From: Bordetella sp. FB-8
GTDB taxonomy: Bacteria > Pseudomonadota > Gammaproteobacteria > Burkholderiales > Burkholderiaceae_B
Reading direction: 5' to 3'
Assembly: GCF_000382185.1 (NCBI RefSeq)
Contig: NZ_KB907784.1
Span: forward strand, 1,513,633-1,577,632
DNA: 64,000 nt
Of the stretch, positions 1-64,000 are shown piece after piece. A program made the position numbers and the translations under genes. The first letter of the stretch is position 1, and every line of letters begins with the position of its first letter. The notes beneath the pieces are model-generated. The model saw nothing but the letters and a program-made list of their open reading frames with translations, ran no database searches and had not been told where the DNA came from.

Positions 1-143
1 CCGTAGGGGTTCATGACTGAAATGTCTTCGGGCTTGTTATACAGGTCGATATCCCGGATTTCGAAGTCCATGCCTTTCTCGAAAAGCACAAAGCGGCAGC
101 GTTGCGAAAAAGGGCAGGTCGTGCCGGAGTAGAGCACCATCAT
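1..143 (-). CDS. sspA: Stringent starvation protein A (5' part only)
   Basis: Only the first 47 codons are inside the window; the gene runs off the left edge. The start is one of two adjacent ATG codons (140 or 143). The N-terminus shows the thioredoxin-fold opening of GST-like proteins: a short hydrophobic strand, then SGTTCPFSQRCRF, with a CPFS motif at the usual glutathione-site position. This matches SspA, an RNA-polymerase-associated GST-fold protein that helps transcription under starvation and acid stress. That function is family knowledge. It is divergent from mscL across about 250 bp. Confidence 0.85.
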   Translation of the reverse strand, partial: MMVLYSGTTCPFSQRCRFVLFEKGMDFEIRDIDLYNKPEDISVMNPY

Positions 144-306
144 GGCGGGTAAGTCCTTGTATTTAAGAGCAAAGCCCAGAATCCGCGCTAAAAATGGGGA
201 CACTGGCGCGTAGCCGATTATGGAGTTAGTGTAGCTTTTTTTCTGCAGGCGCGTTTCCGGAAAGCCACAAGGCGTGGTCCGGGCAAGGCGTTGTGGCGAT
301 TTGTAA

Positions 307-320
307 CAATGGCGCCATTG
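307..320. promoter_or_regulatory. 14-bp perfect palindrome upstream of mscL
   Basis: CAATGGCGCCATTG reads the same on both strands. It lies in the 257-bp region between divergent sspA and mscL, about 80 bp before the mscL start. It could be an operator or a chance palindrome; no regulator can be assigned. Nothing else notable was seen in positions 144-400. Confidence 0.3.
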
Positions 321-400
321 CGGCTGCGTATCATAGCCACCGGCCTGGCCGGAACCGTTTGTTCAAACCGAATATGGGCTTGCGTCATAAGGGGATAAAA

Positions 401-832
401 ATGAGCTTTGTCAAAGAATTTCGCGCTTTTGCCGTCAAAGGCAGTGTCATCGACCTGGCCGTGGGCGTGATCATCGGAGCGGCCTTCGGCAAGATCGTCG
501 ATTCGCTGGTCAAGGACATCGTCATGCCCATCATCAACTTCGTGCTGGGGGGATCGGTGGACTTCACCAACAAGTTCATCGTGCTCGCCATGCCCAAGGG
601 ATACACCGGCCCGATGACCTATGCCGACCTGACCAAGGCCGGCGCCAACGTGCTGGCCTGGGGCAACTTCGCCACCATCATCATCAACTTCGTCCTGCTG
701 GCCCTGGTGATCTTCTGGATGGTCAAGGGCATCAACATAGCCCGCAAGAAGGACGAGGCGCCCACGCCTGCTCCCGTCACGCCCGAGGACGTGGCGCTGC
801 TGCGCGAGATCCGCGACTTGCTCAAAAAGTGA
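401..832 (+). CDS. mscL: Large-conductance mechanosensitive channel MscL
   Basis: 143 aa, close to the usual 135-150 aa. It forms the homopentameric inner-membrane channel that opens under high membrane tension during hypo-osmotic shock. The N-terminus [20 protein letters not shown] is the conserved MscL opening. TM1 (about residues 15-45) has the small-residue pore-lining pattern, followed by a periplasmic loop, TM2 (about 85-110) and a charged cytoplasmic helix ending in [11 protein letters not shown]. The ATG at 401 was chosen over an upstream in-frame ATG at 293 because it matches the family N-terminus and follows an AAGGGG Shine-Dalgarno-like sequence. It is transcribed toward lipB with a 37-bp gap. 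Confidence 0.95.
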
Positions 833-869
833 GTCCAAGAGGGCCGGCCGTCTTTGATATGAAAGCAGT

Positions 870-1559
870 GTGATGCAGGTTCGCGTTCTGCCCTCCCCGG
901 CGCCGTATCGGGAAACCTGGGAGGCCATGCGGGCCTTCACCGAGGCGCGCTCGGTCGATACGCCCGACCAGATCTGGCTGGTCGAGCACCCGCCCGTCTT
1001 CACCCTGGGCCTGGCGGGCAAGCCCGAGCACATCCTGGACGCGCATGGCATCGAGGTAGTCCGGACCGACCGCGGCGGCCAGGTCACTTATCACGGCCCC
1101 GGGCAGGTCGTGGCCTACGTGCTGCTGGATCTGCAGCGAGCCGGTTACTTCGTCAAGGAATATGTGCGCCGCGTGGAGCAGGCCGTGATCGATCTGCTGC
1201 GCGAGCTGGGTATTGCCGATGCATGCCTGAAACCCGGCGCGCCAGGCGTCTATGTGTCCTGGCCGCGTGGCAGAGGCGGATCTGTCGCGGCAACGCAGCC
1301 GACGGAACTGGCCAAGATCTCCGCACTAGGCATCAAGGTGCGCAACGGCCGCACGTACCACGGCGTGGCGCTCAACGTGGATATGGACCTGGCCCCCTTC
1401 ACCTGGATAAACCCCTGCGGCTATGAGGGTTTGCGCACCGTCGACCTGGCCGCGTGCGGGTGCCGCATCGGCCTGCGGGAAGCGGGCGAGCGGCTGGCCC
1501 TGACCCTGGAGCGTGCCCTGTCCGCCCCGCGCACGCCAGCCGGCCCGCAGCCGGGGTAG
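870..1559 (+). CDS. lipB: Octanoyltransferase LipB
   Basis: 229 aa. Transfers octanoate from acyl carrier protein to lipoyl domains, the first step of de novo lipoate synthesis. The family signature [12 protein letters not shown] is near residues 68-79. The catalytic lysine lies in the [11 protein letters not shown] stretch, and the nucleophilic cysteine in INPCGYEG is about residue 183. The start is GTG at 870 or the adjacent ATG at 873; an in-frame stop at 855-857 rules out anything longer. No strong ribosome-binding site is visible. A five-codon reading frame, ATG at 859 with its TGA at 871-873, overlaps the start, so translation could be coupled. Followed by lipA after 36 bp. Confidence 0.93.
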
Positions 1560-1568
1560 CAGTAGAAT

Positions 1569-1591
1569 GGGGTTCGGACGAACGGAACCCC
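1569..1591 (+). promoter_or_regulatory. Stem-loop just before the lipA start
   Basis: GGGGTTC (1569-1575) pairs with GAACCCC (1585-1591), giving a 7-bp stem that ends four bases before the lipA ATG at 1596. The stem occupies the place where the ribosome-binding site would be, so folding could limit lipA initiation. The structure is seen; any regulatory role is inference. Confidence 0.35.
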
Positions 1592-1595
1592 TGCA

Positions 1596-2576
1596 ATGAC
1601 TTCTGTACCTGAATCTCTCGCCGCGCCCCAGGCTTCTGACCCGCATCAGAAGCAAAAGAACAAGTTCAAGGTCAAGACCATTCCCATCGAGGTCGAAAAG
1701 CCGGCCGACCGGTTGAAGAAGCCCGAATGGATCCGCGTGAAGGCGGCCACGACCGGCTCGCGCTTTTTCGAGATCAAACGCATTCTGCGCGAGCACAATC
1801 TGCATACGGTGTGCGAAGAAGCCTCCTGCCCGAACATCGGCGAATGCTTCGGCAAGGGCACGGCCACCTTCATGATCATGGGCGATAAGTGCACGCGGCG
1901 CTGCCCGTTCTGCGATGTGGGCCACGGTTATCCCGACCCGCTGGACAAGGACGAGCCGATCAACCTGGCGCGCACTATTGCCGCGCTCAAGCTCAATTAC
2001 GTGGTGATCACCTCGGTGGATCGCGACGACCAGAAAGACGGCGGCGCAGCGCACTTCGTCGATTGCATCGCCCGTACGCGCGAGCTGTCGCCCAATACGC
2101 GTATCGAGATCCTGGTGCCGGATTTCCGCGGTCGCCTGGATCGCGCGCTGGCCATTCTGAACGCCGGTCCGCCGGATGTGATGAATCACAACCTGGAAAC
2201 GGTGCCGCGTCTGTACAAGAAGGCCCGGCCCGGTGCCGATTACGCGCATTCGCTCAAGCTGTTGGCCGAATTCAAGGCGCTGCATCCGGACGTGCCCACC
2301 AAGTCCGGCCTGATGCTGGGTCTGGGCGAAACCGATGATGAAATCCTGCAGGTGATGCGCGACATGCGTGCGCACAATGTGGACATGATCACTATCGGGC
2401 AGTATCTGCAGCCTTCCGAGTATCACCTTCCGGTGCAGCGGTATGTGCACCCCGATACGTTCGCGATGTTCGAGCGCGAGGCGTATGCGATGGGCTTCAC
2501 GCACGCCGCGGTGGGGGCGATGGTGCGCTCTTCATACCATGCGGACCAGCAGGCGCATGCGGCCGGGGTGGCCTGA
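1596..2576 (+). CDS. lipA: Lipoyl synthase LipA
   Basis: 326 aa. A radical SAM enzyme that inserts two sulfur atoms into protein-bound octanoyl groups. Both iron-sulfur cluster motifs are visible: the auxiliary-cluster cysteines at 73, 78 and 84 (C-x4-C-x5-C in [12 protein letters not shown]), and the radical SAM motif CTRRCPFC with cysteines at 99, 103 and 106. The SSY near the C-terminus (VRSSYHAD) supplies the conserved serine that contacts the auxiliary cluster. It is paired with lipB in the same order as in many proteobacteria. The gene ends 9 bp before the convergent Nif3-family gene. Confidence 0.97.
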
Positions 2577-2585
2577 AGCCGCAGG

Positions 2586-3362
2586 TCACACCGGGTTGTC
2601 GATATCGATGAATTCGACCTTGATCCCGAAATGCTCGGCCACAGCCGCGCCCAAGGCCTGCACGCCGTAGCGCTCGGTGGCGTGGTGGCCGGCGCAAATG
2701 AATCCGGTGCCGGTTTCGCGTGCCAGATGCACGGTCGGCTCCGAGGCTTCACCCGTGATGTAGGCGTTGGCGCCGGCTTCGATGGCGGCGTCCAGCCAGC
2801 CTTGTGCGGCACCGGTACACCAGGCGATGCGGCCGATGGGTTGCGCGAGATCGCCCACGGTCAGGGGCGCGCGGTTCAGGCGCTGGGCGACGCGTTCGGC
2901 GAGTTCGCCCAGCGTGGACAGCCCGGGGGCGGTGCCCAGCCAGATGAGATTGTCGGGCCCGCAGGTGTCGGGCAGGCCGTTCGCGCCGGTTTGCGGCGTC
3001 AGGCCCAGGATACCGGCAAGCTGAGCGTTGTTGCCCAGCCTGGGGTGGGCATCGAGCGGCAGGTGGTAGGCGAAGAGGTTGATCTCGTGGGCCAGCGCCA
3101 GCGCCAGCCGCGTGCGGCGGGGACCGCGTACGCGCGGGTCTTCGTTTTTCCAGAACCAGCCGTGGTGTACCAGCACAGCGTCGGCCTTGCGTTCGACGGC
3201 GGCGCGCAGCAACGCCTCGCTGGCCGTGACCCCGGCGATAATGGAACCTATGCGCTCGCGCCCTTCGACCTGAAGGCCATTGGGGCAGTAGTCCTTGAAA
3301 CGCGCGGCTTGCAGGGTGTCGTCCAGCCAAGCGGCCAGTTCGCGGGTGGCGATCGTTTTCAT
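2586..3362 (-). CDS. Nif3/YbgI-family metal-binding protein (GTP cyclohydrolase I type 2-like)
   Basis: 258 aa, a normal length for short Nif3 proteins. Family motifs include [11 protein letters not shown] (about residues 65-75), [15 protein letters not shown] (about 98-112) and [14 protein letters not shown] near the C-terminus; together these histidines and acidic residues form the dinuclear metal site of the toroidal Nif3/YbgI hexamers. The cellular role of the family is not settled. The ATG at 3362 was chosen because upstream codons extend toward the divergent protease gene and do not look like the family. Intergenic distance to that gene is 22 bp. Confidence 0.88.
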
Positions 3363-3384
3363 CGTTGAGGTGTTCCAAGGGATC

Positions 3385-4287
3385 ATGCGTCGCCTTTGGC
3401 TGATATTTGCACAGGCCGTCACGATTTGTCTGGCCATTTTATTCGTCATCACCACGCTGCGGCCGGACTGGCTGCGACTGGCCGGGCCGTATCAGCCCGC
3501 GCCGCGGCAGGCCGATCTGGAGCCGCCGTCGCGCTTGCCCAATCCGGGCAGCCCGGTGCTGGGCCGTGGGCCGGCGGCAGTGCGGCGCGGCGGCCTGGTG
3601 TCGTATGCCGACGCCGCGGCGCGCGCGATGCCGTGGGTGCTCAACGTGTACACCACCAAACACGTGGATGTACCCCTGGTGCCGTTGCCCGACGATCCCA
3701 CGCTGCAGCACCTGCTCGAGCAGGTGCCGGGCATGAGCCGGCGCCGGTCCGCCTCCAGCCTGGGTTCGGGCGTGATCATGCGCAAGGACGGCTACGTGCT
3801 GACCAACTACCATGTGGTCGAGGCGGCTGATGCCATCGAGGTTGTCTTGAGTGATGGTCGCAAGACGGCAGCGAAGTTGGTGGGTTCGGATCCGGATACC
3901 GACTTGGCCGTGCTCAAGCTGGAGGGCAAGTTGAGCCGTTTGCCGGTAGCGGCGCTGGCGCCCGACAACTCCCTGCGGGTGGGCGACGTGGTGCTGGCCA
4001 TCGGCGACCCGTTCGGCGTGGGGCTGACCACGACGCAAGGCATCGTCTCGGCCCTGGGCCGCAATGGGCTGGGTATCAACACGTTCGAGAATTTCATTCA
4101 GACCGACGCGGCCATCAATCCGGGCAATTCGGGCGGCGCCTTGATCGATACCCGCGGCCAATTGGTGGGTATCAACACCGCCATTTATTCGGACACAGGC
4201 GGTTCAATGGGCATCGGTTTTGCCATTCCCGTTGCGGCGGCGCGGCAGGTCATGGGCAAGATCATCCACGCTGCCCGGGTAAAGTAG
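3385..4287 (+). CDS. Membrane-anchored trypsin-like (S1C, Deg family) serine protease without a PDZ domain
   Basis: 300 aa. An N-terminal signal anchor (about residues 6-24) precedes a periplasmic trypsin-fold domain. The triad is intact: His143 in TNYHVV, Asp173 in DTDLAVLK and Ser249 in PGNSGGAL. DegS/DO-like proteases next to tat genes in related bacteria normally continue about 80-90 residues into a PDZ domain. Here the frame stops right after the protease core ([10 protein letters not shown]), and none of the downstream frames resembles a PDZ domain. It may therefore be a truncated derivative with unregulated or altered activity. The ATG at 3385 precedes the hydrophobic anchor. Convergent with tatC. 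Confidence 0.85.
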
Positions 4288-4356
4288 CCACAAGGCGCAG
4301 GCTGCGTCGGGTCGGCCGTGCCGGCGCATGCGGACGCAGGTGTGTGCGGTGCCTAG

Positions 4357-4411
4357 GCAGGCCGCACCTATTGCAGGCCGCACCTATGCAGGCCGCACCT
4401 ATGCAGGCCGC
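4357..4411. repeat. 15-bp tandem repeat between protease gene and tatC
   Basis: The unit GCAGGCCGCACCTAT occurs at 4357-4371, 4373-4387 and 4388-4402, with one extra T between the first two copies; a partial fourth copy starts at 4403. It lies in the 128-bp gap between the convergent protease and tatC genes, immediately beside the tatC stop. Confidence 0.8.
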
Positions 4412-4415
4412 CCGT

Positions 4416-5210
4416 TCAGTCGCGCTCGGTCAGGTCGGTGGAGGCGGATTCTTCCTTGCTCTTTCTGGGCTGTACGAAGCGGGCGGCCAGCAACCCCAGC
4501 TCGAAGAGCAGGCACAGGGGTACGGCCAGCAGGCACATGCTGAGCATGTCGGGCGGCGTGACCACGGCGGCGATGACGAAGGCGGCCACGATCATGTAGC
4601 CGCGCATGCTGCGCAGCTTGTCCAACTGCACGATGCCCGTCTTGACCAGCAGCACCACGATCACCGGTACCTCGAAGGTGACGCCGAAGGCCAGAAACAT
4701 GGTCATGACGAAGCTGAGGTAGGCCTCGATGTCCGGCGCTGGCGTGATCGAGTGCGGGGCGAAGTTGGCAATGAAATGGAAGACCGTGCGAAAGACGAAG
4801 AAATAGCAGAACGCCATGCCCAGGATGAAGAGCAGCGTAGTGGAGACGATGAGCGGCAGTGCCAGGCGCTTTTCGTGGCGGTACAAGCCGGGGGCGACAA
4901 AGGCCCAGGCCTGGTAGAGCACGATGGGCAGGGCGATCACCAAGGCGGCCATCATGGTGACCTTGACCGGCACCATGAAGGGCGTGATGACGCCGGTGGC
5001 GATCATGTGCGTGCCCTGCGGCAACGCATTGAGCATGGGTTTGGCCAGCAGATCGTAGATGAACGAGGCACCGGGGTAGAGAAAGAGCGCAATGAATACC
5101 ACCGCTACCGCCGCGCCGGCCTTGATAAGGCGCGAGCGCAACTCGATCAGGTGGGAGATGAAGCTTTCTTCTTTCTGCGTTTCTTCTTCGGGGCTGGCGG
5201 TAGAACTCAC
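4416..5210 (-). CDS. tatC: Sec-independent protein translocase TatC
   Basis: 264 aa, six predicted membrane spans. TatC is the signal-peptide receptor of the twin-arginine translocase that exports folded proteins. The cytoplasmic N-terminus contains the conserved SFISHLIELRSRL motif (about residues 16-28). Further conserved features are VAPGLYRHEKR after TM2, FEVPVIVVLL in TM4 and a VVTPPDMLSM loop before TM5-6. The charged C-terminal tail (RKSKEES) is cytoplasmic. It overlaps tatB by 4 bp, which is consistent with translational coupling. Confidence 0.96.
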   Translation of the reverse strand: MSSTASPEEETQKEESFISHLIELRSRLIKAGAAVAVVFIALFLYPGASFIYDLLAKPMLNALPQGTHMIATGVITPFMVPVKVTMMAALVIALPIVLYQAWAFVAPGLYRHEKRLALPLIVSTTLLFILGMAFCYFFVFRTVFHFIANFAPHSITPAPDIEAYLSFVMTMFLAFGVTFEVPVIVVLLVKTGIVQLDKLRSMRGYMIVAAFVIAAVVTPPDMLSMCLLAVPLCLLFELGLLAARFVQPRKSKEESASTDLTERD

Positions 5211-5761
5211 GTGGGCGTACCCGTGGTGGGGTTGACGGGTGGTTTGGCCGGCGGCTCGGGCGGCGCGGCAACCGCGGGCATGGTTTGGGCCAGAGGCAGT
5301 TCGGCCTGAGCCGAATGGACCTGTGTCGGGACCGGGGCAGGCTCGGCGGATGCCGTTTCCTGTGCGCCGGCCTCGGGCGCGGCCAGGGCAGGCGCCGCAG
5401 CTTCTGCAACAGGCTGCTCGGCCAACGCGGCGTTGGGATCGACGATGCGCTTTTTGGTCTCGGCCATGGCGTCGTCGAGCTGGGCCTGCAAGGTTTGCCC
5501 GGCGCTGTGGATGGTGTTCTGGGTTTCCTGCAGCGAGTTGCGCAGTTCGCCCGCGGCTTCATCCATGCCCTGCTTGAGCTTGCGGAACTCGTCGAGCTCG
5601 ATCTCGCGCTGGATGTCGGCCTTGACGTCGTTGACATAACGCTGCGCACGGCCCATCAGATGGCCGACGGTGCGGGCCACCTTGGGTAGGCGCTCGGGAC
5701 CGATGACCACCAGCGCGACTACGCCGATGGTCGCCAGTTCGGCAAAACTGAAGTCGAACAT
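5207..5761 (-). CDS. tatB: Sec-independent protein translocase TatB
   Basis: 184 aa. One N-terminal transmembrane helix (about 5-21) containing the family motif VIGPERLP is followed by an amphipathic helix and a long charged coiled region to about residue 110. An Ala/Pro-rich tail makes up the rest, as usual for TatB. It forms the TatBC receptor complex. Its start overlaps the tatA stop by one base (TGATG), and its stop overlaps the tatC start by four. Confidence 0.94.
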   Translation of the reverse strand: MFDFSFAELATIGVVALVVIGPERLPKVARTVGHLMGRAQRYVNDVKADIQREIELDEFRKLKQGMDEAAGELRNSLQETQNTIHSAGQTLQAQLDDAMAETKKRIVDPNAALAEQPVAEAAAPALAAPEAGAQETASAEPAPVPTQVHSAQAELPLAQTMPAVAAPPEPPAKPPVNPTTGTPT

Positions 5762-5988
5762 CAGGGCTGGGTTTTCTCTTTGGCCTCGACGTCGATGGTC
5801 TCGCCCGTGACGATCTTTTGCGCGACTTGCTGCGGGGCCGGGTCAGCGGCGCCGTCCTTCATGCCTTCCTTGAAGCCCTTGACGGCTACGCCGAGATCGG
5901 AGCCGACGTTGCGCAGTTTCTTGGTGCCGAAGATCAAAGCCACGATCACCAGAACGATCATCCAATGCCAAATGCTGAAGCTGCCCAT
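5761..5988 (-). CDS. tatA: Sec-independent protein translocase TatA
   Basis: 75 aa. Single N-terminal transmembrane helix [19 protein letters not shown] with the conserved [14 protein letters not shown] hinge and an amphipathic helix with FKEGMKDG. TatA oligomers make the transport pathway of the Tat system. The start at 5988 is supported by GGAG a few bases upstream and by the family N-terminus MGSFSIWHW; a longer in-frame reading to 6108 runs into hinT. It is first of tatABC, 13 bp after hinT. Confidence 0.95.
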
Positions 5989-6001
5989 TTGAGAGACTCC
6001 T

Positions 6002-6373
6002 TTAAGCGGCCGGCGTGGCCATGCGTGCCTGCCATGGGCGCGGGCCGCCGAGTATGTGGAAATGCAGATGGGGGACTTCCTGGCCACCGTCCTTGCCGGC
6101 GTTGGCAACCAGGCGGAACCCGCCTTCGGGCCCGGGGCGGCAACCGTTCTCGGCAGCCAACCGTGGGATCAAGACCATCATTCTACCCAACCAACCGGCG
6201 TCGGCGGCGCTAACGTCTTCCAGTGAAACAAAGTGTTTGCGCGGAACCACCAACAGATGCACCGGCGCGGCAGGGTTGATGTCGTGAAAGACGACGCAAT
6301 CCTCGTCCTCGTGGACTTTCGTGGACGAGATGTCGCCTTTGACGATCTTGCAGAAGATACAGTTTTCGCTCAT
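6002..6373 (-). CDS. hinT: HIT-family nucleotide hydrolase (HinT type)
   Basis: 123 aa. The histidine-triad signature HLHFHIL has His at 102, 104 and 106, the last acting as the nucleophile in purine nucleoside phosphoramidate hydrolysis. The N-terminal [11 protein letters not shown] with two cysteines is typical of bacterial HinT. It sits between hisE and tatA in the his-tat block, 10 bp downstream of hisE, an arrangement widely seen in betaproteobacteria. The start at 6373 fits the family N-terminus MSENCIFC; an upstream in-frame ATG at 6412 would overlap hisE. Confidence 0.93.
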
Positions 6374-6383
6374 GGATGCCTCA

Positions 6384-6728
6384 TTAGGCAGGACGACGGG
6401 CTTTTTCTTCAAGTCCGGAAAGACCCTCGCGGCGGGCCAGTTCGGCCAGCACGTCCTCGGGGCGCAGATTGTAGTGCGTGAGCGCGACCAAGCAATGGAA
6501 CCACAGATCGGCGGTTTCGGAAACGATGCGCTCGGCCTGCCCGTCCTTGGCGGCCATGACGAGTTCGGTGGCTTCCTCGCCGATCTTCTTCAAAAAGGCG
6601 TCGGGTCCTTTGGACAGGAGCTTGGCCACATAGGAAGTTTGCGGGTCGCCGCCGCGGTCGGGACGACGCATGGCCAGGGTGTCGGCCAGGCGGGCCAGCA
6701 GGTCGCCGGTGGATACGGGATCGGTCAT
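6384..6728 (-). CDS. hisE: Phosphoribosyl-ATP pyrophosphatase HisE
   Basis: 114 aa. Second step of histidine synthesis: hydrolyses PR-ATP to PR-AMP and pyrophosphate. It is an all-alpha MazG-like fold with the metal-binding pattern [11 protein letters not shown] (about residues 47-57) and [13 protein letters not shown] (about 71-83). It is encoded separately from hisI, as in other Burkholderiales. Its start overlaps the hisI stop by 4 bp. Confidence 0.95.
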
Positions 6729-7159
6729 TTGTAGATCAGTTCGGGGTCTTTGAGCACCGGGTCGACGGTGATCCAGGCCGCCTGCTCGGCCGTGCCGTCC
6801 AGGCGGCGGTAGAAGCAGCTGGCGCGGCCGGTGTGGCAGGCGATGCCGCCGATCTGCTCGACTTTGAGCAGGATGACATCGCCGTCGCAGTCCAGTCGCA
6901 GCTCATGCACCTGCTGCACGTGGCCGGATTCCTCTCCCTTGCGCCACAGACGCTTGCGCGAGCGCGACCAGTACACGGCGCGGCCGGTGGCGGCGGTCTC
7001 GTACAGTGACTGGCGGTTCATCCAGGCCACCATCAGCACCTGGCCGGTATTGGCGTCCTGGGCGATGGCGGGGATCAAGCCTTGTTCGTCGAAGGCGACC
7101 TCGGCCAGCCAGTCGGGCTGACCGGTGTCGACGGGGGGCTTGCGGTGGGTGTCGCACAT
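6725..7159 (-). CDS. hisI: Phosphoribosyl-AMP cyclohydrolase HisI
   Basis: 144 aa. Third step of histidine synthesis, opening the adenine ring of PR-AMP. Signature features are [12 protein letters not shown], the [17 protein letters not shown] segment and the metal-binding LDCDGD, followed by the paired cysteines in [15 protein letters not shown] that bind zinc. Short spacing (21 bp) after hisF; overlaps hisE by 4 bp. Confidence 0.96.
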
Positions 7160-7180
7160 GAAAGTCTCGCTGGCGGTTTT

Positions 7181-8074
7181 TCAGAGCCGCACGGGGATGC
7201 CGCGCTCGGCCATGTACGCTTTGCACTCGCGCACGGAATGCTGGCCGAAGTGGAAGATGCTGGCCGCCAGCACGGCGCTGGCGCGGCCCAGCGTGACGCC
7301 GTCGGCCATGTGCTGCAGATTGCCCACGCCGCCGGAGGCGATCACGGGCACGGGTACGGCGTCGGACACCGCGCGCGTGAGCGCCAGGTCGAAGCCGGCT
7401 TTGGTGCCGTCGCGGTCCATGCTGGTGAGCAAAATCTCGCCCGCGCCGTAGGCGGCCATGCGGCGCGCCCAGGCGATGGCGTCCAGGCCTGTGGCCTTGC
7501 GGCCGCCGTGGGTGTAGACCTCCCAGCGGTCGGGCGCGCCTTCGGATGAGGCCTTGCGCGCATCGATGGCCACCACGATGCATTGCGAGCCGTGGTAGTC
7601 GCTGGCGGCACGCACCAGTTCGGGATTGGCCACGGCGGCACTGTTGATGCTGATCTTGTCCGCGCCGGCGTTGAGCAGGCGCTGGATGTCGGACACCTGG
7701 CGCACGCCGCCGCCCACCGTGAGCGGAATGAAGACCTGCGAGGCCACCTGCTCGATGATGGGCAGGATCAAGTCGCGGCCGTCGCTGGTGGCGGTGATGT
7801 CCAGGAAGGTGAGCTCGTCGGCGCCCTGCTCGTCGTAGCGGCGCGCGATCTGGACCGGGTCGCCGGCGTCGGTAAGGTTGACGAAGTTCACGCCCTTGAC
7901 CACGCGCCCGGCGGTGACGTCCAGGCAAGGGATGATGCGCCGAGTCAAAGCGCTTGTCGCGCTTTGACTCGGCGCATCATCCCTTGCGGGGCGTCCGTGG
8001 ACTCCCCCCCCTTGGTCCCCCCCTCCGAGAGGGGGGGGGGGGAGATGCGTCGTGCGGGCGTTGTCGCTGTTCAT
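7181..8074 (-). CDS. hisF: Imidazole glycerol phosphate synthase cyclase subunit HisF, with an unusual N-terminal extension
   Basis: A (beta/alpha)8 barrel that, with HisH, makes imidazole glycerol phosphate and AICAR from PRFAR. The core is clear: [17 protein letters not shown] with the catalytic aspartate, [32 protein letters not shown]. The only ATG before the core is at 8074, where it overlaps the hisA stop (ATGA). It yields 297 aa, about 42 more than the family, and the extra part is a Pro/Gly-rich reading of homopolymer tracts and one arm of a large palindrome. A TTG at 7948 would give a near-normal 255 aa. The region where relatives have ATG reads GCG here, so the start appears to have been rearranged. 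Confidence 0.9.
7925..7987. repeat. Perfect 29-bp inverted repeat at the hisF 5' end
   Basis: Left arm 7925-7953 and right arm 7959-7987 are exact reverse complements, separated by a 5-base loop (TTGTC). The left arm encodes the first conserved HisF codons (LTRRIIPC); the right arm is an inverted copy of the same bases upstream of them. A transcript would form a 29-bp hairpin covering the hisF core start. It looks like an inverted duplication. Confidence 0.95.
8003..8042. repeat. Cluster of homopolymer tracts (C8, C7, G12) upstream of the hisF core
   Basis: Three runs occur within 40 bp: C8 at 8004-8011, C7 at 8017-8023 and G12 at 8031-8042. The last two form a hairpin (CCCCCCCTC / GAGGGGGGG around CGA). 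All lie inside the hisF frame if translation begins at 8074, so a change of tract length would shift the frame of the extension. Confidence 0.85.
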
Positions 8075-8811
8075 TGCGCGAGTTCGTCGGCGCGGGCCTG
8101 TGCGGCCTCGAAGTCGAGCGTGCCTTCGTAGATGCTGCGGCCCAGGATGGCGCCTTCGATGCCTTCGTCTTCGACGGCGCAAAGGGCGTCGATGTCGGCG
8201 ATGCCGGCGATGCCGCCGGAGGCGAACACGGGGATGCGCACGTGCTGCGCCAGGCGCACGGTGGCCTCGATGTTCACGCCCGAAAGCATGCCGTCGCGGC
8301 CGATGTCGGTGTAGATGATGGCTTCGCAGCCGTAGTCTTCGAATTTCTTGCCCAGGTCGAGCACGTCGTGCTTGGTGAGCTTGCTCCAGCCGTCGGTGGC
8401 CACTTTGCCGTCGCGCGCGTCCAGGCCGACGATGATGCTGCCGGGGAAAGCGCCGCAGGCATCGTGCAGGAAGCCCGGGTTCTTGACCGCGGCGGTGCCG
8501 ATGATGACGTAGGAGATGCCGGCGTCGAGATAGCGCTCGATGGTGTCGAGGTCGCGGATGCCGCCGCCGATCTGTACCGGGATTTCGTCGCCCACGGCTT
8601 GCAGGATGGCCTTGATGGCGACGCTGTTGGCGGGCTTGCCGGCCACGGCGCCGTTCAGGTCAACCAGGTGCAGGCGCCGCGCGCCCAGTTCCAGCCAGTG
8701 GCGGGCCATGGCGGCGGGTTCTTCGGAGAACACCGTGGCATCGTCCAGGTCGCCCTGGCGCAGGCGCACGCAGTGCCCATCTTTGAGGTCGATGGCGGGG
8801 ATCAGCAGCAT
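8071..8811 (-). CDS. hisA: ProFAR isomerase HisA
   Basis: 246 aa, the usual length. A (beta/alpha)8-barrel isomerase converting ProFAR to PRFAR, the fourth step of histidine synthesis. Catalytic Asp8 is in IPAIDLKDG and the second acid is in TDIGRDGML (about residue 129-137). Phosphate-binding motifs are QIGGGIRD and FASGGIAG. The start at 8811 was chosen for the family N-terminus MLLIPAIDL. The stop overlaps the possible hisF ATG. It is separated from hisH by 83 bp containing a terminator-like hairpin. Confidence 0.97.
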
Positions 8812-8848
8812 GGTCAATGGCGCTTGTCTTGAAGTGTGGAAGGTGAAG

Positions 8849-8880
8849 AAAAATGGCTTGCCATGCATGACGGGCAAGCC
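8849..8880 (-). terminator. Terminator-like hairpin between hisH and hisA
   Basis: On the minus strand GGCTTGCC (8880-8873) pairs with GGCAAGCC (8862-8855) across a 10-base loop, followed after one base by a run of five T (8853-8849). This is the arrangement of an intrinsic terminator inside the histidine operon, so it may reduce or attenuate expression of hisA and later genes. Confidence 0.5.
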
Positions 8881-8894
8881 CGGCAGGCGGGGTG

Positions 8895-9560
8895 TTAAGG
8901 GTTCCAGTCTACAAAATTGCGGTAGAGCCGCAAACCGTGTGCGGCGCTCTTTTCCGGATGGAACTGCACCGCGAAAATGTTAGCCGCGGCTACGGCGCAG
9001 GTAAAGGCAAGGCCGTAGTCGCTCATACCCACGGTCAGTCCGGGGTCGGCGGGGGCGGCGTAATAGCTGTGTACGAAATAGAAGTACGTGCCGTCGGGAA
9101 TGCCTTCCCACAGGGCATGCGGGCGCGTCTGGCGCACGCGGTTCCAGCCCATGTGCGGCACCTTCAGGCGTTCCAGGCCGTCGTCGGCCGCCGGTTCGCC
9201 GGCCGCCGGTTCGGCGAACTGCGGGCCGGTGAAGCGGCGCACCGTGCCGGCGAAGACGCTCAGGCCGGGCGTGTCACCTTCTTCGCTGCGCTCGAACAAC
9301 ATCTGCTCGCCCACGCACACGCCCAGCAGAGGCTTCTCGCGCGCGGCGCGCAGCACCGACTCGCGCAGGCCCGACTCGTGCAGCGTGCGCATGCAGTCGG
9401 CCATGGCGCCCTGGCCGGGAAAGACGACGCGGTCGGCCGCGGCGATCTGGCCGGGCTGGTTGCAGATGCGGATGTCCGCATCCGGGGCGGCGTGCGCAAG
9501 GGCGCGCGCGACGGAATGAAAATTGCCCATTCCGTAATCGACGATGGCGATGGTGCTCAC
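8895..9560 (-). CDS. hisH: Imidazole glycerol phosphate synthase glutaminase subunit HisH
   Basis: 221 aa. Class I glutamine amidotransferase that feeds ammonia to HisF. The triad is visible: nucleophile Cys in GVCVGEQML (about residue 83), and His and Glu in [12 protein letters not shown] near the C-terminus. The start is GTG at 9560, the only codon that gives the family N-terminus (V)[12 protein letters not shown]; no nearby ATG fits. It lies 73 bp after hisB. Confidence 0.95.
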
Positions 9561-9633
9561 GGGTCTCGTGGATGGGTGATCGCAGCGGTAGGCGACGCGG
9601 CGGGAACTGCCGGGTGCAGCGCCGCGGGGTTTA

Positions 9634-10221
9634 TTACAGTACGCCCTTGGTCGAAGGCATGGCGCCGTTCTGGCGCGTGTCGACCTCGGCGGCCATACGC
9701 AGCGCGCGGCCGAAGGCCTTGAAGACGGTTTCGCACTGATGGTGCGCATTGACGCCGCGCAGATTGTCGATGTGCAGTGTGACCAGGGCGTGGTTGACGA
9801 AGCCCTGGAAGAATTCGCGCGTGAGGTCGACGTCGAAGCTGCCGATGCGCGCGCGCGTGAAGTCGATGTTGAACACCAGGCCGGGACGGCCGGAGAAATC
9901 GACCACCACGCGCGACAGGGCTTCGTCCAGCGGCACGTAGGCGTGGCCGTAGCGGCGCAGGCCGGCCTTGTTGCCGACGGCTTTGGCCACCGCCATGCCC
10001 AGCGTGATGCCGACGTCCTCGACAGTGTGGTGGTCGTCGATGTGCAGATCGCCCTCGGCCTGGATGTCCAGATCGATCAACCCGTGGCGGGCGATCTGAT
10101 CGAGCATGTGGTCGAGAAACGGCACGCCGGTGGCGATGCTCTGCTTGCCGGTGCCGTCCAGGTTGATCGCGACGCGGATGCGCGTCTCGTTGGTATTACG
10201 GGTGATTTCGGCGGTGCGCAT
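9634..10221 (-). CDS. hisB: Imidazoleglycerol-phosphate dehydratase HisB
   Basis: 195 aa, the monofunctional dehydratase without the N-terminal phosphatase found in enterics. The manganese-binding histidine motifs are present: [13 protein letters not shown] (about residues 35-47), [10 protein letters not shown] (about 62-71) and the C-terminal GVNAHHQCE. It follows hisD directly, with only a hairpin-bearing 66-bp gap, where many Burkholderiales place hisC. Confidence 0.97.
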
Positions 10222-10245
10222 GTCGAAATGCTCGGTGTGTTCGGA

Positions 10246-10273
10246 ACGCGCGGGCGTATGGGCGCCCGCGCGT
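10246..10273. repeat. 11-bp perfect inverted repeat between hisD and hisB
   Basis: ACGCGCGGGCG (10246-10256) and CGCCCGCGCGT (10263-10273) pair across a 6-base loop in the hisD-hisB gap. No T-run follows on the minus strand, so it is not a typical terminator. It may act as an mRNA stabiliser or processing site. Confidence 0.7.
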
Positions 10274-10287
10274 CTTGCAAGCCTATT

Positions 10288-11589
10288 CTAGTCCAGACGG
10301 TAGCGGGCGCTGGCGGCGTGGGCCTGCAGGCCTTCGCCCATGGCCAGCTCCACAGCGATGCGGCCCAGCGTCTGCGCGCCCTGCCGCGATACCTGGATCA
10401 GGCTGGAGCGCTTCTGGAAATCGTACACGCCCAGGGGCGAGGAGAAGCGCGCGGTGCGCGAGGTGGGCAACACGTGGTTGGGGCCGGCGCAATAGTCGCC
10501 CAGCGCCTCCGAGGCGTAGCGGCCCATGAAAATGGCGCCGGCATGGCGGATCTTGGCGGCCCAGACTTCGGGCTGCTCGGTGGAGATTTCCAGGTGCTCG
10601 GGGGCGATGTCGTTGGCGATGGAACAGGCCTCGTCCAGGTCGCGTACCTGGATCAGCGCGCCGCGGTTGGCCAGGCTGGTGCGCAGAATGTCCACGCGGG
10701 GCATGTCCGGCAGCAACTTTGCGATGGCCGCTTCGACCTGCTGCAGGTAGCCGGCGTCCGGGCACAGCAGGATGGCCTGGGCCAGCTCGTCGTGCTCGGC
10801 CTGGGAGAACAGGTCCATGGCGATCCAGTCGGCCGGCGTCTTGCCGTCGCAGATGACCAGGATTTCGCTGGGGCCGGCGATCATGTCGATGCCCACCACG
10901 CCGAACACGCGGCGCTTGGCGGCGGCCACGTAGGCATTGCCGGGGCCCACGATCTTGTCCACGGCCGGAACGGTGGCCGTGCCGTAGGCCAGGGCGCCCA
11001 CGGCCTGCGCGCCGCCCACGGCGAAGGCCCGGTCTACGCCGGCGATGGCGGCGGCGGCCAGCACGATGGGGTTGCGTACGCCGTCGGGCGTGGGCGTGAC
11101 CATGATGACTTCGGGTACGCCGGCCACTTTGGCGGGGATGGCGTTCATCAGCACCGAAGACGGGTATGCGGCCTTGCCGCCGGGCACGTATAGGCCCACG
11201 CGGTCCAGCGGGGTGATCTTCTGGCCCAGCGTGGTGCCGTCGGCCTCGGTATACGTCCAGGTCTCGCCACGCTGGCGCTCGTGATAGGCGCGCACGCGGT
11301 CGGCGGCGGCCTGCAGGGCCTCGCGCTGCGCGGTGGGCAGGGCGACGAGCGCGGCATGCCAGTCGGCCTTGGGGATCTCCAGCGCGGCGACGGAATCGGC
11401 CTGCACCCGGTCGAAGCGTCGCGTGTAGTCCAGTAGCGCGGCATCGCCCTGCGTGCGTACGGCGGCCAGGATTTCGGCGGCGGTGCGGTCGATGGATTCG
11501 TCTTCGCCGGCTTCGAAGGCGAGCAGCTTGGCGAGGTCGGCTTTGAAGCCGGGATCGCTGGAGTTCAGGCGGTTGATGATGGCAGGCAT
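10288..11589 (-). CDS. hisD: Histidinol dehydrogenase HisD
   Basis: 433 aa, the usual length. Zinc-dependent, NAD-linked enzyme for the last two steps of histidine synthesis. Motifs include [15 protein letters not shown] (about residues 133-147), the [12 protein letters not shown] segment, [11 protein letters not shown], the zinc-site QAEHDE, and the conserved APEHLEI and [10 protein letters not shown] regions. It is preceded by hisG across a 210-bp gap occupied by a long inverted repeat. Confidence 0.97.
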
Positions 11590-11619
11590 GGTATCTGGTC
11601 TTGTCTGAGTTTTTGAGCC

Positions 11620-11753
11620 GCATGGGCGCCGCGGGCGTAAAGCGCTCAGGCGCCTAAGCGGCGGGGTCGGCCGCCGCCTTAGGCGGCCGAAGTCCCTTCC
11701 TGACTGCCCCGTCGCTTAGGCGCCTGAGCGCTTTACGCCCGCGGCGTCCATGC
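11620..11753. repeat. Long inverted repeat between hisG and hisD
   Basis: Arms 11620-11660 and 11713-11753 match over 41 bp with one mismatch; the inner 34 bp (11627-11660 and 11713-11746) are perfect. The 52-bp spacer contains a smaller hairpin, CGGCCGCC (11668-11675) with GGCGGCCG (11682-11689), and further copies of GCCTAAGCGG-like sequence. It fills almost the entire gap between hisG and hisD and encodes no protein. Confidence 0.95.
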
Positions 11754-11799
11754 TGGGTTCAGTGGGTCAGGGCGCGGCTCATTGCATTGCTTTGTTGGA

Positions 11800-12453
11800 T
11801 CAACCCAGCGTAGCACGCGCGAACGCGTCGATGATGGGTTGCAGGCGCTCGCGGCGGGTCTTGAGCGCGGCCTGGTTGACGATCAGGCGCGAGGAGATCG
11901 GCATGATGTCCTCGACGGCGACCAGGTCGTTGGCGCGCAGGGTGTTGCCGGTGGAGACCAGATCGACGATGCAGTCGGCCAGGCCGACCAGCGGCGCGAG
12001 TTCCATCGAACCGTAGAGCTTGATGATGTCGACGTACACGCCCTTGTCGGCGAAGTGTTCGCGCGCGGCGCGCGGATATTTGGTGGCCACGCGCAGGCGC
12101 GCGCCCTGGTGCACGGCGGCTTCGTAGTCGAAGCCGCGGCGCACGGCCACGCACAGGCGGCAGCGGGCGATGTCCAGGTCGATGGGCTGGTAGAGCCGGC
12201 CGGGCTGGTCCTCGGCGTATTCGTGCAGCACGTCCTTGCCGGCGATGCCCAGGTCGGCCGCGCCGTATTGCACATAGGTGGGGACATCAGAGGCGCGCAC
12301 GATGATCAGGCGCAGGCCCGGGTCGCTAGTGGGCAGGATGAGCTTGCGCGAGTCTTCCGGGCTTTCGGGTACGGAGATGCCGGCTTCGGACAAGAGCGGC
12401 AAGGTGTCGTCGAAGATGCGGCCCTTGGAGAGGGCAAGCGTGATCGGTTCCAT
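11800..12453 (-). CDS. hisG: ATP phosphoribosyltransferase HisG, short form
   Basis: 217 aa. Committed step of histidine synthesis, joining ATP and PRPP. It is the short form lacking the C-terminal regulatory domain; such enzymes need the regulatory partner HisZ, which is not in this window. Motifs are [10 protein letters not shown] at the N-terminus, [13 protein letters not shown] (about 69-81) and the PRPP-binding [11 protein letters not shown]. The start ATG overlaps the murA stop by one base (TGATG). Confidence 0.95.
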
Positions 12454-13712
12454 CAGGGCTTTCCGGTGAGTCGTTCGATCTGGGCGCCCAGGCCGCTCAG
12501 TTTGCGTTCCATGCGGTCGTAGCCACGGTCCAGGTGGTAGACGCGGTCGATCACGGTCTCGCCTTCGGCGACCAGGCCGGCGATGACCAGGCCTGCCGAG
12601 GCCCGCAGGTCGGTAGCCATGACCGTGGCGCCGGACAGGCGGGGCACGCCGCACACTACGGCGGTGTGGCCGTCGATGTCGATGCCGGCGCCCATGCGGC
12701 GCAGTTCCTGCACGTGCATGTAGCGGTTTTCGAAGATGGTCTCGACGATGAGCGCGGTGCCGTCGGCCACGGCATCCAGGGCCATGAGCTGGGCCTGCAT
12801 GTCGGTGGCAAAGCCGGGGTATTCGTGCGTGCGGGCGCCCACGGCGCGCGGACGGCCTGAAATGGCCCCGCGTATCCAGTCGGGGCCGGTCTCGATGGTC
12901 AGGCCTGCTTCGATGAGCTTGTCCAGTGTGGCGCCCATGTGGTCAGGCGCGACGTTGCGCAGCATGATGTCGCCACCGGCCGCGCCCACGGCGCACAGGA
13001 AGGTGCCGGCTTCGATGCGATCGGGGATGACGCGGTGCTCCGCGCCATGCAGGCGCTGGACGCCTTCGATGACGATGCGATCGGTGCCGTGGCCCTGGAT
13101 GTCGGCGCCCATCTTGATGAGCAGTTCGGCCAAATCCACGACTTCGGGTTCGCGCGCGGCATTTTCCAGCACGGTGCGGCCTTCGGCCAGCACGGCGGCC
13201 ATGAGCAGGTTCTCGGTGCCGGTGACGGTGACCATGTCGGTGCGGATCGATGCGCCTTTCAGGCGCGTGGCGCGCGCCACGATGAAGCCGTGCTCGATCT
13301 CGATTTCGGCGCCCAGTGCGGCCATGCCCTTGATGTGCTGGTCCACCGGACGTTGGCCGATGCCGCAGCCGCCGGGCAGCGAGACGCGCACTTGGCCAAA
13401 GCGCGCAAGCAGCGGCCCCAGCACCAGCACGGAAGCGCGCATGGTCTTGACCAGGTCGTAGGGGGCTTCGAGTTTGTCGACTTTGTCGGCTTGCAGGACG
13501 ACGGTCTCGCCATTCTGCTCGGCGCGCACGCCCATCAGGCGCAGCAGCTTGAGCATGGTGTTGGTGTCGTTCAGCGCCGGCACATTGGCCAGGTGCACCG
13601 GGTCGGCCGTGAGCAGGCCGGCGCAGAGGATGGGGAGCGCGGCGTTCTTGGCGCCGGAGACGACGACTTCGCCCTGCAACCGGCGGCCGCCGGTGATGCG
13701 CAATTTGTCCAT
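12453..13712 (-). CDS. murA: UDP-N-acetylglucosamine enolpyruvyl transferase MurA
   Basis: 419 aa. First committed step of peptidoglycan synthesis, adding enolpyruvate to UDP-GlcNAc. The N-terminus has the [11 protein letters not shown] motif with catalytic Lys22. The loop Cys116 in [10 protein letters not shown] is the residue alkylated by fosfomycin. The ATG at 13712 is preferred to the adjacent TTG at 13715; it overlaps the bolA stop by one base. It sits upstream of hisG in a translationally coupled chain bolA-murA-hisG. Confidence 0.96.
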
Positions 13713-13957
13713 CAATCACCCGCCTTGGCGTATTCGCCGGGAGTGAGGGTGCGCATCGACAGCGCGTGAATTTCGGCCTTCATGCGATCGCCCAGCGCAG
13801 CGTAGACGAGCTGGTGGCGAGCGATGGGGCGCTTGCCTTCGAAGGCGTTGCTGACGATGACGGCGTCGAAATGCGAGCCGTCGCCGGTGACATCGACATG
13901 TTCGCAGGGCAGGCCCGCGGCGATGTAATCGCGTACCTGTTCGGGGGTGGGAAGCAT
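13712..13957 (-). CDS. BolA/IbaG-family protein
   Basis: 81 aa. Small alpha-beta protein of the BolA family with the conserved [33 protein letters not shown] core, the helix-turn-helix-like region and the invariant histidine used in glutaredoxin/Fe-S partnering. Its place directly before murA fits the IbaG (YrbA) subgroup. It overlaps murA by one base and follows an ABC exporter pair by 22 bp. Confidence 0.9.
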
Positions 13958-13979
13958 GGTCGGATCCTGTGCGAAAGTA

Positions 13980-14798
13980 TCAGAGACGGAGCTTGTAGCC
14001 GCTGGCTAGAAGGCGTAGCGCAATCAGCATGAGCGCTGCGAAGACGCCGGCCACGACGGCCAGGCTATGCCAGGGCGACACATCGGACACGGCGAAGAAG
14101 CCGTATCGAAAGCCGTCGATGGTGTAGAAGAGCGGGTTCCAGTGCGACACGGCCAGCCAGAAGGGCGGCAGGGTATGGATGGAGTAGAACACGCCGGACA
14201 GGAAGGTGGCCGGCATGATGAGAAAGTTCTGGAAGGCCGAGAGCTGGTCGAATTTTTCCGACCAGAGGCCGGCGACCAGGCCCAGCGTGCCCATGATGCC
14301 GCAGGACAGCAGGCCGAAGGCCAGCACCCAAAGAGGCTGCGCCGGCATGAGCGGCGCGAAGTACAGGGCCACCAGCCAAACGCACAGGCCCACCGCCAGC
14401 CCGCGCGCCACGGCGGCCAACACGTAGGCGCCGAAGATCTCGTAATGCGACATGGGCGGCAGCAGGATAAACACCAGGTTGCCCGACATGCGGCTCTGGA
14501 TGATGGACGAGGACGGGTTGGCGAAGGCGTTCTGCAGCATGCTCATCATCATCAGCCCGGGGATGAGGAAGGCCGTGTAGGGCACACGCCCATACACCAG
14601 CGTGTGGCCTTCGAGCACGTGGGCGAACACTACCAGGTAGAGCAAGGCGGTGATGACGGGCGCGGCGACAGTCTGAAAGGCGACCTTCCAGAAGCGCTGC
14701 AACTCTTTGCGCAGCAGCGTTGGAAAACCCAGTCCGGCCTGCAGCTGGGGCTGCAGCGGCGCCGTGGGCGGCGCGAGGGGGGCGATGGGCGCATTCAT
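13980..14798 (-). CDS. ABC-2 type exporter permease (YadH-like)
   Basis: 272 aa. Six membrane spans and the ABC-2 domain layout: a cytoplasmic N-terminal region (FPTLLRKELQRFWKV), then FLIPGLMMMSMLQNAF and NPLFYTIDGFRYGFF near the last loop, which is characteristic of the YadH group. It pairs with the ATPase just upstream, overlapping it by 4 bp. The substrate is unknown. The ATG at 14798 was chosen because it coincides with the ATPase stop (ATGA); longer readings lie within that gene. Confidence 0.9.
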   Translation of the reverse strand: MNAPIAPLAPPTAPLQPQLQAGLGFPTLLRKELQRFWKVAFQTVAAPVITALLYLVVFAHVLEGHTLVYGRVPYTAFLIPGLMMMSMLQNAFANPSSSIIQSRMSGNLVFILLPPMSHYEIFGAYVLAAVARGLAVGLCVWLVALYFAPLMPAQPLWVLAFGLLSCGIMGTLGLVAGLWSEKFDQLSAFQNFLIMPATFLSGVFYSIHTLPPFWLAVSHWNPLFYTIDGFRYGFFAVSDVSPWHSLAVVAGVFAALMLIALRLLASGYKLRL

Positions 14799-15598
14799 GC
14801 CGCGATCTCCCGAGCCGCTGGATCGGGCGCTTCGTCGTGCATGATGCGCATGAAGGCCTCTTCCAGGTCCGCGCCGCCCACGCGCGCCAGCAAGGCGGCC
14901 GTGGTGTCCAGCGCCACCAGCCTGCCGCGCTTGAGCATGGCGATGCGGCCGCATAGCGCCTGGGCTTCTTCGAGATAATGGGTGGTCAGCATGATGGTGT
15001 GCCCCGCGCGGTTCAAGCGCGAGATGAACTGCCACAGGCTGTGGCGCAGATCGACGTCCACGCCGGCGGTGGGCTCGTCCAGCACGATGACCGGCGGGCG
15101 GTGCACCAGGGCCTGCGCCACCAGCACGCGCCGCTTCATGCCGCCGGACAGGGCGCGCATATTGCTGTCGGCCTTATCGGACAGCCCCAGGTTGTGCAGG
15201 ATCTCGTCGATCCAGTCGTCGTTGTGGCGCAGGCCGAAATAGCCGGATTGGTTGCGCAGCGTCTCGCGTACCGTGAAAAAGGGATCGTAGACCAGCTCTT
15301 GCGGCACAACGCCCAGAGCGCGCCGTGCTGCCTTGTAGTCGGACACGACGTCGTAGCCGCATACGCTGGCCTTGCCCTGGGTGGCGCGGGCCAGGCCAGC
15401 CAGGATGGAGATCAGCGTGGTCTTGCCAGCCCCGTTGGGACCGAGCAGACCGAAGAATTCGCCCGGCTCGATGCGCAGGCTGACATCGTCCAGGGCCTGG
15501 AACCCCGGGGTGGCCGGTTGGCCCAGCCATTTGCGCCAGCCGCGCGGGCGCGGCGGGTAGATTTTTGAGATGTGTTCGAGATGGACGGCGGCGGACAT
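14795..15598 (-). CDS. ABC exporter ATP-binding protein (YadG-like)
   Basis: 267 aa. Walker A GPNGAGKTT (about residues 54-62), signature ALSGGMKRRV (about 149), Walker B VIVLDEPTAGVD and the H-loop in TTHYLEEA are all present. A short insertion near the N-terminus (PRPRGWRKWLG) is typical of this subgroup. It works with the ABC-2 permease encoded next. It follows mlaC by 76 bp; the MlaB-like STAS gene often found at this spot is absent. Confidence 0.92.
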   Translation of the reverse strand: MSAAVHLEHISKIYPPRPRGWRKWLGQPATPGFQALDDVSLRIEPGEFFGLLGPNGAGKTTLISILAGLARATQGKASVCGYDVVSDYKAARRALGVVPQELVYDPFFTVRETLRNQSGYFGLRHNDDWIDEILHNLGLSDKADSNMRALSGGMKRRVLVAQALVHRPPVIVLDEPTAGVDVDLRHSLWQFISRLNRAGHTIMLTTHYLEEAQALCGRIAMLKRGRLVALDTTAALLARVGGADLEEAFMRIMHDEAPDPAAREIAA

Positions 15599-15674
15599 GG
15601 GTAAACATCAGCCCGATCACTGGGATCGGGCTGGAAAAGAGCGAATTTCACATTATATAAGGGTGAAATTCCGA

Positions 15675-16322
15675 TCAGTTGCCGCTGTTGCGCTGGTTGA
15701 GCGCCTTGATCAGTCCGTCGATGCCGCTCTGCTCGATCTGCTGCGCGAACTGGTTGCGATAGTTTTGGATCAGCCAGACCGCTTCCACGTTCAGGTCGTA
15801 GATCTGCCAGCCTTGTGGGCCTTTGCTCAGGCGGTAGTCGACCTCGACGGGCTGGGCGTTGGTGTTGGCGGTGATGGTCGTGCGCACGACGGCATCATCG
15901 CCCTGCACGTCGTTGGAGCGCTTGGGCAGCAGCTTGATGGTGGTGCTTGGGTCCACGCGGGTGAGCGCACCGCTGTAGGTGCGGATCAGGGTGCCGCGAA
16001 AAGCCTGGGCCAGATCGGTGCGTTGCTGCGGCGTGGCCTGGCGCCAATAGCGGCCGGCGGCCAGGCGCGTGGTCTTCTCGAAATCGACATGGGGCAGCAC
16101 GTATTGGTCCACCACCTTGTTGATGCGCGCGATGTCGCTTTCCTGGGTGGAGCCGCCGGCCTTGAGCGCGTCCAGGGCTTGGTTGGCGACCTTGAATACG
16201 AGCTGCTCGGGCGAGCTGTTGGGGTCGGGCTTGTCGGTCTGGGCCTGGGCGGCGACAGCCACACAGGCCAGGAGCGTGGCGCACAGCAGGCGCTGCAATA
16301 TAGCGGGGAAAGAGGACAACAT
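15675..16322 (-). CDS. mlaC: Periplasmic phospholipid-binding protein MlaC
   Basis: 215 aa. Signal peptide of about 27 residues (hydrophobic ATLLACVAVA, then AQAQ). The mature part matches the MlaC/Ttg2D family: YVLPHVDFEKTTRLAAGRYWRQATPQQR followed by a beta-rich lipid-binding fold. It shuttles phospholipids between the MlaA complex in the outer membrane and the MlaFED transporter. It is last in the mlaF-E-D-A-C series. Confidence 0.94.
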   Translation of the reverse strand: MLSSFPAILQRLLCATLLACVAVAAQAQTDKPDPNSSPEQLVFKVANQALDALKAGGSTQESDIARINKVVDQYVLPHVDFEKTTRLAAGRYWRQATPQQRTDLAQAFRGTLIRTYSGALTRVDPSTTIKLLPKRSNDVQGDDAVVRTTITANTNAQPVEVDYRLSKGPQGWQIYDLNVEAVWLIQNYRNQFAQQIEQSGIDGLIKALNQRNSGN

Positions 16323-16331
16323 GAAAACTCC

Positions 16332-17126
16332 TTACTTGGCCGGCGCGGCCGGCGCGGCGGACGGGGACGGTGCCATGGGCGCGGCCTTGTCTTGCTCGTC
16401 ATCGTTATAGTTGGGCAGAGCCTCGTGGTTCGGCTTGTTGCCGCGCACCATGGCCGCGCGATGCTGCAGGTAGGCATCGCGCACGAAGCTGTAGGGATCG
16501 AGCGCGGTATGGTCGATCGTATTGGTCACATCGAGCAGGCTGGCTCGCCTGTCGACGAAATACAGGCCGTAGAGCGAATTGCGCAGGCCCACGTTGCGGA
16601 TGTCGCGCAGCTCCAGCGGGTCGCCGAACCAGTCGGCGGTCATGCCTACGCCGTCGCGCACTGTGCTCGGTCCGAGCAGGGGCAGCACCAGGTACGGCCC
16701 CGGCTTCAGGCCCCATACGCCGAGCGTGGTGCCAAAGTCGCTGGGGATCTTGGGGTCGCCGGTGCGCGAGGCGATGTCCAGGCAGCCGCCCAAGCCCATC
16801 GTGGTGTTCAGCATGAAGCGGCCCCACATATTGATGGCATCCAGGCCGCGCTCTTGCAGCATGAGGTTGATGCCGCCCCAGATATCGCCCAGGTTGCTGA
16901 AGATGTTGTGCACGCACGATTGCACCGGATTGGGCAGGACCGTGGTGTAGACCGTTGCCACGGGCCGCATCACCAGGTGATCGACCGTGTCGTTGAATTT
17001 GTAGACGCCGCGGTTGAATCCTTCCCAGGGGTCGCGGGGATCGGGATGGGATGGCGCGGCGCAGCCGGCCATCAGCGCGCAGGCCAGTCCTGCAGCGGCG
17101 AAGCGAGAGGTAAGGGACATGCTCAT
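16332..17126 (-). CDS. mlaA: Outer-membrane lipoprotein MlaA (VacJ)
   Basis: 264 aa. A lipoprotein signal peptide ends in the lipobox LMAGC (Cys about 22). The VacJ core follows: DPWEGFNRGVYKFNDTVD, GRFMLNTTMGLGGCLDIAS and GPYLVLPLLGPSTVRDGVG. A Pro/Ala-rich C-terminal tail is added. It removes phospholipids from the outer leaflet of the outer membrane. Encoding it between mlaD and mlaC is common in betaproteobacteria. Confidence 0.95.
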   Translation of the reverse strand: MSMSLTSRFAAAGLACALMAGCAAPSHPDPRDPWEGFNRGVYKFNDTVDHLVMRPVATVYTTVLPNPVQSCVHNIFSNLGDIWGGINLMLQERGLDAINMWGRFMLNTTMGLGGCLDIASRTGDPKIPSDFGTTLGVWGLKPGPYLVLPLLGPSTVRDGVGMTADWFGDPLELRDIRNVGLRNSLYGLYFVDRRASLLDVTNTIDHTALDPYSFVRDAYLQHRAAMVRGNKPNHEALPNYNDDEQDKAAPMAPSPSAAPAAPAK

Positions 17127-17134
17127 GGCGATGA

Positions 17135-17647
17135 TTATGGGTGCGTGCCGCTGGGGGAAGGGCTATTATTGCCCGGGGCACCGGCGGTGCCTTGCTTGTC
17201 GGCCGTGTTGTAGAGGAACTTGCTGATCAGGTTTTCCAGCACGACCGCGCTTTGTGTATAGCGGATTTTGCCGCCCGCCGCAAAATTCTGATCGTCGGCG
17301 CCGGCGCTCAAGCCGATGTATTGCTCGCCCAACAGGCCCGAGGTGAGGATAGCGGCCGAACTGTCCCGGGGGAATTTGTAGGCCGAATCGATGTCGAGCG
17401 TGACATCGGCCTGGAAGTTCTTGTTGTCAAAGCCGATGGCGGCCACGCGGCCCACCACCACGCCGGCGCTCTTGACCGGCGCGCGCACCTTCAGGCTGCC
17501 CACGTTGTCGAAGGAAGCGGTCAAGGGGTAGGTGGGTGCGAACGAGAAGCTGCTCATATTGCCGGCTTTCAGCGCCAGAAACACCAGCGCGGCGGCGCCC
17601 AGCAGCACGAACAGGCCTACCCAGAAATCGGTTTTCGTCTTGGACAT
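17135..17647 (-). CDS. mlaD: MCE-domain protein MlaD
   Basis: 170 aa. A single N-terminal membrane helix (about residues 9-27) is followed by one MCE domain with the signature VRAPVKSAGVVVGRVAAIGFD and the LLGEQYIGLSAG segment. It forms a hexameric ring on the MlaFE transporter that passes lipids through the periplasmic side. Located 9 bp after mlaE. Confidence 0.95.
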   Translation of the reverse strand: MSKTKTDFWVGLFVLLGAAALVFLALKAGNMSSFSFAPTYPLTASFDNVGSLKVRAPVKSAGVVVGRVAAIGFDNKNFQADVTLDIDSAYKFPRDSSAAILTSGLLGEQYIGLSAGADDQNFAAGGKIRYTQSAVVLENLISKFLYNTADKQGTAGAPGNNSPSPSGTHP

Positions 17648-17656
17648 GATTGTTCT

Positions 17657-18433
17657 CTAGCCTCCGAACATGAGGGCCGTCAGCAGGAAATCCAAACCCA
17701 GCACGACCAGCGAACCCACCACGACGGTGCGGGTGGTGGCGCGCGCCACGCCTTCTGGCGTGGGCTGTGCGTGCCAGCCTTCGTACAAGGCCACCAGTGT
17801 CACGGCAACGCCGAACACCAGGCTTTTGAGGACGCCGTTGGCCACGTCCTTCCATACATCCACGCCGCTTTGCATCTGCGACCAGAAGGCGCCGGAGTCC
17901 ACGCCGATGAGCAGCACGCCCACCGCCCAGCCCCCTAGGATGCCTACCATGGAAAACACAGCGGCCAGAATGGGCATGGCGATCACCCCGCCCCAGAAGC
18001 GCGGCACCAGTACGCGGCGTAGCGGGTCGACGGCCATGACTTCCATGGCGGCCAGCTGTTCGCCGGCCTTCATCAGGCCGATCTCGGCGGTGAGCGAGGT
18101 ACCGGCGCGACCGGCAAAGAGCAGCGCCGTGACCACCGGTCCCAGCTCGCGCACCAGCGACAGGGCCACCAGCAGGCCCAGGGCTTCCTCGGAACCGTAG
18201 CGGTTGAGCGTGTAATAGCCTTGCAGGCCCAGCACGAAGCCCACGAACATGCCCGAGACGGCCACGATCAGCAGCGAGTAATTGCCGATGAAGTGGATCT
18301 GCTGCGAGACCAGTCGCGGCCGGCGCAAGGCGATGCCGCTTCTTGCCAGCAGGGCGCCCAGAAAGCGGGCGAAGTAGCCGACCCCGCTGACCAGGCCCAG
18401 CGCCCAGGCGCCCAATGCGCTGACCGGGTTCAT
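17657..18433 (-). CDS. mlaE: Phospholipid ABC transporter permease MlaE
   Basis: 258 aa. MlaE/Ttg2B permease fold with about five membrane helices. Family motifs are the N-terminal interfacial helix, [43 protein letters not shown] with the conserved glutamate, and [15 protein letters not shown]. It overlaps mlaF by 4 bp and precedes mlaD. Confidence 0.96.
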
Positions 18434-19290
18434 GTCCGGCTTTCCTTATCGCGCGCTGTGCGGCCGCCCGGTTGTTGTGCAAGCCAGGCTTCGAAAGCCG
18501 GCGTGTCGGGGTAGTTGAAAGCCACGGGGCCGTCGGGTGCGCCGTCCAGGAACTGGCGAACATAGGGGTCTTGCGAAACTTTGAGTTCCTGCGGCGTGCC
18601 GGCCGCGGCCAGCTTGCCCTGGCCTACCAGGTACACCCGGTCGGCGATGGCGAAGGATTCGGCCACATCGTGCGTGATCAGCACTGAAGCGCAGCCCAGT
18701 TGGTCGGACAGATGGCGGATGAGCCGGGCAGTGATGCCCAGGGAAATCGGATCGAGTCCGGCGAAGGGTTCGTCGTACAGGATGAGCTCCGGTTCCAGCA
18801 CCACGGCGCGCGCCAGCGCGACGCGGCGCGCCATGCCGCCGGAGATCTCCGCGACTTTCAAGTGGGCCGCTGCGCGCAGGCCGACCGCGTCGAGCTTGGC
18901 CAGCACGCGCTCAAGGATAGCGGCTTCGTCGTGCCGGGTGTGTTCGCGCAAAGGAAAGGCGACGTTCTCGAAGACGTTCAGGTCGGTAAAGAGCGCACCT
19001 TGCTGGAACAGCACGCCCATGCGCTGGCGCAGGGCCCGCAGCCCCGTGGACGACTGCGCGCCGATATCCTGGCCGAAGACCCTGACCGTGCCGCCTTGGG
19101 CGGGGATCTGGCCGGTGGCCGCGCGCAGCAGCGTAGTCTTGCCCGACCCCGAACCGCCCATGACGGCCACGACCTGCCCGGCCCGGGCCTGCATCGAGAT
19201 ATTGCCGAGCACGGTGAAGTCCCCATAGCCCAGGGTCACGCTGTCCAGAGACAGAGCGGGATCCCGAGGGGGGGGGGGACTTTCAGGCAT
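18430..19290 (-). CDS. mlaF: Phospholipid ABC transporter ATP-binding protein MlaF
   Basis: 286 aa. Walker [10 protein letters not shown], signature ISGGMARRV, Walker [14 protein letters not shown] and the switch histidine in ITHDVAES are intact. The C-terminal extension is the MlaF-type tail. The ATG at 19290 is used; a GTG at 19314 would add eight residues, and neither has a clear ribosome-binding site. Codons 5-8 (Pro4) are written with an uninterrupted run of eleven C on the coding strand, which is unusual in an essentially invariant transporter gene and prone to slippage. Confidence 0.93.
19268..19278. repeat. G11/C11 homopolymer in the mlaF 5' coding region
   Basis: Eleven G on the plus strand, read as C11 in mlaF codons 5-8. 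A gain or loss of one base would shift the frame seven codons after the start. Confidence 0.9.
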
Positions 19291-19314
19291 GAGCAGCAGA
19301 GGGACTGTTGGCAC

Positions 19315-19753
19315 GGCGTTGATTGTAATGTAGTCACGTCTTGCGCCTCATCAGGGCGGTGGGGGCGGGCGCTTCATCACATGACTTCGACCGGTTTCAG
19401 GTCTCTCGCCAAAACCTTGCCTCTTGCATGGAAATCCACCATCGCCGGCAAGGTCGGGCTGGCGTATCCCAGCAGTTTGCGTGTGCCTTGGCCAGCCAGC
19501 CCTCGCCGCGCCAGCGCCTGTACTTGCCGTCGATGCCATGCGCTTGGCACACCGTATTGGCCGCTTCGCGCAGAAATAACGGCTTTCCTGCACGCGCAAA
19601 GGCGCGCCGATGGCGGACGAAACGCCAAGCCTGCTGACTTGGCGCGGGCAAATGAGCGCGCGTCAAGCCGTGCGAAAAATTGTCGGCGCGATGGCGCGAT
19701 ATCTCGTCTCGACCGGAGAGTCCGGTGCCGGTTTCGTGCAGGATCTTGACTAG
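19315..19753. other. Unassigned 439-bp region between mlaF and gltD
   Basis: No convincing gene was found. Short open frames exist on both strands (for example minus 19397-19666 and plus 19341-19637), but their translations are Arg/Ala-rich and match no family I recognise. It could hold the mlaF promoter and a decayed gene. Confidence 0.4.
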
Positions 19754-19783
19754 AAAAACCGCGCGTGCCGGCGATCAGCGCGG
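19754..19783 (-). terminator. Intrinsic terminator candidate after gltD
   Basis: On the minus strand CCGCGC (19783-19778) pairs with GCGCGG (19764-19759) across a 13-base loop, followed by five T (19758-19754). The upstream arm lies within the last codons of gltD. Confidence 0.45.
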
Positions 19784-21241
19784 CAGGTCGCTGGCGCCCA
19801 TCAGGAACTCGTCCACGGCGCGCGCGCACTGACGGCCTTCGCGGATGGCCCAGACCACCAGCGACTGGCCGCGGCGCATGTCGCCGGCGGCGAAGACCTT
19901 GTCGACGCTGGTGCGGTAGTCGTCGGTGTTGGCGCGTGCATTGCCGCGCGCGTCGCGATCCAGGCCGAAGGCATCGAGCACGGTCTGCACCGGCGAGACA
20001 AAGCCCATGGCCAGAAGCACCAGGTCGGCTTTCATTTCGAATTCCGAACCGGGGACTTCGGCCATTTTCATCTGGCCGGTGGCTTCGTCGCGAGTCCATT
20101 CGACGCGCGCGGCAATGAGCTTCTCGACCTTGCCGTTGCTGCCTTCGAGCCGCTTGGTGACCACGCTCCAGTCGCGCTGGCAGCCTTCGTCGTGTGAGGA
20201 CGAGGTGCGCAGCTTGAGCGGCCAGTAGGGCCAGACCAGCGGCTTGTTCTCGGCCTGGGGCGGCTGGTCGGTGATCTCGAATTGCATGACCGAGGCGGCG
20301 CCGTGGCGGTTGCTGGTGCCCACACAGTCCGAGCCAGTGTCGCCGCCGCCGATCACCACCACGTGCTTGCCGGTGGCCTTGGGCTGGCCGCTCACGCGGT
20401 CGCCCGCCACGGCCTTGTTCTGCGGGCGCAGAAAGTCCATGGCGTAGTAGACGCCGGACAGTTCGCGTCCCGGGATGGGCAGGTCGCGCGGGGTCTCCGC
20501 CCCGCCGGACATGACCACGGCGTCGAAATCGATCAGCATCGACTCGGGTGTGCGCACCGTCAGGCCGTCAGCGGCCTTGTCCGTGGGCTTGCCGACGTAA
20601 GTCGCGGGGGCGAACTCCACCCCTTCGGCTTCCATCTGGGCGATGCGCCGGTCGATGAGCGGCTTTTCCAGCTTGAAGTCGGGAATGCCGTAGCGCAGCA
20701 GCCCGCCGATGCGGTCGCTCTTTTCGAACAGCGTCACGGCGTGGCCGGCGCGCGCCAGTTGCTGGGCGCAGGCCAGTCCCGCCGGACCCGAGCCGACCAC
20801 GGCGACCTTCTTGCCGGTCTTGCGCACGGGCGGCTGCGGCTTGATCCAGCCTTCGGTCCAGCCCTTGTCGATGATGGCGTGCTCGATCGACTTGATGCCC
20901 ACGGCATCGTCGTTGATGTTGAGTGTGCACGCGGCTTCGCACGGAGCCGGACAGATGCGGCCGGTGAATTCCGGGAAGTTGTTGGTGGAATGCAGCACAT
21001 GCAGCGCCTGCTGCCATTGCTGGCGGTACACCAGGTCGTTCCAGTCGGGGATGATGTTGTTGACCGGGCAGCCGTTGGTGCAGAACGGAATGCCGCAATC
21101 CATGCAGCGGGCGGCCTGCTGCTTGGCCTGGCCGTCGTCCAGGTGCAGGACGAATTCGCTCCAGTGCTTCAGACGCTTTTGCGGGGCTTCGTACGCTTCT
21201 TGCAGGCGTTCGAATTCCATGAAGCCGGTGATCTTACCCAT
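19775..21241 (-). CDS. gltD: Glutamate synthase small subunit GltD
   Basis: 488 aa. The NADPH-oxidising, FAD-containing subunit of glutamate synthase. The N-terminal cysteine clusters for [4Fe-4S] centres are seen in [17 protein letters not shown] (about 46-62) and CPAPCEAAC (about 98-106). A FAD-binding [11 protein letters not shown] (about 150) and an NADPH-binding [12 protein letters not shown] follow. It passes electrons to GltB. It lies 70 bp downstream of gltB and ends in a terminator-like hairpin. Confidence 0.96.
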
Positions 21242-21311
21242 GTTCGAGTCCTTGTCGGGTCGCGGTTGCTTTTGCGAGTGTCTTGTTCAGGCTTGTTGGC
21301 GCGGGCGAAAG

Positions 21312-26093
<4,782 letters not shown>

Positions 26094-26189
26094 GGCGCGC
26101 TCCGCGTGGGGACTGCGGGAATTGTTGTCAGAAACAGTAGGGCGAAGATAGCGCGCCGGGATTCGATGTGCAAGTGCAATAAAAAGGGT

Positions 26190-26240
26190 ATGTCCCTAAA
26201 TTTTATTCCAATGGCAAGATACTTTTAAAAATGGGGACAT
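26190..26240. repeat. AT-rich imperfect inverted repeat upstream of gltB
   Basis: ATGTCCC followed by an A/T run (26190-26204) is mirrored by an A/T run ending in GGGGACAT (26226-26240). It lies in the 270-bp gap between gltB and the binding-protein gene, in the only strongly AT-rich stretch of the neighbourhood. A second hairpin, CTCACC / GGTGAG, is at about 26275-26297. The gap probably also carries the gltB promoter, but no clear -35/-10 pair was picked. Confidence 0.5.
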
Positions 26241-26363
26241 TTATTTTTCTTTTTAAAAACAATATAGTAATCAACTCACCTTTTATGGGCGGGTGAGAAA
26301 AAGCGATTTTATACATTGATAAGACCCCATTTTATTTTGGGAATCTTCAGGGCGATAAGGCGC

Positions 26364-27194
26364 TTACTGCTCAGGCTTGGGTGCCTTGGCGGGCACGGTA
26401 ATGGCCTGGCCGAACCACTTGGTCTGCAGTTCCGCAAGCTTGCCCTGTTGGGTGAGTTCTCGCATGGCGTTCGAGATTGCCTCGAAGAGCGACCTGGAAT
26501 CGCCGTCATCGCGCATCATGTAGCCGTAATAGACCCGAGTACCGAAGCCAGGCTGGACCACGCCGAAGACGCCGGGGCTGTGACGCAGGACTTCCATGAC
26601 GTCGTTGGCGGCAATGGCCACGCCGTCCAGGCGGCCGGCCTTCAGATCGGCATTGGCCAGGCGATTGTCGGCATACTCGACGATAGCGACAGGCCTGGGC
26701 AGGGTTGTGTTGAACCTTCTGAGCTCGGCCAGGGCGAAAGAGCCGCGCTGCGCACCGATTTTCTTGCCTGCGATGTCCGCGGGTTTGACCAGGCCGGTTT
26801 CGCCCTTGCGGATTTCGATCATGGTCTGGGCGCTGGAGACGGGCGGCAGGAAGCGGAAGGTTTTGGCCAGGTCGGCCGTGATCGGAGCCGGACCCCCGGC
26901 AAGGTCGAATTTCCTCGATTGCAGACCGAGCATGATCCTGGGCCAGGGCCGGTCGATCCAATCGATCTTCAAGCCCAGCTTATGGCCGATCTGCGCGAAC
27001 AGGTCGACGTTGAAGCCGGCGTGCTTGCCGTCCTGGATGAAATCGTAGGGAGGGAATTGCTCTTCCGTGGCAATGTGCAGCACGCCTGCGGCCTGGGCGC
27101 GCGCCAGTGCGTCCTGGGCGCGGGCGGTGCCACCTAGCAGGGTGAGGGAAATGACGGCGGCGCAGGCGGCGACAAGGTGTTTCGGGCGACGCAT
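26364..27194 (-). CDS. Periplasmic amino-acid-type solute-binding protein (SBP family 3)
   Basis: 276 aa. Signal peptide about residues 1-26 (ending ARAQ). The family 3 fold is recognised from LHIATEEQFPPYDFIQDGKHAGFNVDLFAQIGHKLGLKIDW, then AGKKIGAQRGSF and a C-terminal MRELTQQGKLAELQTKWFG. Such proteins bind polar amino acids for an ABC transporter. No permease or ATPase is next to it, so it is an orphan binding protein here. Its position just upstream of gltB suggests a nitrogen-related role, which is inference. Confidence 0.9.
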   Translation of the reverse strand: MRRPKHLVAACAAVISLTLLGGTARAQDALARAQAAGVLHIATEEQFPPYDFIQDGKHAGFNVDLFAQIGHKLGLKIDWIDRPWPRIMLGLQSRKFDLAGGPAPITADLAKTFRFLPPVSSAQTMIEIRKGETGLVKPADIAGKKIGAQRGSFALAELRRFNTTLPRPVAIVEYADNRLANADLKAGRLDGVAIAANDVMEVLRHSPGVFGVVQPGFGTRVYYGYMMRDDGDSRSLFEAISNAMRELTQQGKLAELQTKWFGQAITVPAKAPKPEQ

Positions 27195-27223
27195 TTAACG
27201 GCAAAAACTCATGTCAAAAGACC

Positions 27224-27940
27224 CTAAGATGCGGCCGTGCCGGGCAGCGGCTTCTTGCGGGGGCGGCCGCGATGGCCGGGCGAGACGCGGCGGCTGGCGG
27301 TGTGGGACAGGCTGGCGATAAAGGCCGGTCCGCCCAGCGCCCATTGGCCCGAGACAGCTTGTTCAATGCGCTGGGACTCGTCGCGCGAAAGGCCGTCTTG
27401 CAGCAGCTTGCGGTAATTGGCCTGGCGGTCGAAGGGCGTGTTGCCGCAGGCCCAGTAGTCGGCGTGGTCCGTCTGCCACGACGGGGCGGGCGTCTGGTGG
27501 CTGGCGCCGGTGTGGCTGCCGGCCGAGGACCAGGGCCAGGAATCCGGGTCGGACGCGCCGCCGCTGCGCACGGGGTAGGTTTCAAGCCAGATCTGGGCGC
27601 GCAGTACCCAGGGGTGGGGTTCGAGCAGGGCCGACCGGTAGCGCCCGGCGAAGACCCTGCCCCCGCGCAGGCGGGCCGCCAGGTTGCGCCCCAGGGTCTG
27701 CATCAGACGAGGCAGGCCGGATTCGTCGGCCGGAGTGGCCAGGAGCAGGATGCGGTCGGTGGCAAGGACCCAGCCATGCACGGCCACTTTGTGGCGCTGG
27801 GCCGAGTCGCCCAGCCAGCCGACGAGCTGGTTGAGAATGTCCTGCGGCGCGGGCTGGCCCGGCGCCGCCAATGGCTGGACGAAACTGGCCTGCACCAATT
27901 GGGGCAGCCCGGGAGCATACAGTCGGGGCAGACGAGCCAT
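27224..27940 (-). CDS. REP-associated tyrosine transposase-like protein lacking the HUH motif
   Basis: 238 aa. The start MARLPRLYAPGLPQ and the later RGGRVFAGRYRSALLEPH and IWLETYPVRSG segments match the Y1/REP-associated transposase family, where the equivalents are MARLPR, LWEGRYKS and YIELNPVRAG. Members carry a metal-binding HUH triplet (as NHVHLL) after a hydrophobic strand. Here the strand is HGWVLATDRILLLATP, with Asp62-Arg63-Ile64 where His-U-His should be. Tyr101, in the place of the catalytic tyrosine, remains. It is therefore probably not an active transposase; it may be decayed or domesticated. Start chosen at the family N-terminus. Confidence 0.75.
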   Translation of the reverse strand: MARLPRLYAPGLPQLVQASFVQPLAAPGQPAPQDILNQLVGWLGDSAQRHKVAVHGWVLATDRILLLATPADESGLPRLMQTLGRNLAARLRGGRVFAGRYRSALLEPHPWVLRAQIWLETYPVRSGGASDPDSWPWSSAGSHTGASHQTPAPSWQTDHADYWACGNTPFDRQANYRKLLQDGLSRDESQRIEQAVSGQWALGGPAFIASLSHTASRRVSPGHRGRPRKKPLPGTAAS

Positions 27941-28123
27941 GAGATTTAACCTTGCAAGGGGACGCAAGAGGGTTGGGGTCACTATATTAAATAGTGCCGC
28001 TGTCGTCGATGGTCATCCGGGGGCAAATCGTGCGCAGGCGTAACAGCGCGCTGCATAAGCGGCCGCGCGCCTAGCGGGAATAACCGCTCCCGCAGGGAAC
28101 TCCTACATGCTGGAAAGGTCAAA

Positions 28124-28150
28124 TTAGCACTCGACAAAGTAGAGTGCTAA
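28124..28150. promoter_or_regulatory. CIRCE element (HrcA operator) upstream of rpoH
   Basis: TTAGCACTC (28124-28132), nine bases, GAGTGCTAA (28142-28150): both arms match the CIRCE consensus perfectly. It is 43 bp before the rpoH ATG and would overlap a plausible promoter (TTAGCA at 28124 and TAACAT at 28147 with a 17-bp spacer), as expected for repression by HrcA. Confidence 0.95.
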
Positions 28151-28192
28151 CATCATTCAAATGCTTATTTCCTACCTTCAGGAGGCCACGCC

Positions 28193-29077
28193 ATGAAAGC
28201 AGCCAGTATCGCGACGGACAGGTCCAACGCGCTGGCGTTGGCAGTGGCCAACCCGGGCGCGCTCGGCACCATTGACGCCTATATCTCGACGGTCAACCGC
28301 CTGCCGGTGCTCAGCGCCGAACGCGAAACCGATCTTGCTCGCCGCCTGCGCGATCATGAAGATCTCGAGGCCGCGCGCGAGCTCATCCTGTCGCACCTGC
28401 GCCTGGTGGTGTCGGTGGCACGTCAATATCTGGGCTACGGCCTGCCGCACGCCGATCTCATCCAGGAAGGCAACGTTGGCCTGATGAAGGCCGTCAAACG
28501 CTTCGACCCCGAACGCGGTGTGCGCCTGGTGTCTTTCGCCGTGCACTGGATCAAGGCCGAGATCCATGAATACATCGTGCGCAACTGGCGCATGGTCAAG
28601 GTGGCCACCACCAAGGCACAGCGCAAGCTTTTCTTCAATCTGCGCAGCATGCGGCCCGATGGCCAGACGCTGGCCAGCGAGCAGGTCGACCATATCGCCG
28701 AAGAGCTGAATGTGCGCCGCGAAGACGTGCGCGAAATGGAAGTGCGCCTGTCCGGCCGCGACCTTTCGCTGGAAGGCCAGGACGACGACGAGGACAGCTT
28801 TGCGCCCATCGCCTATCTGTCCGACGAAGGCCGCGAGGAACCTACGCGCGTGCTGGCCCGCAAAGCGCACACCGCCCTGGAGGGCGAGGGGCTGACCCAG
28901 GCGCTCGAGGGCTTGGATGCGCGCTCGCGCCGCATCATCGAGGCGCGCTGGCTGCAGGACGACGGCGGCCTGACGCTGCACGATCTGGCCGCCGAGTTCG
29001 GCGTGTCGGCCGAGCGCATCCGCCAGATCGAGGCGGCCGCGCTCAAGAAGATGCGCGGCGCCCTCGCGCCGGCCTGA
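28193..29077 (+). CDS. rpoH: Heat-shock sigma factor RpoH (sigma-32)
   Basis: 294 aa. Region 2 is clear: SHLRLVVSVARQYLGYGLPHADLIQEGNVGLMKAVKRFDPERGVRLVSFAVHWIKAEIHEYI. The RpoH-specific segment QRKLFFNLR follows, and region 4.2 is HDLAAEFGVSAERIRQIEAAALKKMR. It directs RNA polymerase to heat-shock genes. AGGAGG lies 7 bases before the ATG. The upstream CIRCE element implies an extra layer of control by the HrcA repressor, which itself depends on GroEL. A strong terminator follows. Confidence 0.97.
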   Translation: MKAASIATDRSNALALAVANPGALGTIDAYISTVNRLPVLSAERETDLARRLRDHEDLEAARELILSHLRLVVSVARQYLGYGLPHADLIQEGNVGLMKAVKRFDPERGVRLVSFAVHWIKAEIHEYIVRNWRMVKVATTKAQRKLFFNLRSMRPDGQTLASEQVDHIAEELNVRREDVREMEVRLSGRDLSLEGQDDDEDSFAPIAYLSDEGREEPTRVLARKAHTALEGEGLTQALEGLDARSRRIIEARWLQDDGGLTLHDLAAEFGVSAERIRQIEAAALKKMRGALAPA

Positions 29078-29092
29078 TCTTCAAGCCGCTGT

Positions 29093-29131
29093 AAACGCCC
29101 AAGGCGCCGCGGGTCGGCGCCTTGGGCGTTT
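29093..29131 (+). terminator. Strong intrinsic terminator after rpoH
   Basis: A 16-bp perfect stem (29093-29108 with 29116-29131) has a 7-base loop and ends in TTT. It lies 16 bp after the rpoH stop and just before the antiporter gene. Confidence 0.8.
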
Positions 29132-29188
29132 CGCAAACCCACTATCCGCTATCCTTGAGGTTCGCATAGACAAGGAGCCTCGAGGCGC

Positions 29189-31720
29189 ATGGACGTCGGC
29201 CTGATCGTTTTCGGCATTGCCGGCCTGCTCACGCTGGTCTGCTTCATGCCGCCTCTGGCGGCCCGCCTCAAGCTGCCGTATTCGGTGCTGCTGGCGATCG
29301 TCGGCTGCCTACTCGGCATTCTCATGCACTGGCACGGGTGGGTGCCTCCAGTGCTGGGCGATCTGCTCGCCACCATCGATCACTTCGAGATTTCGTCGGA
29401 CACCTTCCTCATGGTGTTCCTGCCGGTGCTGCTGTTCGAAACGTCGCTGTCGATGAACGTGCGTCGCCTGATGGACGACCTGGGTCCCATTCTGCTGATG
29501 GCCATCGTGGCGGTGGTGGTCTGCACCATCGTGGTAGGCCTGGCCCTGAACGCGGCTTCGAACTACGGGATCATCGCCTGCCTGCTGCTGGGGGCTATCG
29601 TGGCCACGACCGATCCGGTGGCCGTGGTGAGCATCTTTCGCGAAGTGGGGGCGCCCAAGCGGCTGACTACGCTGATTGAAGGCGAGAGCCTGCTCAACGA
29701 CGCGGCATCCATCGCCCTGTACTCGGTGTTGGTGGCGACGCTGGCCGGCGGCGCGATGGAACATGGCCGGCTGTCGGTGGGCGGCGTGCTGGGCGCCTTC
29801 CTGTTCACCTTCCTGGGCGGCGGGCTGGCTGGTTACATCATGGGGCGCGCGGCTTGCTGGCTGTTCGCGTTGCTGCGCGGCTTTCCCACGGCCGAGATCA
29901 CGCTCACGCTCAGCCTGGCCTATCTTTCCTTCTACATCCCCGAACACTACCTGGGTGTATCGGGCGTGGTGGCCACGGTCATCTCCGGGCTGGTGGTGGG
30001 TTCGACGGGCCGCACGCGCATGTCTCCAGGCACCTTCGAACACCTGGCTCTGGCCTGGGAACAGTTCGGCTTCTGGGCCAATTCGCTGATCTTCCTGTTT
30101 GCCTCGATGCTGATTCCGCGCATGATGGCCCATGCCGGCTGGCTGGAGTTGAGCATGGTGCTGGTGGTGTTCGCCGCCACGCTGGCGGCGCGCGCCGTCG
30201 TGGTGTTCGGCCTGCTGCCGCTGCTGCGCGTGATGCGCATGAGCTCCCGGGTCAGCAAGTCCTACAAGGCTGTGATGCTGTGGGGCGGCCTGCGCGGGGC
30301 CGTATCGCTGGCGCTGGCGCTGGCGGTAATCGAGAAGGACGCCATTCCCGAATCCGTGCGACAGTTCGTGGGCGTGGCCACCACGGGTTTCGTGCTGATG
30401 ACGCTCTTGATCAACGGCACGACGCTGCGCTGGCTGATCGGCATGCTGGGCCTGAACCAGCTCTCGCCCATGGAGCACAGCCTGCGCAACCAGGCGCTCA
30501 TCATCGCCCTGGAAGACCTGCAGGAGCGCACCGACGAGATCGCGCGCACCGATCACATCGGCAGCGAAGCCAGCGCACGCATCCACGCCGTGTTCGATGC
30601 CAGCCTGGCCAGCGTTCAGGACGCGCAGGCGGCCCAGCTGACCGTCGAGCAGCGCGTGCGGGTGGGCCTGGCCGCTGTGGCGCAGCGCGAACAGGAAATG
30701 TTCTTCGACATTCTCAAGGCGCAGATCGTCGACTGGCGCATGGCCGAGAACCTGCTGGCGCGCGCCGAGCGGCTGGAGGATTCGATCCGTTCGCATGGGT
30801 TGCCAGGCTTGCAGGCGGCCATCGAGGCCGACGTGCGATACGGCCGCGGTTTCCGCATCGCCTTGCGCATGTACGACCTGTTCGGCTGGCAGGGCTGGCT
30901 GGCGCGCGAGCTGGCGCAACGCTTCTCCGCGCTGATGACCAAACGCTCGGTGGTGCAGCAACTCCTTAAATTCGCGCACGACGAACTCGGGCCGCTTCTG
31001 GGCCAGGAGGTGGCCCAGCGCATCGTCGACATCCACCAGCGCCGCCTGAGCCTGGTCGAGAACGCCATGCAGGCGCTTAATTTGCAATACCCGTCCTACG
31101 CGCAGTGGCTGCAGGAAAGCTATCTGGGCCGGGTGGCCCGCGAACTCGAGCGTCGGCGCTACCGCACCATGCTGGATCAGTTCCTGATCGGCGGCGAGGT
31201 GTATGCCGATCTGATGAGCCAATTGAACAGCCGCTGGCGGCATATCGACCGCCATCCGCCGCTGGACATGGAAATGGGCGCGGCCGACCTGATCAAGCGG
31301 GTGCCGCTGTTCGAAGGCCTGAGCGCCGAATCGCTGCGCGCCATCGGCCGCCTGCTGCGGCCGCGCCTGGCCTTGCCGGACCAGCCCATCTTGGGACGCG
31401 GCAGTTACGGCGCCGCCATGTGCTTCGTGGCTTCGGGCGCCGTGGCCGTGCATCTGCCGGACGGCACGGCGGTGGAGCTGGGCAGCGGAGAGTTCTTCGG
31501 CGAGCTGGCCTTGCTGGGCGAGCGGCAGGTCACGCCCAGGGTGACCTCGCTGGGCTACAGCAAGCTGCTAATGCTCTCGGCCCGGGACTTCGACGCGCTG
31601 CTGCGCCAGGATGTGGATCTGCGCGGGCGCATCGAGGTGGTGGCCAAGCAGCGCATGCGCGCCATCGAAGTGTGGAAGCAGTTCTCGCAGCAGCCTTCGC
31701 CGGACGGGGCGGCGACATAG
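29189..31720 (+). CDS. Cation/proton antiporter (NhaP/CPA1 type) with C-terminal cyclic-nucleotide-binding-like domain
   Basis: 843 aa. Residues 1 to about 430 contain 12-13 membrane helices of the CPA1 family, including FLPVLLFE, the ion-site LGAIVATTDPVAVVSIF (Asp in TDP), LIEGESLLNDAAS and WGGLRGAVSLALAL. A long cytoplasmic helical region spans about 430-690. The C-terminus is a cNMP-binding-like domain (KRVPLFEGLSAESLRAIG, then GEFFGELALLGER at about 767-779). The order antiporter-linker-cNBD resembles plant SOS1 and sperm NHE. Lacking the usual PR-A-T/S of true cAMP sites (it reads RQVTPRVTS), ligand binding is uncertain. It likely exchanges Na+ or K+ for protons. Confidence 0.88.
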   Translation: MDVGLIVFGIAGLLTLVCFMPPLAARLKLPYSVLLAIVGCLLGILMHWHGWVPPVLGDLLATIDHFEISSDTFLMVFLPVLLFETSLSMNVRRLMDDLGPILLMAIVAVVVCTIVVGLALNAASNYGIIACLLLGAIVATTDPVAVVSIFREVGAPKRLTTLIEGESLLNDAASIALYSVLVATLAGGAMEHGRLSVGGVLGAFLFTFLGGGLAGYIMGRAACWLFALLRGFPTAEITLTLSLAYLSFYIPEHYLGVSGVVATVISGLVVGSTGRTRMSPGTFEHLALAWEQFGFWANSLIFLFASMLIPRMMAHAGWLELSMVLVVFAATLAARAVVVFGLLPLLRVMRMSSRVSKSYKAVMLWGGLRGAVSLALALAVIEKDAIPESVRQFVGVATTGFVLMTLLINGTTLRWLIGMLGLNQLSPMEHSLRNQALIIALEDLQERTDEIARTDHIGSEASARIHAVFDASLASVQDAQAAQLTVEQRVRVGLAAVAQREQEMFFDILKAQIVDWRMAENLLARAERLEDSIRSHGLPGLQAAIEADVRYGRGFRIALRMYDLFGWQGWLARELAQRFSALMTKRSVVQQLLKFAHDELGPLLGQEVAQRIVDIHQRRLSLVENAMQALNLQYPSYAQWLQESYLGRVARELERRRYRTMLDQFLIGGEVYADLMSQLNSRWRHIDRHPPLDMEMGAADLIKRVPLFEGLSAESLRAIGRLLRPRLALPDQPILGRGSYGAAMCFVASGAVAVHLPDGTAVELGSGEFFGELALLGERQVTPRVTSLGYSKLLMLSARDFDALLRQDVDLRGRIEVVAKQRMRAIEVWKQFSQQPSPDGAAT

Positions 31721-31747
31721 GGCCGCGCGGCTTTGCGCGCACTGCGC

Positions 31748-32551
31748 TCAGTCCGTGCGCAGCAATTCCTCGACGATGACCAGGGCGGCCTCCAGCGTGA
31801 ACTTGCCCGCCTCGACCAAGCCGAGGACCTCGTCCACCGGCATGGCGGCGATCTGAATGACCTCGCCGTCGCGGTTGGTCGGCCGCGCATCGGGGGCTAA
31901 TACGCAGCGGCTGGCCAGCAAGTCTTCCACTTGATAACCTTCGGGCAGGCGGCGCTGCAGGCGCAGGATGGTATGCAGCGGGCCCCGGCCTTGCAGTTGC
32001 GGGGCATCCAGGCCAGCCTCTTCGCCGCATTCGCGCACCAGGGCCAGGTCCAGGCTTTCGCCGCTGCCGACCAGGCCTCCGACCAGCGTGTCCCACATGC
32101 CCGGGTCGGTGGCTTTGTCCAGTGCCCGGCGGGCAACCCACAGACGGCCGTCGGCAGTCCATGCGTTCAGATGCACCGCGCGGGTAAGCAGACCCAAGGG
32201 ACGCATGGCGGCGCGTTCGATCGCGCCCAGCAGTTCGCCGTTGGAATGTATGTCCAGCAATTCGTCGCGCCAACCGCGCAAGCAGCGGGCTTGGCGCAGT
32301 GCCTGCGCGGCCTGCGCCAGCGCTGCGTCGAGCGCCGGCCCGGGTTGCCTGCCCGGCAGCAGCAGCACGATGCCGTCCTCGAGGGCGGCCAGTCCGGCCT
32401 GGCGTAAGGCCGCCTGGGCGGCCGGGGTGATCCAGCCGCAGCGGTGGCCGGCCAGATCCAGCGGCAGGGACCCCTCAGGAGGCGGTTCGCTGGCTTGGGC
32501 GCGCAGGGTGTCGTACAGGGAGATGAGGCGGGCAGGCGGGATGAGATGCAT
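31748..32551 (-). CDS. Nudix hydrolase with N-terminal DUF4743-type region
   Basis: 267 aa. The Nudix box lies at about residues 158-181: GGLVGSGESLDLALVRECGEEAGL, matching G-x5-E-x7-REU-x-EE-x-G-U. The N-terminal ~120 residues resemble the DUF4743 region that accompanies Nudix domains in thiamine-pyrophosphokinase-related proteins of fungi and bacteria. Substrate unknown. Start at 32551 chosen since farther upstream codons fall in a palindrome. Divergent from ctaA. Confidence 0.82.
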   Translation of the reverse strand: MHLIPPARLISLYDTLRAQASEPPPEGSLPLDLAGHRCGWITPAAQAALRQAGLAALEDGIVLLLPGRQPGPALDAALAQAAQALRQARCLRGWRDELLDIHSNGELLGAIERAAMRPLGLLTRAVHLNAWTADGRLWVARRALDKATDPGMWDTLVGGLVGSGESLDLALVRECGEEAGLDAPQLQGRGPLHTILRLQRRLPEGYQVEDLLASRCVLAPDARPTNRDGEVIQIAAMPVDEVLGLVEAGKFTLEAALVIVEELLRTD

Positions 32552-32566
32552 GATGGCGCGGATTTT

Positions 32567-32604
32567 AATGCGTGCGCAGCGGCGCACGCCGCTGCGCACG
32601 CATT
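32567..32604. repeat. 18-bp perfect inverted repeat between Nudix gene and ctaA
   Basis: Arms 32567-32584 and 32587-32604 are exact reverse complements with a 2-base centre. It sits in the 92-bp divergent intergenic region, overlapping the likely promoters or 5' leaders of both genes. Confidence 0.9.
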
Positions 32605-32643
32605 ATTCCGCATTGCGTCAGCTGCCTATGCAAAAATGCGGAC

Positions 32644-33660
32644 ATGGATCGCATCACCCGCATTTACCGCAAGCTGGTTTTTCTGACCTGGTTTCTGACG
32701 CTGGACCTGATCATGTTCGGCGCCTTCGTGCGCCTGACCGATTCCGGGCTGGGCTGTCCCGATTGGCCGGGCTGCTACGGCAGCACCTCGCCCCTGGGCT
32801 CGCTGCCCGAGATCGACCAGGCCGTGCGCACCATGCCCTACGGGCCGGTCTCCCTTTCCAAGGCCTGGATCGAGATGGTGCACCGTTACGTCGGCGCCAC
32901 GCTCGGCTGTCTCATCATCGCCATTCTCTACATGGCCTGGCGCTATCGCCGCCACCTTGGCCGCTCGCCGGCCCTGGCCACGGCGACCCTGGCCGCCGTA
33001 TGCCTGCAGGGCGCCTTCGGCGCCTGGACGGTCACGCACCGGCTCATGCCCGCGGTGGTGACGGCGCACCTGGCCATAGGCCTGATCTTGCTGGGGCTTC
33101 TGACCGCGCTGGCCGCGCGCGAAAAGCCGCATCGGGCGCTGGCGGCCGCGGCCAGGCGATTCAGGCCCTGGGTGGGGGTCGGCCTGTTGCTGCTGTCGCT
33201 GCAGATCCTGCTGGGCGGCTGGGTCAGCACCAACTATGCCGCGCTGGCCTGCATGGACTTTCCCATGTGTCAGGGCGCCTGGGTGCCCCCGATGGATTTC
33301 CGCGATGGCTTCTCGCTGATCCGCGCTCTGGGCGAATTGCCCTCGGGCCAGGCGATCTCCCAGGCGGCGCTGACGGCCATCCACTGGACCCACCGCAATT
33401 TCGCCTTCGTGGTCTTTCTCTATCTGGTTCCCCTGGCCTGGCGGCTGCGCGCCGAGGCGGGGGTGCGCGGACCGGCCACGTTGCTGCTGTGCCTGCTGCT
33501 GGCGCAGCTGCTCACCGGGCTCACCACCATCTTCTTTCAGTGGCCCTTGGCTGTGGCGGTGCTGCACACAGGCGGGGCGGCGGCCATCACGCTGGTCATG
33601 GTTCTGATTCTGGTCCGCCTGGGCACGGCCGGTGGGCCGCCTGTTACATCTGCGAGATAA
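32644..33660 (+). CDS. ctaA: Heme A synthase (COX15/CtaA)
   Basis: 338 aa, about eight membrane helices. Converts heme O to heme A for aa3-type cytochrome oxidase. Conserved features are GAFVRLTDSGLGCPDWPGCYG (about 22-42) with the paired cysteines, EMVHRYVGA with a heme-ligand histidine, TAHLAIGL, AIHWTHRNFAF and AVLHTGGAA with the remaining histidines. The ATG at 32644 begins MDRITRIYRKLV, as in relatives. Followed by ctaB after 12 bp. Confidence 0.95.
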   Translation: MDRITRIYRKLVFLTWFLTLDLIMFGAFVRLTDSGLGCPDWPGCYGSTSPLGSLPEIDQAVRTMPYGPVSLSKAWIEMVHRYVGATLGCLIIAILYMAWRYRRHLGRSPALATATLAAVCLQGAFGAWTVTHRLMPAVVTAHLAIGLILLGLLTALAAREKPHRALAAAARRFRPWVGVGLLLLSLQILLGGWVSTNYAALACMDFPMCQGAWVPPMDFRDGFSLIRALGELPSGQAISQAALTAIHWTHRNFAFVVFLYLVPLAWRLRAEAGVRGPATLLLCLLLAQLLTGLTTIFFQWPLAVAVLHTGGAAAITLVMVLILVRLGTAGGPPVTSAR

Positions 33661-33672
33661 AATAACGGCATC

Positions 33673-34572
33673 ATGACCGCCGCCGCCACTCAATCTTCTC
33701 AAGGCCTGCTGCGTCAGTACTTGGTGCTGACCAAGCCCAGGGTCACGCAGCTGGCCGTCTTCTGTGCGGTCATCGGCATGTTCCTGGCAGTGCCTGGCCT
33801 GCCGCGCTGGGAAAGCGTGGTCTACGGCGTGTTGGGCATTTGGCTGCTGGCCGCCGCGGCCTTCGCCATCAACTGCCTCATCGAACAGGAAGTCGACGCC
33901 CGCATGACGCGCACGGCGCGGCGCGCCACGGCTCAGGGGACCATCGCCGCCTACCAGGTCCTCGGACTCTCGGGCCTGCTGGGCGGCGTGGGCATGCTGG
34001 TGCTCTACCTGCTGGTCAACCCGCTCACCATGTGGCTGACCTTCGCCACTTTCGTGGGCTATGCCATCATCTACACGGTCATTCTCAAGCCGCACACCTC
34101 GCAGAACATCGTCATCGGCGGCCTGGCCGGCGCCATGCCGCCAGCGCTGGGCTGGGCGGCCGTGGCCCATGCCGTGCCGGTCCAGGCCTGGCTGCTGGTG
34201 CTCATCATCTTCGTCTGGACGCCGCCGCATTTCTGGGCCCTGGCCCTGTACCGCGAGCAGGACTACATCAAGTCCGGCCTGCCTATGCTGCCGGTCACGC
34301 ACGGCCGGCGCCATACCCAGCTGCAGATCCTGCTCTACAGCGTGGGCCTGTTCATCGTGTCGCTGCTACCCTACGCCGTCCACATGAACGGCTTGCCCTA
34401 TCTACTGTGCGCGGTGGTGCTCAGCGGCCTGTTCCTGCGGCATGCCTGGCGCCTGTTCCGGCACTACAGCGACGCGCAGGCGCGTCGCCTGTTCCGTTAT
34501 TCCATCGTGTATTTGTCGCTGTTGTTCGCTGCCTTGCTCGTGGACCACTGGATCGGACTGCTGCTTGCATGA
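33673..34572 (+). CDS. ctaB: Heme O synthase / protoheme IX farnesyltransferase
   Basis: 299 aa with 8-9 membrane helices. UbiA-family prenyltransferase that farnesylates heme b. The first acidic motif is [18 protein letters not shown] (about 74-91); the second conserved segment is [29 protein letters not shown]. It works just before CtaA in heme A synthesis. Its TGA overlaps the ATG of the SCO gene. Confidence 0.96.
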
Positions 34573-35210
34573 TGATGCCGACGAAAGAACCGACCGTCTC
34601 CGGTCGCCGCCGCGCGCTGCGCATCGCGGCATCGGGCGCCCTGGTGCTGTCCATGCCTTGGGCGTTGGCCGCCTGCGGCGATAAAGGCCCGGCTTTCAAG
34701 GGCAGCGACATCACGGGCACGCACCTGGGCAAGGACTGGACCCTCACCGATTTCAACGGCCAGCCGCGCACGCTGGCTAGTTTTGCCGGCAAGGTGGTCG
34801 TCGTGTTCTTCGGTTATACCCAGTGTCCCGACGTCTGCCCGACTTCGCTGGCCGAGTTGGCCGACGTGATGCACAAGCTCGGCCCCGATGCCGACAAAGT
34901 GCAGGTGCTTTTCATCACGGTCGATCCCGGCCGCGACACGGCCGAGGTGCTCAAGCAGTACGCGACCGCGTTCGATCCGCGTTTTCTGGCCCTGCGCGGC
35001 ACGGCCGAGGAAACCCGCAAGGCCGCGGCGGCCTTCAAGGCCTACTACGCCAAGGTGCCGGGCAAGAGCGGCGCGGCCGATGACTACACCATGGATCACA
35101 CGGCGGCGTTCTACTTGTTCGACACCAAGGGCCAGGCGCGCGTGCTCGCCAACCACGATGCCAGCGCCGACGATCTGGTGCATGACATCAAGATCCTGCT
35201 CAAGAGTTGA
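34569..35210 (+). CDS. SCO1/SenC-family copper chaperone lipoprotein
   Basis: 213 aa. Basic N-terminus, hydrophobic stretch and lipobox LAAC (Cys36) indicate a membrane-tethered periplasmic lipoprotein. The thioredoxin fold has the copper-binding CPDVC (Cys86 and Cys90) and the distal His177 in MDHTAAF. It delivers copper to the CuA site of cytochrome oxidase. Three consecutive ATG codons (34569, 34572, 34575) are possible starts; the first overlaps the ctaB stop. Confidence 0.93.
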
Positions 35211-35212
35211 GA

Positions 35213-35431
35213 TCAGTCCGTGGCGTCGCGCCAGGATTGGTAGGCGGCCAGCGCGGCAAGCGGCAGTTCCTCGGCGCCGATATCGGGCCGATGGCCGATG
35301 ATCATCAGTGCATAGGGCGCGGCCAGCGCGGCCGCCTGCGGGCACAGGCGCGACTCCTCGCCTTGCGAGGGTACGCGCTTGCGCCAGTAATTGATGGCCT
35401 CTTCGATCTGGGGCAAGGTGATGCGTTCCAT
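35213..35431 (-). CDS. DUF3717 family small protein
   Basis: 72 aa. Recognised as the DUF3717 family common in Burkholderiales: it begins MERITLPQIEEAINYWRKRVPS and has LCPQAAALAAPYALMIIGHR. No enzymatic motif is visible and the function is unknown. It is convergent with the SCO gene, whose stop is two bases away. Confidence 0.8.
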   Translation of the reverse strand: MERITLPQIEEAINYWRKRVPSQGEESRLCPQAAALAAPYALMIIGHRPDIGAEELPLAALAAYQSWRDATD

Positions 35432-35496
35432 CCCGCCATTGTCCCAGAAACGGGCGTAATATCGTTCGGCAGCTCAACAAGAGACAAGGAGACAAC

Positions 35497-36123
35497 ATGT
35501 CCGATTCCAGCCATACCAATCCTTTCGTGCTGCCTGGCCTGGGGCAGCCATCCGATGCGTCCGGCAATCCCTTCCTGGCCAGCATGGATATGATGCGCCA
35601 GGCCTGGGCCGGCCTGGCAGGCCAGGGCGGTTTTTCGCAAGTGCTGCCCATGGGGCCGACCATGGACGTCGAGGAACTGGATCGCCGCATCGCCGAGTTG
35701 CGTTCGGTCGAAAGCTGGCTGCGCATGAATCTGTCCATGCTCGACAGCGCCATCCAGGGTATGGAGGTGCAGCGCGCCACCATCACGACCCTGAAGTCCT
35801 TCGTCGGCAAGATGTCCGGCATGGATCCCCTGGCCGCCAAGCCGCAGGAAGCGAGCACGCCGCTGGACGATGCCGCGCAGTCGGCCTCGGCCTGGTGGAA
35901 CCTGCTGCAGCAGCAGTTCAGCAATATCGCCGCAGCCACGGCCGCAGGCATACCCGGCACCGAGCAGGCTGCCGCGGCCGCGACCGAGCCGCCACCCAAG
36001 AAGGCCGGGCCGCGTCAGGCCGAGCCGCGTCAGGCCGAGCCGCGCAAGGCCGCTCCGCGTAAGTCTGCCCCGCGTAAGTCTGCGCCGCGCAAGACAGCCG
36101 CCTCCTCATCCAATCAATCCTGA
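35497..36123 (+). CDS. PhaM-like polyhydroxyalkanoate granule regulatory protein
   Basis: 208 aa. The central helix region ([40 protein letters not shown], about 57-96) is the PhaM signature; the family activates PHA synthase and links granules to DNA. The C-terminus is made of six five-residue units rich in Pro, Arg, Lys and Ala, which give a strongly basic tail, like the DNA-binding tail of PhaM. AAGGAG precedes the start. The exact role here is inferred from the family. Confidence 0.82.
36004..36093 (+). repeat. Six 15-bp tandem units in the PhaM-like gene
   Basis: Codons 170-199 read [30 protein letters not shown]: a degenerate 15-bp minisatellite that lengthens the basic C-terminal tail in frame. 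Confidence 0.85.
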
Positions 36124-36149
36124 TTTCAGCGTTTCTCACCAAGTCTTCC

Positions 36150-37520
36150 ATGCTCAATGTCGTAATCCTTGCTGCCGGTCTGGGCAAGCGTATGAAATCC
36201 GACCTGCCCAAAGTGCTGCACACCTTGGCGGGCCGCCCTATGTTGGGTCACGTGCTCGATAGTGCGCGCCAGCTCGATCCGGCGCGCATCACGGTGGTCG
36301 TGGGCCACGGCGCCGAACGCGTGCGCGCGCAATATGAAGGCGAACCCGATCTGTGCTTTGCCTTGCAGCAGCCGCAGCAGGGCACCGGCCACGCTGTGCA
36401 GCAGGCGGTGCCGCAGCTGCTCGAAGGCGATACGAACGACGTCACGCTGGTGCTCTACGGCGACGTGCCGCTGGTGCAGCCCGAGACGCTCAGGCGCCTG
36501 CTGACCGCGCGCGGTCAGGGCGTGGCCGTGCTTACCGAGATCCTGGCCGATGCCACCGGCTATGGCCGCATCATGCGCGGCGCCGACGGCAAGGTGCTGC
36601 GCATCGTCGAGCACAAGGACGCGAGCGAGGCCGAACTGGCTGTCCACGAGGTCAACACCGGCATGCTGGCCGCGCCCACGGCCCGATTGAAAGACTGGCT
36701 GGGCCGCATCGGCAACCGCAACGCCCAGGGCGAGTACTACCTTACCGACATCGTCGGCCTGGCTGTGGCCGACGGCGTACCCGTGCAGGCCGCGCACCCG
36801 GCCGCCGCCTGGGAGACCCTGGGCGTGAACAGCCGCGCGCAGCAGGTCCAACTCGAACGCGCCTGGCAGCGCGAACAGGCGCGGCGCCAGCTTGAAGCGG
36901 GCGTCACGCTGGCGGACTCCGAGCGCTTTGACGTGCGCGGCAGTCTGATCTGCGGACGCGACGTCTTCATTGACGTGGGTTGTGTGTTCGAGGGCCTGGT
37001 CGAATTGGGCGACGGGGTGCAGGTCGGGCCCTACAGCGTGCTGCGCAACATGACCGTCGCGGCCGGCGCCCGCATCGAAGCCTACAGCCACCTGGACGAT
37101 GCGCGCGTCGGCCGCGATGCCCGCATCGGCCCGTATGCGCGTCTGCGCCCGGGCACCACGCTTGCCGACGGCGTGCACATCGGCAATTTCGTCGAGGTCA
37201 AGAACAGCGCGGTGGGCAAGGACAGCAAGGCCAACCACCTGAGCTACGTGGGCGATGCCGACGTGGGCGAGCGCGTCAACATCGGCGCCGGCACCATCAC
37301 CTGCAACTATGACGGCGCCAACAAATGGCGCACCGTCATCGAAGACGACGTCCACATCGGCTCCGATTCCCAGTTGATCGCGCCCATACGCGTGGGCCGC
37401 GGCGCCACGCTGGCGGCCGGCACGACGCTCAGGCGCGACGCGCCGCCCGACCAGCTCACGCTTTCCGGTTCCAAGCAGCGCAGCGTCGAAGGCTGGAAGC
37501 GTCCCACCAAGAAGAAATGA
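36150..37520 (+). CDS. glmU: Bifunctional GlmU (GlcN-1-P acetyltransferase / GlcNAc-1-P uridyltransferase)
   Basis: 456 aa. N-terminal nucleotidyltransferase domain with [18 protein letters not shown] (about 7-24), [10 protein letters not shown] and YGDVPLV. The C-terminal left-handed beta-helix has hexapeptide repeats (for example VGPYSVLRN and [10 protein letters not shown]) and the acetyltransferase site NFVEVKN and [12 protein letters not shown]. It makes UDP-GlcNAc for peptidoglycan and LPS. The stop overlaps the MFS start (ATGA). Confidence 0.97.
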
Positions 37521-38893
37521 CCGAAGCAGTCCATACCGCGCGCGCGCCGTCGCAGGACGGGTTGCCCGCGCCGCGCCGCTACTGGGCGGCAGCGACCCTG
37601 CTGTGCGGCATCAGCCTCACTGTGCTGGACACCACCATCGTCAACGTCGCGCTGCCCACCATCGCCGCAAATCTGGGCGAGCCGGCATCGAGCATGGTTT
37701 GGGTGGTCAATTCCTACAGCCTGACCATCGTGATGTTCCTGCTGCTCATGGCCGCTCTGGCCGAGCGGCTGGGTTTCAAGCGCCTGTTCACCTTCGGCGT
37801 GGTGGCCTTCATGCTGTCTTCGCTGGGCTGCGCCCTGTCCACGACGCTGTGGCAGCTGAACCTGGCGCGCGTCTGCCAGGGTGTCGGGGCCGCCACGTTG
37901 ATGTGCATGTTCGGCGGCATGGTGCGCAACATCTATCCCAGCCGTCATCTCGGGCGCGGGGTCAGTCTGAACGCCACGGTGGTCGCGCTGATGTCGGTGC
38001 TGGGGCCGTCCATCGGTTCGCTGATCGTCTCCGTGGCCTCCTGGCGCTGGATTTTCGCGGTGAACGTGCCGGTGAGCCTGGTGCTCCTGATGGGCATCCG
38101 CACGCTGCCCGATGTGCCGCGCATCAAGGGGCCGATCGATGTGCCCAGCGCCTTGTTGTCCATGGCGGCCATGGCGGCTTTCATCATCGGGGTCGACGAT
38201 CTGACCGCGAATTTTCCCAAGGCTCTGTTGCTGATCGCCGCCGCCGTGGCACTGACCATGGTCCTGGTGCGCCGCGCGAACGGGCAGCAGGCGCCGCTGG
38301 TGCCCATTGACCTGCTGCGCATCAGGCCGCTGGGCTATGCCGTGGCGGCGTCGGTCTGCACCTTCGCGGCGCAGACCGCGGCCTATGTGTCGCTGCCGTT
38401 TTACTTCCTGCACGAACTGGGCCGCGCGCAATGGCAACTGGGCATGCTGATGGCCGCCTGGCCCATCGGTACCGCGGCGATCGCGGTGCTGGCCGGTCGC
38501 CTGGCCGACCGTTATTCGGCGGCCCTGCTCAGCGGCCTGGGCGCGGGGGCCATGGCGATCGCGCTGGTCGGGGTTGCCCTGCTGCCGCACGGCGCATCCA
38601 ACAAGACGGTCATGGGCGTCATGTTTTTGGCCGGCTTGGGTTTCGGCTTCTTCCAGACGCCCAACAACCGCGCCATGCTGGGGGCGGCGCCGATCGAGCG
38701 CAGCGGCGCGGCCGGCGGCGTGCAGTCCGCCACCCGGGTATTCGGGCAGAGCCTGGGCACGGCGCTGGTGGCGGTGGCCTATGGCCTGAATCTGGCACAC
38801 GGCTCGACCATGGCGCTGATCCTGGCCGCGGCCTGCGCCGTGCTGGCGGTGGGTGTGAACACCGTGCGTTCGGCCAGGCTGTCGATCCTGTAG
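37517..38893 (+). CDS. MFS transporter, DHA2 (EmrB/QacA-like) drug-efflux family
   Basis: 458 aa with about 14 membrane helices. Typical motifs: [14 protein letters not shown] in TM1 (motif D1), [12 protein letters not shown] in loop 2-3, and [27 protein letters not shown] (motif C region). It probably exports toxic compounds by proton antiport; substrate not predictable. Its ATG overlaps the glmU stop by 4 bp, so expression may be coupled, although no functional link is evident. Confidence 0.9.
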
Positions 38894-38953
38894 CCCCCGG
38901 CCCGGCCATCCCCGCACAGGCCGCGGCTGTCATGATCGTGTAGATAGGGAACC

Positions 38954-38959
38954 TATAAT
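38954..38959 (+). promoter_or_regulatory. Candidate -10 box for ugd
   Basis: An exact TATAAT lies 52 bp before the ugd ATG. The -35 region at the expected distance (CATGAT or TCATGA around 38930-38936) is weak. Confidence 0.4.
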
Positions 38960-39010
38960 CGGCCCATACTGGCGGCGATGGATCCGCCGCGATCGTATCG
39001 AGGCGCTTGC

Positions 39011-40333
39011 ATGAAAATCACCGTGGTGGGAACGGGGTATGTCGGACTGGTAACTGGCGTGTGCCTGGCCGAAATGGGCAACCAGGTCATGTGCCTGGAT
39101 ACCGACGCCGCCAAGGTGGCCCTGTTGCGCCAGGGCGGCATTCCCATCTACGAGCCGGGCCTGCAGGAAATGGTGGCGCGCAATGCCGGGGACGGCCGCC
39201 TGTTCTTCACCGATGACGTGGCCGCCAGCGTGGCCTTCGGCGACCTGCAATTCATCGCCGTGGGCACGCCGCCCGGTGAGGAGGGCTCGGCCGATCTGCA
39301 ATACGTGCTGGTTGCCGCGCGCAATATCGCGCGCTACATGAACGAGTCCAAGATCGTCATCGACAAGTCCACCGTGCCTGTGGGTACTGCCGACCGCGTG
39401 CGCCAGGCCATGCAGCAGGTGCTGGCCGAGCGCGGCGTGAACATTGCCTTCAGCGTGGCCTCCAATCCGGAATTCCTCAAGGAAGGCGCGGCGATCGCCG
39501 ACTTCATGAGTCCCGACCGCATCATCGTGGGCGCCGACGAAGAGCACACCATCGGCGTCATGCGCAGGCTGTACGCGCCGTTTCAGCGTACCCACGAACG
39601 CTTGATGGTGATGGACGTGCGCTCGGCCGAGCTGGCCAAGTATGCAGCCAACGCCATGCTGGCCACGCGCATCTCTTTCATGAATGAAATGGCCAACCTG
39701 GCCGAGGCGCTGGGCGCCGACATCGAGCAGGTGCGCCGCGGCATCGGCGCCGATCCGCGTATTGGCCATCATTTCCTGTATCCCGGCGCGGGCTATGGCG
39801 GCTCGTGCTTTCCCAAGGACGTGCAGGCACTGGTTCACATGGGAGCGCAGCATCGGGTGCCCATGCGCGTCATCCAGGCGGTTGAAGAAGCCAACCAGGG
39901 ACAGAAGCACCGCCTGTCCGAGAAGGTGACGCAGCGCTTCGGCGCGGACCTGTCAGGGCGCCGTTTCGCCTTGTGGGGCCTGGCTTTCAAGCCCAATACC
40001 GACGATATGCGCGCCGCGCCCAGCCTGGATGTGATCGCCGACCTGACCGCGCGCGGCGCGCAGGTCAGCGCCTACGATCCCGTGGCCATGAAGGCCGCGG
40101 CCGATCCGCTGCGGGCCTATCCGTGCGCATCCCTGGCACAGGACATGTATGCCGCGCTCGACGGCGCCGATGCCCTGCTCATCGTCACCGAATGGAAAGT
40201 GTTCCGCGCCCCCGACCTGGCGCGCGTCAAATCCCTGCTCAAGTCGCCGGTCATCTTCGACGGCCGCAACCTGTACGAGCCGGCCGAGATGAAAGAACAG
40301 GGCTTCCAATACCAGGGTATCGGCCGGGTGTGA
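39011..40333 (+). CDS. ugd: UDP-glucose 6-dehydrogenase
   Basis: 440 aa. N-terminal Rossmann motif [19 protein letters not shown] (NAD binding), catalytic Cys266 in GGSCFPKD, the conserved EFLKEGAAI and the C-terminal [13 protein letters not shown]. Oxidises UDP-glucose to UDP-glucuronate, a precursor for LPS, capsule or aminoarabinose sugars. It heads the polysaccharide cluster that follows. Start chosen at the first residue of the Rossmann fold; a shorter leader upstream is not conserved. Confidence 0.96.
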
Positions 40334-40346
40334 TGGATCGCCGGGC

Positions 40347-41273
40347 CTACCGGTCCGGCGCGTCGCCGTCCTTCAGCGACGCGGTATGCACCAGCTGCGA
40401 CGGCAGGTCCGGTTCCCAGGCCTGAAGGTCTTCTGTCGGGTACAGGCCGAAAGCGTAGATCACACGCTTGAGCCGGCTCTTGAGGCCGGGGCGCGGCACG
40501 TTTGGCAGCCCATGCGCGGCGTCCGTCGCCGTGCGGGCCACATAGTTGTTCTTGAAGTCGCTCTGCGAGATGCCCCACTTGAGCAGGAACTCGCGCCCGC
40601 CCCGGTTGCGGCGGATGCGGCCCGTGGTGCGGGTGCCGAAGTGGTAGATGCGGCTGGCTCCGACCGAACGGAACACCCGGCAGCCGACCAGCCACAGCTT
40701 CATCAGGAAGTCGTCGTCGCTGCTCATGCCGGGGCCGAACTCGATGCTGTAGCCCCCGACCCGCAGCCAGAGTTCGCGGCTGACCAGCGTCGGCTGCTGC
40801 GCAATGCCGTCGCGGTCGGCGATGGTCATCCGCGCCGCGAAGGCCAGCATGCCCGCTTCGTCGAAATTGTCCGGGCCGGCGCCGAAGTCGGCCACCGTGA
40901 TGGTGGCGTTGCCGGTATCGGTGGGCTCGATGAGCACCGAAGCCAGATAGGCCGGCTTGCCGCCCAGCCCGCGCAATGCCTCGACAAACGCCGTGTCCCA
41001 TCCCGGCGTGCAGAACATGTCGTCGTTCATGAACAGGATCCAATCGCGCGTGGCCAGCCGCGCGACCTCGTTCAGGGCCAGGCATACGCCCACGTTGCCG
41101 CGGCTCCACGTATGGCGTATTGCCTGTTCGCGCACCCATTGGAGCGTCCCGTCGCTGCCGTCGTTGACGTGCACCAGGATCTCGTGCTCGAAAGCGCAAT
41201 GGCGCCGGATGCTGTCGATGCACAGCTTCAGATACGGCAGGTTGTTCCAGGTCGGAATCAGAATGCTGAACAT
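40347..41273 (-). CDS. Family 2 glycosyltransferase
   Basis: 308 aa. The N-terminus MFSILIPTWNNLPYLKLCIDS, HVNDGSDGTLQWV and the metal-binding ILFMNDDMF (DD about residue 84-85) define a GT-A fold. A conserved GPGMSSDDDFLMKLW carries the likely catalytic aspartates. It is a clear paralogue of the transferase at 43796-44638 (same N-terminus and SSD-DF motif), so the pair probably arose by duplication. It most likely builds LPS core oligosaccharide. Located 5 bp from the O-antigen-ligase-like gene upstream on the same strand. Confidence 0.88.
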   Translation of the reverse strand: MFSILIPTWNNLPYLKLCIDSIRRHCAFEHEILVHVNDGSDGTLQWVREQAIRHTWSRGNVGVCLALNEVARLATRDWILFMNDDMFCTPGWDTAFVEALRGLGGKPAYLASVLIEPTDTGNATITVADFGAGPDNFDEAGMLAFAARMTIADRDGIAQQPTLVSRELWLRVGGYSIEFGPGMSSDDDFLMKLWLVGCRVFRSVGASRIYHFGTRTTGRIRRNRGGREFLLKWGISQSDFKNNYVARTATDAAHGLPNVPRPGLKSRLKRVIYAFGLYPTEDLQAWEPDLPSQLVHTASLKDGDAPDR

Positions 41274-41278
41274 GGCGG

Positions 41279-42568
41279 TCAGACAGGTGAGGCGTTCGAG
41301 GCGCCATTATCGGTGCGGTCCGCGATCGCCGCCAGCGCGGCCACAATGAGCACGTAGATGGACACCGTGCCCTTCAGATCGAAGGTTTCAACCGTCAGGC
41401 CGAAAACGAAAAACATGACGATGAACAAAAGCCCCAGCATTGCCGTGTTGTGCGCCACCGCCGACGCAGACCTGAGCCGGCGCGCGAAAAAGAGGGCGGG
41501 CACGGCATAGATGGCGAGCAGCGCCAAGCCGCCCACAATGCCGTAATCGGCCGCATAGGCCAGCAGTTGGTTGTGCACTTCGCCCTTGCCCAGCTGCGCG
41601 GCGGCGGGCGTGAGCCTGCCTTGCTGGGCCATCGAATTCATGGCGTCCCGAAAACCATGGCCGCCCAGGCCCAGCACCGGGTGCTGGGCGATCAGTTCCA
41701 CCGCCACCTTGTAGAGCTGCAGCCGCACGCCGACCGATGTATCTTCGTGACCGTGCTCGTACTGCGTCAGGTTGGACGCCACCACGTCGATGCGCTCGCG
41801 CACTGTGCTCGAGGCGCCGTAGACAATGCCGAACAGCGCCACGATGGCAAGCGGCATCAGGACTTTCCAGCGCAGGGACTTGCCGCGCCCGCGCTCCCAC
41901 AGGATCACCGCGAGCACACAAGGCAGCGCGAGCCAGCCCCCGCGCGAGCCTGAGAGCAGCGAGGTCGCCAGGCCCGCGAACAGGCCCGCGATCTTGAGCG
42001 CGACCACCCAGGGTTTGTCCTTGCGCCACCAATTGAGCGCCGCCGCCGACAGCACGCCGAAGGCGAGCGCGAGATCACCGAAATGGATGGGGTTGAGGAA
42101 TTTGCTGCCTAGGCGGTGGTCGCCGGCGCTCCAGTCGTGCGACAGAAAAATCGCGATGAACAGGGTCGCCAAGGCGCCGGCCGGGAAGGCCAGGTCGGCC
42201 CATGCAAGGTTTCGCTCGGGGCGGCGCCGCAGCGCCAGGAAAACCGGAATCACGAGCAGGAACCGCGACGGCGAATCCCAGACCGGGAACACAGGGTGCC
42301 CGTGCGCCAGCGTGCTGAGCGCGACGGCGGCCAGCGGCGCGGCGAGCGCGATGCAGAAGGCCCGCCCCAGGCCGTCCAGGCGCACAGGGTGGCCCGCGCG
42401 CCCGGTCGGCAGCGCGGCAAGGCCAAGCAGCACGGCGGCTATCATCAGTGCGCTCGCCGCGCCGTCGAACAGCATGGCCAGGGCCGGGTAGGTCAGCAGC
42501 AAAAACGCGGACGCGCTGTCGCCGGCCGTCATGCGTTGCGTATTATTTGCTGTAATAGAGGTAGGCAT
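41279..42568 (-). CDS. O-antigen ligase-like (WaaL/Wzy family) membrane protein
   Basis: 429 aa with about ten membrane helices. The O-antigen ligase domain is indicated by SLLSGSRGGWLALP (the SRG motif, about residues 225-238) and by the large periplasmic loop with HPVLGLGGHGFRDAMN and VHNQLLAYAADYGIVGG, containing the conserved histidine of this family. It would ligate glycan to the lipid A core. The ATG at 42568 is used; an ATG at 42532 is equally possible because neither has a clear ribosome-binding site. Confidence 0.85.
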   Translation of the reverse strand: MPTSITANNTQRMTAGDSASAFLLLTYPALAMLFDGAASALMIAAVLLGLAALPTGRAGHPVRLDGLGRAFCIALAAPLAAVALSTLAHGHPVFPVWDSPSRFLLVIPVFLALRRRPERNLAWADLAFPAGALATLFIAIFLSHDWSAGDHRLGSKFLNPIHFGDLALAFGVLSAAALNWWRKDKPWVVALKIAGLFAGLATSLLSGSRGGWLALPCVLAVILWERGRGKSLRWKVLMPLAIVALFGIVYGASSTVRERIDVVASNLTQYEHGHEDTSVGVRLQLYKVAVELIAQHPVLGLGGHGFRDAMNSMAQQGRLTPAAAQLGKGEVHNQLLAYAADYGIVGGLALLAIYAVPALFFARRLRSASAVAHNTAMLGLLFIVMFFVFGLTVETFDLKGTVSIYVLIVAALAAIADRTDNGASNASPV

Positions 42569-42579
42569 TGCGCACTGTA

Positions 42580-43782
42580 ATGTCGGTAATGGTGGTGCTT
42601 CGCGTCGCGGTTTCCTGGATTCCATGCGCGGGCGGCCACGATGAGGACTCGTCATTGTATCCACACGGCACCCGCAGATTTTCATGGTTTCCGCCAGTGC
42701 GCTGGCTCGATGACGCCGTGGTCCGCTCCACCGCCATCCCCTATGCGGGCGTGCCGCATGAGCCGGATGCATTCCTCGCCCGCCACGGCCGGCTCAAGAT
42801 CGCCAAGAAGTACCTGCACAAGCGATGGCTGCTGCTGGCGCGCCGCCAGCTGCGGCTCGAACGGGCGCAGCTGGACGGCACGCAGCGTCTATTGTGGATC
42901 TATGCCAAGCGCAACTTCGGCGATGCGACCATGGACCTGGCCGGCCGGGCGCTACTCAAGGGCCGCGGTGTGCGCGTGGACCTGCTGGCCTTGCCTTCGC
43001 TGGTGCCGCTCTTCGAACAGGACGACATTTTCGGCCATGTCTACGGCGACCCGGCGCAGGTCGATGCCCGCCGCTACGACGCCGTCGTGCTGTCCGAATA
43101 CAACCTGCCCTCGATACGGCTGAAGGCGCGCTGGTTCGGCACGCTGCCCCATGCCTGCCTCTACCGCTATTTCAACGGCCCCGACCGCAACCAGATCCGC
43201 TTTAGCTATGCGGGCGTGAACAACGTGTTTTCGCTGGGTCTGGGCGAATCCGAGCTGGCCGCGATCAGCAAACCCTACCTGGCATCCAATGCGGCAACGC
43301 GCGAGTCGGTCCGGGACCTGTTGCCCGCGCAACCTTTCATCGTGCTGGCAGCGGGGGGCGTGGACTTGAACCGCACCTACCATCGCTGGCCGCAATTCGT
43401 TCAATTGCTCAGCCGATGCGAAGACGCCCGGGTGCCCAAGGACATTGTCCTGCTCGGTTCGGACAACGGCGTGCAGAGCGCGCGCGAGCTATGCGCCAGC
43501 GTGCCTCGCAACGTGCGTGTGCGCTCGCTGGTCGGCGAGCTGGCCTTTCTGCAATCGCGTGAAGTCGTGGCGCGCGCGGCGCTGTTCGTTGGCGCCGACG
43601 GCGGCTTGATGCATGTCGCGCACAGCACGGCCACGCCCAGCGTCTCGCTGTTCTCGGACCGCGAGCCGCCTTATCTGCGCCTGACGGATGCCTGCCACGC
43701 CATCGGCCTGCAGGGCAGCGGCGATGTCGACACCATTGCGCCCGGGCAGATCCTGGACGCGGTGCTGCGCCAGTTGGCCTAG
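42580..43782 (+). CDS. Family 9 glycosyltransferase (heptosyltransferase-like)
   Basis: About 400 aa from this start. The C-terminal half carries the GT9 nucleotide-sugar site: IVLAAGG, VLLGSDNG and LFVGADGGLMHVAHSTATPSVSLF. The N-terminal half has LLWIYAKRNFGDATM. The start is uncertain: ATG codons exist at 42580 and 42589, but the first ~45 residues look non-conserved and overlap the region that should hold the divergent promoters. GTG 42718 would give a protein starting VVRSTAIPYAG. It most likely adds heptose or a related sugar to LPS core. Confidence 0.8.
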   Translation: MSVMVVLRVAVSWIPCAGGHDEDSSLYPHGTRRFSWFPPVRWLDDAVVRSTAIPYAGVPHEPDAFLARHGRLKIAKKYLHKRWLLLARRQLRLERAQLDGTQRLLWIYAKRNFGDATMDLAGRALLKGRGVRVDLLALPSLVPLFEQDDIFGHVYGDPAQVDARRYDAVVLSEYNLPSIRLKARWFGTLPHACLYRYFNGPDRNQIRFSYAGVNNVFSLGLGESELAAISKPYLASNAATRESVRDLLPAQPFIVLAAGGVDLNRTYHRWPQFVQLLSRCEDARVPKDIVLLGSDNGVQSARELCASVPRNVRVRSLVGELAFLQSREVVARAALFVGADGGLMHVAHSTATPSVSLFSDREPPYLRLTDACHAIGLQGSGDVDTIAPGQILDAVLRQLA

Positions 43783-43795
43783 GGTTGGCCGGCTT

Positions 43796-44638
43796 CTAGC
43801 CGAACGCCCGTTTGATGCGGGACTTCAGGAGCGCGCGCTTGAGCGGGCCGCTGCGCTCGGGTTCGGGCAGGGTAAGTTCTGCGCCGATAGCCCGGCCGCG
43901 CCGCAGATAATAGCGGTCGAAGGTTGCCTGCGTCATGCCCCATTTGTTCAGGAACTGGCGCCGTCCGTCGTTCTTGACGATCTTGCCCGTGCTCTTTTGC
44001 TGAAAATGGTAGATGAGGCTGTCGCCGACGCCCAGGAACACGCGGCATCCCGCATGCCACAGTTTCATCGAGAAGTCGTTGTCGCTGCTCATGCCCGGGC
44101 TGAGCTCGCTGCTGTAGCCTCCGAGCTTGTTCCACCAGTCGCGGTGCACCAGCGTTGGCGGCCAAGTGGCGCCGAGCCAGTCGGCGCGCGCCAACGTCGG
44201 GGCGGCATCGATCAGCGCCTGCGCGCGCAGCGCCTGTGCATCGCGGCCGAAGTCCCGCACCACCACGCAGGGGTTGCCTGTGTCGACCGGCTCGATCATG
44301 GTGCCGGACAGCATGAAAAGATCCGAGGGCATTTGCCCGATGCGGCGCGCCAGCGCGGCATCCCAGCCCGGGCAGCAGACCATGTCGTCGTTCATGTAGA
44401 CGACGTACTCGCGCGTGGAGCGCGCCGCGGCCCAGTTCACGGCGTGGCAGATGCCGATATTGGCCGGCGACGCGGTATGTTCGATGCCCTGTTCGCGCAC
44501 CCAGGCCAGCGTTCCGTCCGAGCCGTCGTTGACATGGACGATGATCTGGTGCGCGTAGGCCGAATGACGCTTCAGGCTTTCGATGACAAGCCGCAGGTAG
44601 GGCAGGTTGTTCCAGGTCGGAATGATGATGGAGAACAT
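43796..44638 (-). CDS. Family 2 glycosyltransferase (paralogue of 40347-41273)
   Basis: 280 aa. MFSIIIPTWNNLPYLRLVIESLKRH, HVNDGSDGTLAWV, VVYMNDDMVCCPGW and SPGMSSDNDFSMKLWHAGCRVFLGVG match the other GT2 of the cluster along the whole length. GT-A fold with metal-binding DD about residue 83. The start at 44638 is set by the family N-terminus; longer readings run into the next gene on the other strand. Convergent with the GT9 gene and divergent from the WaaE-like transferase. Confidence 0.88.
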   Translation of the reverse strand: MFSIIIPTWNNLPYLRLVIESLKRHSAYAHQIIVHVNDGSDGTLAWVREQGIEHTASPANIGICHAVNWAAARSTREYVVYMNDDMVCCPGWDAALARRIGQMPSDLFMLSGTMIEPVDTGNPCVVVRDFGRDAQALRAQALIDAAPTLARADWLGATWPPTLVHRDWWNKLGGYSSELSPGMSSDNDFSMKLWHAGCRVFLGVGDSLIYHFQQKSTGKIVKNDGRRQFLNKWGMTQATFDRYYLRRGRAIGAELTLPEPERSGPLKRALLKSRIKRAFG

Positions 44639-44761
44639 CGAGATGGGCTCGTCGGATGGGCTGCCTGCATAGCTGCAAGCCTGAGCCGGGGATTTTACCG
44701 TCCGGCGCTGTGTACACTTGTGCGACATCGCGGGCCGGTCCCGTCCTCCCATCATCGCGCC

Positions 44762-45532
44762 ATGAATTCCCCCACGCTCGGCGTCGCCCTCATTACCAAG
44801 AATGCCGCTGTGCGGCTGGCGCAGTGCCTGGACGCGCTGGACTTTGCCGATGAGATCGTCGTCGTCGACAGCGGCAGCACCGATGCCACGCGGGCGATCG
44901 CCCGCGCACACGGCGCGCGCGTGATCGAGCGTCCCGACTGGCCCGGCTTCGGCCCGCAGAAGAACCGGGCGCTGGAGGCGCTTGCGACCGACTGGATTTT
45001 GTCGATCGATGCCGACGAGGTGGTGTCGCCGGAACTGGCCGCCTCCATCCGGGCGACCATCGCCGCACCCCTGGCCGACGTCTATGCCATCGACCGCCTG
45101 TCGAGTTTTTGCGGCGCCTGGATCCGCCACGGCGGCTGGTATCCCGACTGGATTCCGCGTCTTTTCAAGCGCGGCGCGGCGCGGTTTTCCGACGACCTGG
45201 TGCATGAGCGTCTGGTGTTCGAGGCGCCGGCCCGGCGGCTTTCCGGCAAGCTGCTGCACTACTCGTACGAGGACCTGGACGCCGTGCTGCGCAAGCTCGA
45301 CGCGTATTCGAGCGCAGGCGCCAGGCAGCGCGCGGCGGCCGGCAAGCGCGCCGGCTTGGGCACGGCCCTTGCCCGCGGTGCGTGGGCCTTCGTGCGCACG
45401 TGGGTGCTGCGCGCAGGCTTTCTCGACGGCCGCGCGGGCTTCATGATCGCCGTGTTCAATGCCGAAACCGTCTATTACCGGTTCCTGAAGCTTGCCCAAT
45501 ACGCCGGGCAAGACAAGCGGCAAGACCGATAA
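44762..45532 (+). CDS. Family 2 glycosyltransferase, WaaE/KdtX-like (LPS core)
   Basis: 256 aa. N-terminal LGVALITKNAAVRLAQCLDAL, VVVDSGSTDATR, QKNRALEALATDWILSIDADE (the DAD motif about residue 86) and the C-terminal ARGAWAFVRTWVLRAGFLDGRAGFMIAVFNAETVYYRFLKL are characteristic of the WaaE/LgtF group, which adds a glucose to LPS heptose I. The acceptor in this organism is inferred. It completes the LPS-type cluster that begins with ugd. Confidence 0.87.
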   Translation: MNSPTLGVALITKNAAVRLAQCLDALDFADEIVVVDSGSTDATRAIARAHGARVIERPDWPGFGPQKNRALEALATDWILSIDADEVVSPELAASIRATIAAPLADVYAIDRLSSFCGAWIRHGGWYPDWIPRLFKRGAARFSDDLVHERLVFEAPARRLSGKLLHYSYEDLDAVLRKLDAYSSAGARQRAAAGKRAGLGTALARGAWAFVRTWVLRAGFLDGRAGFMIAVFNAETVYYRFLKLAQYAGQDKRQDR

Positions 45533-45541
45533 CCGCGATCG

Positions 45542-46027
45542 CTATACCGCGACGCGCGTCTCGAACTTGCTGCGGTGTACCGAGAAGAACGTGCGCACGT
45601 TGCGCACATTGGCCTGCGCGGTGAAGGCGCGGTGCACCATCGCGTGATAAGCGGGCATGTCCCGCACCTGCGCGATCACCACGAAATCCGGTCCGGTCGA
45701 GACGCGGTAGCACTGCAGTGCGGCCGCTTCGTGGCGCATGGCGTCTTCGAACGCGCTCATCTGCTCGGCCGTCTGCACGTCCAGAGTGACCTCGACGATG
45801 GCCGTCAGGCTTGCGCCCAACCGGGCCGGGTCGACCAGGGCGACCTGGCGCACGATGACGCCGGTCTGGACCAGGCGGCGCACGCGGCGCAGGCAGGTCG
45901 GCGGCGAGACGTGCACGCGCACGGCCAGTTCCTGGTTGGTCAGCGAACTGTCGCGCTGTAGCTGGTCCAGGATACGGCGGTCCACGTCATCCAATGCGGT
46001 GGCTCCTGTCCCGTTTTTTTCTTTCAT
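45542..46027 (-). CDS. Lrp/AsnC-family transcriptional regulator
   Basis: 161 aa. N-terminal helix-turn-helix (LDDVDRRILDQLQRDSSLTNQELAVRVHVSPPTCLRRVRRL, about 12-52) and a C-terminal RAM ligand-binding domain with the VSTGPDFVVIAQVRDMPAY motif. It probably responds to an amino acid. It is divergent from glmS across 144 bp of very AT-rich DNA that contains a palindrome, so autoregulation and control of glmS are both possible. Confidence 0.92.
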   Translation of the reverse strand: MKEKNGTGATALDDVDRRILDQLQRDSSLTNQELAVRVHVSPPTCLRRVRRLVQTGVIVRQVALVDPARLGASLTAIVEVTLDVQTAEQMSAFEDAMRHEAAALQCYRVSTGPDFVVIAQVRDMPAYHAMVHRAFTAQANVRNVRTFFSVHRSKFETRVAV

Positions 46028-46047
46028 TCCAATCCGTATGTTAATTT

Positions 46048-46060
46048 GAAATTAAATTTC
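46048..46060. promoter_or_regulatory. Palindrome in the lrp-type/glmS divergent region
   Basis: GAAATT-A-AATTTC is a perfect 6-1-6 palindrome 20 bp upstream of the regulator start, within an unusually AT-rich stretch (46028-46120). AT-rich bent DNA with such sites is typical for Lrp-type binding. Confidence 0.4.
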
Positions 46061-46171
46061 ATTAATAAATATATAAGAAATTTTATTACATAAAATGGCT
46101 TAGATAGAATCCAAATTTCATGGCCTCACGCGCACAATGCGGACATTCCTTACTTATCTTGGAGTTTTGCC

Positions 46172-48004
46172 ATGTGCGGCATCGTCGGCGCCGTCGCCCA
46201 GCGCGACATCACCCCCATTCTCGTCGAAGGCCTGCGTCGCCTGGAATACCGCGGCTACGATTCCTGCGGTGTGGCCCTGTACGTCGACGGCCGCCTGCGC
46301 CGTGCGCGCACCACGCAGCGCGTGGCCGAATTGGCCGACGAAATCGTCAAGGAAAAGCTGGCCGGCTACACCGGCATCGCGCACACGCGCTGGGCCACGC
46401 ACGGCAATCCCTCACTCTACAACGCCCACCCGCATTTCTCAGCCCAGGGCAATGACGAACCGCGCATCGGCCTGGTGCATAACGGCATCATCGAGAACTA
46501 CGAAGAGCTGCGCGCCGAGCTGCTTGCCGCCGGCTTCGTCTTCGAGAGCCAGACCGACACCGAGGTGGTCGCGCACCTTATCAACCACCTCTACCAGGGC
46601 GACCTCTTCGAAGCCGTGCAGCAGGCCGCGCGCCGCCTGAAGGGCGCCTATGCGCTGGCCGTGTTCTGCCGCGACGAGCCGCACCGCGTGGTGGGCGCGC
46701 GTCACGGCTCGCCGCTGGTCGTGGGCCTGGGCAAGAACGAGAACTTCCTGGCCTCGGATGCGCTGGCGCTGGCCGGCACCACCGACCAAATCATCTACCT
46801 GGAAGATGGCGATGTGGTCGACTTGCAGCTGGCCAAGGTGTGGATCGTCGACGCCGCCGGCAAGCAGATCGAGCGCAAGGTGCACACCGTGCATATCCAC
46901 GCCGGCCAGGCCGAGCTCGGCCCTTATCGCCACTACATGCAGAAGGAAATCTTCGAGCAGCCGCGCGCCGTGGGCGACACGCTGCAGGCGGTCGAATCGA
47001 TCGCGACCACGCTGTTCGGCGCCAAGGCGCAAGAGGTGCTGCCCAAGGTGCATTCCCTGCTCATCCTGGCCTGCGGCACCAGCTACTACGCGGGCCTGAC
47101 TGCCAAGTACTGGATCGAATCGCTGGCCAAGATTCCCGTCAACGTCGAGATCGCCAGCGAATACCGCTACCGCGACAGCGTGCCCGACCCCAAGACGCTG
47201 GTGGTGACCATCTCGCAGTCGGGCGAGACCGCCGACACGCTGTCCGCGCTCCAGCACGCGCAGTCGCTGGGCATGACGCACACGCTCACCATCTGCAACG
47301 TGGCCACCAGTGCGATGGTGCGCGAGTGCGAACTGAGCTACATCACGCTCGCGGGCGTCGAAATCGGCGTGGCCTCGACCAAGGCCTTTACCACCCAGCT
47401 TACCGCGCTGTTCCTGCTGGCCCTGACGCTGGCCAAGCTGCGCGGTCGCCTGAGCCCGCAGGACGAAGCCCAGCACCTGAAGAACCTGCGCCACCTGCCC
47501 GTGGCCATCAGCGCGGTGCTGGCGCTGGAGCCGCAGATCATGGGCTGGGCCGACCGCTTCGCCAACAAGGAAAACGCGCTCTTTCTGGGCCGCGGCATGC
47601 ATTACCCCATCGCCCTGGAAGGCGCGCTCAAGCTCAAGGAAATCAGCTACATCCACGCCGAGGCCTACCCGGCGGGCGAACTCAAGCACGGCCCCTTGGC
47701 CCTGGTCACCGATGAGATGCCCGTGGTCACCATCGCGCCCAATGACGCGCTGCTGGAAAAGCTCAAGTCGAACATGCAGGAGGTGCGCGCGCGCGGCGGT
47801 GAGATGTACGTGTTCGCCGATGACGACTGCAGTATTCACAACGAAGAAGACATGCACGTGATCCGCATGCCGGAGCACTACGGCATGCTGTCGCCTATCT
47901 TGCATACGGTGGCGTTGCAGTTGCTGGCATATCACACGGCGGTGGCGCGCGGCACGGACGTGGACAAGCCGCGGAATCTGGCCAAAAGCGTGACGGTGGA
48001 GTGA
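46172..48004 (+). CDS. glmS: Glutamine-fructose-6-phosphate aminotransferase GlmS
   Basis: 610 aa. N-terminal class II glutaminase with Cys2 as nucleophile ([11 protein letters not shown]) and [11 protein letters not shown]. Two SIS domains follow: [19 protein letters not shown] and [16 protein letters not shown], then [14 protein letters not shown] and [22 protein letters not shown]. The protein ends in KSVTVE, the GlmS C-terminus. It makes glucosamine-6-P for cell-wall and LPS synthesis, upstream of GlmU in the pathway. GGAG precedes the ATG at 7 bases. Confidence 0.97.
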
Positions 48005-48031
48005 GGTGGCCGTGACACCTTGTGATGACAG

Positions 48032-48098
48032 GGAATAAAGTTGGTAACGCTGGAATAAAGTTGGTAATGAAACCGGCATTGTGACCAACTTTATTTCC
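48032..48098. repeat. Direct and inverted repeats after glmS (possible mobile-element remnant)
   Basis: GGAATAAAGTTGGTAA occurs twice in direct orientation (48032-48047 and 48052-48067) and once inverted with one extra A (ACCAACTTTATTTCC, 48084-48098). The second and third copies form a hairpin. No transposase is nearby. It resembles the nested ends left by an insertion sequence. Confidence 0.7.
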
Positions 48099-48403
48099 TG
48101 TTGGAAATTAAAAACTATTTACCGCAGCGACATGGTGTGGACCAGATTAATGCTGTGAACTGGAGTGGGCGGTTTGCTCTGTTTTCGAAGGGGTGGGGGC
48201 CGGTAAAGGATGCCGGCCGGTAGGCGGTCGATTGTAGCGGCGGGCTGCCCTCACAAGAGCCGGCGTGCTGACATGCATTGAAATTCCCTGCGCCCGGCAC
48301 CCGCCGCGCACCCCGGAACTCCGTCCTACACTAGCTGTCCAAACCTCACACAAACCGGCCCCCGCCGGGTGTGCCGCCGAGTCACGCTGACTACCCTCGG
48401 CAC
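48099..48403. other. Non-coding region before the YP-rich protein gene
   Basis: No gene was recognised; the minus-strand open frame 48147-48581 is a Pro/Ala/Arg-rich shadow. GC content rises from AT-rich beside the repeats to high GC near 48300. It presumably contains the promoter of the gene at 48415, whose ribosome-binding site GGAG is at about 48404. Confidence 0.4.
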
Positions 48404-48414
48404 TGGAGATCACA

Positions 48415-48726
48415 ATGAAACCGATCCTGAAAGCCGCCGCCGTCGCTACGGTCGCTGTGGGCCTGGCCACGGCCAGCATGAGCGCCAATGCCTGGGGACG
48501 CGACCACGACGGTCCCGGGCCTTGGGCTGTAGGCGCCGCCGTGGGCGCCTTGGTCGGCCTGGCGGTCGGTGCTGCCGCCACGCCGATGTATGCCGCCCCG
48601 GCGCCTGTCTACTACGCGCCGCCGCCACCTCCCCCCGTCTACTACGCCCAGCCCGTGTACGCGCCACCCGGCTATTACTACGCTGCGCCGGTTGTGCGCC
48701 CTCGCATCGTCTACGCGCCATATTGA
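48415..48726 (+). CDS. Small secreted Tyr/Pro-rich protein with a glycine-zipper segment
   Basis: 103 aa. Signal peptide about residues 1-26 (hydrophobic AAAVATVAVGLATA, then SANAW). Residues 38-56 form a small-residue, Gly/Ala/Val segment (VGAAVGALVGLAVGAAA) like a glycine zipper or membrane insert. The rest is repetitive YYAPPPPPP / YYAQPVYAPPGYYY. Similar small proteins are common in Burkholderiales envelopes; no function is known. It is convergent with the tautomerase-like gene, 2 bp apart. Confidence 0.75.
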   Translation: MKPILKAAAVATVAVGLATASMSANAWGRDHDGPGPWAVGAAVGALVGLAVGAAATPMYAAPAPVYYAPPPPPPVYYAQPVYAPPGYYYAAPVVRPRIVYAPY

Positions 48727-48728
48727 CG

Positions 48729-49118
48729 TCAGTGGTGGTGCCGGTACTCCTGTGTCTTGCCGCCATATCCGTATGAAGCGGCGCGCACATCCTGGACGTA
48801 GATATAGCTTTCCTCGTGAAGATTGCCCAGGATGCGCTCGAACCCCGCGAACGCTTCCTCGATGTACTGGGCCTTCTGGTCTTTGGTGTTGGTTTCGTCG
48901 GTGATCTTGATGTCGAAGTAAAAGCTGTTCTTGCCCAGTTCGCTCAACAGCTTGCCGCCGACAAACCAGCAATCGTGATCTACATACTCGATGGCGATGG
49001 CGGTCACCTCGCGCTTTTTCTTGAGTATTTTGCTGGTCAGATCCATCAGCAGGCTTGCGATCCGGTTCGTCAGGTCTTGGGATTTCCGGCCACTCACTTT
49101 CACGGTCAGAATCGGCAT
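48729..49118 (-). CDS. Tautomerase-superfamily protein (4-oxalocrotonate tautomerase-like)
   Basis: 129 aa. After Met removal the N-terminus would be Pro1 (PILTVKVSG), the catalytic base of the tautomerase superfamily; it is followed by a helix with LTNRIASLLMDLTSKIL and a strand VTAIAIEYV. About twice the length of a single 4-OT unit, with a C-terminal YIEEAFAGFERIL segment. Substrate unknown. It is downstream of the MarR gene on the same strand and shares an upstream 15-bp motif with it, so the two are probably coregulated. Confidence 0.78.
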   Translation of the reverse strand: MPILTVKVSGRKSQDLTNRIASLLMDLTSKILKKKREVTAIAIEYVDHDCWFVGGKLLSELGKNSFYFDIKITDETNTKDQKAQYIEEAFAGFERILGNLHEESYIYVQDVRAASYGYGGKTQEYRHHH

Positions 49119-49134
49119 GTCACACCTCTATTTG

Positions 49135-49149
49135 GTTAGCAATACAACT
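49135..49149. promoter_or_regulatory. Upstream motif copy 1 (tautomerase gene)
   Basis: GTTAGCAATACAACT lies 17 bp upstream of the tautomerase-like start. The identical 15-mer appears upstream of the MarR gene. Its GTT/AAC ends make it an imperfect palindrome, so it is a candidate operator for the MarR protein. Confidence 0.6.
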
Positions 49150-49163
49150 AAATGGACAAAAAA

Positions 49164-49580
49164 CTATCTGATTGAAGAACGGATGCGCCTCAGGCTCTTG
49201 ACGGTAGCCTCGAATGTGTCGCTACCGATAATGCGTTTGATCTTTCGGGTTGTCTCAGCACTGGCCTGATTGAGATCGCCCTGCATGCCCCTGGATTTGG
49301 CGGTGGGATGAAGCGCGTGGCTGCGCCCGTCCGCACCGGCCTGGACTCGCGTGGCGCAACCGAGTTCGATAAGGCCGTCCAGGGTGCGCGAGCAGGTAGC
49401 CTTGGTGATATTTAGCTCGGCCGCCAAATCCGTGCTGGTAATGGAGCCCTTGTCGAGTATCGCCCGCAGCATGAAAGCTTGCGGAGGCGTCAGCCCGAAC
49501 GGCTTGAAGGCGCGCGCCCATTCCCGTTCCAGTTGGCGAGCCAGGGACGTGGCGTTGAAGTAGATGCAGTGTTCAAACAT
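49164..49580 (-). CDS. MarR-family transcriptional regulator
   Basis: 138 aa. Winged helix-turn-helix: LTPPQAFMLRAILDKGSITSTDLAAELNITKATCSRTLDGLIELGCATRVQAGADGRSHALHPTAKSR (about residues 30-97) with the DGRS wing. MarR proteins usually repress their own operon and are released by a small phenolic or oxidant ligand. It precedes the tautomerase-like gene by 45 bp and faces away from the porin. Confidence 0.88.
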   Translation of the reverse strand: MFEHCIYFNATSLARQLEREWARAFKPFGLTPPQAFMLRAILDKGSITSTDLAAELNITKATCSRTLDGLIELGCATRVQAGADGRSHALHPTAKSRGMQGDLNQASAETTRKIKRIIGSDTFEATVKSLRRIRSSIR

Positions 49581-49602
49581 GAGTCAAAGATAACAAAAAA
49601 TA

Positions 49603-49617
49603 GTTAGCAATACAACT
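49603..49617. promoter_or_regulatory. Upstream motif copy 2 (MarR gene)
   Basis: GTTAGCAATACAACT, identical to 49135-49149, lies 22 bp upstream of the MarR start. Two copies, each just before a gene of the same pair, suggest autoregulation by the MarR protein. Confidence 0.6.
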
Positions 49618-49651
49618 TAATATCCCTAGCCAAGCGCTATGTCCACCGACG

Positions 49652-49672
49652 GGATATTGCACTGCAATATCC
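49652..49672. promoter_or_regulatory. Perfect 10-1-10 palindrome between MarR and porin genes
   Basis: GGATATTGCA (49652-49661), one C, TGCAATATCC (49663-49672). It sits in the 277-bp divergent region, 72 bp from the MarR start and 186 bp before the porin start, and has the form of a homodimer operator. Confidence 0.65.
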
Positions 49673-49857
49673 GTTTTCGCACGACTACCCGAAGAGGCCG
49701 CGCCGCCTCGGTCCTGGCAATCCGCATCGGGTAACTACTGATAAATCGCCGCTATGCCTGCCAGCTAAGCGAGAGCTTGCCCTCCTTAGCATTCACATCT
49801 CATCCGGACAACGATCCGGATGGCATGAAAGATAACAATCAAATCAGGAGGCAGCGT

Positions 49858-51375
49858 ATGAAAATACGCAGGACATTGACAGGCCGCGCGCATCGCGACG
49901 CGAAGAACAGAACGCCGTTTCGGCTAAGCATGCTGTGCTGTGCAATCGCGGGTCTCGCGGCTGCGTCGGCGCCCGCTCATGCCGACGAGTTGAGCGATCT
50001 CAAGGCGCAGATCCAGGCACTTTCGAGCAAATTGAATCAGCTCGAAATAACGCAGAAAAAAACGAATGAGGCAGTCAAAGCCGTATCGACGTCCTATCCG
50101 CCTCTGGTTGCTGCGCCCGGCAAGCCCGCGCCGGACCTGACGCCAACCCGCGCCGAGCAGGCGAGCCTGGACGCGGAATACGTGCGCCGCGGAACAATCC
50201 CCGGCTCATTCATCGTACCGGGCACCAATACGTCGCTCAGCATAGGCGGCTTCATCAATTTTCAGGGCATTTACGACCCGACGGAAAACCTCGGGCCGAA
50301 GTTTTCGATCGGCAACCTCGACCCGGCAGGCAGCGCCGCGCGCAAGCAGTCGCAAAACTCCTTCCACTTCCAGGATAAGGTTTCGCGATTGGTCGTTGGT
50401 ACGAACACGCCGAGCCCGTATGGTCCGATCACGACGAACTTCGGGCTTGATTTCTACGGTTATGTTCCTGGCGGCGACAACAATCAGGCGCTGCAGAACA
50501 ATAGCTGGGGCGCGCGCATCGTCACCGCGTACGGCACGATCGGTCATTTCCTCGTCGGTATGGCGAACTCGAACTTCATCGACGATCCGGATTCGCCGGA
50601 AACGTTCGATAACGCGGGGCCGGCAGGCCTTCCCGCCGAACGCGTGCCGCAGTTGCGTTGGACGCAGCCGATGGGCAACGGCGCAAACGTGTCGTTCTCA
50701 CTCGAAAATCCCCAGACCGGCTACCAGGACACACAGGGCAACATTGAGGCATGGACCAAAGCCAACACCATGCCAGACATCACCGCAAAGTATGAACGCG
50801 AGGGCGCATGGGGGCATTTCCAGCTCTCAGGTGAGGCCCAGGACCTTGGCTATACCGACAAGAACGGCATGCGCACGAGGGTGTTTGCTCCGGGCGCCCT
50901 GATCGGCGCGACGTTCAACGTGCCCAAATCCGGCGGCGGCTACGGCGACGACAATTTCGGCGGCCAGGCCTGGTACGGCGCGCTGGGGCACTACATGCCC
51001 GACGACTTTGGCGCGAACGTGCCTTCCGCCCTTGCGGTCGACAACGGCACCTCCGCCAGTCCGACGGGTGCAACGCAAGTCGTGCTGCAGCCCCTCATGG
51101 GCGGAACGCTCTTCTACCAGCACTGGTGGACGTCCAGGCTGCGATCGACGCTCGCGTTTGGATACAACCATCAACGACTTGCCTCGTTCCTGCCTGCCGA
51201 TACAAACAACGCTGTGACGATCAAGACCGTGCATCTGAATTTGATCTACCGGCCGGTCAAGACAGTCGACCTTGGCGTCGAAGTGGCATGGGGGCAGAAG
51301 ACGTTCCAGGCATCGACAGGTTACGGCAAGCAATCGGCTCGGCGTATCGAGGTTGGCGGGATCTGGCATTTCTGA
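49858..51375 (+). CDS. DcaP-like outer-membrane porin
   Basis: 505 aa. A long N-terminal region ends in a signal-peptide hydrophobic stretch (LCCAIAGLAAASAPAHA). A short coiled coil follows (ELSDLKAQIQALSSKLNQLE), then a beta-barrel with the DcaP hallmarks SIGGFINFQGIYD, FHFQDKVSRLVVGTNTPS, NSNFIDDPDSPETFDNAGP and the terminal aromatic WHF. Such trimeric porins take up dicarboxylates or other small anions. The ATG at 49858 follows AGGAGG by 6 bases; an upstream in-frame ATG at 49777 is less likely. It precedes the ABC transporter, implying outer-membrane entry of the same solute. Confidence 0.88.
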   Translation: MKIRRTLTGRAHRDAKNRTPFRLSMLCCAIAGLAAASAPAHADELSDLKAQIQALSSKLNQLEITQKKTNEAVKAVSTSYPPLVAAPGKPAPDLTPTRAEQASLDAEYVRRGTIPGSFIVPGTNTSLSIGGFINFQGIYDPTENLGPKFSIGNLDPAGSAARKQSQNSFHFQDKVSRLVVGTNTPSPYGPITTNFGLDFYGYVPGGDNNQALQNNSWGARIVTAYGTIGHFLVGMANSNFIDDPDSPETFDNAGPAGLPAERVPQLRWTQPMGNGANVSFSLENPQTGYQDTQGNIEAWTKANTMPDITAKYEREGAWGHFQLSGEAQDLGYTDKNGMRTRVFAPGALIGATFNVPKSGGGYGDDNFGGQAWYGALGHYMPDDFGANVPSALAVDNGTSASPTGATQVVLQPLMGGTLFYQHWWTSRLRSTLAFGYNHQRLASFLPADTNNAVTIKTVHLNLIYRPVKTVDLGVEVAWGQKTFQASTGYGKQSARRIEVGGIWHF

Positions 51376-51409
51376 TGCCTCGGCGCGACAGGCGTGTTGT
51401 CGCAAACTT

Positions 51410-51432
51410 CCGCCGGCATCTGCCGCCGGCGG
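51410..51432 (+). terminator. Hairpin after the porin gene
   Basis: CCGCCGGC (51410-51417) pairs with GCCGGCGG (51425-51432), loop 7, followed by GTTTAT. It lies 35 bp after the porin stop and 31 bp before the ABC ATPase; it may be a partial terminator or an mRNA 3' end that lets the porin be made in excess. Confidence 0.45.
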
Positions 51433-51462
51433 GTTTATCTGCATGTGAAAGGTTAGCTATAT

Positions 51463-52305
51463 ATGTCTGAGATTTTGGCTGGGCAAGGAAGCGTGCAATT
51501 CGCGCACGTGACCAAGCGCTTTCCCACGCGGGATGGCGTCGAGAAGACCGTTCTGCGCGATGTGAATCTGGTGATCGAACCGGGCATGTTCTGCGCCGTG
51601 GTCGGCCCTACCGGCTGCGGAAAATCGACCACTCTTACGTTGGCGGCCGGACTCTATCGGCCGAGCGAGGGCATGGTGCGGGTGTCGGGACGCGAGGTGG
51701 ACGGCATCACGCAAGGCACCAGCTTCGTGTTCCAGACCGACGCCCTGATGCCATGGAAATCGATTCTCAAAAATGTCGCGCTGGGTCCGACATTCCGTGG
51801 GGTTCCCAAGCAACAGGCTCTGGAGCAGGCGCGCGATTGGCTGCGCACCGTCGGTCTCGCAGGCTTCGAGAATTATTACCCGTATCAGCTGTCAGGCGGC
51901 ATGCGCAAGCGCGTGAGCATGGCGGCCGCGCTCATCAACAAGCCGTCCATGCTGCTCATGGACGAGCCGTTTTCGGCGCTCGATGTGCAGACGCGGGCCA
52001 TCATGTCCAACGAGCTATTAGCGCTGTGGGAAAAGACGCGCCCCTCGGTGCTTTTCGTGACACACGATCTGGAGGAAGCGATTGCGCTGGCCGACCGTGT
52101 CGTGGTGATGACGGCCGGGCCCGCGACGGTCAAGGCGGTGTTCGATATCGATCTGCCGCGTCCGCGCGGTCAGGTGCAGGAAATTCGCTTCCAGCCCCGC
52201 TTTCTGGATCTCTATCAGCAGATCTGGGAATCGCTGCGCGAAGAAGTGGAACAGACATACTCGCGGGCGTCCGCCGTATCGAAACAGCAAGGAGCGACGG
52301 CATGA
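51463..52305 (+). CDS. ABC transporter ATP-binding protein, nitrate/sulfonate/taurine type
   Basis: 280 aa. Walker A GPTGCGKST (about residues 47-55), Q-loop VFQTDALMPW typical of the SsuB/TauB group, signature QLSGGMRKRV, Walker B LLMDEPFSALD and H-loop VTHDLEEA. It drives uptake through the permease encoded next; its stop overlaps the permease ATG by 4 bp. The ligand is not predictable from the ATPase. Confidence 0.92.
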   Translation: MSEILAGQGSVQFAHVTKRFPTRDGVEKTVLRDVNLVIEPGMFCAVVGPTGCGKSTTLTLAAGLYRPSEGMVRVSGREVDGITQGTSFVFQTDALMPWKSILKNVALGPTFRGVPKQQALEQARDWLRTVGLAGFENYYPYQLSGGMRKRVSMAAALINKPSMLLMDEPFSALDVQTRAIMSNELLALWEKTRPSVLFVTHDLEEAIALADRVVVMTAGPATVKAVFDIDLPRPRGQVQEIRFQPRFLDLYQQIWESLREEVEQTYSRASAVSKQQGATA

Positions 52306-53174
52306 ATGCGGTGAGCATAAGCAAACAAAGCGGCGGGACGATGGCCAGCGCTGCGGCGGCCCGCCGCAGCGCGCAACGGCGCAAGAGGTCGGTTTTCCTG
52401 GGGCGCGCGGCGCTTTTCGTGCTGGTCGTCGGCGGCTGGCAGCTGACAACAGCGCTGGGCATTCTTGATCCGTTCTTCTTCGGATCGCCCAGCGGAATTG
52501 TCATGCGATTGTGGGATTGGATACAGCACGGCACCGCATATGGGTCGCTTTGGGAGCAGATCTGGGTCACGCTCGAGGAGTCGCTGCTCGGCTTCGCGGC
52601 GGGCGTGTCCAGCGGCGTGGTGTTCGGCGTGCTCCTGGGCGAGAGTCCTTACCTGGCCGAAGTCATCGGCCCGTACATCAAAATCGTGAACGCACTGCCG
52701 CGCATCGTTCTGGGTTCGGTGCTGGTGATGTGGCTCGGGCTTGGCATGCCGTCCAAGGTCGTGCTGGCCGCGATTCTGGTGTTTTTCGTCGTGTTCTTCA
52801 ACGCGTTCCAGGGTGTGCGAAGCGTCGACCGGAATCTGGTCGCGAATTCCCGAATTCTGGGTGCGTCGCGGCTGCAGATTGTCTGGCATGTGATCTTTCC
52901 GTCCGCCATGACTTGGATCATCGCGAGCCTGCACGTCGCGCTCGGATTCTCGATCATCGGCGCGATTGTCGGCGAGTTCCTGGGCGCGCAGCGTGGCCTG
53001 GGTCTGGTGATTGCGACAGCGCAGAACACGTTCGATGCAAATGGCGTATTCGGCGCGATGCTGATCATCGGCATTGTTGCGCTATCGGCCGAGGCGTTAA
53101 TGGCGGTTCTCGAAAAATCATTGTTGTCATGGCAGCCGCCGGCCTCGCACGACAGCGACGTGCGAGGCATTTGA
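52302..53174 (+). CDS. ABC transporter permease, SsuC/TauC-like
   Basis: 290 aa. Six membrane helices. The BPD-transport motif near EVIGPYIKIVNALPRIVLGSVLVMWLG and the EAA-type loop NSRILGASRLQIVWHVIFPSAMTWIIASLHVALGFSIIGAIVGEFLGAQRGLG define a nitrate/sulfonate/taurine permease. It forms a homodimer with the ATPase encoded upstream. A 2-base-loop hairpin in the following gap may protect the binding-protein transcript. Confidence 0.92.
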   Translation: MNAVSISKQSGGTMASAAAARRSAQRRKRSVFLGRAALFVLVVGGWQLTTALGILDPFFFGSPSGIVMRLWDWIQHGTAYGSLWEQIWVTLEESLLGFAAGVSSGVVFGVLLGESPYLAEVIGPYIKIVNALPRIVLGSVLVMWLGLGMPSKVVLAAILVFFVVFFNAFQGVRSVDRNLVANSRILGASRLQIVWHVIFPSAMTWIIASLHVALGFSIIGAIVGEFLGAQRGLGLVIATAQNTFDANGVFGAMLIIGIVALSAEALMAVLEKSLLSWQPPASHDSDVRGI

Positions 53175-53213
53175 ATGGCCGGCTTGCAGTGTGAATTTGC
53201 ATTCGATTCATTA

Positions 53214-53233
53214 GAGACCGGCGTGCCGGTCTC
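53214..53233 (+). promoter_or_regulatory. Intercistronic hairpin before the binding-protein gene
   Basis: GAGACCGGC (53214-53222) pairs perfectly with GCCGGTCTC (53225-53233). It ends 22 bases before the ATG at 53256. Such hairpins between a permease and its binding protein often stabilise the binding-protein message; that role is inferred. Confidence 0.5.
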
Positions 53234-53255
53234 GCATAACCAAGGAGATGGAGTC

Positions 53256-54308
53256 ATGAAGGAAAAATTCCTGTTTTCGAAGACGCTGGCGGGCCTGGTG
53301 TGCGCGGCGGGGCTGATTTACGGTCATGCCGTGGCAGCGGCCCCGCTGCCGAAGGTCACCATGATGGTCGGCGGTATGGACAAGCAGATCTACCTGCCGT
53401 ACTCGCTTGCGCAGAATCTGGGCTTTTTCAAGAAATACGGCGTTGACATGGAACTGTCGACCGAGCAATCGGGCGGGGTTGGCGCGGAAGACGCGATGGT
53501 CTCCGGCCAGGTCGATATGGCCGGTGCGTGGTATGTCCATACGATCGACTTCCAACAGCACGGCAAGGCTGTTCTTGACATCGTCCAGTTAAGTGGCGCG
53601 CCGGGCGAACGCGAAATGTGCGCCACGAAATCGGGCGTCAAGACACCTGCCGACTGGAAGGGTAAGGTGGTCGGCGTGACCGATCTGGGCTCGGGCACCG
53701 ACGATCTGACGCTGTACCTTGCCGCCCGCTACCATCTCGGACTGCACGACTTCTCGCGCGTGGGCGTCGGTGCCGGTCCGACGCTGATCGGCGCGCTCGA
53801 GCATGACCGTATCGTCTGCGGCATGACGACGCAGCCGACCGTCAACGCGATCGAGAAAATGAAGGTCGGCTATTCGGCGATGGATCTGGCGACGGCCGAC
53901 GGCGTCAAAAAGTGGCTGGGAGGCTACTGGCCCACGGCGGCGGTGCTCGCTCGGGCCGACTGGGTCAAGGCGCATCCGGTCCAGACGCAAGCGGTGGTCA
54001 ATGCGATGGTCGCGACAATGCACTGGATCAATACGCACAGCGCGGCAGAAATCGCCGATCATTTGCCCTCTGATTTCGTCAGCAATCAACTGTCGACCAA
54101 AAGCGAGTATGTGAAGGCCCTCGCGATGGACAAGGGCCAGTTCCTGCCTGACGGCCTGATGCCTCAAGGCGGCCCACAGACGGTGCTGGCGGTCGAGAAG
54201 TTCGCCGGCAAGATTTCCAAGCCGGTCGACCTGGATGTGACGTACACGAACGAATACGCCATCAAGGCGAACGCATTGCTTGCGAAAGAGGCGGCCTCGG
54301 GGAACTAA
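53256..54308 (+). CDS. Periplasmic solute-binding protein, NMT1/SsuA-like (transporter component)
   Basis: 350 aa. Signal peptide about residues 1-27 (LAGLVCAAGLIYGHAVAAA). The mature N-terminus VTMMVGGMDKQIYLPYSLAQNLGFFKKYGVDMELSTEQSG is the NMT1/THI5-like fold that accompanies SsuBC-type transporters. AAGGAG precedes the ATG at 8 bases. It is a paralogue of the protein at 56564-57574: both share GG-DK-IYLP, AED-M--G and HTID-Q. Directly downstream of the permease, so it is the likely transport component. Confidence 0.9.
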   Translation: MKEKFLFSKTLAGLVCAAGLIYGHAVAAAPLPKVTMMVGGMDKQIYLPYSLAQNLGFFKKYGVDMELSTEQSGGVGAEDAMVSGQVDMAGAWYVHTIDFQQHGKAVLDIVQLSGAPGEREMCATKSGVKTPADWKGKVVGVTDLGSGTDDLTLYLAARYHLGLHDFSRVGVGAGPTLIGALEHDRIVCGMTTQPTVNAIEKMKVGYSAMDLATADGVKKWLGGYWPTAAVLARADWVKAHPVQTQAVVNAMVATMHWINTHSAAEIADHLPSDFVSNQLSTKSEYVKALAMDKGQFLPDGLMPQGGPQTVLAVEKFAGKISKPVDLDVTYTNEYAIKANALLAKEAASGN

Positions 54309-54372
54309 TTTTTTCTCTCCTTTTGGTCGTAAGTTCCGATCAATTTCGTTCTAAGATCACCAAAATCCATCC

Positions 54373-54415
54373 AAGCGACCGGCCCGGCGATGCAAGCCGT
54401 GCCGGTCGTTCGCTT
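54373..54415 (+). terminator. Hairpin between binding protein and response regulator
   Basis: CGACCGGC (54376-54383) pairs with GCCGGTCG (54401-54408), and the flanking AAGCG/CGCTT extends the stem past a TT bulge. No T-run follows, so partial read-through or mRNA stabilisation is more likely than full termination. Confidence 0.4.
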
Positions 54416-54432
54416 GAAATGTGAACAGAGCA

Positions 54433-55110
54433 ATGAAACTGCTGCTCGTAGAAGACAACGAAGAGTTCGCCCATTGGCTCAGCAAGGCGCTTCGGACAGA
54501 GCGGTTCGAGGTCGAGTGCGTATACGATGGCTCGACGGCCATCTCACGCCTGGAGCAGTCGCAATACGATCTGCTCCTGCTTGATCTGCGATTGCCCGGC
54601 ATGGATGGCCGCAATGTGTTGCGCAGCATTCGTCGGCGGCGCAACGACATGCCGGTTCTGGTCGTGACGGCTAATGCCTCGATCGATGTAAAGGTCGATT
54701 GCCTCGATATCGGAGCGGACGATTACGTGGGCAAGCCGTTCGAGATGCGAGAACTCGTGGCAAGAATCAAAGTGTTGATTCGCCGGCACGGACGCAGCAG
54801 CCAGTCCGTCGTCCAGTGCGCTGACCTGCAGTTCGATCTGGACATACAGCAATTCCGCCTGGATGGCCGCTTGCTCGAACTCACGCAGCGCGAGCATCGT
54901 GTGCTGGAATCCCTTATTTTGCGCCAGGGCAAGACGATCACCAAGGCGCAGTTGATCGCGCAGGTATTTGAGTTGGGCAGCGAGGCGGGCGAGAACGCGA
55001 TCGAAACCTATATCTATCGGCTGCGCCGCAAGCTTGCCGGGGCGCAGGCGCGGATTCTTACGTTGCGCGGAATCGGCTATGTGCTGCGCGACGCGGCCAA
55101 TTCGACATGA
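54433..55110 (+). CDS. OmpR-family response regulator (TctD-like)
   Basis: 225 aa. Receiver domain with the phosphoacceptor Asp51 in LLLLDLRLPGMDG, acidic pair ED at 7-8 and the conserved Lys in VGKPFEMREL. The C-terminal winged helix has the TQREHRVLESLILRQGKTITK and ENAIETYIYRLRRKL patterns. An ATG at 54433 gives the usual MKLLLVEDN start; GTG 54421 would add four residues. Overlaps the histidine kinase by 4 bp. The TctD subgroup regulates carboxylate uptake genes. Confidence 0.93.
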   Translation: MKLLLVEDNEEFAHWLSKALRTERFEVECVYDGSTAISRLEQSQYDLLLLDLRLPGMDGRNVLRSIRRRRNDMPVLVVTANASIDVKVDCLDIGADDYVGKPFEMRELVARIKVLIRRHGRSSQSVVQCADLQFDLDIQQFRLDGRLLELTQREHRVLESLILRQGKTITKAQLIAQVFELGSEAGENAIETYIYRLRRKLAGAQARILTLRGIGYVLRDAANST

Positions 55111-56501
55111 AGCGGCTGCGCCTTCGCCTGGTTCTCTGGGTGTTGATACCGATGGCTGTCGCGCTTGGGTTGACGACGGCGCTGTCCTGGCGTGACGCGC
55201 GCGAAAATGCGCTGCTTTTGCAGGATCGGCGGTTGCTCGCATCGGCCGAAATGATGGCCGAGCAGGTACGTTGGATTGATCAGGCGCTCATCGCCGATAC
55301 GCCGCCCGCGGCATTGCGCATGCTTGCCTCCAGTCAGCACGACCTTGTCTATTTTCAGGTTCGCGCGCTTCCCGACGATCTGCTCGCGGGATGGCCCGAT
55401 CTGAGCAGCATGCCGGTATCGGCCGACGGCAAGCCCAATTACGGCAATGTCGCCTATCGCGGCGAAATGCTGAGAATGGTGACGATCTCGCGCCGGCTCT
55501 ATCGAAACGGTCAGACGACGATCGTTCTCGTCTCGGTGGCTCAAGGGCTCAAGTCATTCTCGCGCTTTGTCGCCAATCTCTGGCAACCGGTGCTCTTTCA
55601 GGAATCCGCGCTGCTCACGCTTACGCTGGTGCTGATGCTGGTCGGACTTACGTTCGAGCTCAAGCCGCTTCTGAAATTGCGCAAGGACCTGGAGACGCGC
55701 GAAGCCGACGATCTCACCGCGCTCGATACGACGCAACTTCACCAGGAGCTTTGGCCCATGGTGGATACGATCAATCAATATGTCGCGCGCCTCACGCGTC
55801 AGCACGATATTCAGAAGCGCTTTATTGCCGATGCCGCACATCAACTACGCACGCCGATCGCTTTGATGAGCACGCAGCTGGACTATGCGGGCCATCTTCA
55901 ATCCGCTGACGAACTGCGTGAAATGCTGGTCGCGGTGCGCGCGAATGCACGGCGATTGAAAGACCTCGTCAATCAGTTGCTGAGCTTGTCCCAGGCCGAG
56001 GCGAGCCGCGAGGCGAAACTGCCGCGCGAACCGGTCAGCCTGCTCGATCTCGCGCACCGAGTGCTCGTTGGACTGTCCGTGCTGGCGGACGACAAGGGCG
56101 TAGATCTTGGACTTGATGCCGCCAGCGTCGATACGACCGTGATGACGTGTTCGGCGTTGTTGCATGAGTTGTTGTTCAATCTCGTTGACAATGCCGTGCG
56201 CTATACGCCGCGCGGCGGCCATGTCACGGTATACGCGGGACGCGCCGACGCATTGGCAATACTGCGCGTGGACGACACGGGACCCGGCATACCCGTCGCG
56301 CTTCGGTCGCGCGTCTTTGAGCGCTTTAGCCGAGGCAATCTGTCGGACAGCGGCGGATTCGGACTGGGCCTTGCCATTGTCAGCGAGGCGGCCAAGGTCT
56401 GCAGGGCCGATGTCGAACTTGCGGATGGACTGCAAGGCAAAGGGCTATGCGTTATTGTCCGATTGCCGCTCGCAACGGACGGATCGCCAGAGACCTCGTA
56501 A
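55107..56501 (+). CDS. Sensor histidine kinase (TctE-like)
   Basis: 464 aa. Two membrane helices (about 7-27 and 168-188) flank a periplasmic domain of about 140 residues of the TctE-N type. The phosphoacceptor His245 is in FIADAAHQLRTPIALM. The ATP-binding domain has the N-box LLFNLVDNAVRYTP, G1 DDTGPGIP and G2 GFGLGLAIV. It pairs with the response regulator just upstream. In the TctE group the signal is often a periplasmic binding protein with its ligand, which fits the binding protein encoded next. Confidence 0.93.
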   Translation: MKRLRLRLVLWVLIPMAVALGLTTALSWRDARENALLLQDRRLLASAEMMAEQVRWIDQALIADTPPAALRMLASSQHDLVYFQVRALPDDLLAGWPDLSSMPVSADGKPNYGNVAYRGEMLRMVTISRRLYRNGQTTIVLVSVAQGLKSFSRFVANLWQPVLFQESALLTLTLVLMLVGLTFELKPLLKLRKDLETREADDLTALDTTQLHQELWPMVDTINQYVARLTRQHDIQKRFIADAAHQLRTPIALMSTQLDYAGHLQSADELREMLVAVRANARRLKDLVNQLLSLSQAEASREAKLPREPVSLLDLAHRVLVGLSVLADDKGVDLGLDAASVDTTVMTCSALLHELLFNLVDNAVRYTPRGGHVTVYAGRADALAILRVDDTGPGIPVALRSRVFERFSRGNLSDSGGFGLGLAIVSEAAKVCRADVELADGLQGKGLCVIVRLPLATDGSPETS

Positions 56502-56563
56502 ACGAGGCGCGGCACCTGCATCGGATCGTACTTGCGCTGCAGGGACAAGGAGGAGAAAGTTCA

Positions 56564-57574
56564 ATGGACATGAGGAGACTGGCAACTGCCGCGGTGGGTA
56601 TTTCACTGGGCATGTGCCTATTCGCGAGCCGAGTCGATGCATCGGAAAGGGTCACGATCATGGTCGGTGGCATCGATAAGATCATCTATCTGCCGGCAGT
56701 TCTGGCAAAACGTTATTTCGAAAAGCAGGGACTCGACGTTGATGTCGTGACGGAATCCGCGGGAGTCAACGCCGAGGACGAAATGATCGCCGGAGGCGTG
56801 CAAGGCGTCGTAGGCTTCTACGATCATACGATTGACTTGCAGGCAAAAGGCATCGAGGTCGAGTCGCTTGTTCAGTTTTCGGACGTGCCGGGCGAAGTGA
56901 TGCTCGTGTCCAAGAACGCCGCCGCGACAATCACCTCGCCGGCGGACTTCAAAGGCCAGGCGCTTGGCGTGACATCCCTAGGATCGTCGACTGATTTCCT
57001 GACCGAGTATCTTGCGAGCCAGGCGGGGCTGGATCACGACGACTATAGGCTCAAGGCCGTCGACGCCGGAACAACGTTCATCAACGCGATGCGCGAAAAC
57101 CGCATTGCCGCGGGCATGACGACCGAGCCGACTGCGTCTCGGCTGATATCGAGCGCCGAAGCGCGAGTGCTCATCGACATGCGGACCGCGGACGGAACAC
57201 GCAGCGCGCTCGGTGCGCTCTATCCAACCAGCTGTCTATATATGCCGAGCAGTTGGGTCAATGCGCATCGCCGCGAAGCGGCGCTGCTCGTTCGCGGATT
57301 TGTCATGGCATTGCGGTATCTGCACACGCACAGCGCCGAGCAAATTGTCGCGATGTTGCCGCGCAGCTATTACGCAGGCATCGACAAGGCACTCTATGTA
57401 AAGGCGCTCAAGGCATACCTGCCATGGTTTTCAGCCGACGGGACAATGCCGGCCGATGGTCCGAAAACCGTGCTTCGCGTAATGTCGACGATTCGTCCGC
57501 AGGTTAAAAAAGCCAATATCGATCTGAAGAAAACATACACGGACATGTTCGTCAATGAGGCGGCCAAGCAGTAG
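56564..57574 (+). CDS. Second NMT1/SsuA-like periplasmic binding protein, likely sensory
   Basis: 336 aa. Signal peptide about residues 1-26 (LATAAVGISLGMCLFASRVDA). It is a paralogue of the binding protein at 53256: RVTIMVGGIDKIIYLPAVLAKRYFEKQGLDVDVVTESAGVNAEDEMIAGGV and FYDHTIDLQAKG. It has no permease of its own and directly follows the histidine kinase gene, with AAGGAGGAG before the ATG. By analogy with TctC/Bug-type proteins that signal to TctE-like kinases, it may be the ligand-sensing partner. Transport use with the upstream ABC system is also possible. Confidence 0.87.
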   Translation: MDMRRLATAAVGISLGMCLFASRVDASERVTIMVGGIDKIIYLPAVLAKRYFEKQGLDVDVVTESAGVNAEDEMIAGGVQGVVGFYDHTIDLQAKGIEVESLVQFSDVPGEVMLVSKNAAATITSPADFKGQALGVTSLGSSTDFLTEYLASQAGLDHDDYRLKAVDAGTTFINAMRENRIAAGMTTEPTASRLISSAEARVLIDMRTADGTRSALGALYPTSCLYMPSSWVNAHRREAALLVRGFVMALRYLHTHSAEQIVAMLPRSYYAGIDKALYVKALKAYLPWFSADGTMPADGPKTVLRVMSTIRPQVKKANIDLKKTYTDMFVNEAAKQ

Positions 57575-57681
57575 CGGTTTCCTTGGTTGAAGTTGATTTT
57601 TCAATTGCGGCCATTGATGGCAACGCGCATGTCTGAAAAAATGGGGGCCGACAACGCCCATAAGGCAAAACCGAGACCCCC

Positions 57682-59721
57682 ATGTCGGTCGGACCCACAG
57701 GATATGACGAGCTTGCCATGTTGCGCCTGCAGCTCGAGCGCGAACGTCAAGCCCGCCTGGACGCGGAAATTTACCTTGAAGACGGCCTGCGCGAGCTTTA
57801 CCTGCGGCGGCAGGAGAACAGTCTGCTTGAGGCGATCACGGCCGATGTCGACCAGGCCGTGGACACCGATATCGTGCTGGCATCGGCCCTGGAGCGCATT
57901 TGCCGTCATGTCGTGTGGCCGGTCGGCCATATTTTCTTCGTCGATGACGGGCAGCTGCAGGCCGAACCGCAGCTGAGTTCCTCGGGCATCTGGTTTTGCC
58001 TGGACGCGCACCGCTTTGCGCTTTTGCGCGCAGCCAGCGTGGAAGACGAGGATGCCATCTACGACGGACTGCCGGGGCAGGTGCTCGGAACGGGTCGACC
58101 CGCATGGCTTGCCGATATCACACAAGACATAGATTTCTCGCGTGCGGCCTTGGCCAGGCAGGCCGGCTTGCGCGCGGCATACGGGTTTCCGGTCCTTGCG
58201 GGGCGCGAGGTCGTCGCCGTGCTCGAATTTTTTTCGGAGCGCGACGACGAGCCGACCGCATCGCTGCTGTGCAATATGTCGCAGATCGGTGTGCAGCTGG
58301 GGCGGATGATCGGGCCGCGAGGCATCGGTGCCGCTGCACGCCTGGGCGCGCAGGAGAAAACGGCGCAACGCAATGCCAGGCTGCGTGAGCAGGTGCATCT
58401 GATGGACGATATTCTTGCGTCCATTGCGCAGGGGGTCGCCTACGAAGACGCACAGGGTTATCTGCATTCCTACAACCGGCAATTTCTGGAACTTCTCGAT
58501 ATATCCAAAAATTACGCGGCAAGTCTGCCGGCGATGCCGGATGTGACGCGCGCCTTTCTTGATCCGGCGAAACGCAAAGCGCTGTTCGTCCTGAATGGCA
58601 AGTCGTCGGACGATACCGGCTGGGAACGGTTGGACGGCGACCTGAACGGATACGAATGGGACAACTCGAAGAACTACATCCTGGACATGATGTCGGGCTA
58701 CGTGGTGGAAATACGCCGCCATCCGCTTGCCAGGGGAGGTCATGTCTGGGTGTTCACCGATGTGACGCATCACATTTATACCCAGGAGTCCTTGCGTGAA
58801 AGCGAGGCCCGTTGGCGCAGCCTCACGCATCTATCGGCCGATTTGTACTGGGAGATGGATTCCGATCTGCGGATTACCAAACTCGAAGGCCAGGGCACCT
58901 CGAACATGCAATACATGTCGAGTTTCCTTGGGAGAAAGGTGTGCATGCTGCCCGGCATACGCGATAAGTCGGCCGATCTGGAGAGGCAGCGCACGTTGAT
59001 GGATGCGCATCGGTCTTTTCATGAGTTGGAGCTTGCATTGCCCGACGGCAATGGCGAGCGGGTCTGGGTGTCGGTCAGCGGAGAGCCGAAATGCGACGCG
59101 GATGGCAGGTTTGCGGGCTATCGCGGTGTGATGCGCGACATTACGGAGAAAAAACGCGCGCAGGATGAAATCCGACAGCTCGCGTTCTACGATGAGCTTA
59201 CGGGTCTGCCCAACCGGCGCCTGATGTACGACCGTCTGGAACGCGCGCAGGCGGCCAGCGCGCGCGACGGCACGCACGGCGCGCTGATGTTCATCGATCT
59301 GGACAATTTCAAGAAAATCAACGACACGCTGGGGCACAAGTGCGGTGATCAATTGCTGGTCCAGGTGGCCGCGCGCCTGCGCGACAGTCTGAGGACCCGC
59401 GACACGCTATCGCGCCTGGGCAATGACGATGCCGCGCGCCTGGGCGGCGACGAGTTCGTCGTGGTGCTCGACGGGCTGGCCGGCGGGCTGGAGCAGGCTT
59501 GCATGAAGGCGGGGATCGTCGCACATAAGGTTCTTTCGGCATTGAACCTGTCCTACGATCTGGATGGGCAGCAAGTGCGCAGTACGCCCAGCATCGGTGT
59601 CGCGCTGTTCCAAGGGCGAGGTCATGACATGGCGGAGCTGATGCGCCGGGCCGATCTGGCCATGTACCAGGCCAAGTCTCAAGGCCGCAACGCGGTATGT
59701 TTTTACACCGTGGACATGTAG
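57682..59721 (+). CDS. Cytoplasmic GAF-PAS-PAS diguanylate cyclase
   Basis: 679 aa without membrane helices. An N-terminal coiled coil (about residues 11-45), a GAF-like domain (about 50-210), two PAS domains (about 235-370 and 375-500, the second ending in DITEKKRAQDEI) and a GGDEF domain from about 505. The active motif GGDEF is at 588-592, intact. The RxxD inhibitory site is not at its usual distance: Arg is one residue too far upstream. It should make cyclic di-GMP in response to an unknown cytosolic signal. It follows the binding protein after 107 bp and may or may not be cotranscribed. Confidence 0.88.
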   Translation: MSVGPTGYDELAMLRLQLERERQARLDAEIYLEDGLRELYLRRQENSLLEAITADVDQAVDTDIVLASALERICRHVVWPVGHIFFVDDGQLQAEPQLSSSGIWFCLDAHRFALLRAASVEDEDAIYDGLPGQVLGTGRPAWLADITQDIDFSRAALARQAGLRAAYGFPVLAGREVVAVLEFFSERDDEPTASLLCNMSQIGVQLGRMIGPRGIGAAARLGAQEKTAQRNARLREQVHLMDDILASIAQGVAYEDAQGYLHSYNRQFLELLDISKNYAASLPAMPDVTRAFLDPAKRKALFVLNGKSSDDTGWERLDGDLNGYEWDNSKNYILDMMSGYVVEIRRHPLARGGHVWVFTDVTHHIYTQESLRESEARWRSLTHLSADLYWEMDSDLRITKLEGQGTSNMQYMSSFLGRKVCMLPGIRDKSADLERQRTLMDAHRSFHELELALPDGNGERVWVSVSGEPKCDADGRFAGYRGVMRDITEKKRAQDEIRQLAFYDELTGLPNRRLMYDRLERAQAASARDGTHGALMFIDLDNFKKINDTLGHKCGDQLLVQVAARLRDSLRTRDTLSRLGNDDAARLGGDEFVVVLDGLAGGLEQACMKAGIVAHKVLSALNLSYDLDGQQVRSTPSIGVALFQGRGHDMAELMRRADLAMYQAKSQGRNAVCFYTVDM

Positions 59722-59763
59722 GTCCTGGTTCCCGAGTTCCGCGGGCGCCGCACAAATACCCCG

Positions 59764-60918
<1,155 letters not shown>

Positions 60919-60977
60919 GGCTCCAGGCAAATTTGGTTAAAATATGCAAGGATAGCCATTTTATGGTCCGCCTGTCT

Positions 60978-61757
60978 CTATCCTGGAGTAGGCTGTTTGC
61001 CCGGGTAGCTGACCGCCATTCCCGACCGGACGTCCTGCTGGATGCCGTACTGCGCGAAGGGATAGCGCAGGCCGTTGCCGGCCAGGGCCTGCATGCCCGC
61101 GATGGCCTTGGCCAGCATTGCCGGCGGTAGCGCCATGAGCATCTCGTCGTCCAGCACGCCGCCGTACCTGCGCTCGGCGAAGCAGGGAATCGACAGGCTA
61201 GGCGCCCCGGTCTTGAGTGCCCGGCCCCAGGAATCGGCGCAGGAGGACTCGCCGACCACGCTCCAGTCAAAGCGCTTGTACCCCGACCATTGCAGCCCGT
61301 TGATGAAATACATCATGGCGCCGGGCGTGGCGTAGAACAGGGCGATCTGCGGGTCGATGCGACCGGCGGCAAGCGGGGACACCACCAGGGCCTCGTACTC
61401 GCCGTCCGCGACGCACTGCATGGCGGACTGGTGGGCGCGCGAGTCCTCGACTGTGGCGTACCAGACCCCCGCCATGTGCCGGCCCGAGGCCCATTCGGCG
61501 TCTTTGGCGTTGCCCAGGCCAACGACCGACCGGCATTGCGACCCGACCAGGTCGTCGGCGGTGACGCCGAGAGTGAAACCCAGCCGCGCGGTCTGCCCGA
61601 CGATCTGGTCCATCGTGTGTATTGCCTTGGGGCGGCGTATGCGAGGGATGGCCTGCATGTCCTCGCGCCGTTCGTACAGTTTCATCCCGAACGGGATGCT
61701 GCGCAGCCTGAGCAGATGCTCCAGCCGCGCCGCCAGTGTTGCCAGATCCAGATCCAT
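60978..61757 (-). CDS. DUF169 family protein
   Basis: 259 aa. Matches the DUF169 (COG2043) pattern: LRLRSIPFGMKLYERREDM, the cysteine in GSQCRSVVGLG, GGRIDP-like AAGRIDPQIALFYATPGAMMYFINGLQWSGYKRFDWSVVGESSCADSW. The two conserved cysteines could bind metal or an Fe-S cluster, but no activity is known. GAGGAG lies 8 bases before the ATG. It is downstream of the Rieske oxygenase subunits on the same strand (74-bp gap), so it may be part of that operon. Confidence 0.8.
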   Translation of the reverse strand: MDLDLATLAARLEHLLRLRSIPFGMKLYERREDMQAIPRIRRPKAIHTMDQIVGQTARLGFTLGVTADDLVGSQCRSVVGLGNAKDAEWASGRHMAGVWYATVEDSRAHQSAMQCVADGEYEALVVSPLAAGRIDPQIALFYATPGAMMYFINGLQWSGYKRFDWSVVGESSCADSWGRALKTGAPSLSIPCFAERRYGGVLDDEMLMALPPAMLAKAIAGMQALAGNGLRYPFAQYGIQQDVRSGMAVSYPGKQPTPG

Positions 61758-61831
61758 CGAAACGACTCCTCGCCTTGCCCAGGACCCACCCTGCAGCCAT
61801 GAGCACGGCGTTGTAAACAGGCCCGGCGGCC

Positions 61832-62317
61832 TCAGGGCAACAACTGTATGGCGGGTAGCGCCGCGTCGCAATTGAGCAGCAGGACTTTCTTGGTCTTGAT
61901 GCGCAGGCCCTGCGGCGTGCCGATCAGTTCATGCTCGGCCGTGGCGGCCAGAATGTGTTGCGTGTCGCCCTGCGTTTCGACGTAGATGAAGGGCGTACTG
62001 AGCGTGTAGTGAGCGGCCGCCGCATCGCGGCCGGTCACTTCGGGAGCCTGCAATACATGCAGGCAGCGCACCGCCGGGTGCAGCGAATGCGCCCTGGGGT
62101 CCTTCATGCGATCTAGCCGCAGTCGCAGCAGCATCTTGTCTTCGTACATCAGCGCGGGCTCGTCCAGGCCGCTGTGCTGGCCGGGCGCGAGCGGCATCCA
62201 GTACAGGCCGTCCTCGGCATAAAGCGCGTACCATTCGTCGAAACGGCCCTGGTCGATGAGCCGGGCTTCCTGGTAGATGAGGCGGGTCAAGTCCGCGTCC
62301 GCGGGGGCTTGCATCAT
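61832..62317 (-). CDS. Aromatic-ring-hydroxylating dioxygenase, small (beta) subunit
   Basis: 161 aa, the usual size. It has the SnoaL/NTF2-like fold signature of these subunits: EARLIDQGRFDEWYALYAEDGLYWMPL near the N-terminus and YEDKMLLRLRLDRM followed by a beta-sheet. It is structural and does not hold the metal sites. AAGGA precedes the two ATG codons (62317, 62314). It follows the alpha subunit by 24 bp. Confidence 0.9.
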   Translation of the reverse strand: MMQAPADADLTRLIYQEARLIDQGRFDEWYALYAEDGLYWMPLAPGQHSGLDEPALMYEDKMLLRLRLDRMKDPRAHSLHPAVRCLHVLQAPEVTGRDAAAAHYTLSTPFIYVETQGDTQHILAATAEHELIGTPQGLRIKTKKVLLLNCDAALPAIQLLP

Positions 62318-62341
62318 GGCGTGTCCTTCAGTCTCGATCCG

Positions 62342-63679
62342 TCAGGCCGGATCCATCAGGCGCAGCCAGCCGCGATACTGGTTGCGCATCATGATTTCGT
62401 TGTTGCCGTTTTCCAGCGCGAGCTCGGGACTCTGCGCTTCGCCGGCCTGGTGGCCGCGATGCAGGCTCACCCATTCGTTGCCGTCGCTGCCCAGGCCTAT
62501 CTGCTGGCTTTCGAATAGATGCACATCGTCGTGCGCCACTACCGACATGGGCGAGAACACCAGGCGCGCATAGGACGCCACCCGCTGGCGCAGGCGCTGC
62601 GGGGCGCCCTTGGGCGCCAGGGCCCAGGCTTCGACCAGGGTGCGGTCCGGGCCGAGCGGGCGCAGTACCCGTACCAGCGAAGGCGAGGTCTTGAACGCCG
62701 CGCTGGGATAGAACACCGTATTTTGCGGTGAGAAAGACAGCAAGGCGCGGGCCTGGTCCGCGCCGTATCGTGCGGCCAATTCGGCCTCGTATTCGGGCAG
62801 GGGCGCGTAGCCGGAGTGGATGCTGGCCTTGGTGCCCAGCACGCTATGGCCGTTGGGCAGCACCTTGGCGCCCATGTCGGAATAAAAACTGTAGCCCGCG
62901 CCGAAGGGCAGCAGTTGCTCCATGGCCAGCGAGGTCCCGGCATCGCCTTCGGGCAGCGACTTGCCGATGCCCGCAGCCGCGGTGGCCGCCGACTCGTGCG
63001 TGGAAATCGGGTGCACCGTGTCGTTGATGTTCTCCAGGTACATCTTCCAGTTGCAGCGGATCACGTTGCGCAGCGGCGCGCCCACCACCTCCAGTTCCCC
63101 CAGCGGCGAGCGCGCCACCATATTGTCGAGCGTGGCCAGCGCTGTGGAACCGAAATAGCGGTCGAAATCCAGGCCCGCCCCGCTGATGCGCACGAACACG
63201 AAACCCTTGTAGTTGCGCACGCCGCCCGGCGCGGCCAGGCCCTGGCCCGACGGGCTGGCCGACATGCCGGTGCCCTCGTAGTCGTTCTTGAGCGGCACCG
63301 ACATCAGCTTGCCGTCGAGCTTGTAGGTCCAGGCGTGATAGGGACAGCGCAGGAATTTACCGGTATTGCCTTGGCGTTCGTGCAGCAGCCGGCTGCCCTT
63401 GTGGGCGCAGCGGTTGAACATCACGGCCAACGTGCCGTCCGCCTGGCGCAGCATGGCCAGCGACTGGCCGGCGATCTGGGCGGTGTAGTAGTCGCCCGTC
63501 TTGGGCACCAGGCTGTCGTGGCCCAGAAAGACCCAGGCGCGCTTCCACAGCCTTTCGCGTTCGAGCTCGTAGACCCGCGCGCTGAGGTAGAGGTCGCGAT
63601 GGACGCGGTCGGCCTGGACCAGGCCGGCCATCGATTCGCCGCCGGCATCGGGCGGTTGCATGGGCATGGGCTGAGACAT
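62342..63679 (-). CDS. Rieske non-heme iron oxygenase, large (alpha) subunit
   Basis: 445 aa. Rieske [2Fe-2S] motif C-x-H-x18-C-x2-H with Cys91, His93, Cys112 and His115. The catalytic mononuclear iron facial triad is suggested by NINDTVHPISTH (two His) with a later Asp. The C-terminal domain is the ring-hydroxylating fold. It would add O2 to an aromatic acid or amine; the exact substrate is not predictable. No ferredoxin or reductase is in the window. It follows an ABC-transporter ATPase gene by 20 bp. Confidence 0.92.
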   Translation of the reverse strand: MSQPMPMQPPDAGGESMAGLVQADRVHRDLYLSARVYELERERLWKRAWVFLGHDSLVPKTGDYYTAQIAGQSLAMLRQADGTLAVMFNRCAHKGSRLLHERQGNTGKFLRCPYHAWTYKLDGKLMSVPLKNDYEGTGMSASPSGQGLAAPGGVRNYKGFVFVRISGAGLDFDRYFGSTALATLDNMVARSPLGELEVVGAPLRNVIRCNWKMYLENINDTVHPISTHESAATAAAGIGKSLPEGDAGTSLAMEQLLPFGAGYSFYSDMGAKVLPNGHSVLGTKASIHSGYAPLPEYEAELAARYGADQARALLSFSPQNTVFYPSAAFKTSPSLVRVLRPLGPDRTLVEAWALAPKGAPQRLRQRVASYARLVFSPMSVVAHDDVHLFESQQIGLGSDGNEWVSLHRGHQAGEAQSPELALENGNNEIMMRNQYRGWLRLMDPA

Positions 63680-63699
63680 GATGGACCTTGTGGTGCGGA

Positions 63700-64000
63700 T
63701 CAGGCCGCGGTGGCCGGCAGAACGGGGGGCCAGAGGGCATTGCCCGCTTCGGGCGGCACCGCCGCGATCAGGGCGCGGGTGTATTCGTGGCGCGGCGCCT
63801 TGAAGACCTGCTCGGTCTCGCCGGCCTCGACGACCACGCCGCGGTACATGACCATGACGCGGTTGCACAGGTAGCGCACCACGGCCAGATCGTGCGAAAT
63901 GAAGACCAGGCCGATGCCCAATTCGCGGTTCAGGCGCAGCAGCAGGTTCAGGATAAGCGCCTGTACCGAGACGTCCAGGCCCGATACGATTTCGTCGGCC
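63700..64000 (-). CDS. Oligopeptide/dipeptide-type ABC transporter ATP-binding protein (3' part)
   Basis: Only the last 100 codons are in the window; the gene continues beyond the right edge. The visible part begins at the Walker B and D-loop ([13 protein letters not shown]), has the H-loop in [22 protein letters not shown] and the Opp/Dpp-type C-terminus with [23 protein letters not shown]. It resembles the DppD/DppF or GsiA group. Its position suggests uptake of the substrate of the oxygenase. Confidence 0.88.

Follow-up and report, generated by a model that had tools for sequence, protein, structure and literature searches.

A CIRCE element in front of the heat-shock sigma factor gene rpoH of Bordetella sp. 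FB-8: a predicted HrcA operator next to a sigma-E-type promoter and conserved among relatives

Introduction

In textbooks, HrcA and sigma-32 are two heat-shock strategies that overlap at groESL. HrcA is established in other bacteria as a repressor that is kept active by free GroEL. The HrcA/CIRCE regulon in the groups considered here was reportedly covered by a regulon study of 2003/2004, which may already list rpoH among the targets. In Geobacter sulfurreducens, a CIRCE with consensus arms was predicted in 2004 at 51 bp before the rpoH start codon, in a genome that carries hrcA (PMC545781, in the part of the article available). On the promoter side, the SigE holoenzyme transcribed the rpoH (fam) promoter of B. 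bronchiseptica in vitro, according to the accessible part of that study (PMC3490749).

Results

The CIRCE site and its surroundings

The window (the whole stretch of Bordetella sp. FB-8 DNA that was analysed, 64,000 nucleotides) was scanned for the inverted repeat TTAGCACTC-N9-GAGTGCTAA. The sequence TTAGCACTC-GACAAAGTA-GAGTGCTAA at 28124-28150 is a CIRCE with both 9-bp arms perfect (0 mismatches), as the sequence-only reading had stated, and it is the sole match in the window at up to 3 mismatches. It lies upstream of a stress gene, with 42 bp between its end and the start of rpoH, and abuts the -10 of a sigma-E-type promoter. The identity of the gene, also named in that reading, holds: RpoH matches the TIGR02392 equivalog with 406.6 bits (cut-off 323.1). 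The features of the region are as follows.

28096..28102, + strand: sigma-E (RpoE-like) -35, GGAACTC, predicted; in the same register in 14 other genus genomes
28119..28123, + strand: sigma-E -10, TCAAA (within GTCAAA), predicted; directly abutting the CIRCE, 16 bases after the -35
28124..28150, no strand assigned: CIRCE operator (predicted HrcA site); perfect arms, 9-bp loop GACAAAGTA; perfect at rpoH in 15/15 genus genomes
28124..28129, + strand: putative -35 TTAGCA matching the -10 TAACAT, spacer 18
28148..28153, + strand: putative sigma-70-like -10, TAACAT, made of the last three right-arm bases and CAT; contains the rpoH-specific NAT
28180..28184, + strand: likely ribosome-binding site AGGAG, read directly in the sequence
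28193..29077, + strand: rpoH (fam in Bordetella), heat-shock sigma factor, 294 aa (TIGR02392; Pfam sigma-70 regions 1.2, 2 and 4)

The open reading frame before rpoH (27224-27949, - strand, 241 aa) matches no Pfam or NCBIfam model at E 0.001; by eye, we take it to resemble REP-associated transposases. The gene after rpoH (29189-31720, + strand) encodes a sodium/proton exchanger, the C-terminal part of which is a cyclic-nucleotide-binding domain. An RpoH that is 67% identical to that of the window is encoded in a metagenome-assembled record (L233) bearing the title Bordetella parapertussis; the label of this record looks wrong, if the window is Bordetella-like.

A chance origin of the CIRCE was rejected on three grounds. 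Shuffled versions of the window contained 0.01 matches on average (a match in 1 of 100 shuffles), the reversed control pattern gave 0 matches in the genome, and the site is conserved in the genus. With uniform base composition, perfect arms are expected ~6e-5 times per 4.08 Mb.

HrcA and its apparent targets in the genome

With up to 3 mismatches allowed, the genome (4,079,718 bases, 99.09% complete) contains two CIRCE sites, both of them perfect; the second is located before groES. It carries a single, intact hrcA, above the cut-offs of both PF01628 (219 vs 22.2 bits) and TIGR00331 (304 vs 197.2 bits). A genome search for hrcA and further CIRCE sites had been proposed with the sequence-only reading, and its outcome, an intact repressor gene and a second site at groES, agrees with the proposed link. 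Downstream of hrcA, and in the same orientation, lie a ferrochelatase gene, grpE and dnaK (L347, 1-3828, - strand), the last of which was identified by inspecting its translation. No CIRCE is found at hrcA, grpE or dnaK at up to 3 mismatches, thus HrcA does not appear to regulate its own gene here, and the apparent HrcA regulon, as predicted from the operators, consists of two targets, rpoH and groES. At the groES site, CTTGAA...CCCCTATAA is located upstream of the CIRCE and abuts it, which we take to be a sigma-32-like promoter motif. Many of the listed groES sites resemble this layout by eye.

Distribution of the rpoH CIRCE among relatives

All 15 genus genomes examined have a perfect CIRCE at rpoH. 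The 13 genus genomes that are at least 90% complete contain exactly two CIRCE sites each when 2 mismatches are allowed, one at rpoH and one at groES (13/13), and two incomplete ones (73% and 77%) show the rpoH CIRCE only. For a wider comparison of rpoH upstream regions, genomes were drawn evenly from the family, the order and the class. The 135 distinct genomes of these draws gave 129 rpoH loci, the window's own included. Two genomes were left out of the 129, namely G003, counted with the genus, and G035, whose contig starts inside rpoH; five (G058, G082, G110, G120 and G131) gave no locus, having no rpoH match at the E-value used, and G124 gave two.

The rpoH CIRCE (up to 3 mismatches) is present in 97 of the 103 loci from genomes with hrcA, the window's own among the 97, and in 4 of the 26 from genomes without an hrcA match (Fisher p ~1e-15, relatedness ignored). 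The respective counts with and without hrcA are 36/36 and 0/3 for the family, 32/34 and 0/3 for the order, and 29/33 and 4/20 for the class. The sequence-only reading had implied that CIRCE in front of rpoH is a rarity, the element normally controlling groESL or dnaK; this does not fit the order and class counts for genomes with hrcA, nor the 2004 prediction for Geobacter.

Three of the four CIRCE-bearing loci without an hrcA match come from genomes that are 62, 81 and 86% complete, therefore hrcA may just be missing from these assemblies. The fourth, G108 (L143), is an exception: the genome is 97% complete and its rpoH CIRCE has 1 mismatch. Conversely, six loci from genomes with hrcA have no rpoH CIRCE at up to 3 mismatches, and their best sites show 4 (G061 and G078), 6 (G129) or 8 mismatches (G105, G118 and the second copy of G124). 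In G129 (L153) only the right half-site GAGTGCTAA is left at rpoH. G118 (L104) and G105 (L157) have hrcA and lack the rpoH CIRCE at this threshold. In G124 (L141, L148) one of the two rpoH copies carries a CIRCE with 1 mismatch, and the other does not carry one. In two further loci an extra GAGTGCTAA half-site is found just upstream (L136, G102) or downstream (L138, G144) of the full rpoH CIRCE, as if the operator had been doubled. In G086 (L066, from the order draw, no hrcA match), ATAGCACAC...CGGTGATAA is found upstream of rpoH, shortly after GGAACTTT, and corresponds to a CIRCE with 5 mismatches; it seems to be an operator decaying after the loss of its repressor.

In a quick tree built from the 129 RpoH segments, hrcA changes at least 17 times and CIRCE at least 19 times. 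The test of joint loss on this tree had too little power, with 4 supported independent pairs: on average 2.9 changed in the same direction, 0.1 in the other and 0.9 showed no difference, so that the direction fits and the result is not significant (median p 0.25). When genomes at least 90% complete were used, the 4 pairs gave 3.2, 0 and 0.8, respectively, again not significant.

Among the best 80 of 589 named rpoH loci, CIRCE (up to 3 mismatches) is found in 55, including those of Pandoraea, Trinickia, Rugamonas, Diaphorobacter, Variovorax, Nitrosomonas, Polynucleobacter, Dyella, Alcanivorax and Ca. Thiodiazotropha. The 25 of these 80 without CIRCE include loci of Pseudomonas, Pantoea, Photorhabdus, Haemophilus, Aeromonas, Idiomarina, Halomonas and Xanthomonas. 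These counts cover the rpoH upstream region only. Without the duplicate L226, 54 of the 55 CIRCE loci were not already in the sample. As many related bacteria show the same arrangement, the circuit seems to be old and common to them rather than particular to one genome, and the rpoH CIRCE is widespread and probably of long standing in these groups.

The sigma-E-type promoter next to the operator

The layout GGAACTC-N16-TCAAA (28096-28123) lies immediately upstream of the CIRCE. We take the RpoE-like (ECF02) promoter to be a GGAACTT -35, a spacer of ~16 bp and a TCnnA -10. The layout agrees with this motif, likewise in 14 other genus genomes. One RpoE orthologue in the genome scores above cut-off (TIGR02939, 298.4 vs 236.15 bits), which five weaker matches do not reach. 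When the 15 genus sequences are aligned on the CIRCE, the mean column majority is 0.94 for the -35, 0.96 for the -10, 1.0 for each arm and 0.89 after the CIRCE. The less conserved columns are those of the promoter spacer (0.59), the loop (0.57) and the flanks farther down (0.56) and farther up (0.42-0.44). The CIRCE arms of the genus are thus conserved while the loop between them drifts. The sequence elements, their conservation and their co-occurrence with hrcA are direct observations.

For counting, a sigma-E promoter was defined as 6/7 of GGAACTT, 15-17 bases and TCnnA. By this rule it is found in 14/14 other genus genomes and in 62/101 further rpoH loci with CIRCE (family 27/36, own included, order 17/32, class 18/33), against 0/64 groES loci with CIRCE; shuffled upstream sequence gave a mean of 0.52/101, at most 3. 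The rule finds no sigma-E promoter in 39/101 further CIRCE loci and in 27/54 of the named ones. The groES comparison used the 64 of 71 loci in which a site was found within 3 mismatches and 60 upstream bases were available in full; 13 are from genus genomes, L160 repeats the own locus, and the rest are only those best-scoring matches to which a locus was assigned (up to 30 per draw). The groES scan covered the upstream stretch and the site, whereas the rpoH scan also covered the bases after it, which no rpoH match needed.

The spacing is exactly 16 in 62 of 76 matches. With the first CIRCE base as 0, the -10 starts at -5 in 24 matches (14 of them the other genus genomes), at +7 in 28, at -8 in 7, at +9 in 3 and elsewhere upstream in 14. 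In register +7 the -10 draws its TC from the end of the left arm and its remaining bases from the loop, hence the loops starting with TnA in the order and class loci (31/65, vs 0/64 for groES and 2/36 for the family). Counting against so simple a reading, a TnA loop start is also present in 11/32 order and class loci without a fitting -35, vs 20/33 with one. The 54 further named loci contain 27 with a sigma-E promoter, in register +7 in 18, +11 in 5 and upstream in 4. The register +11, with the -10 inside the loop, occurs in five named loci including Diaphorobacter, Acidovorax and Hydrogenophaga; it was first noticed in the named set itself, and its count there is no independent test. Named relatives that carry the operator together with this promoter include Dyella flagellata (register +7) and Diaphorobacter aerolatus (+11). 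In other lineages the CIRCE contains part or all of the predicted sigma-E -10.

A putative sigma-70-like promoter superimposed on the arms

A standard sigma-70 scan of the + strand (27950-29250, threshold 9/12) gave no site. TTAGCA-N18-TAACAT scores 8/12 vs TTGACA-N16-18-TATAAT, below the threshold of that scan, and its NAT is conserved; the overlapping TAANAT reading arose only from the comparison between loci. A candidate sigma-70 -35 seen by eye within the loop (TCGACA, 28131-28136) was dropped because the loop is unconserved in the genus.

The three bases after the right arm are NAT in 85/101 rpoH loci and in 14/14 other genus genomes vs 3/64 groES loci. An A at the second base after the CIRCE is common to rpoH (84%) and groES (80%), thus the telling base is the T at the third, found in 98% of the 101 rpoH loci vs 6% of the 64 groES loci. 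This T occurs in every sigma-E register and in 37 of the 39 loci without a recognised sigma-E promoter; among the latter loci, NAT is weaker in the class (9/15). The 54 further named loci have the T in 53 and NAT in 48. Together with the arm, the hexamer TAANAT (TAA of the arm and NAT) is present in 78/101 rpoH loci, 18 bases after TTAGCA or TTGGCA. The third base of the left arm is changed to G, which is nearer to TTGACA, in 21 loci, and the mirrored right-arm change is found in 3 (binomial p 0.0003). The respective counts are 10 vs 0 in the 54 further loci and 7 vs 5 for groES. From the conserved NAT and TAANAT and from the one-sided left-arm G, the rpoH operator seems to serve at the same time as a sigma-70-like core promoter. 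Its hexamers are weak, with scores in the 101 loci of 10/12 in 7, 9 in 36, 8 in 50 and 7 or 6 in 8, i.e. 8/12 or less in 58/101. Of the previously claimed overlap with a plausible promoter, this weak sigma-70-like promoter, recognised by inspection, can be retained as superimposed on the site, while the sigma-E-type promoter abuts it.

Discussion

It is likely, in our judgement, that the site is a functional HrcA operator which represses rpoH until GroEL is overloaded, and that the sigma-E and sigma-70-like promoters are then released. Free GroEL would keep HrcA active, and HrcA on the CIRCE would block rpoH transcription: when bound at 28124-28150, it would overlie most of the sigma-70-like promoter as well as the predicted start of sigma-E transcription. 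Sigma-E starts would be expected ~6-8 bases after TCnnA, and sigma-70-like starts ~7 bases after TAANAT. Because the activity of HrcA depends on GroEL, rpoH would be released when unfolded protein titrates GroEL; with GroEL occupied, HrcA would leave the CIRCE and two promoters would open, the sigma-E one, whose -10 abuts the operator here, and the sigma-70-like one formed from the two arms of the operator. RpoH would then drive the heat-shock genes, with groESL, which carries a CIRCE and a sigma-32-like promoter of its own, probably among them, and sigma-E would add to rpoH transcription on envelope damage. HrcA would restrain groESL directly and via RpoH, and new GroEL would restore HrcA. 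This would give a feedback loop through GroEL, with rpoH integrating envelope stress (sigma-E) and chaperonin load (HrcA). We infer the binding of HrcA and repression here, the use of the sigma-70-like promoter, the start sites and the feedback dynamics from the sequence.

The coupling of the HrcA circuit to sigma-32 that had been proposed is well supported, at the level of sequence, by the intact hrcA, the two apparent targets and the co-occurrence counts (97/103 vs 4/26). The wiring of the two heat-shock systems in series, also proposed, is kept as regards the link between HrcA and rpoH and has to be modified in two respects: groESL carries a CIRCE too, and, because the promoter beside the rpoH site is of sigma-E type, envelope stress probably enters as well.

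A broader reading, to which we incline with little more than even confidence, is that of a composite rpoH CIRCE across the beta- and many gamma-proteobacteria, read by HrcA, by sigma-70 (through the arms and NAT) and by sigma-E, whose -10 would abut the operator, straddle the border of arm and loop or lie in the loop, depending on the lineage. As operator and promoters would share bases, HrcA would compete directly with both holoenzymes, and the rpoH gate would open on the loss of free GroEL and be amplified by envelope stress; the registers would have shifted with neither function lost.

Other explanations of the site differ in how much of these data they can accommodate. The control of sigma-32 in E. 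coli is mostly post-transcriptional, and HrcA might similarly bind here and mainly tune the basal level of rpoH, the heat induction of sigma-32 being left to translation and stability and the circuit being minor in heat shock. The persistence of the site in the 39/101 loci without a recognised sigma-E promoter is what simple level control would give; the conservation of the arms and their joint absence with hrcA point to a kept function, yet do not tell tuning and induction apart, and we regard this explanation as rather unlikely. The palindrome could also be kept mainly as a core promoter, with the arms as -35 and -10, or as a hairpin at the 5' end of the mRNA, the binding of HrcA being incidental. 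The overlap of TAANAT with the right arm (78/101 loci) and the excess of left-arm G (21 vs 3 mirrored, 10 vs 0 in the 54 further loci) would be expected of a core promoter, which however requires neither the symmetry of the arms nor their inner bases GCACTC/GAGTGC and should not be absent along with hrcA, whereas the site is absent from 22 of 26 hrcA-less loci; we consider such an origin very improbable.

Least credible of all, to the point of being nearly negligible, is a chance palindrome or the relic of an abandoned circuit. The decayed copy in the hrcA-less G086 shows that relics exist elsewhere and nothing of the kind is seen in the own genome, where hrcA is intact; the shuffle mean of 0.01 and the perfect arms around changing loops in 15/15 genus genomes speak against both variants.

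If the HrcA operator reading is true, much of the beta- and gamma-proteobacteria sampled here would have one hierarchical circuit, in which a repressor controls the sigma factor and sigma-E feeds the same site. It would also explain the retention of hrcA with apparently only two targets in the genus. Owing to the abutting register found here, the left arm could be mutated with the sigma-E promoter left intact, which would allow a clean test.

Comparison with known systems

In the literature searched, outside of which most subscription papers lie, neither a site shared by HrcA and sigma-E at rpoH nor, in the portions of text available, a measurement of the effect of HrcA on rpoH mRNA was found. 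Nor did this literature yield a description of an operator whose bases are shared, in several registers, between HrcA, sigma-E and a sigma-70-like promoter; the earlier regulon study may have priority on the rpoH sites as such. The Geobacter sulfurreducens case concerns a delta-proteobacterium and, in the available part of the article, the rpoH site is given for one genome only (Table 8) with no sigma-E overlap described (PMC545781). The sigma-E promoter class before rpoH is the same here as in E. coli rpoHP3 and B. bronchiseptica fam; the accessible text of the fam study contains 0 mentions of HrcA and discusses no repressor site at the start (PMC3490749).

With the HrcA/CIRCE regulon of the groESL and hrcA-grpE-dnaKJ operons, the present system shares the operator, the repressor family and the groESL co-target. 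Unlike in that regulon, the target here is the heat-shock sigma factor, and hrcA, grpE and dnaK have no CIRCE in this genome even when 3 mismatches are allowed. Bases of the rpoH operator appear to be shared with a sigma-70-like promoter, whereas the groES CIRCE comes after the -10.
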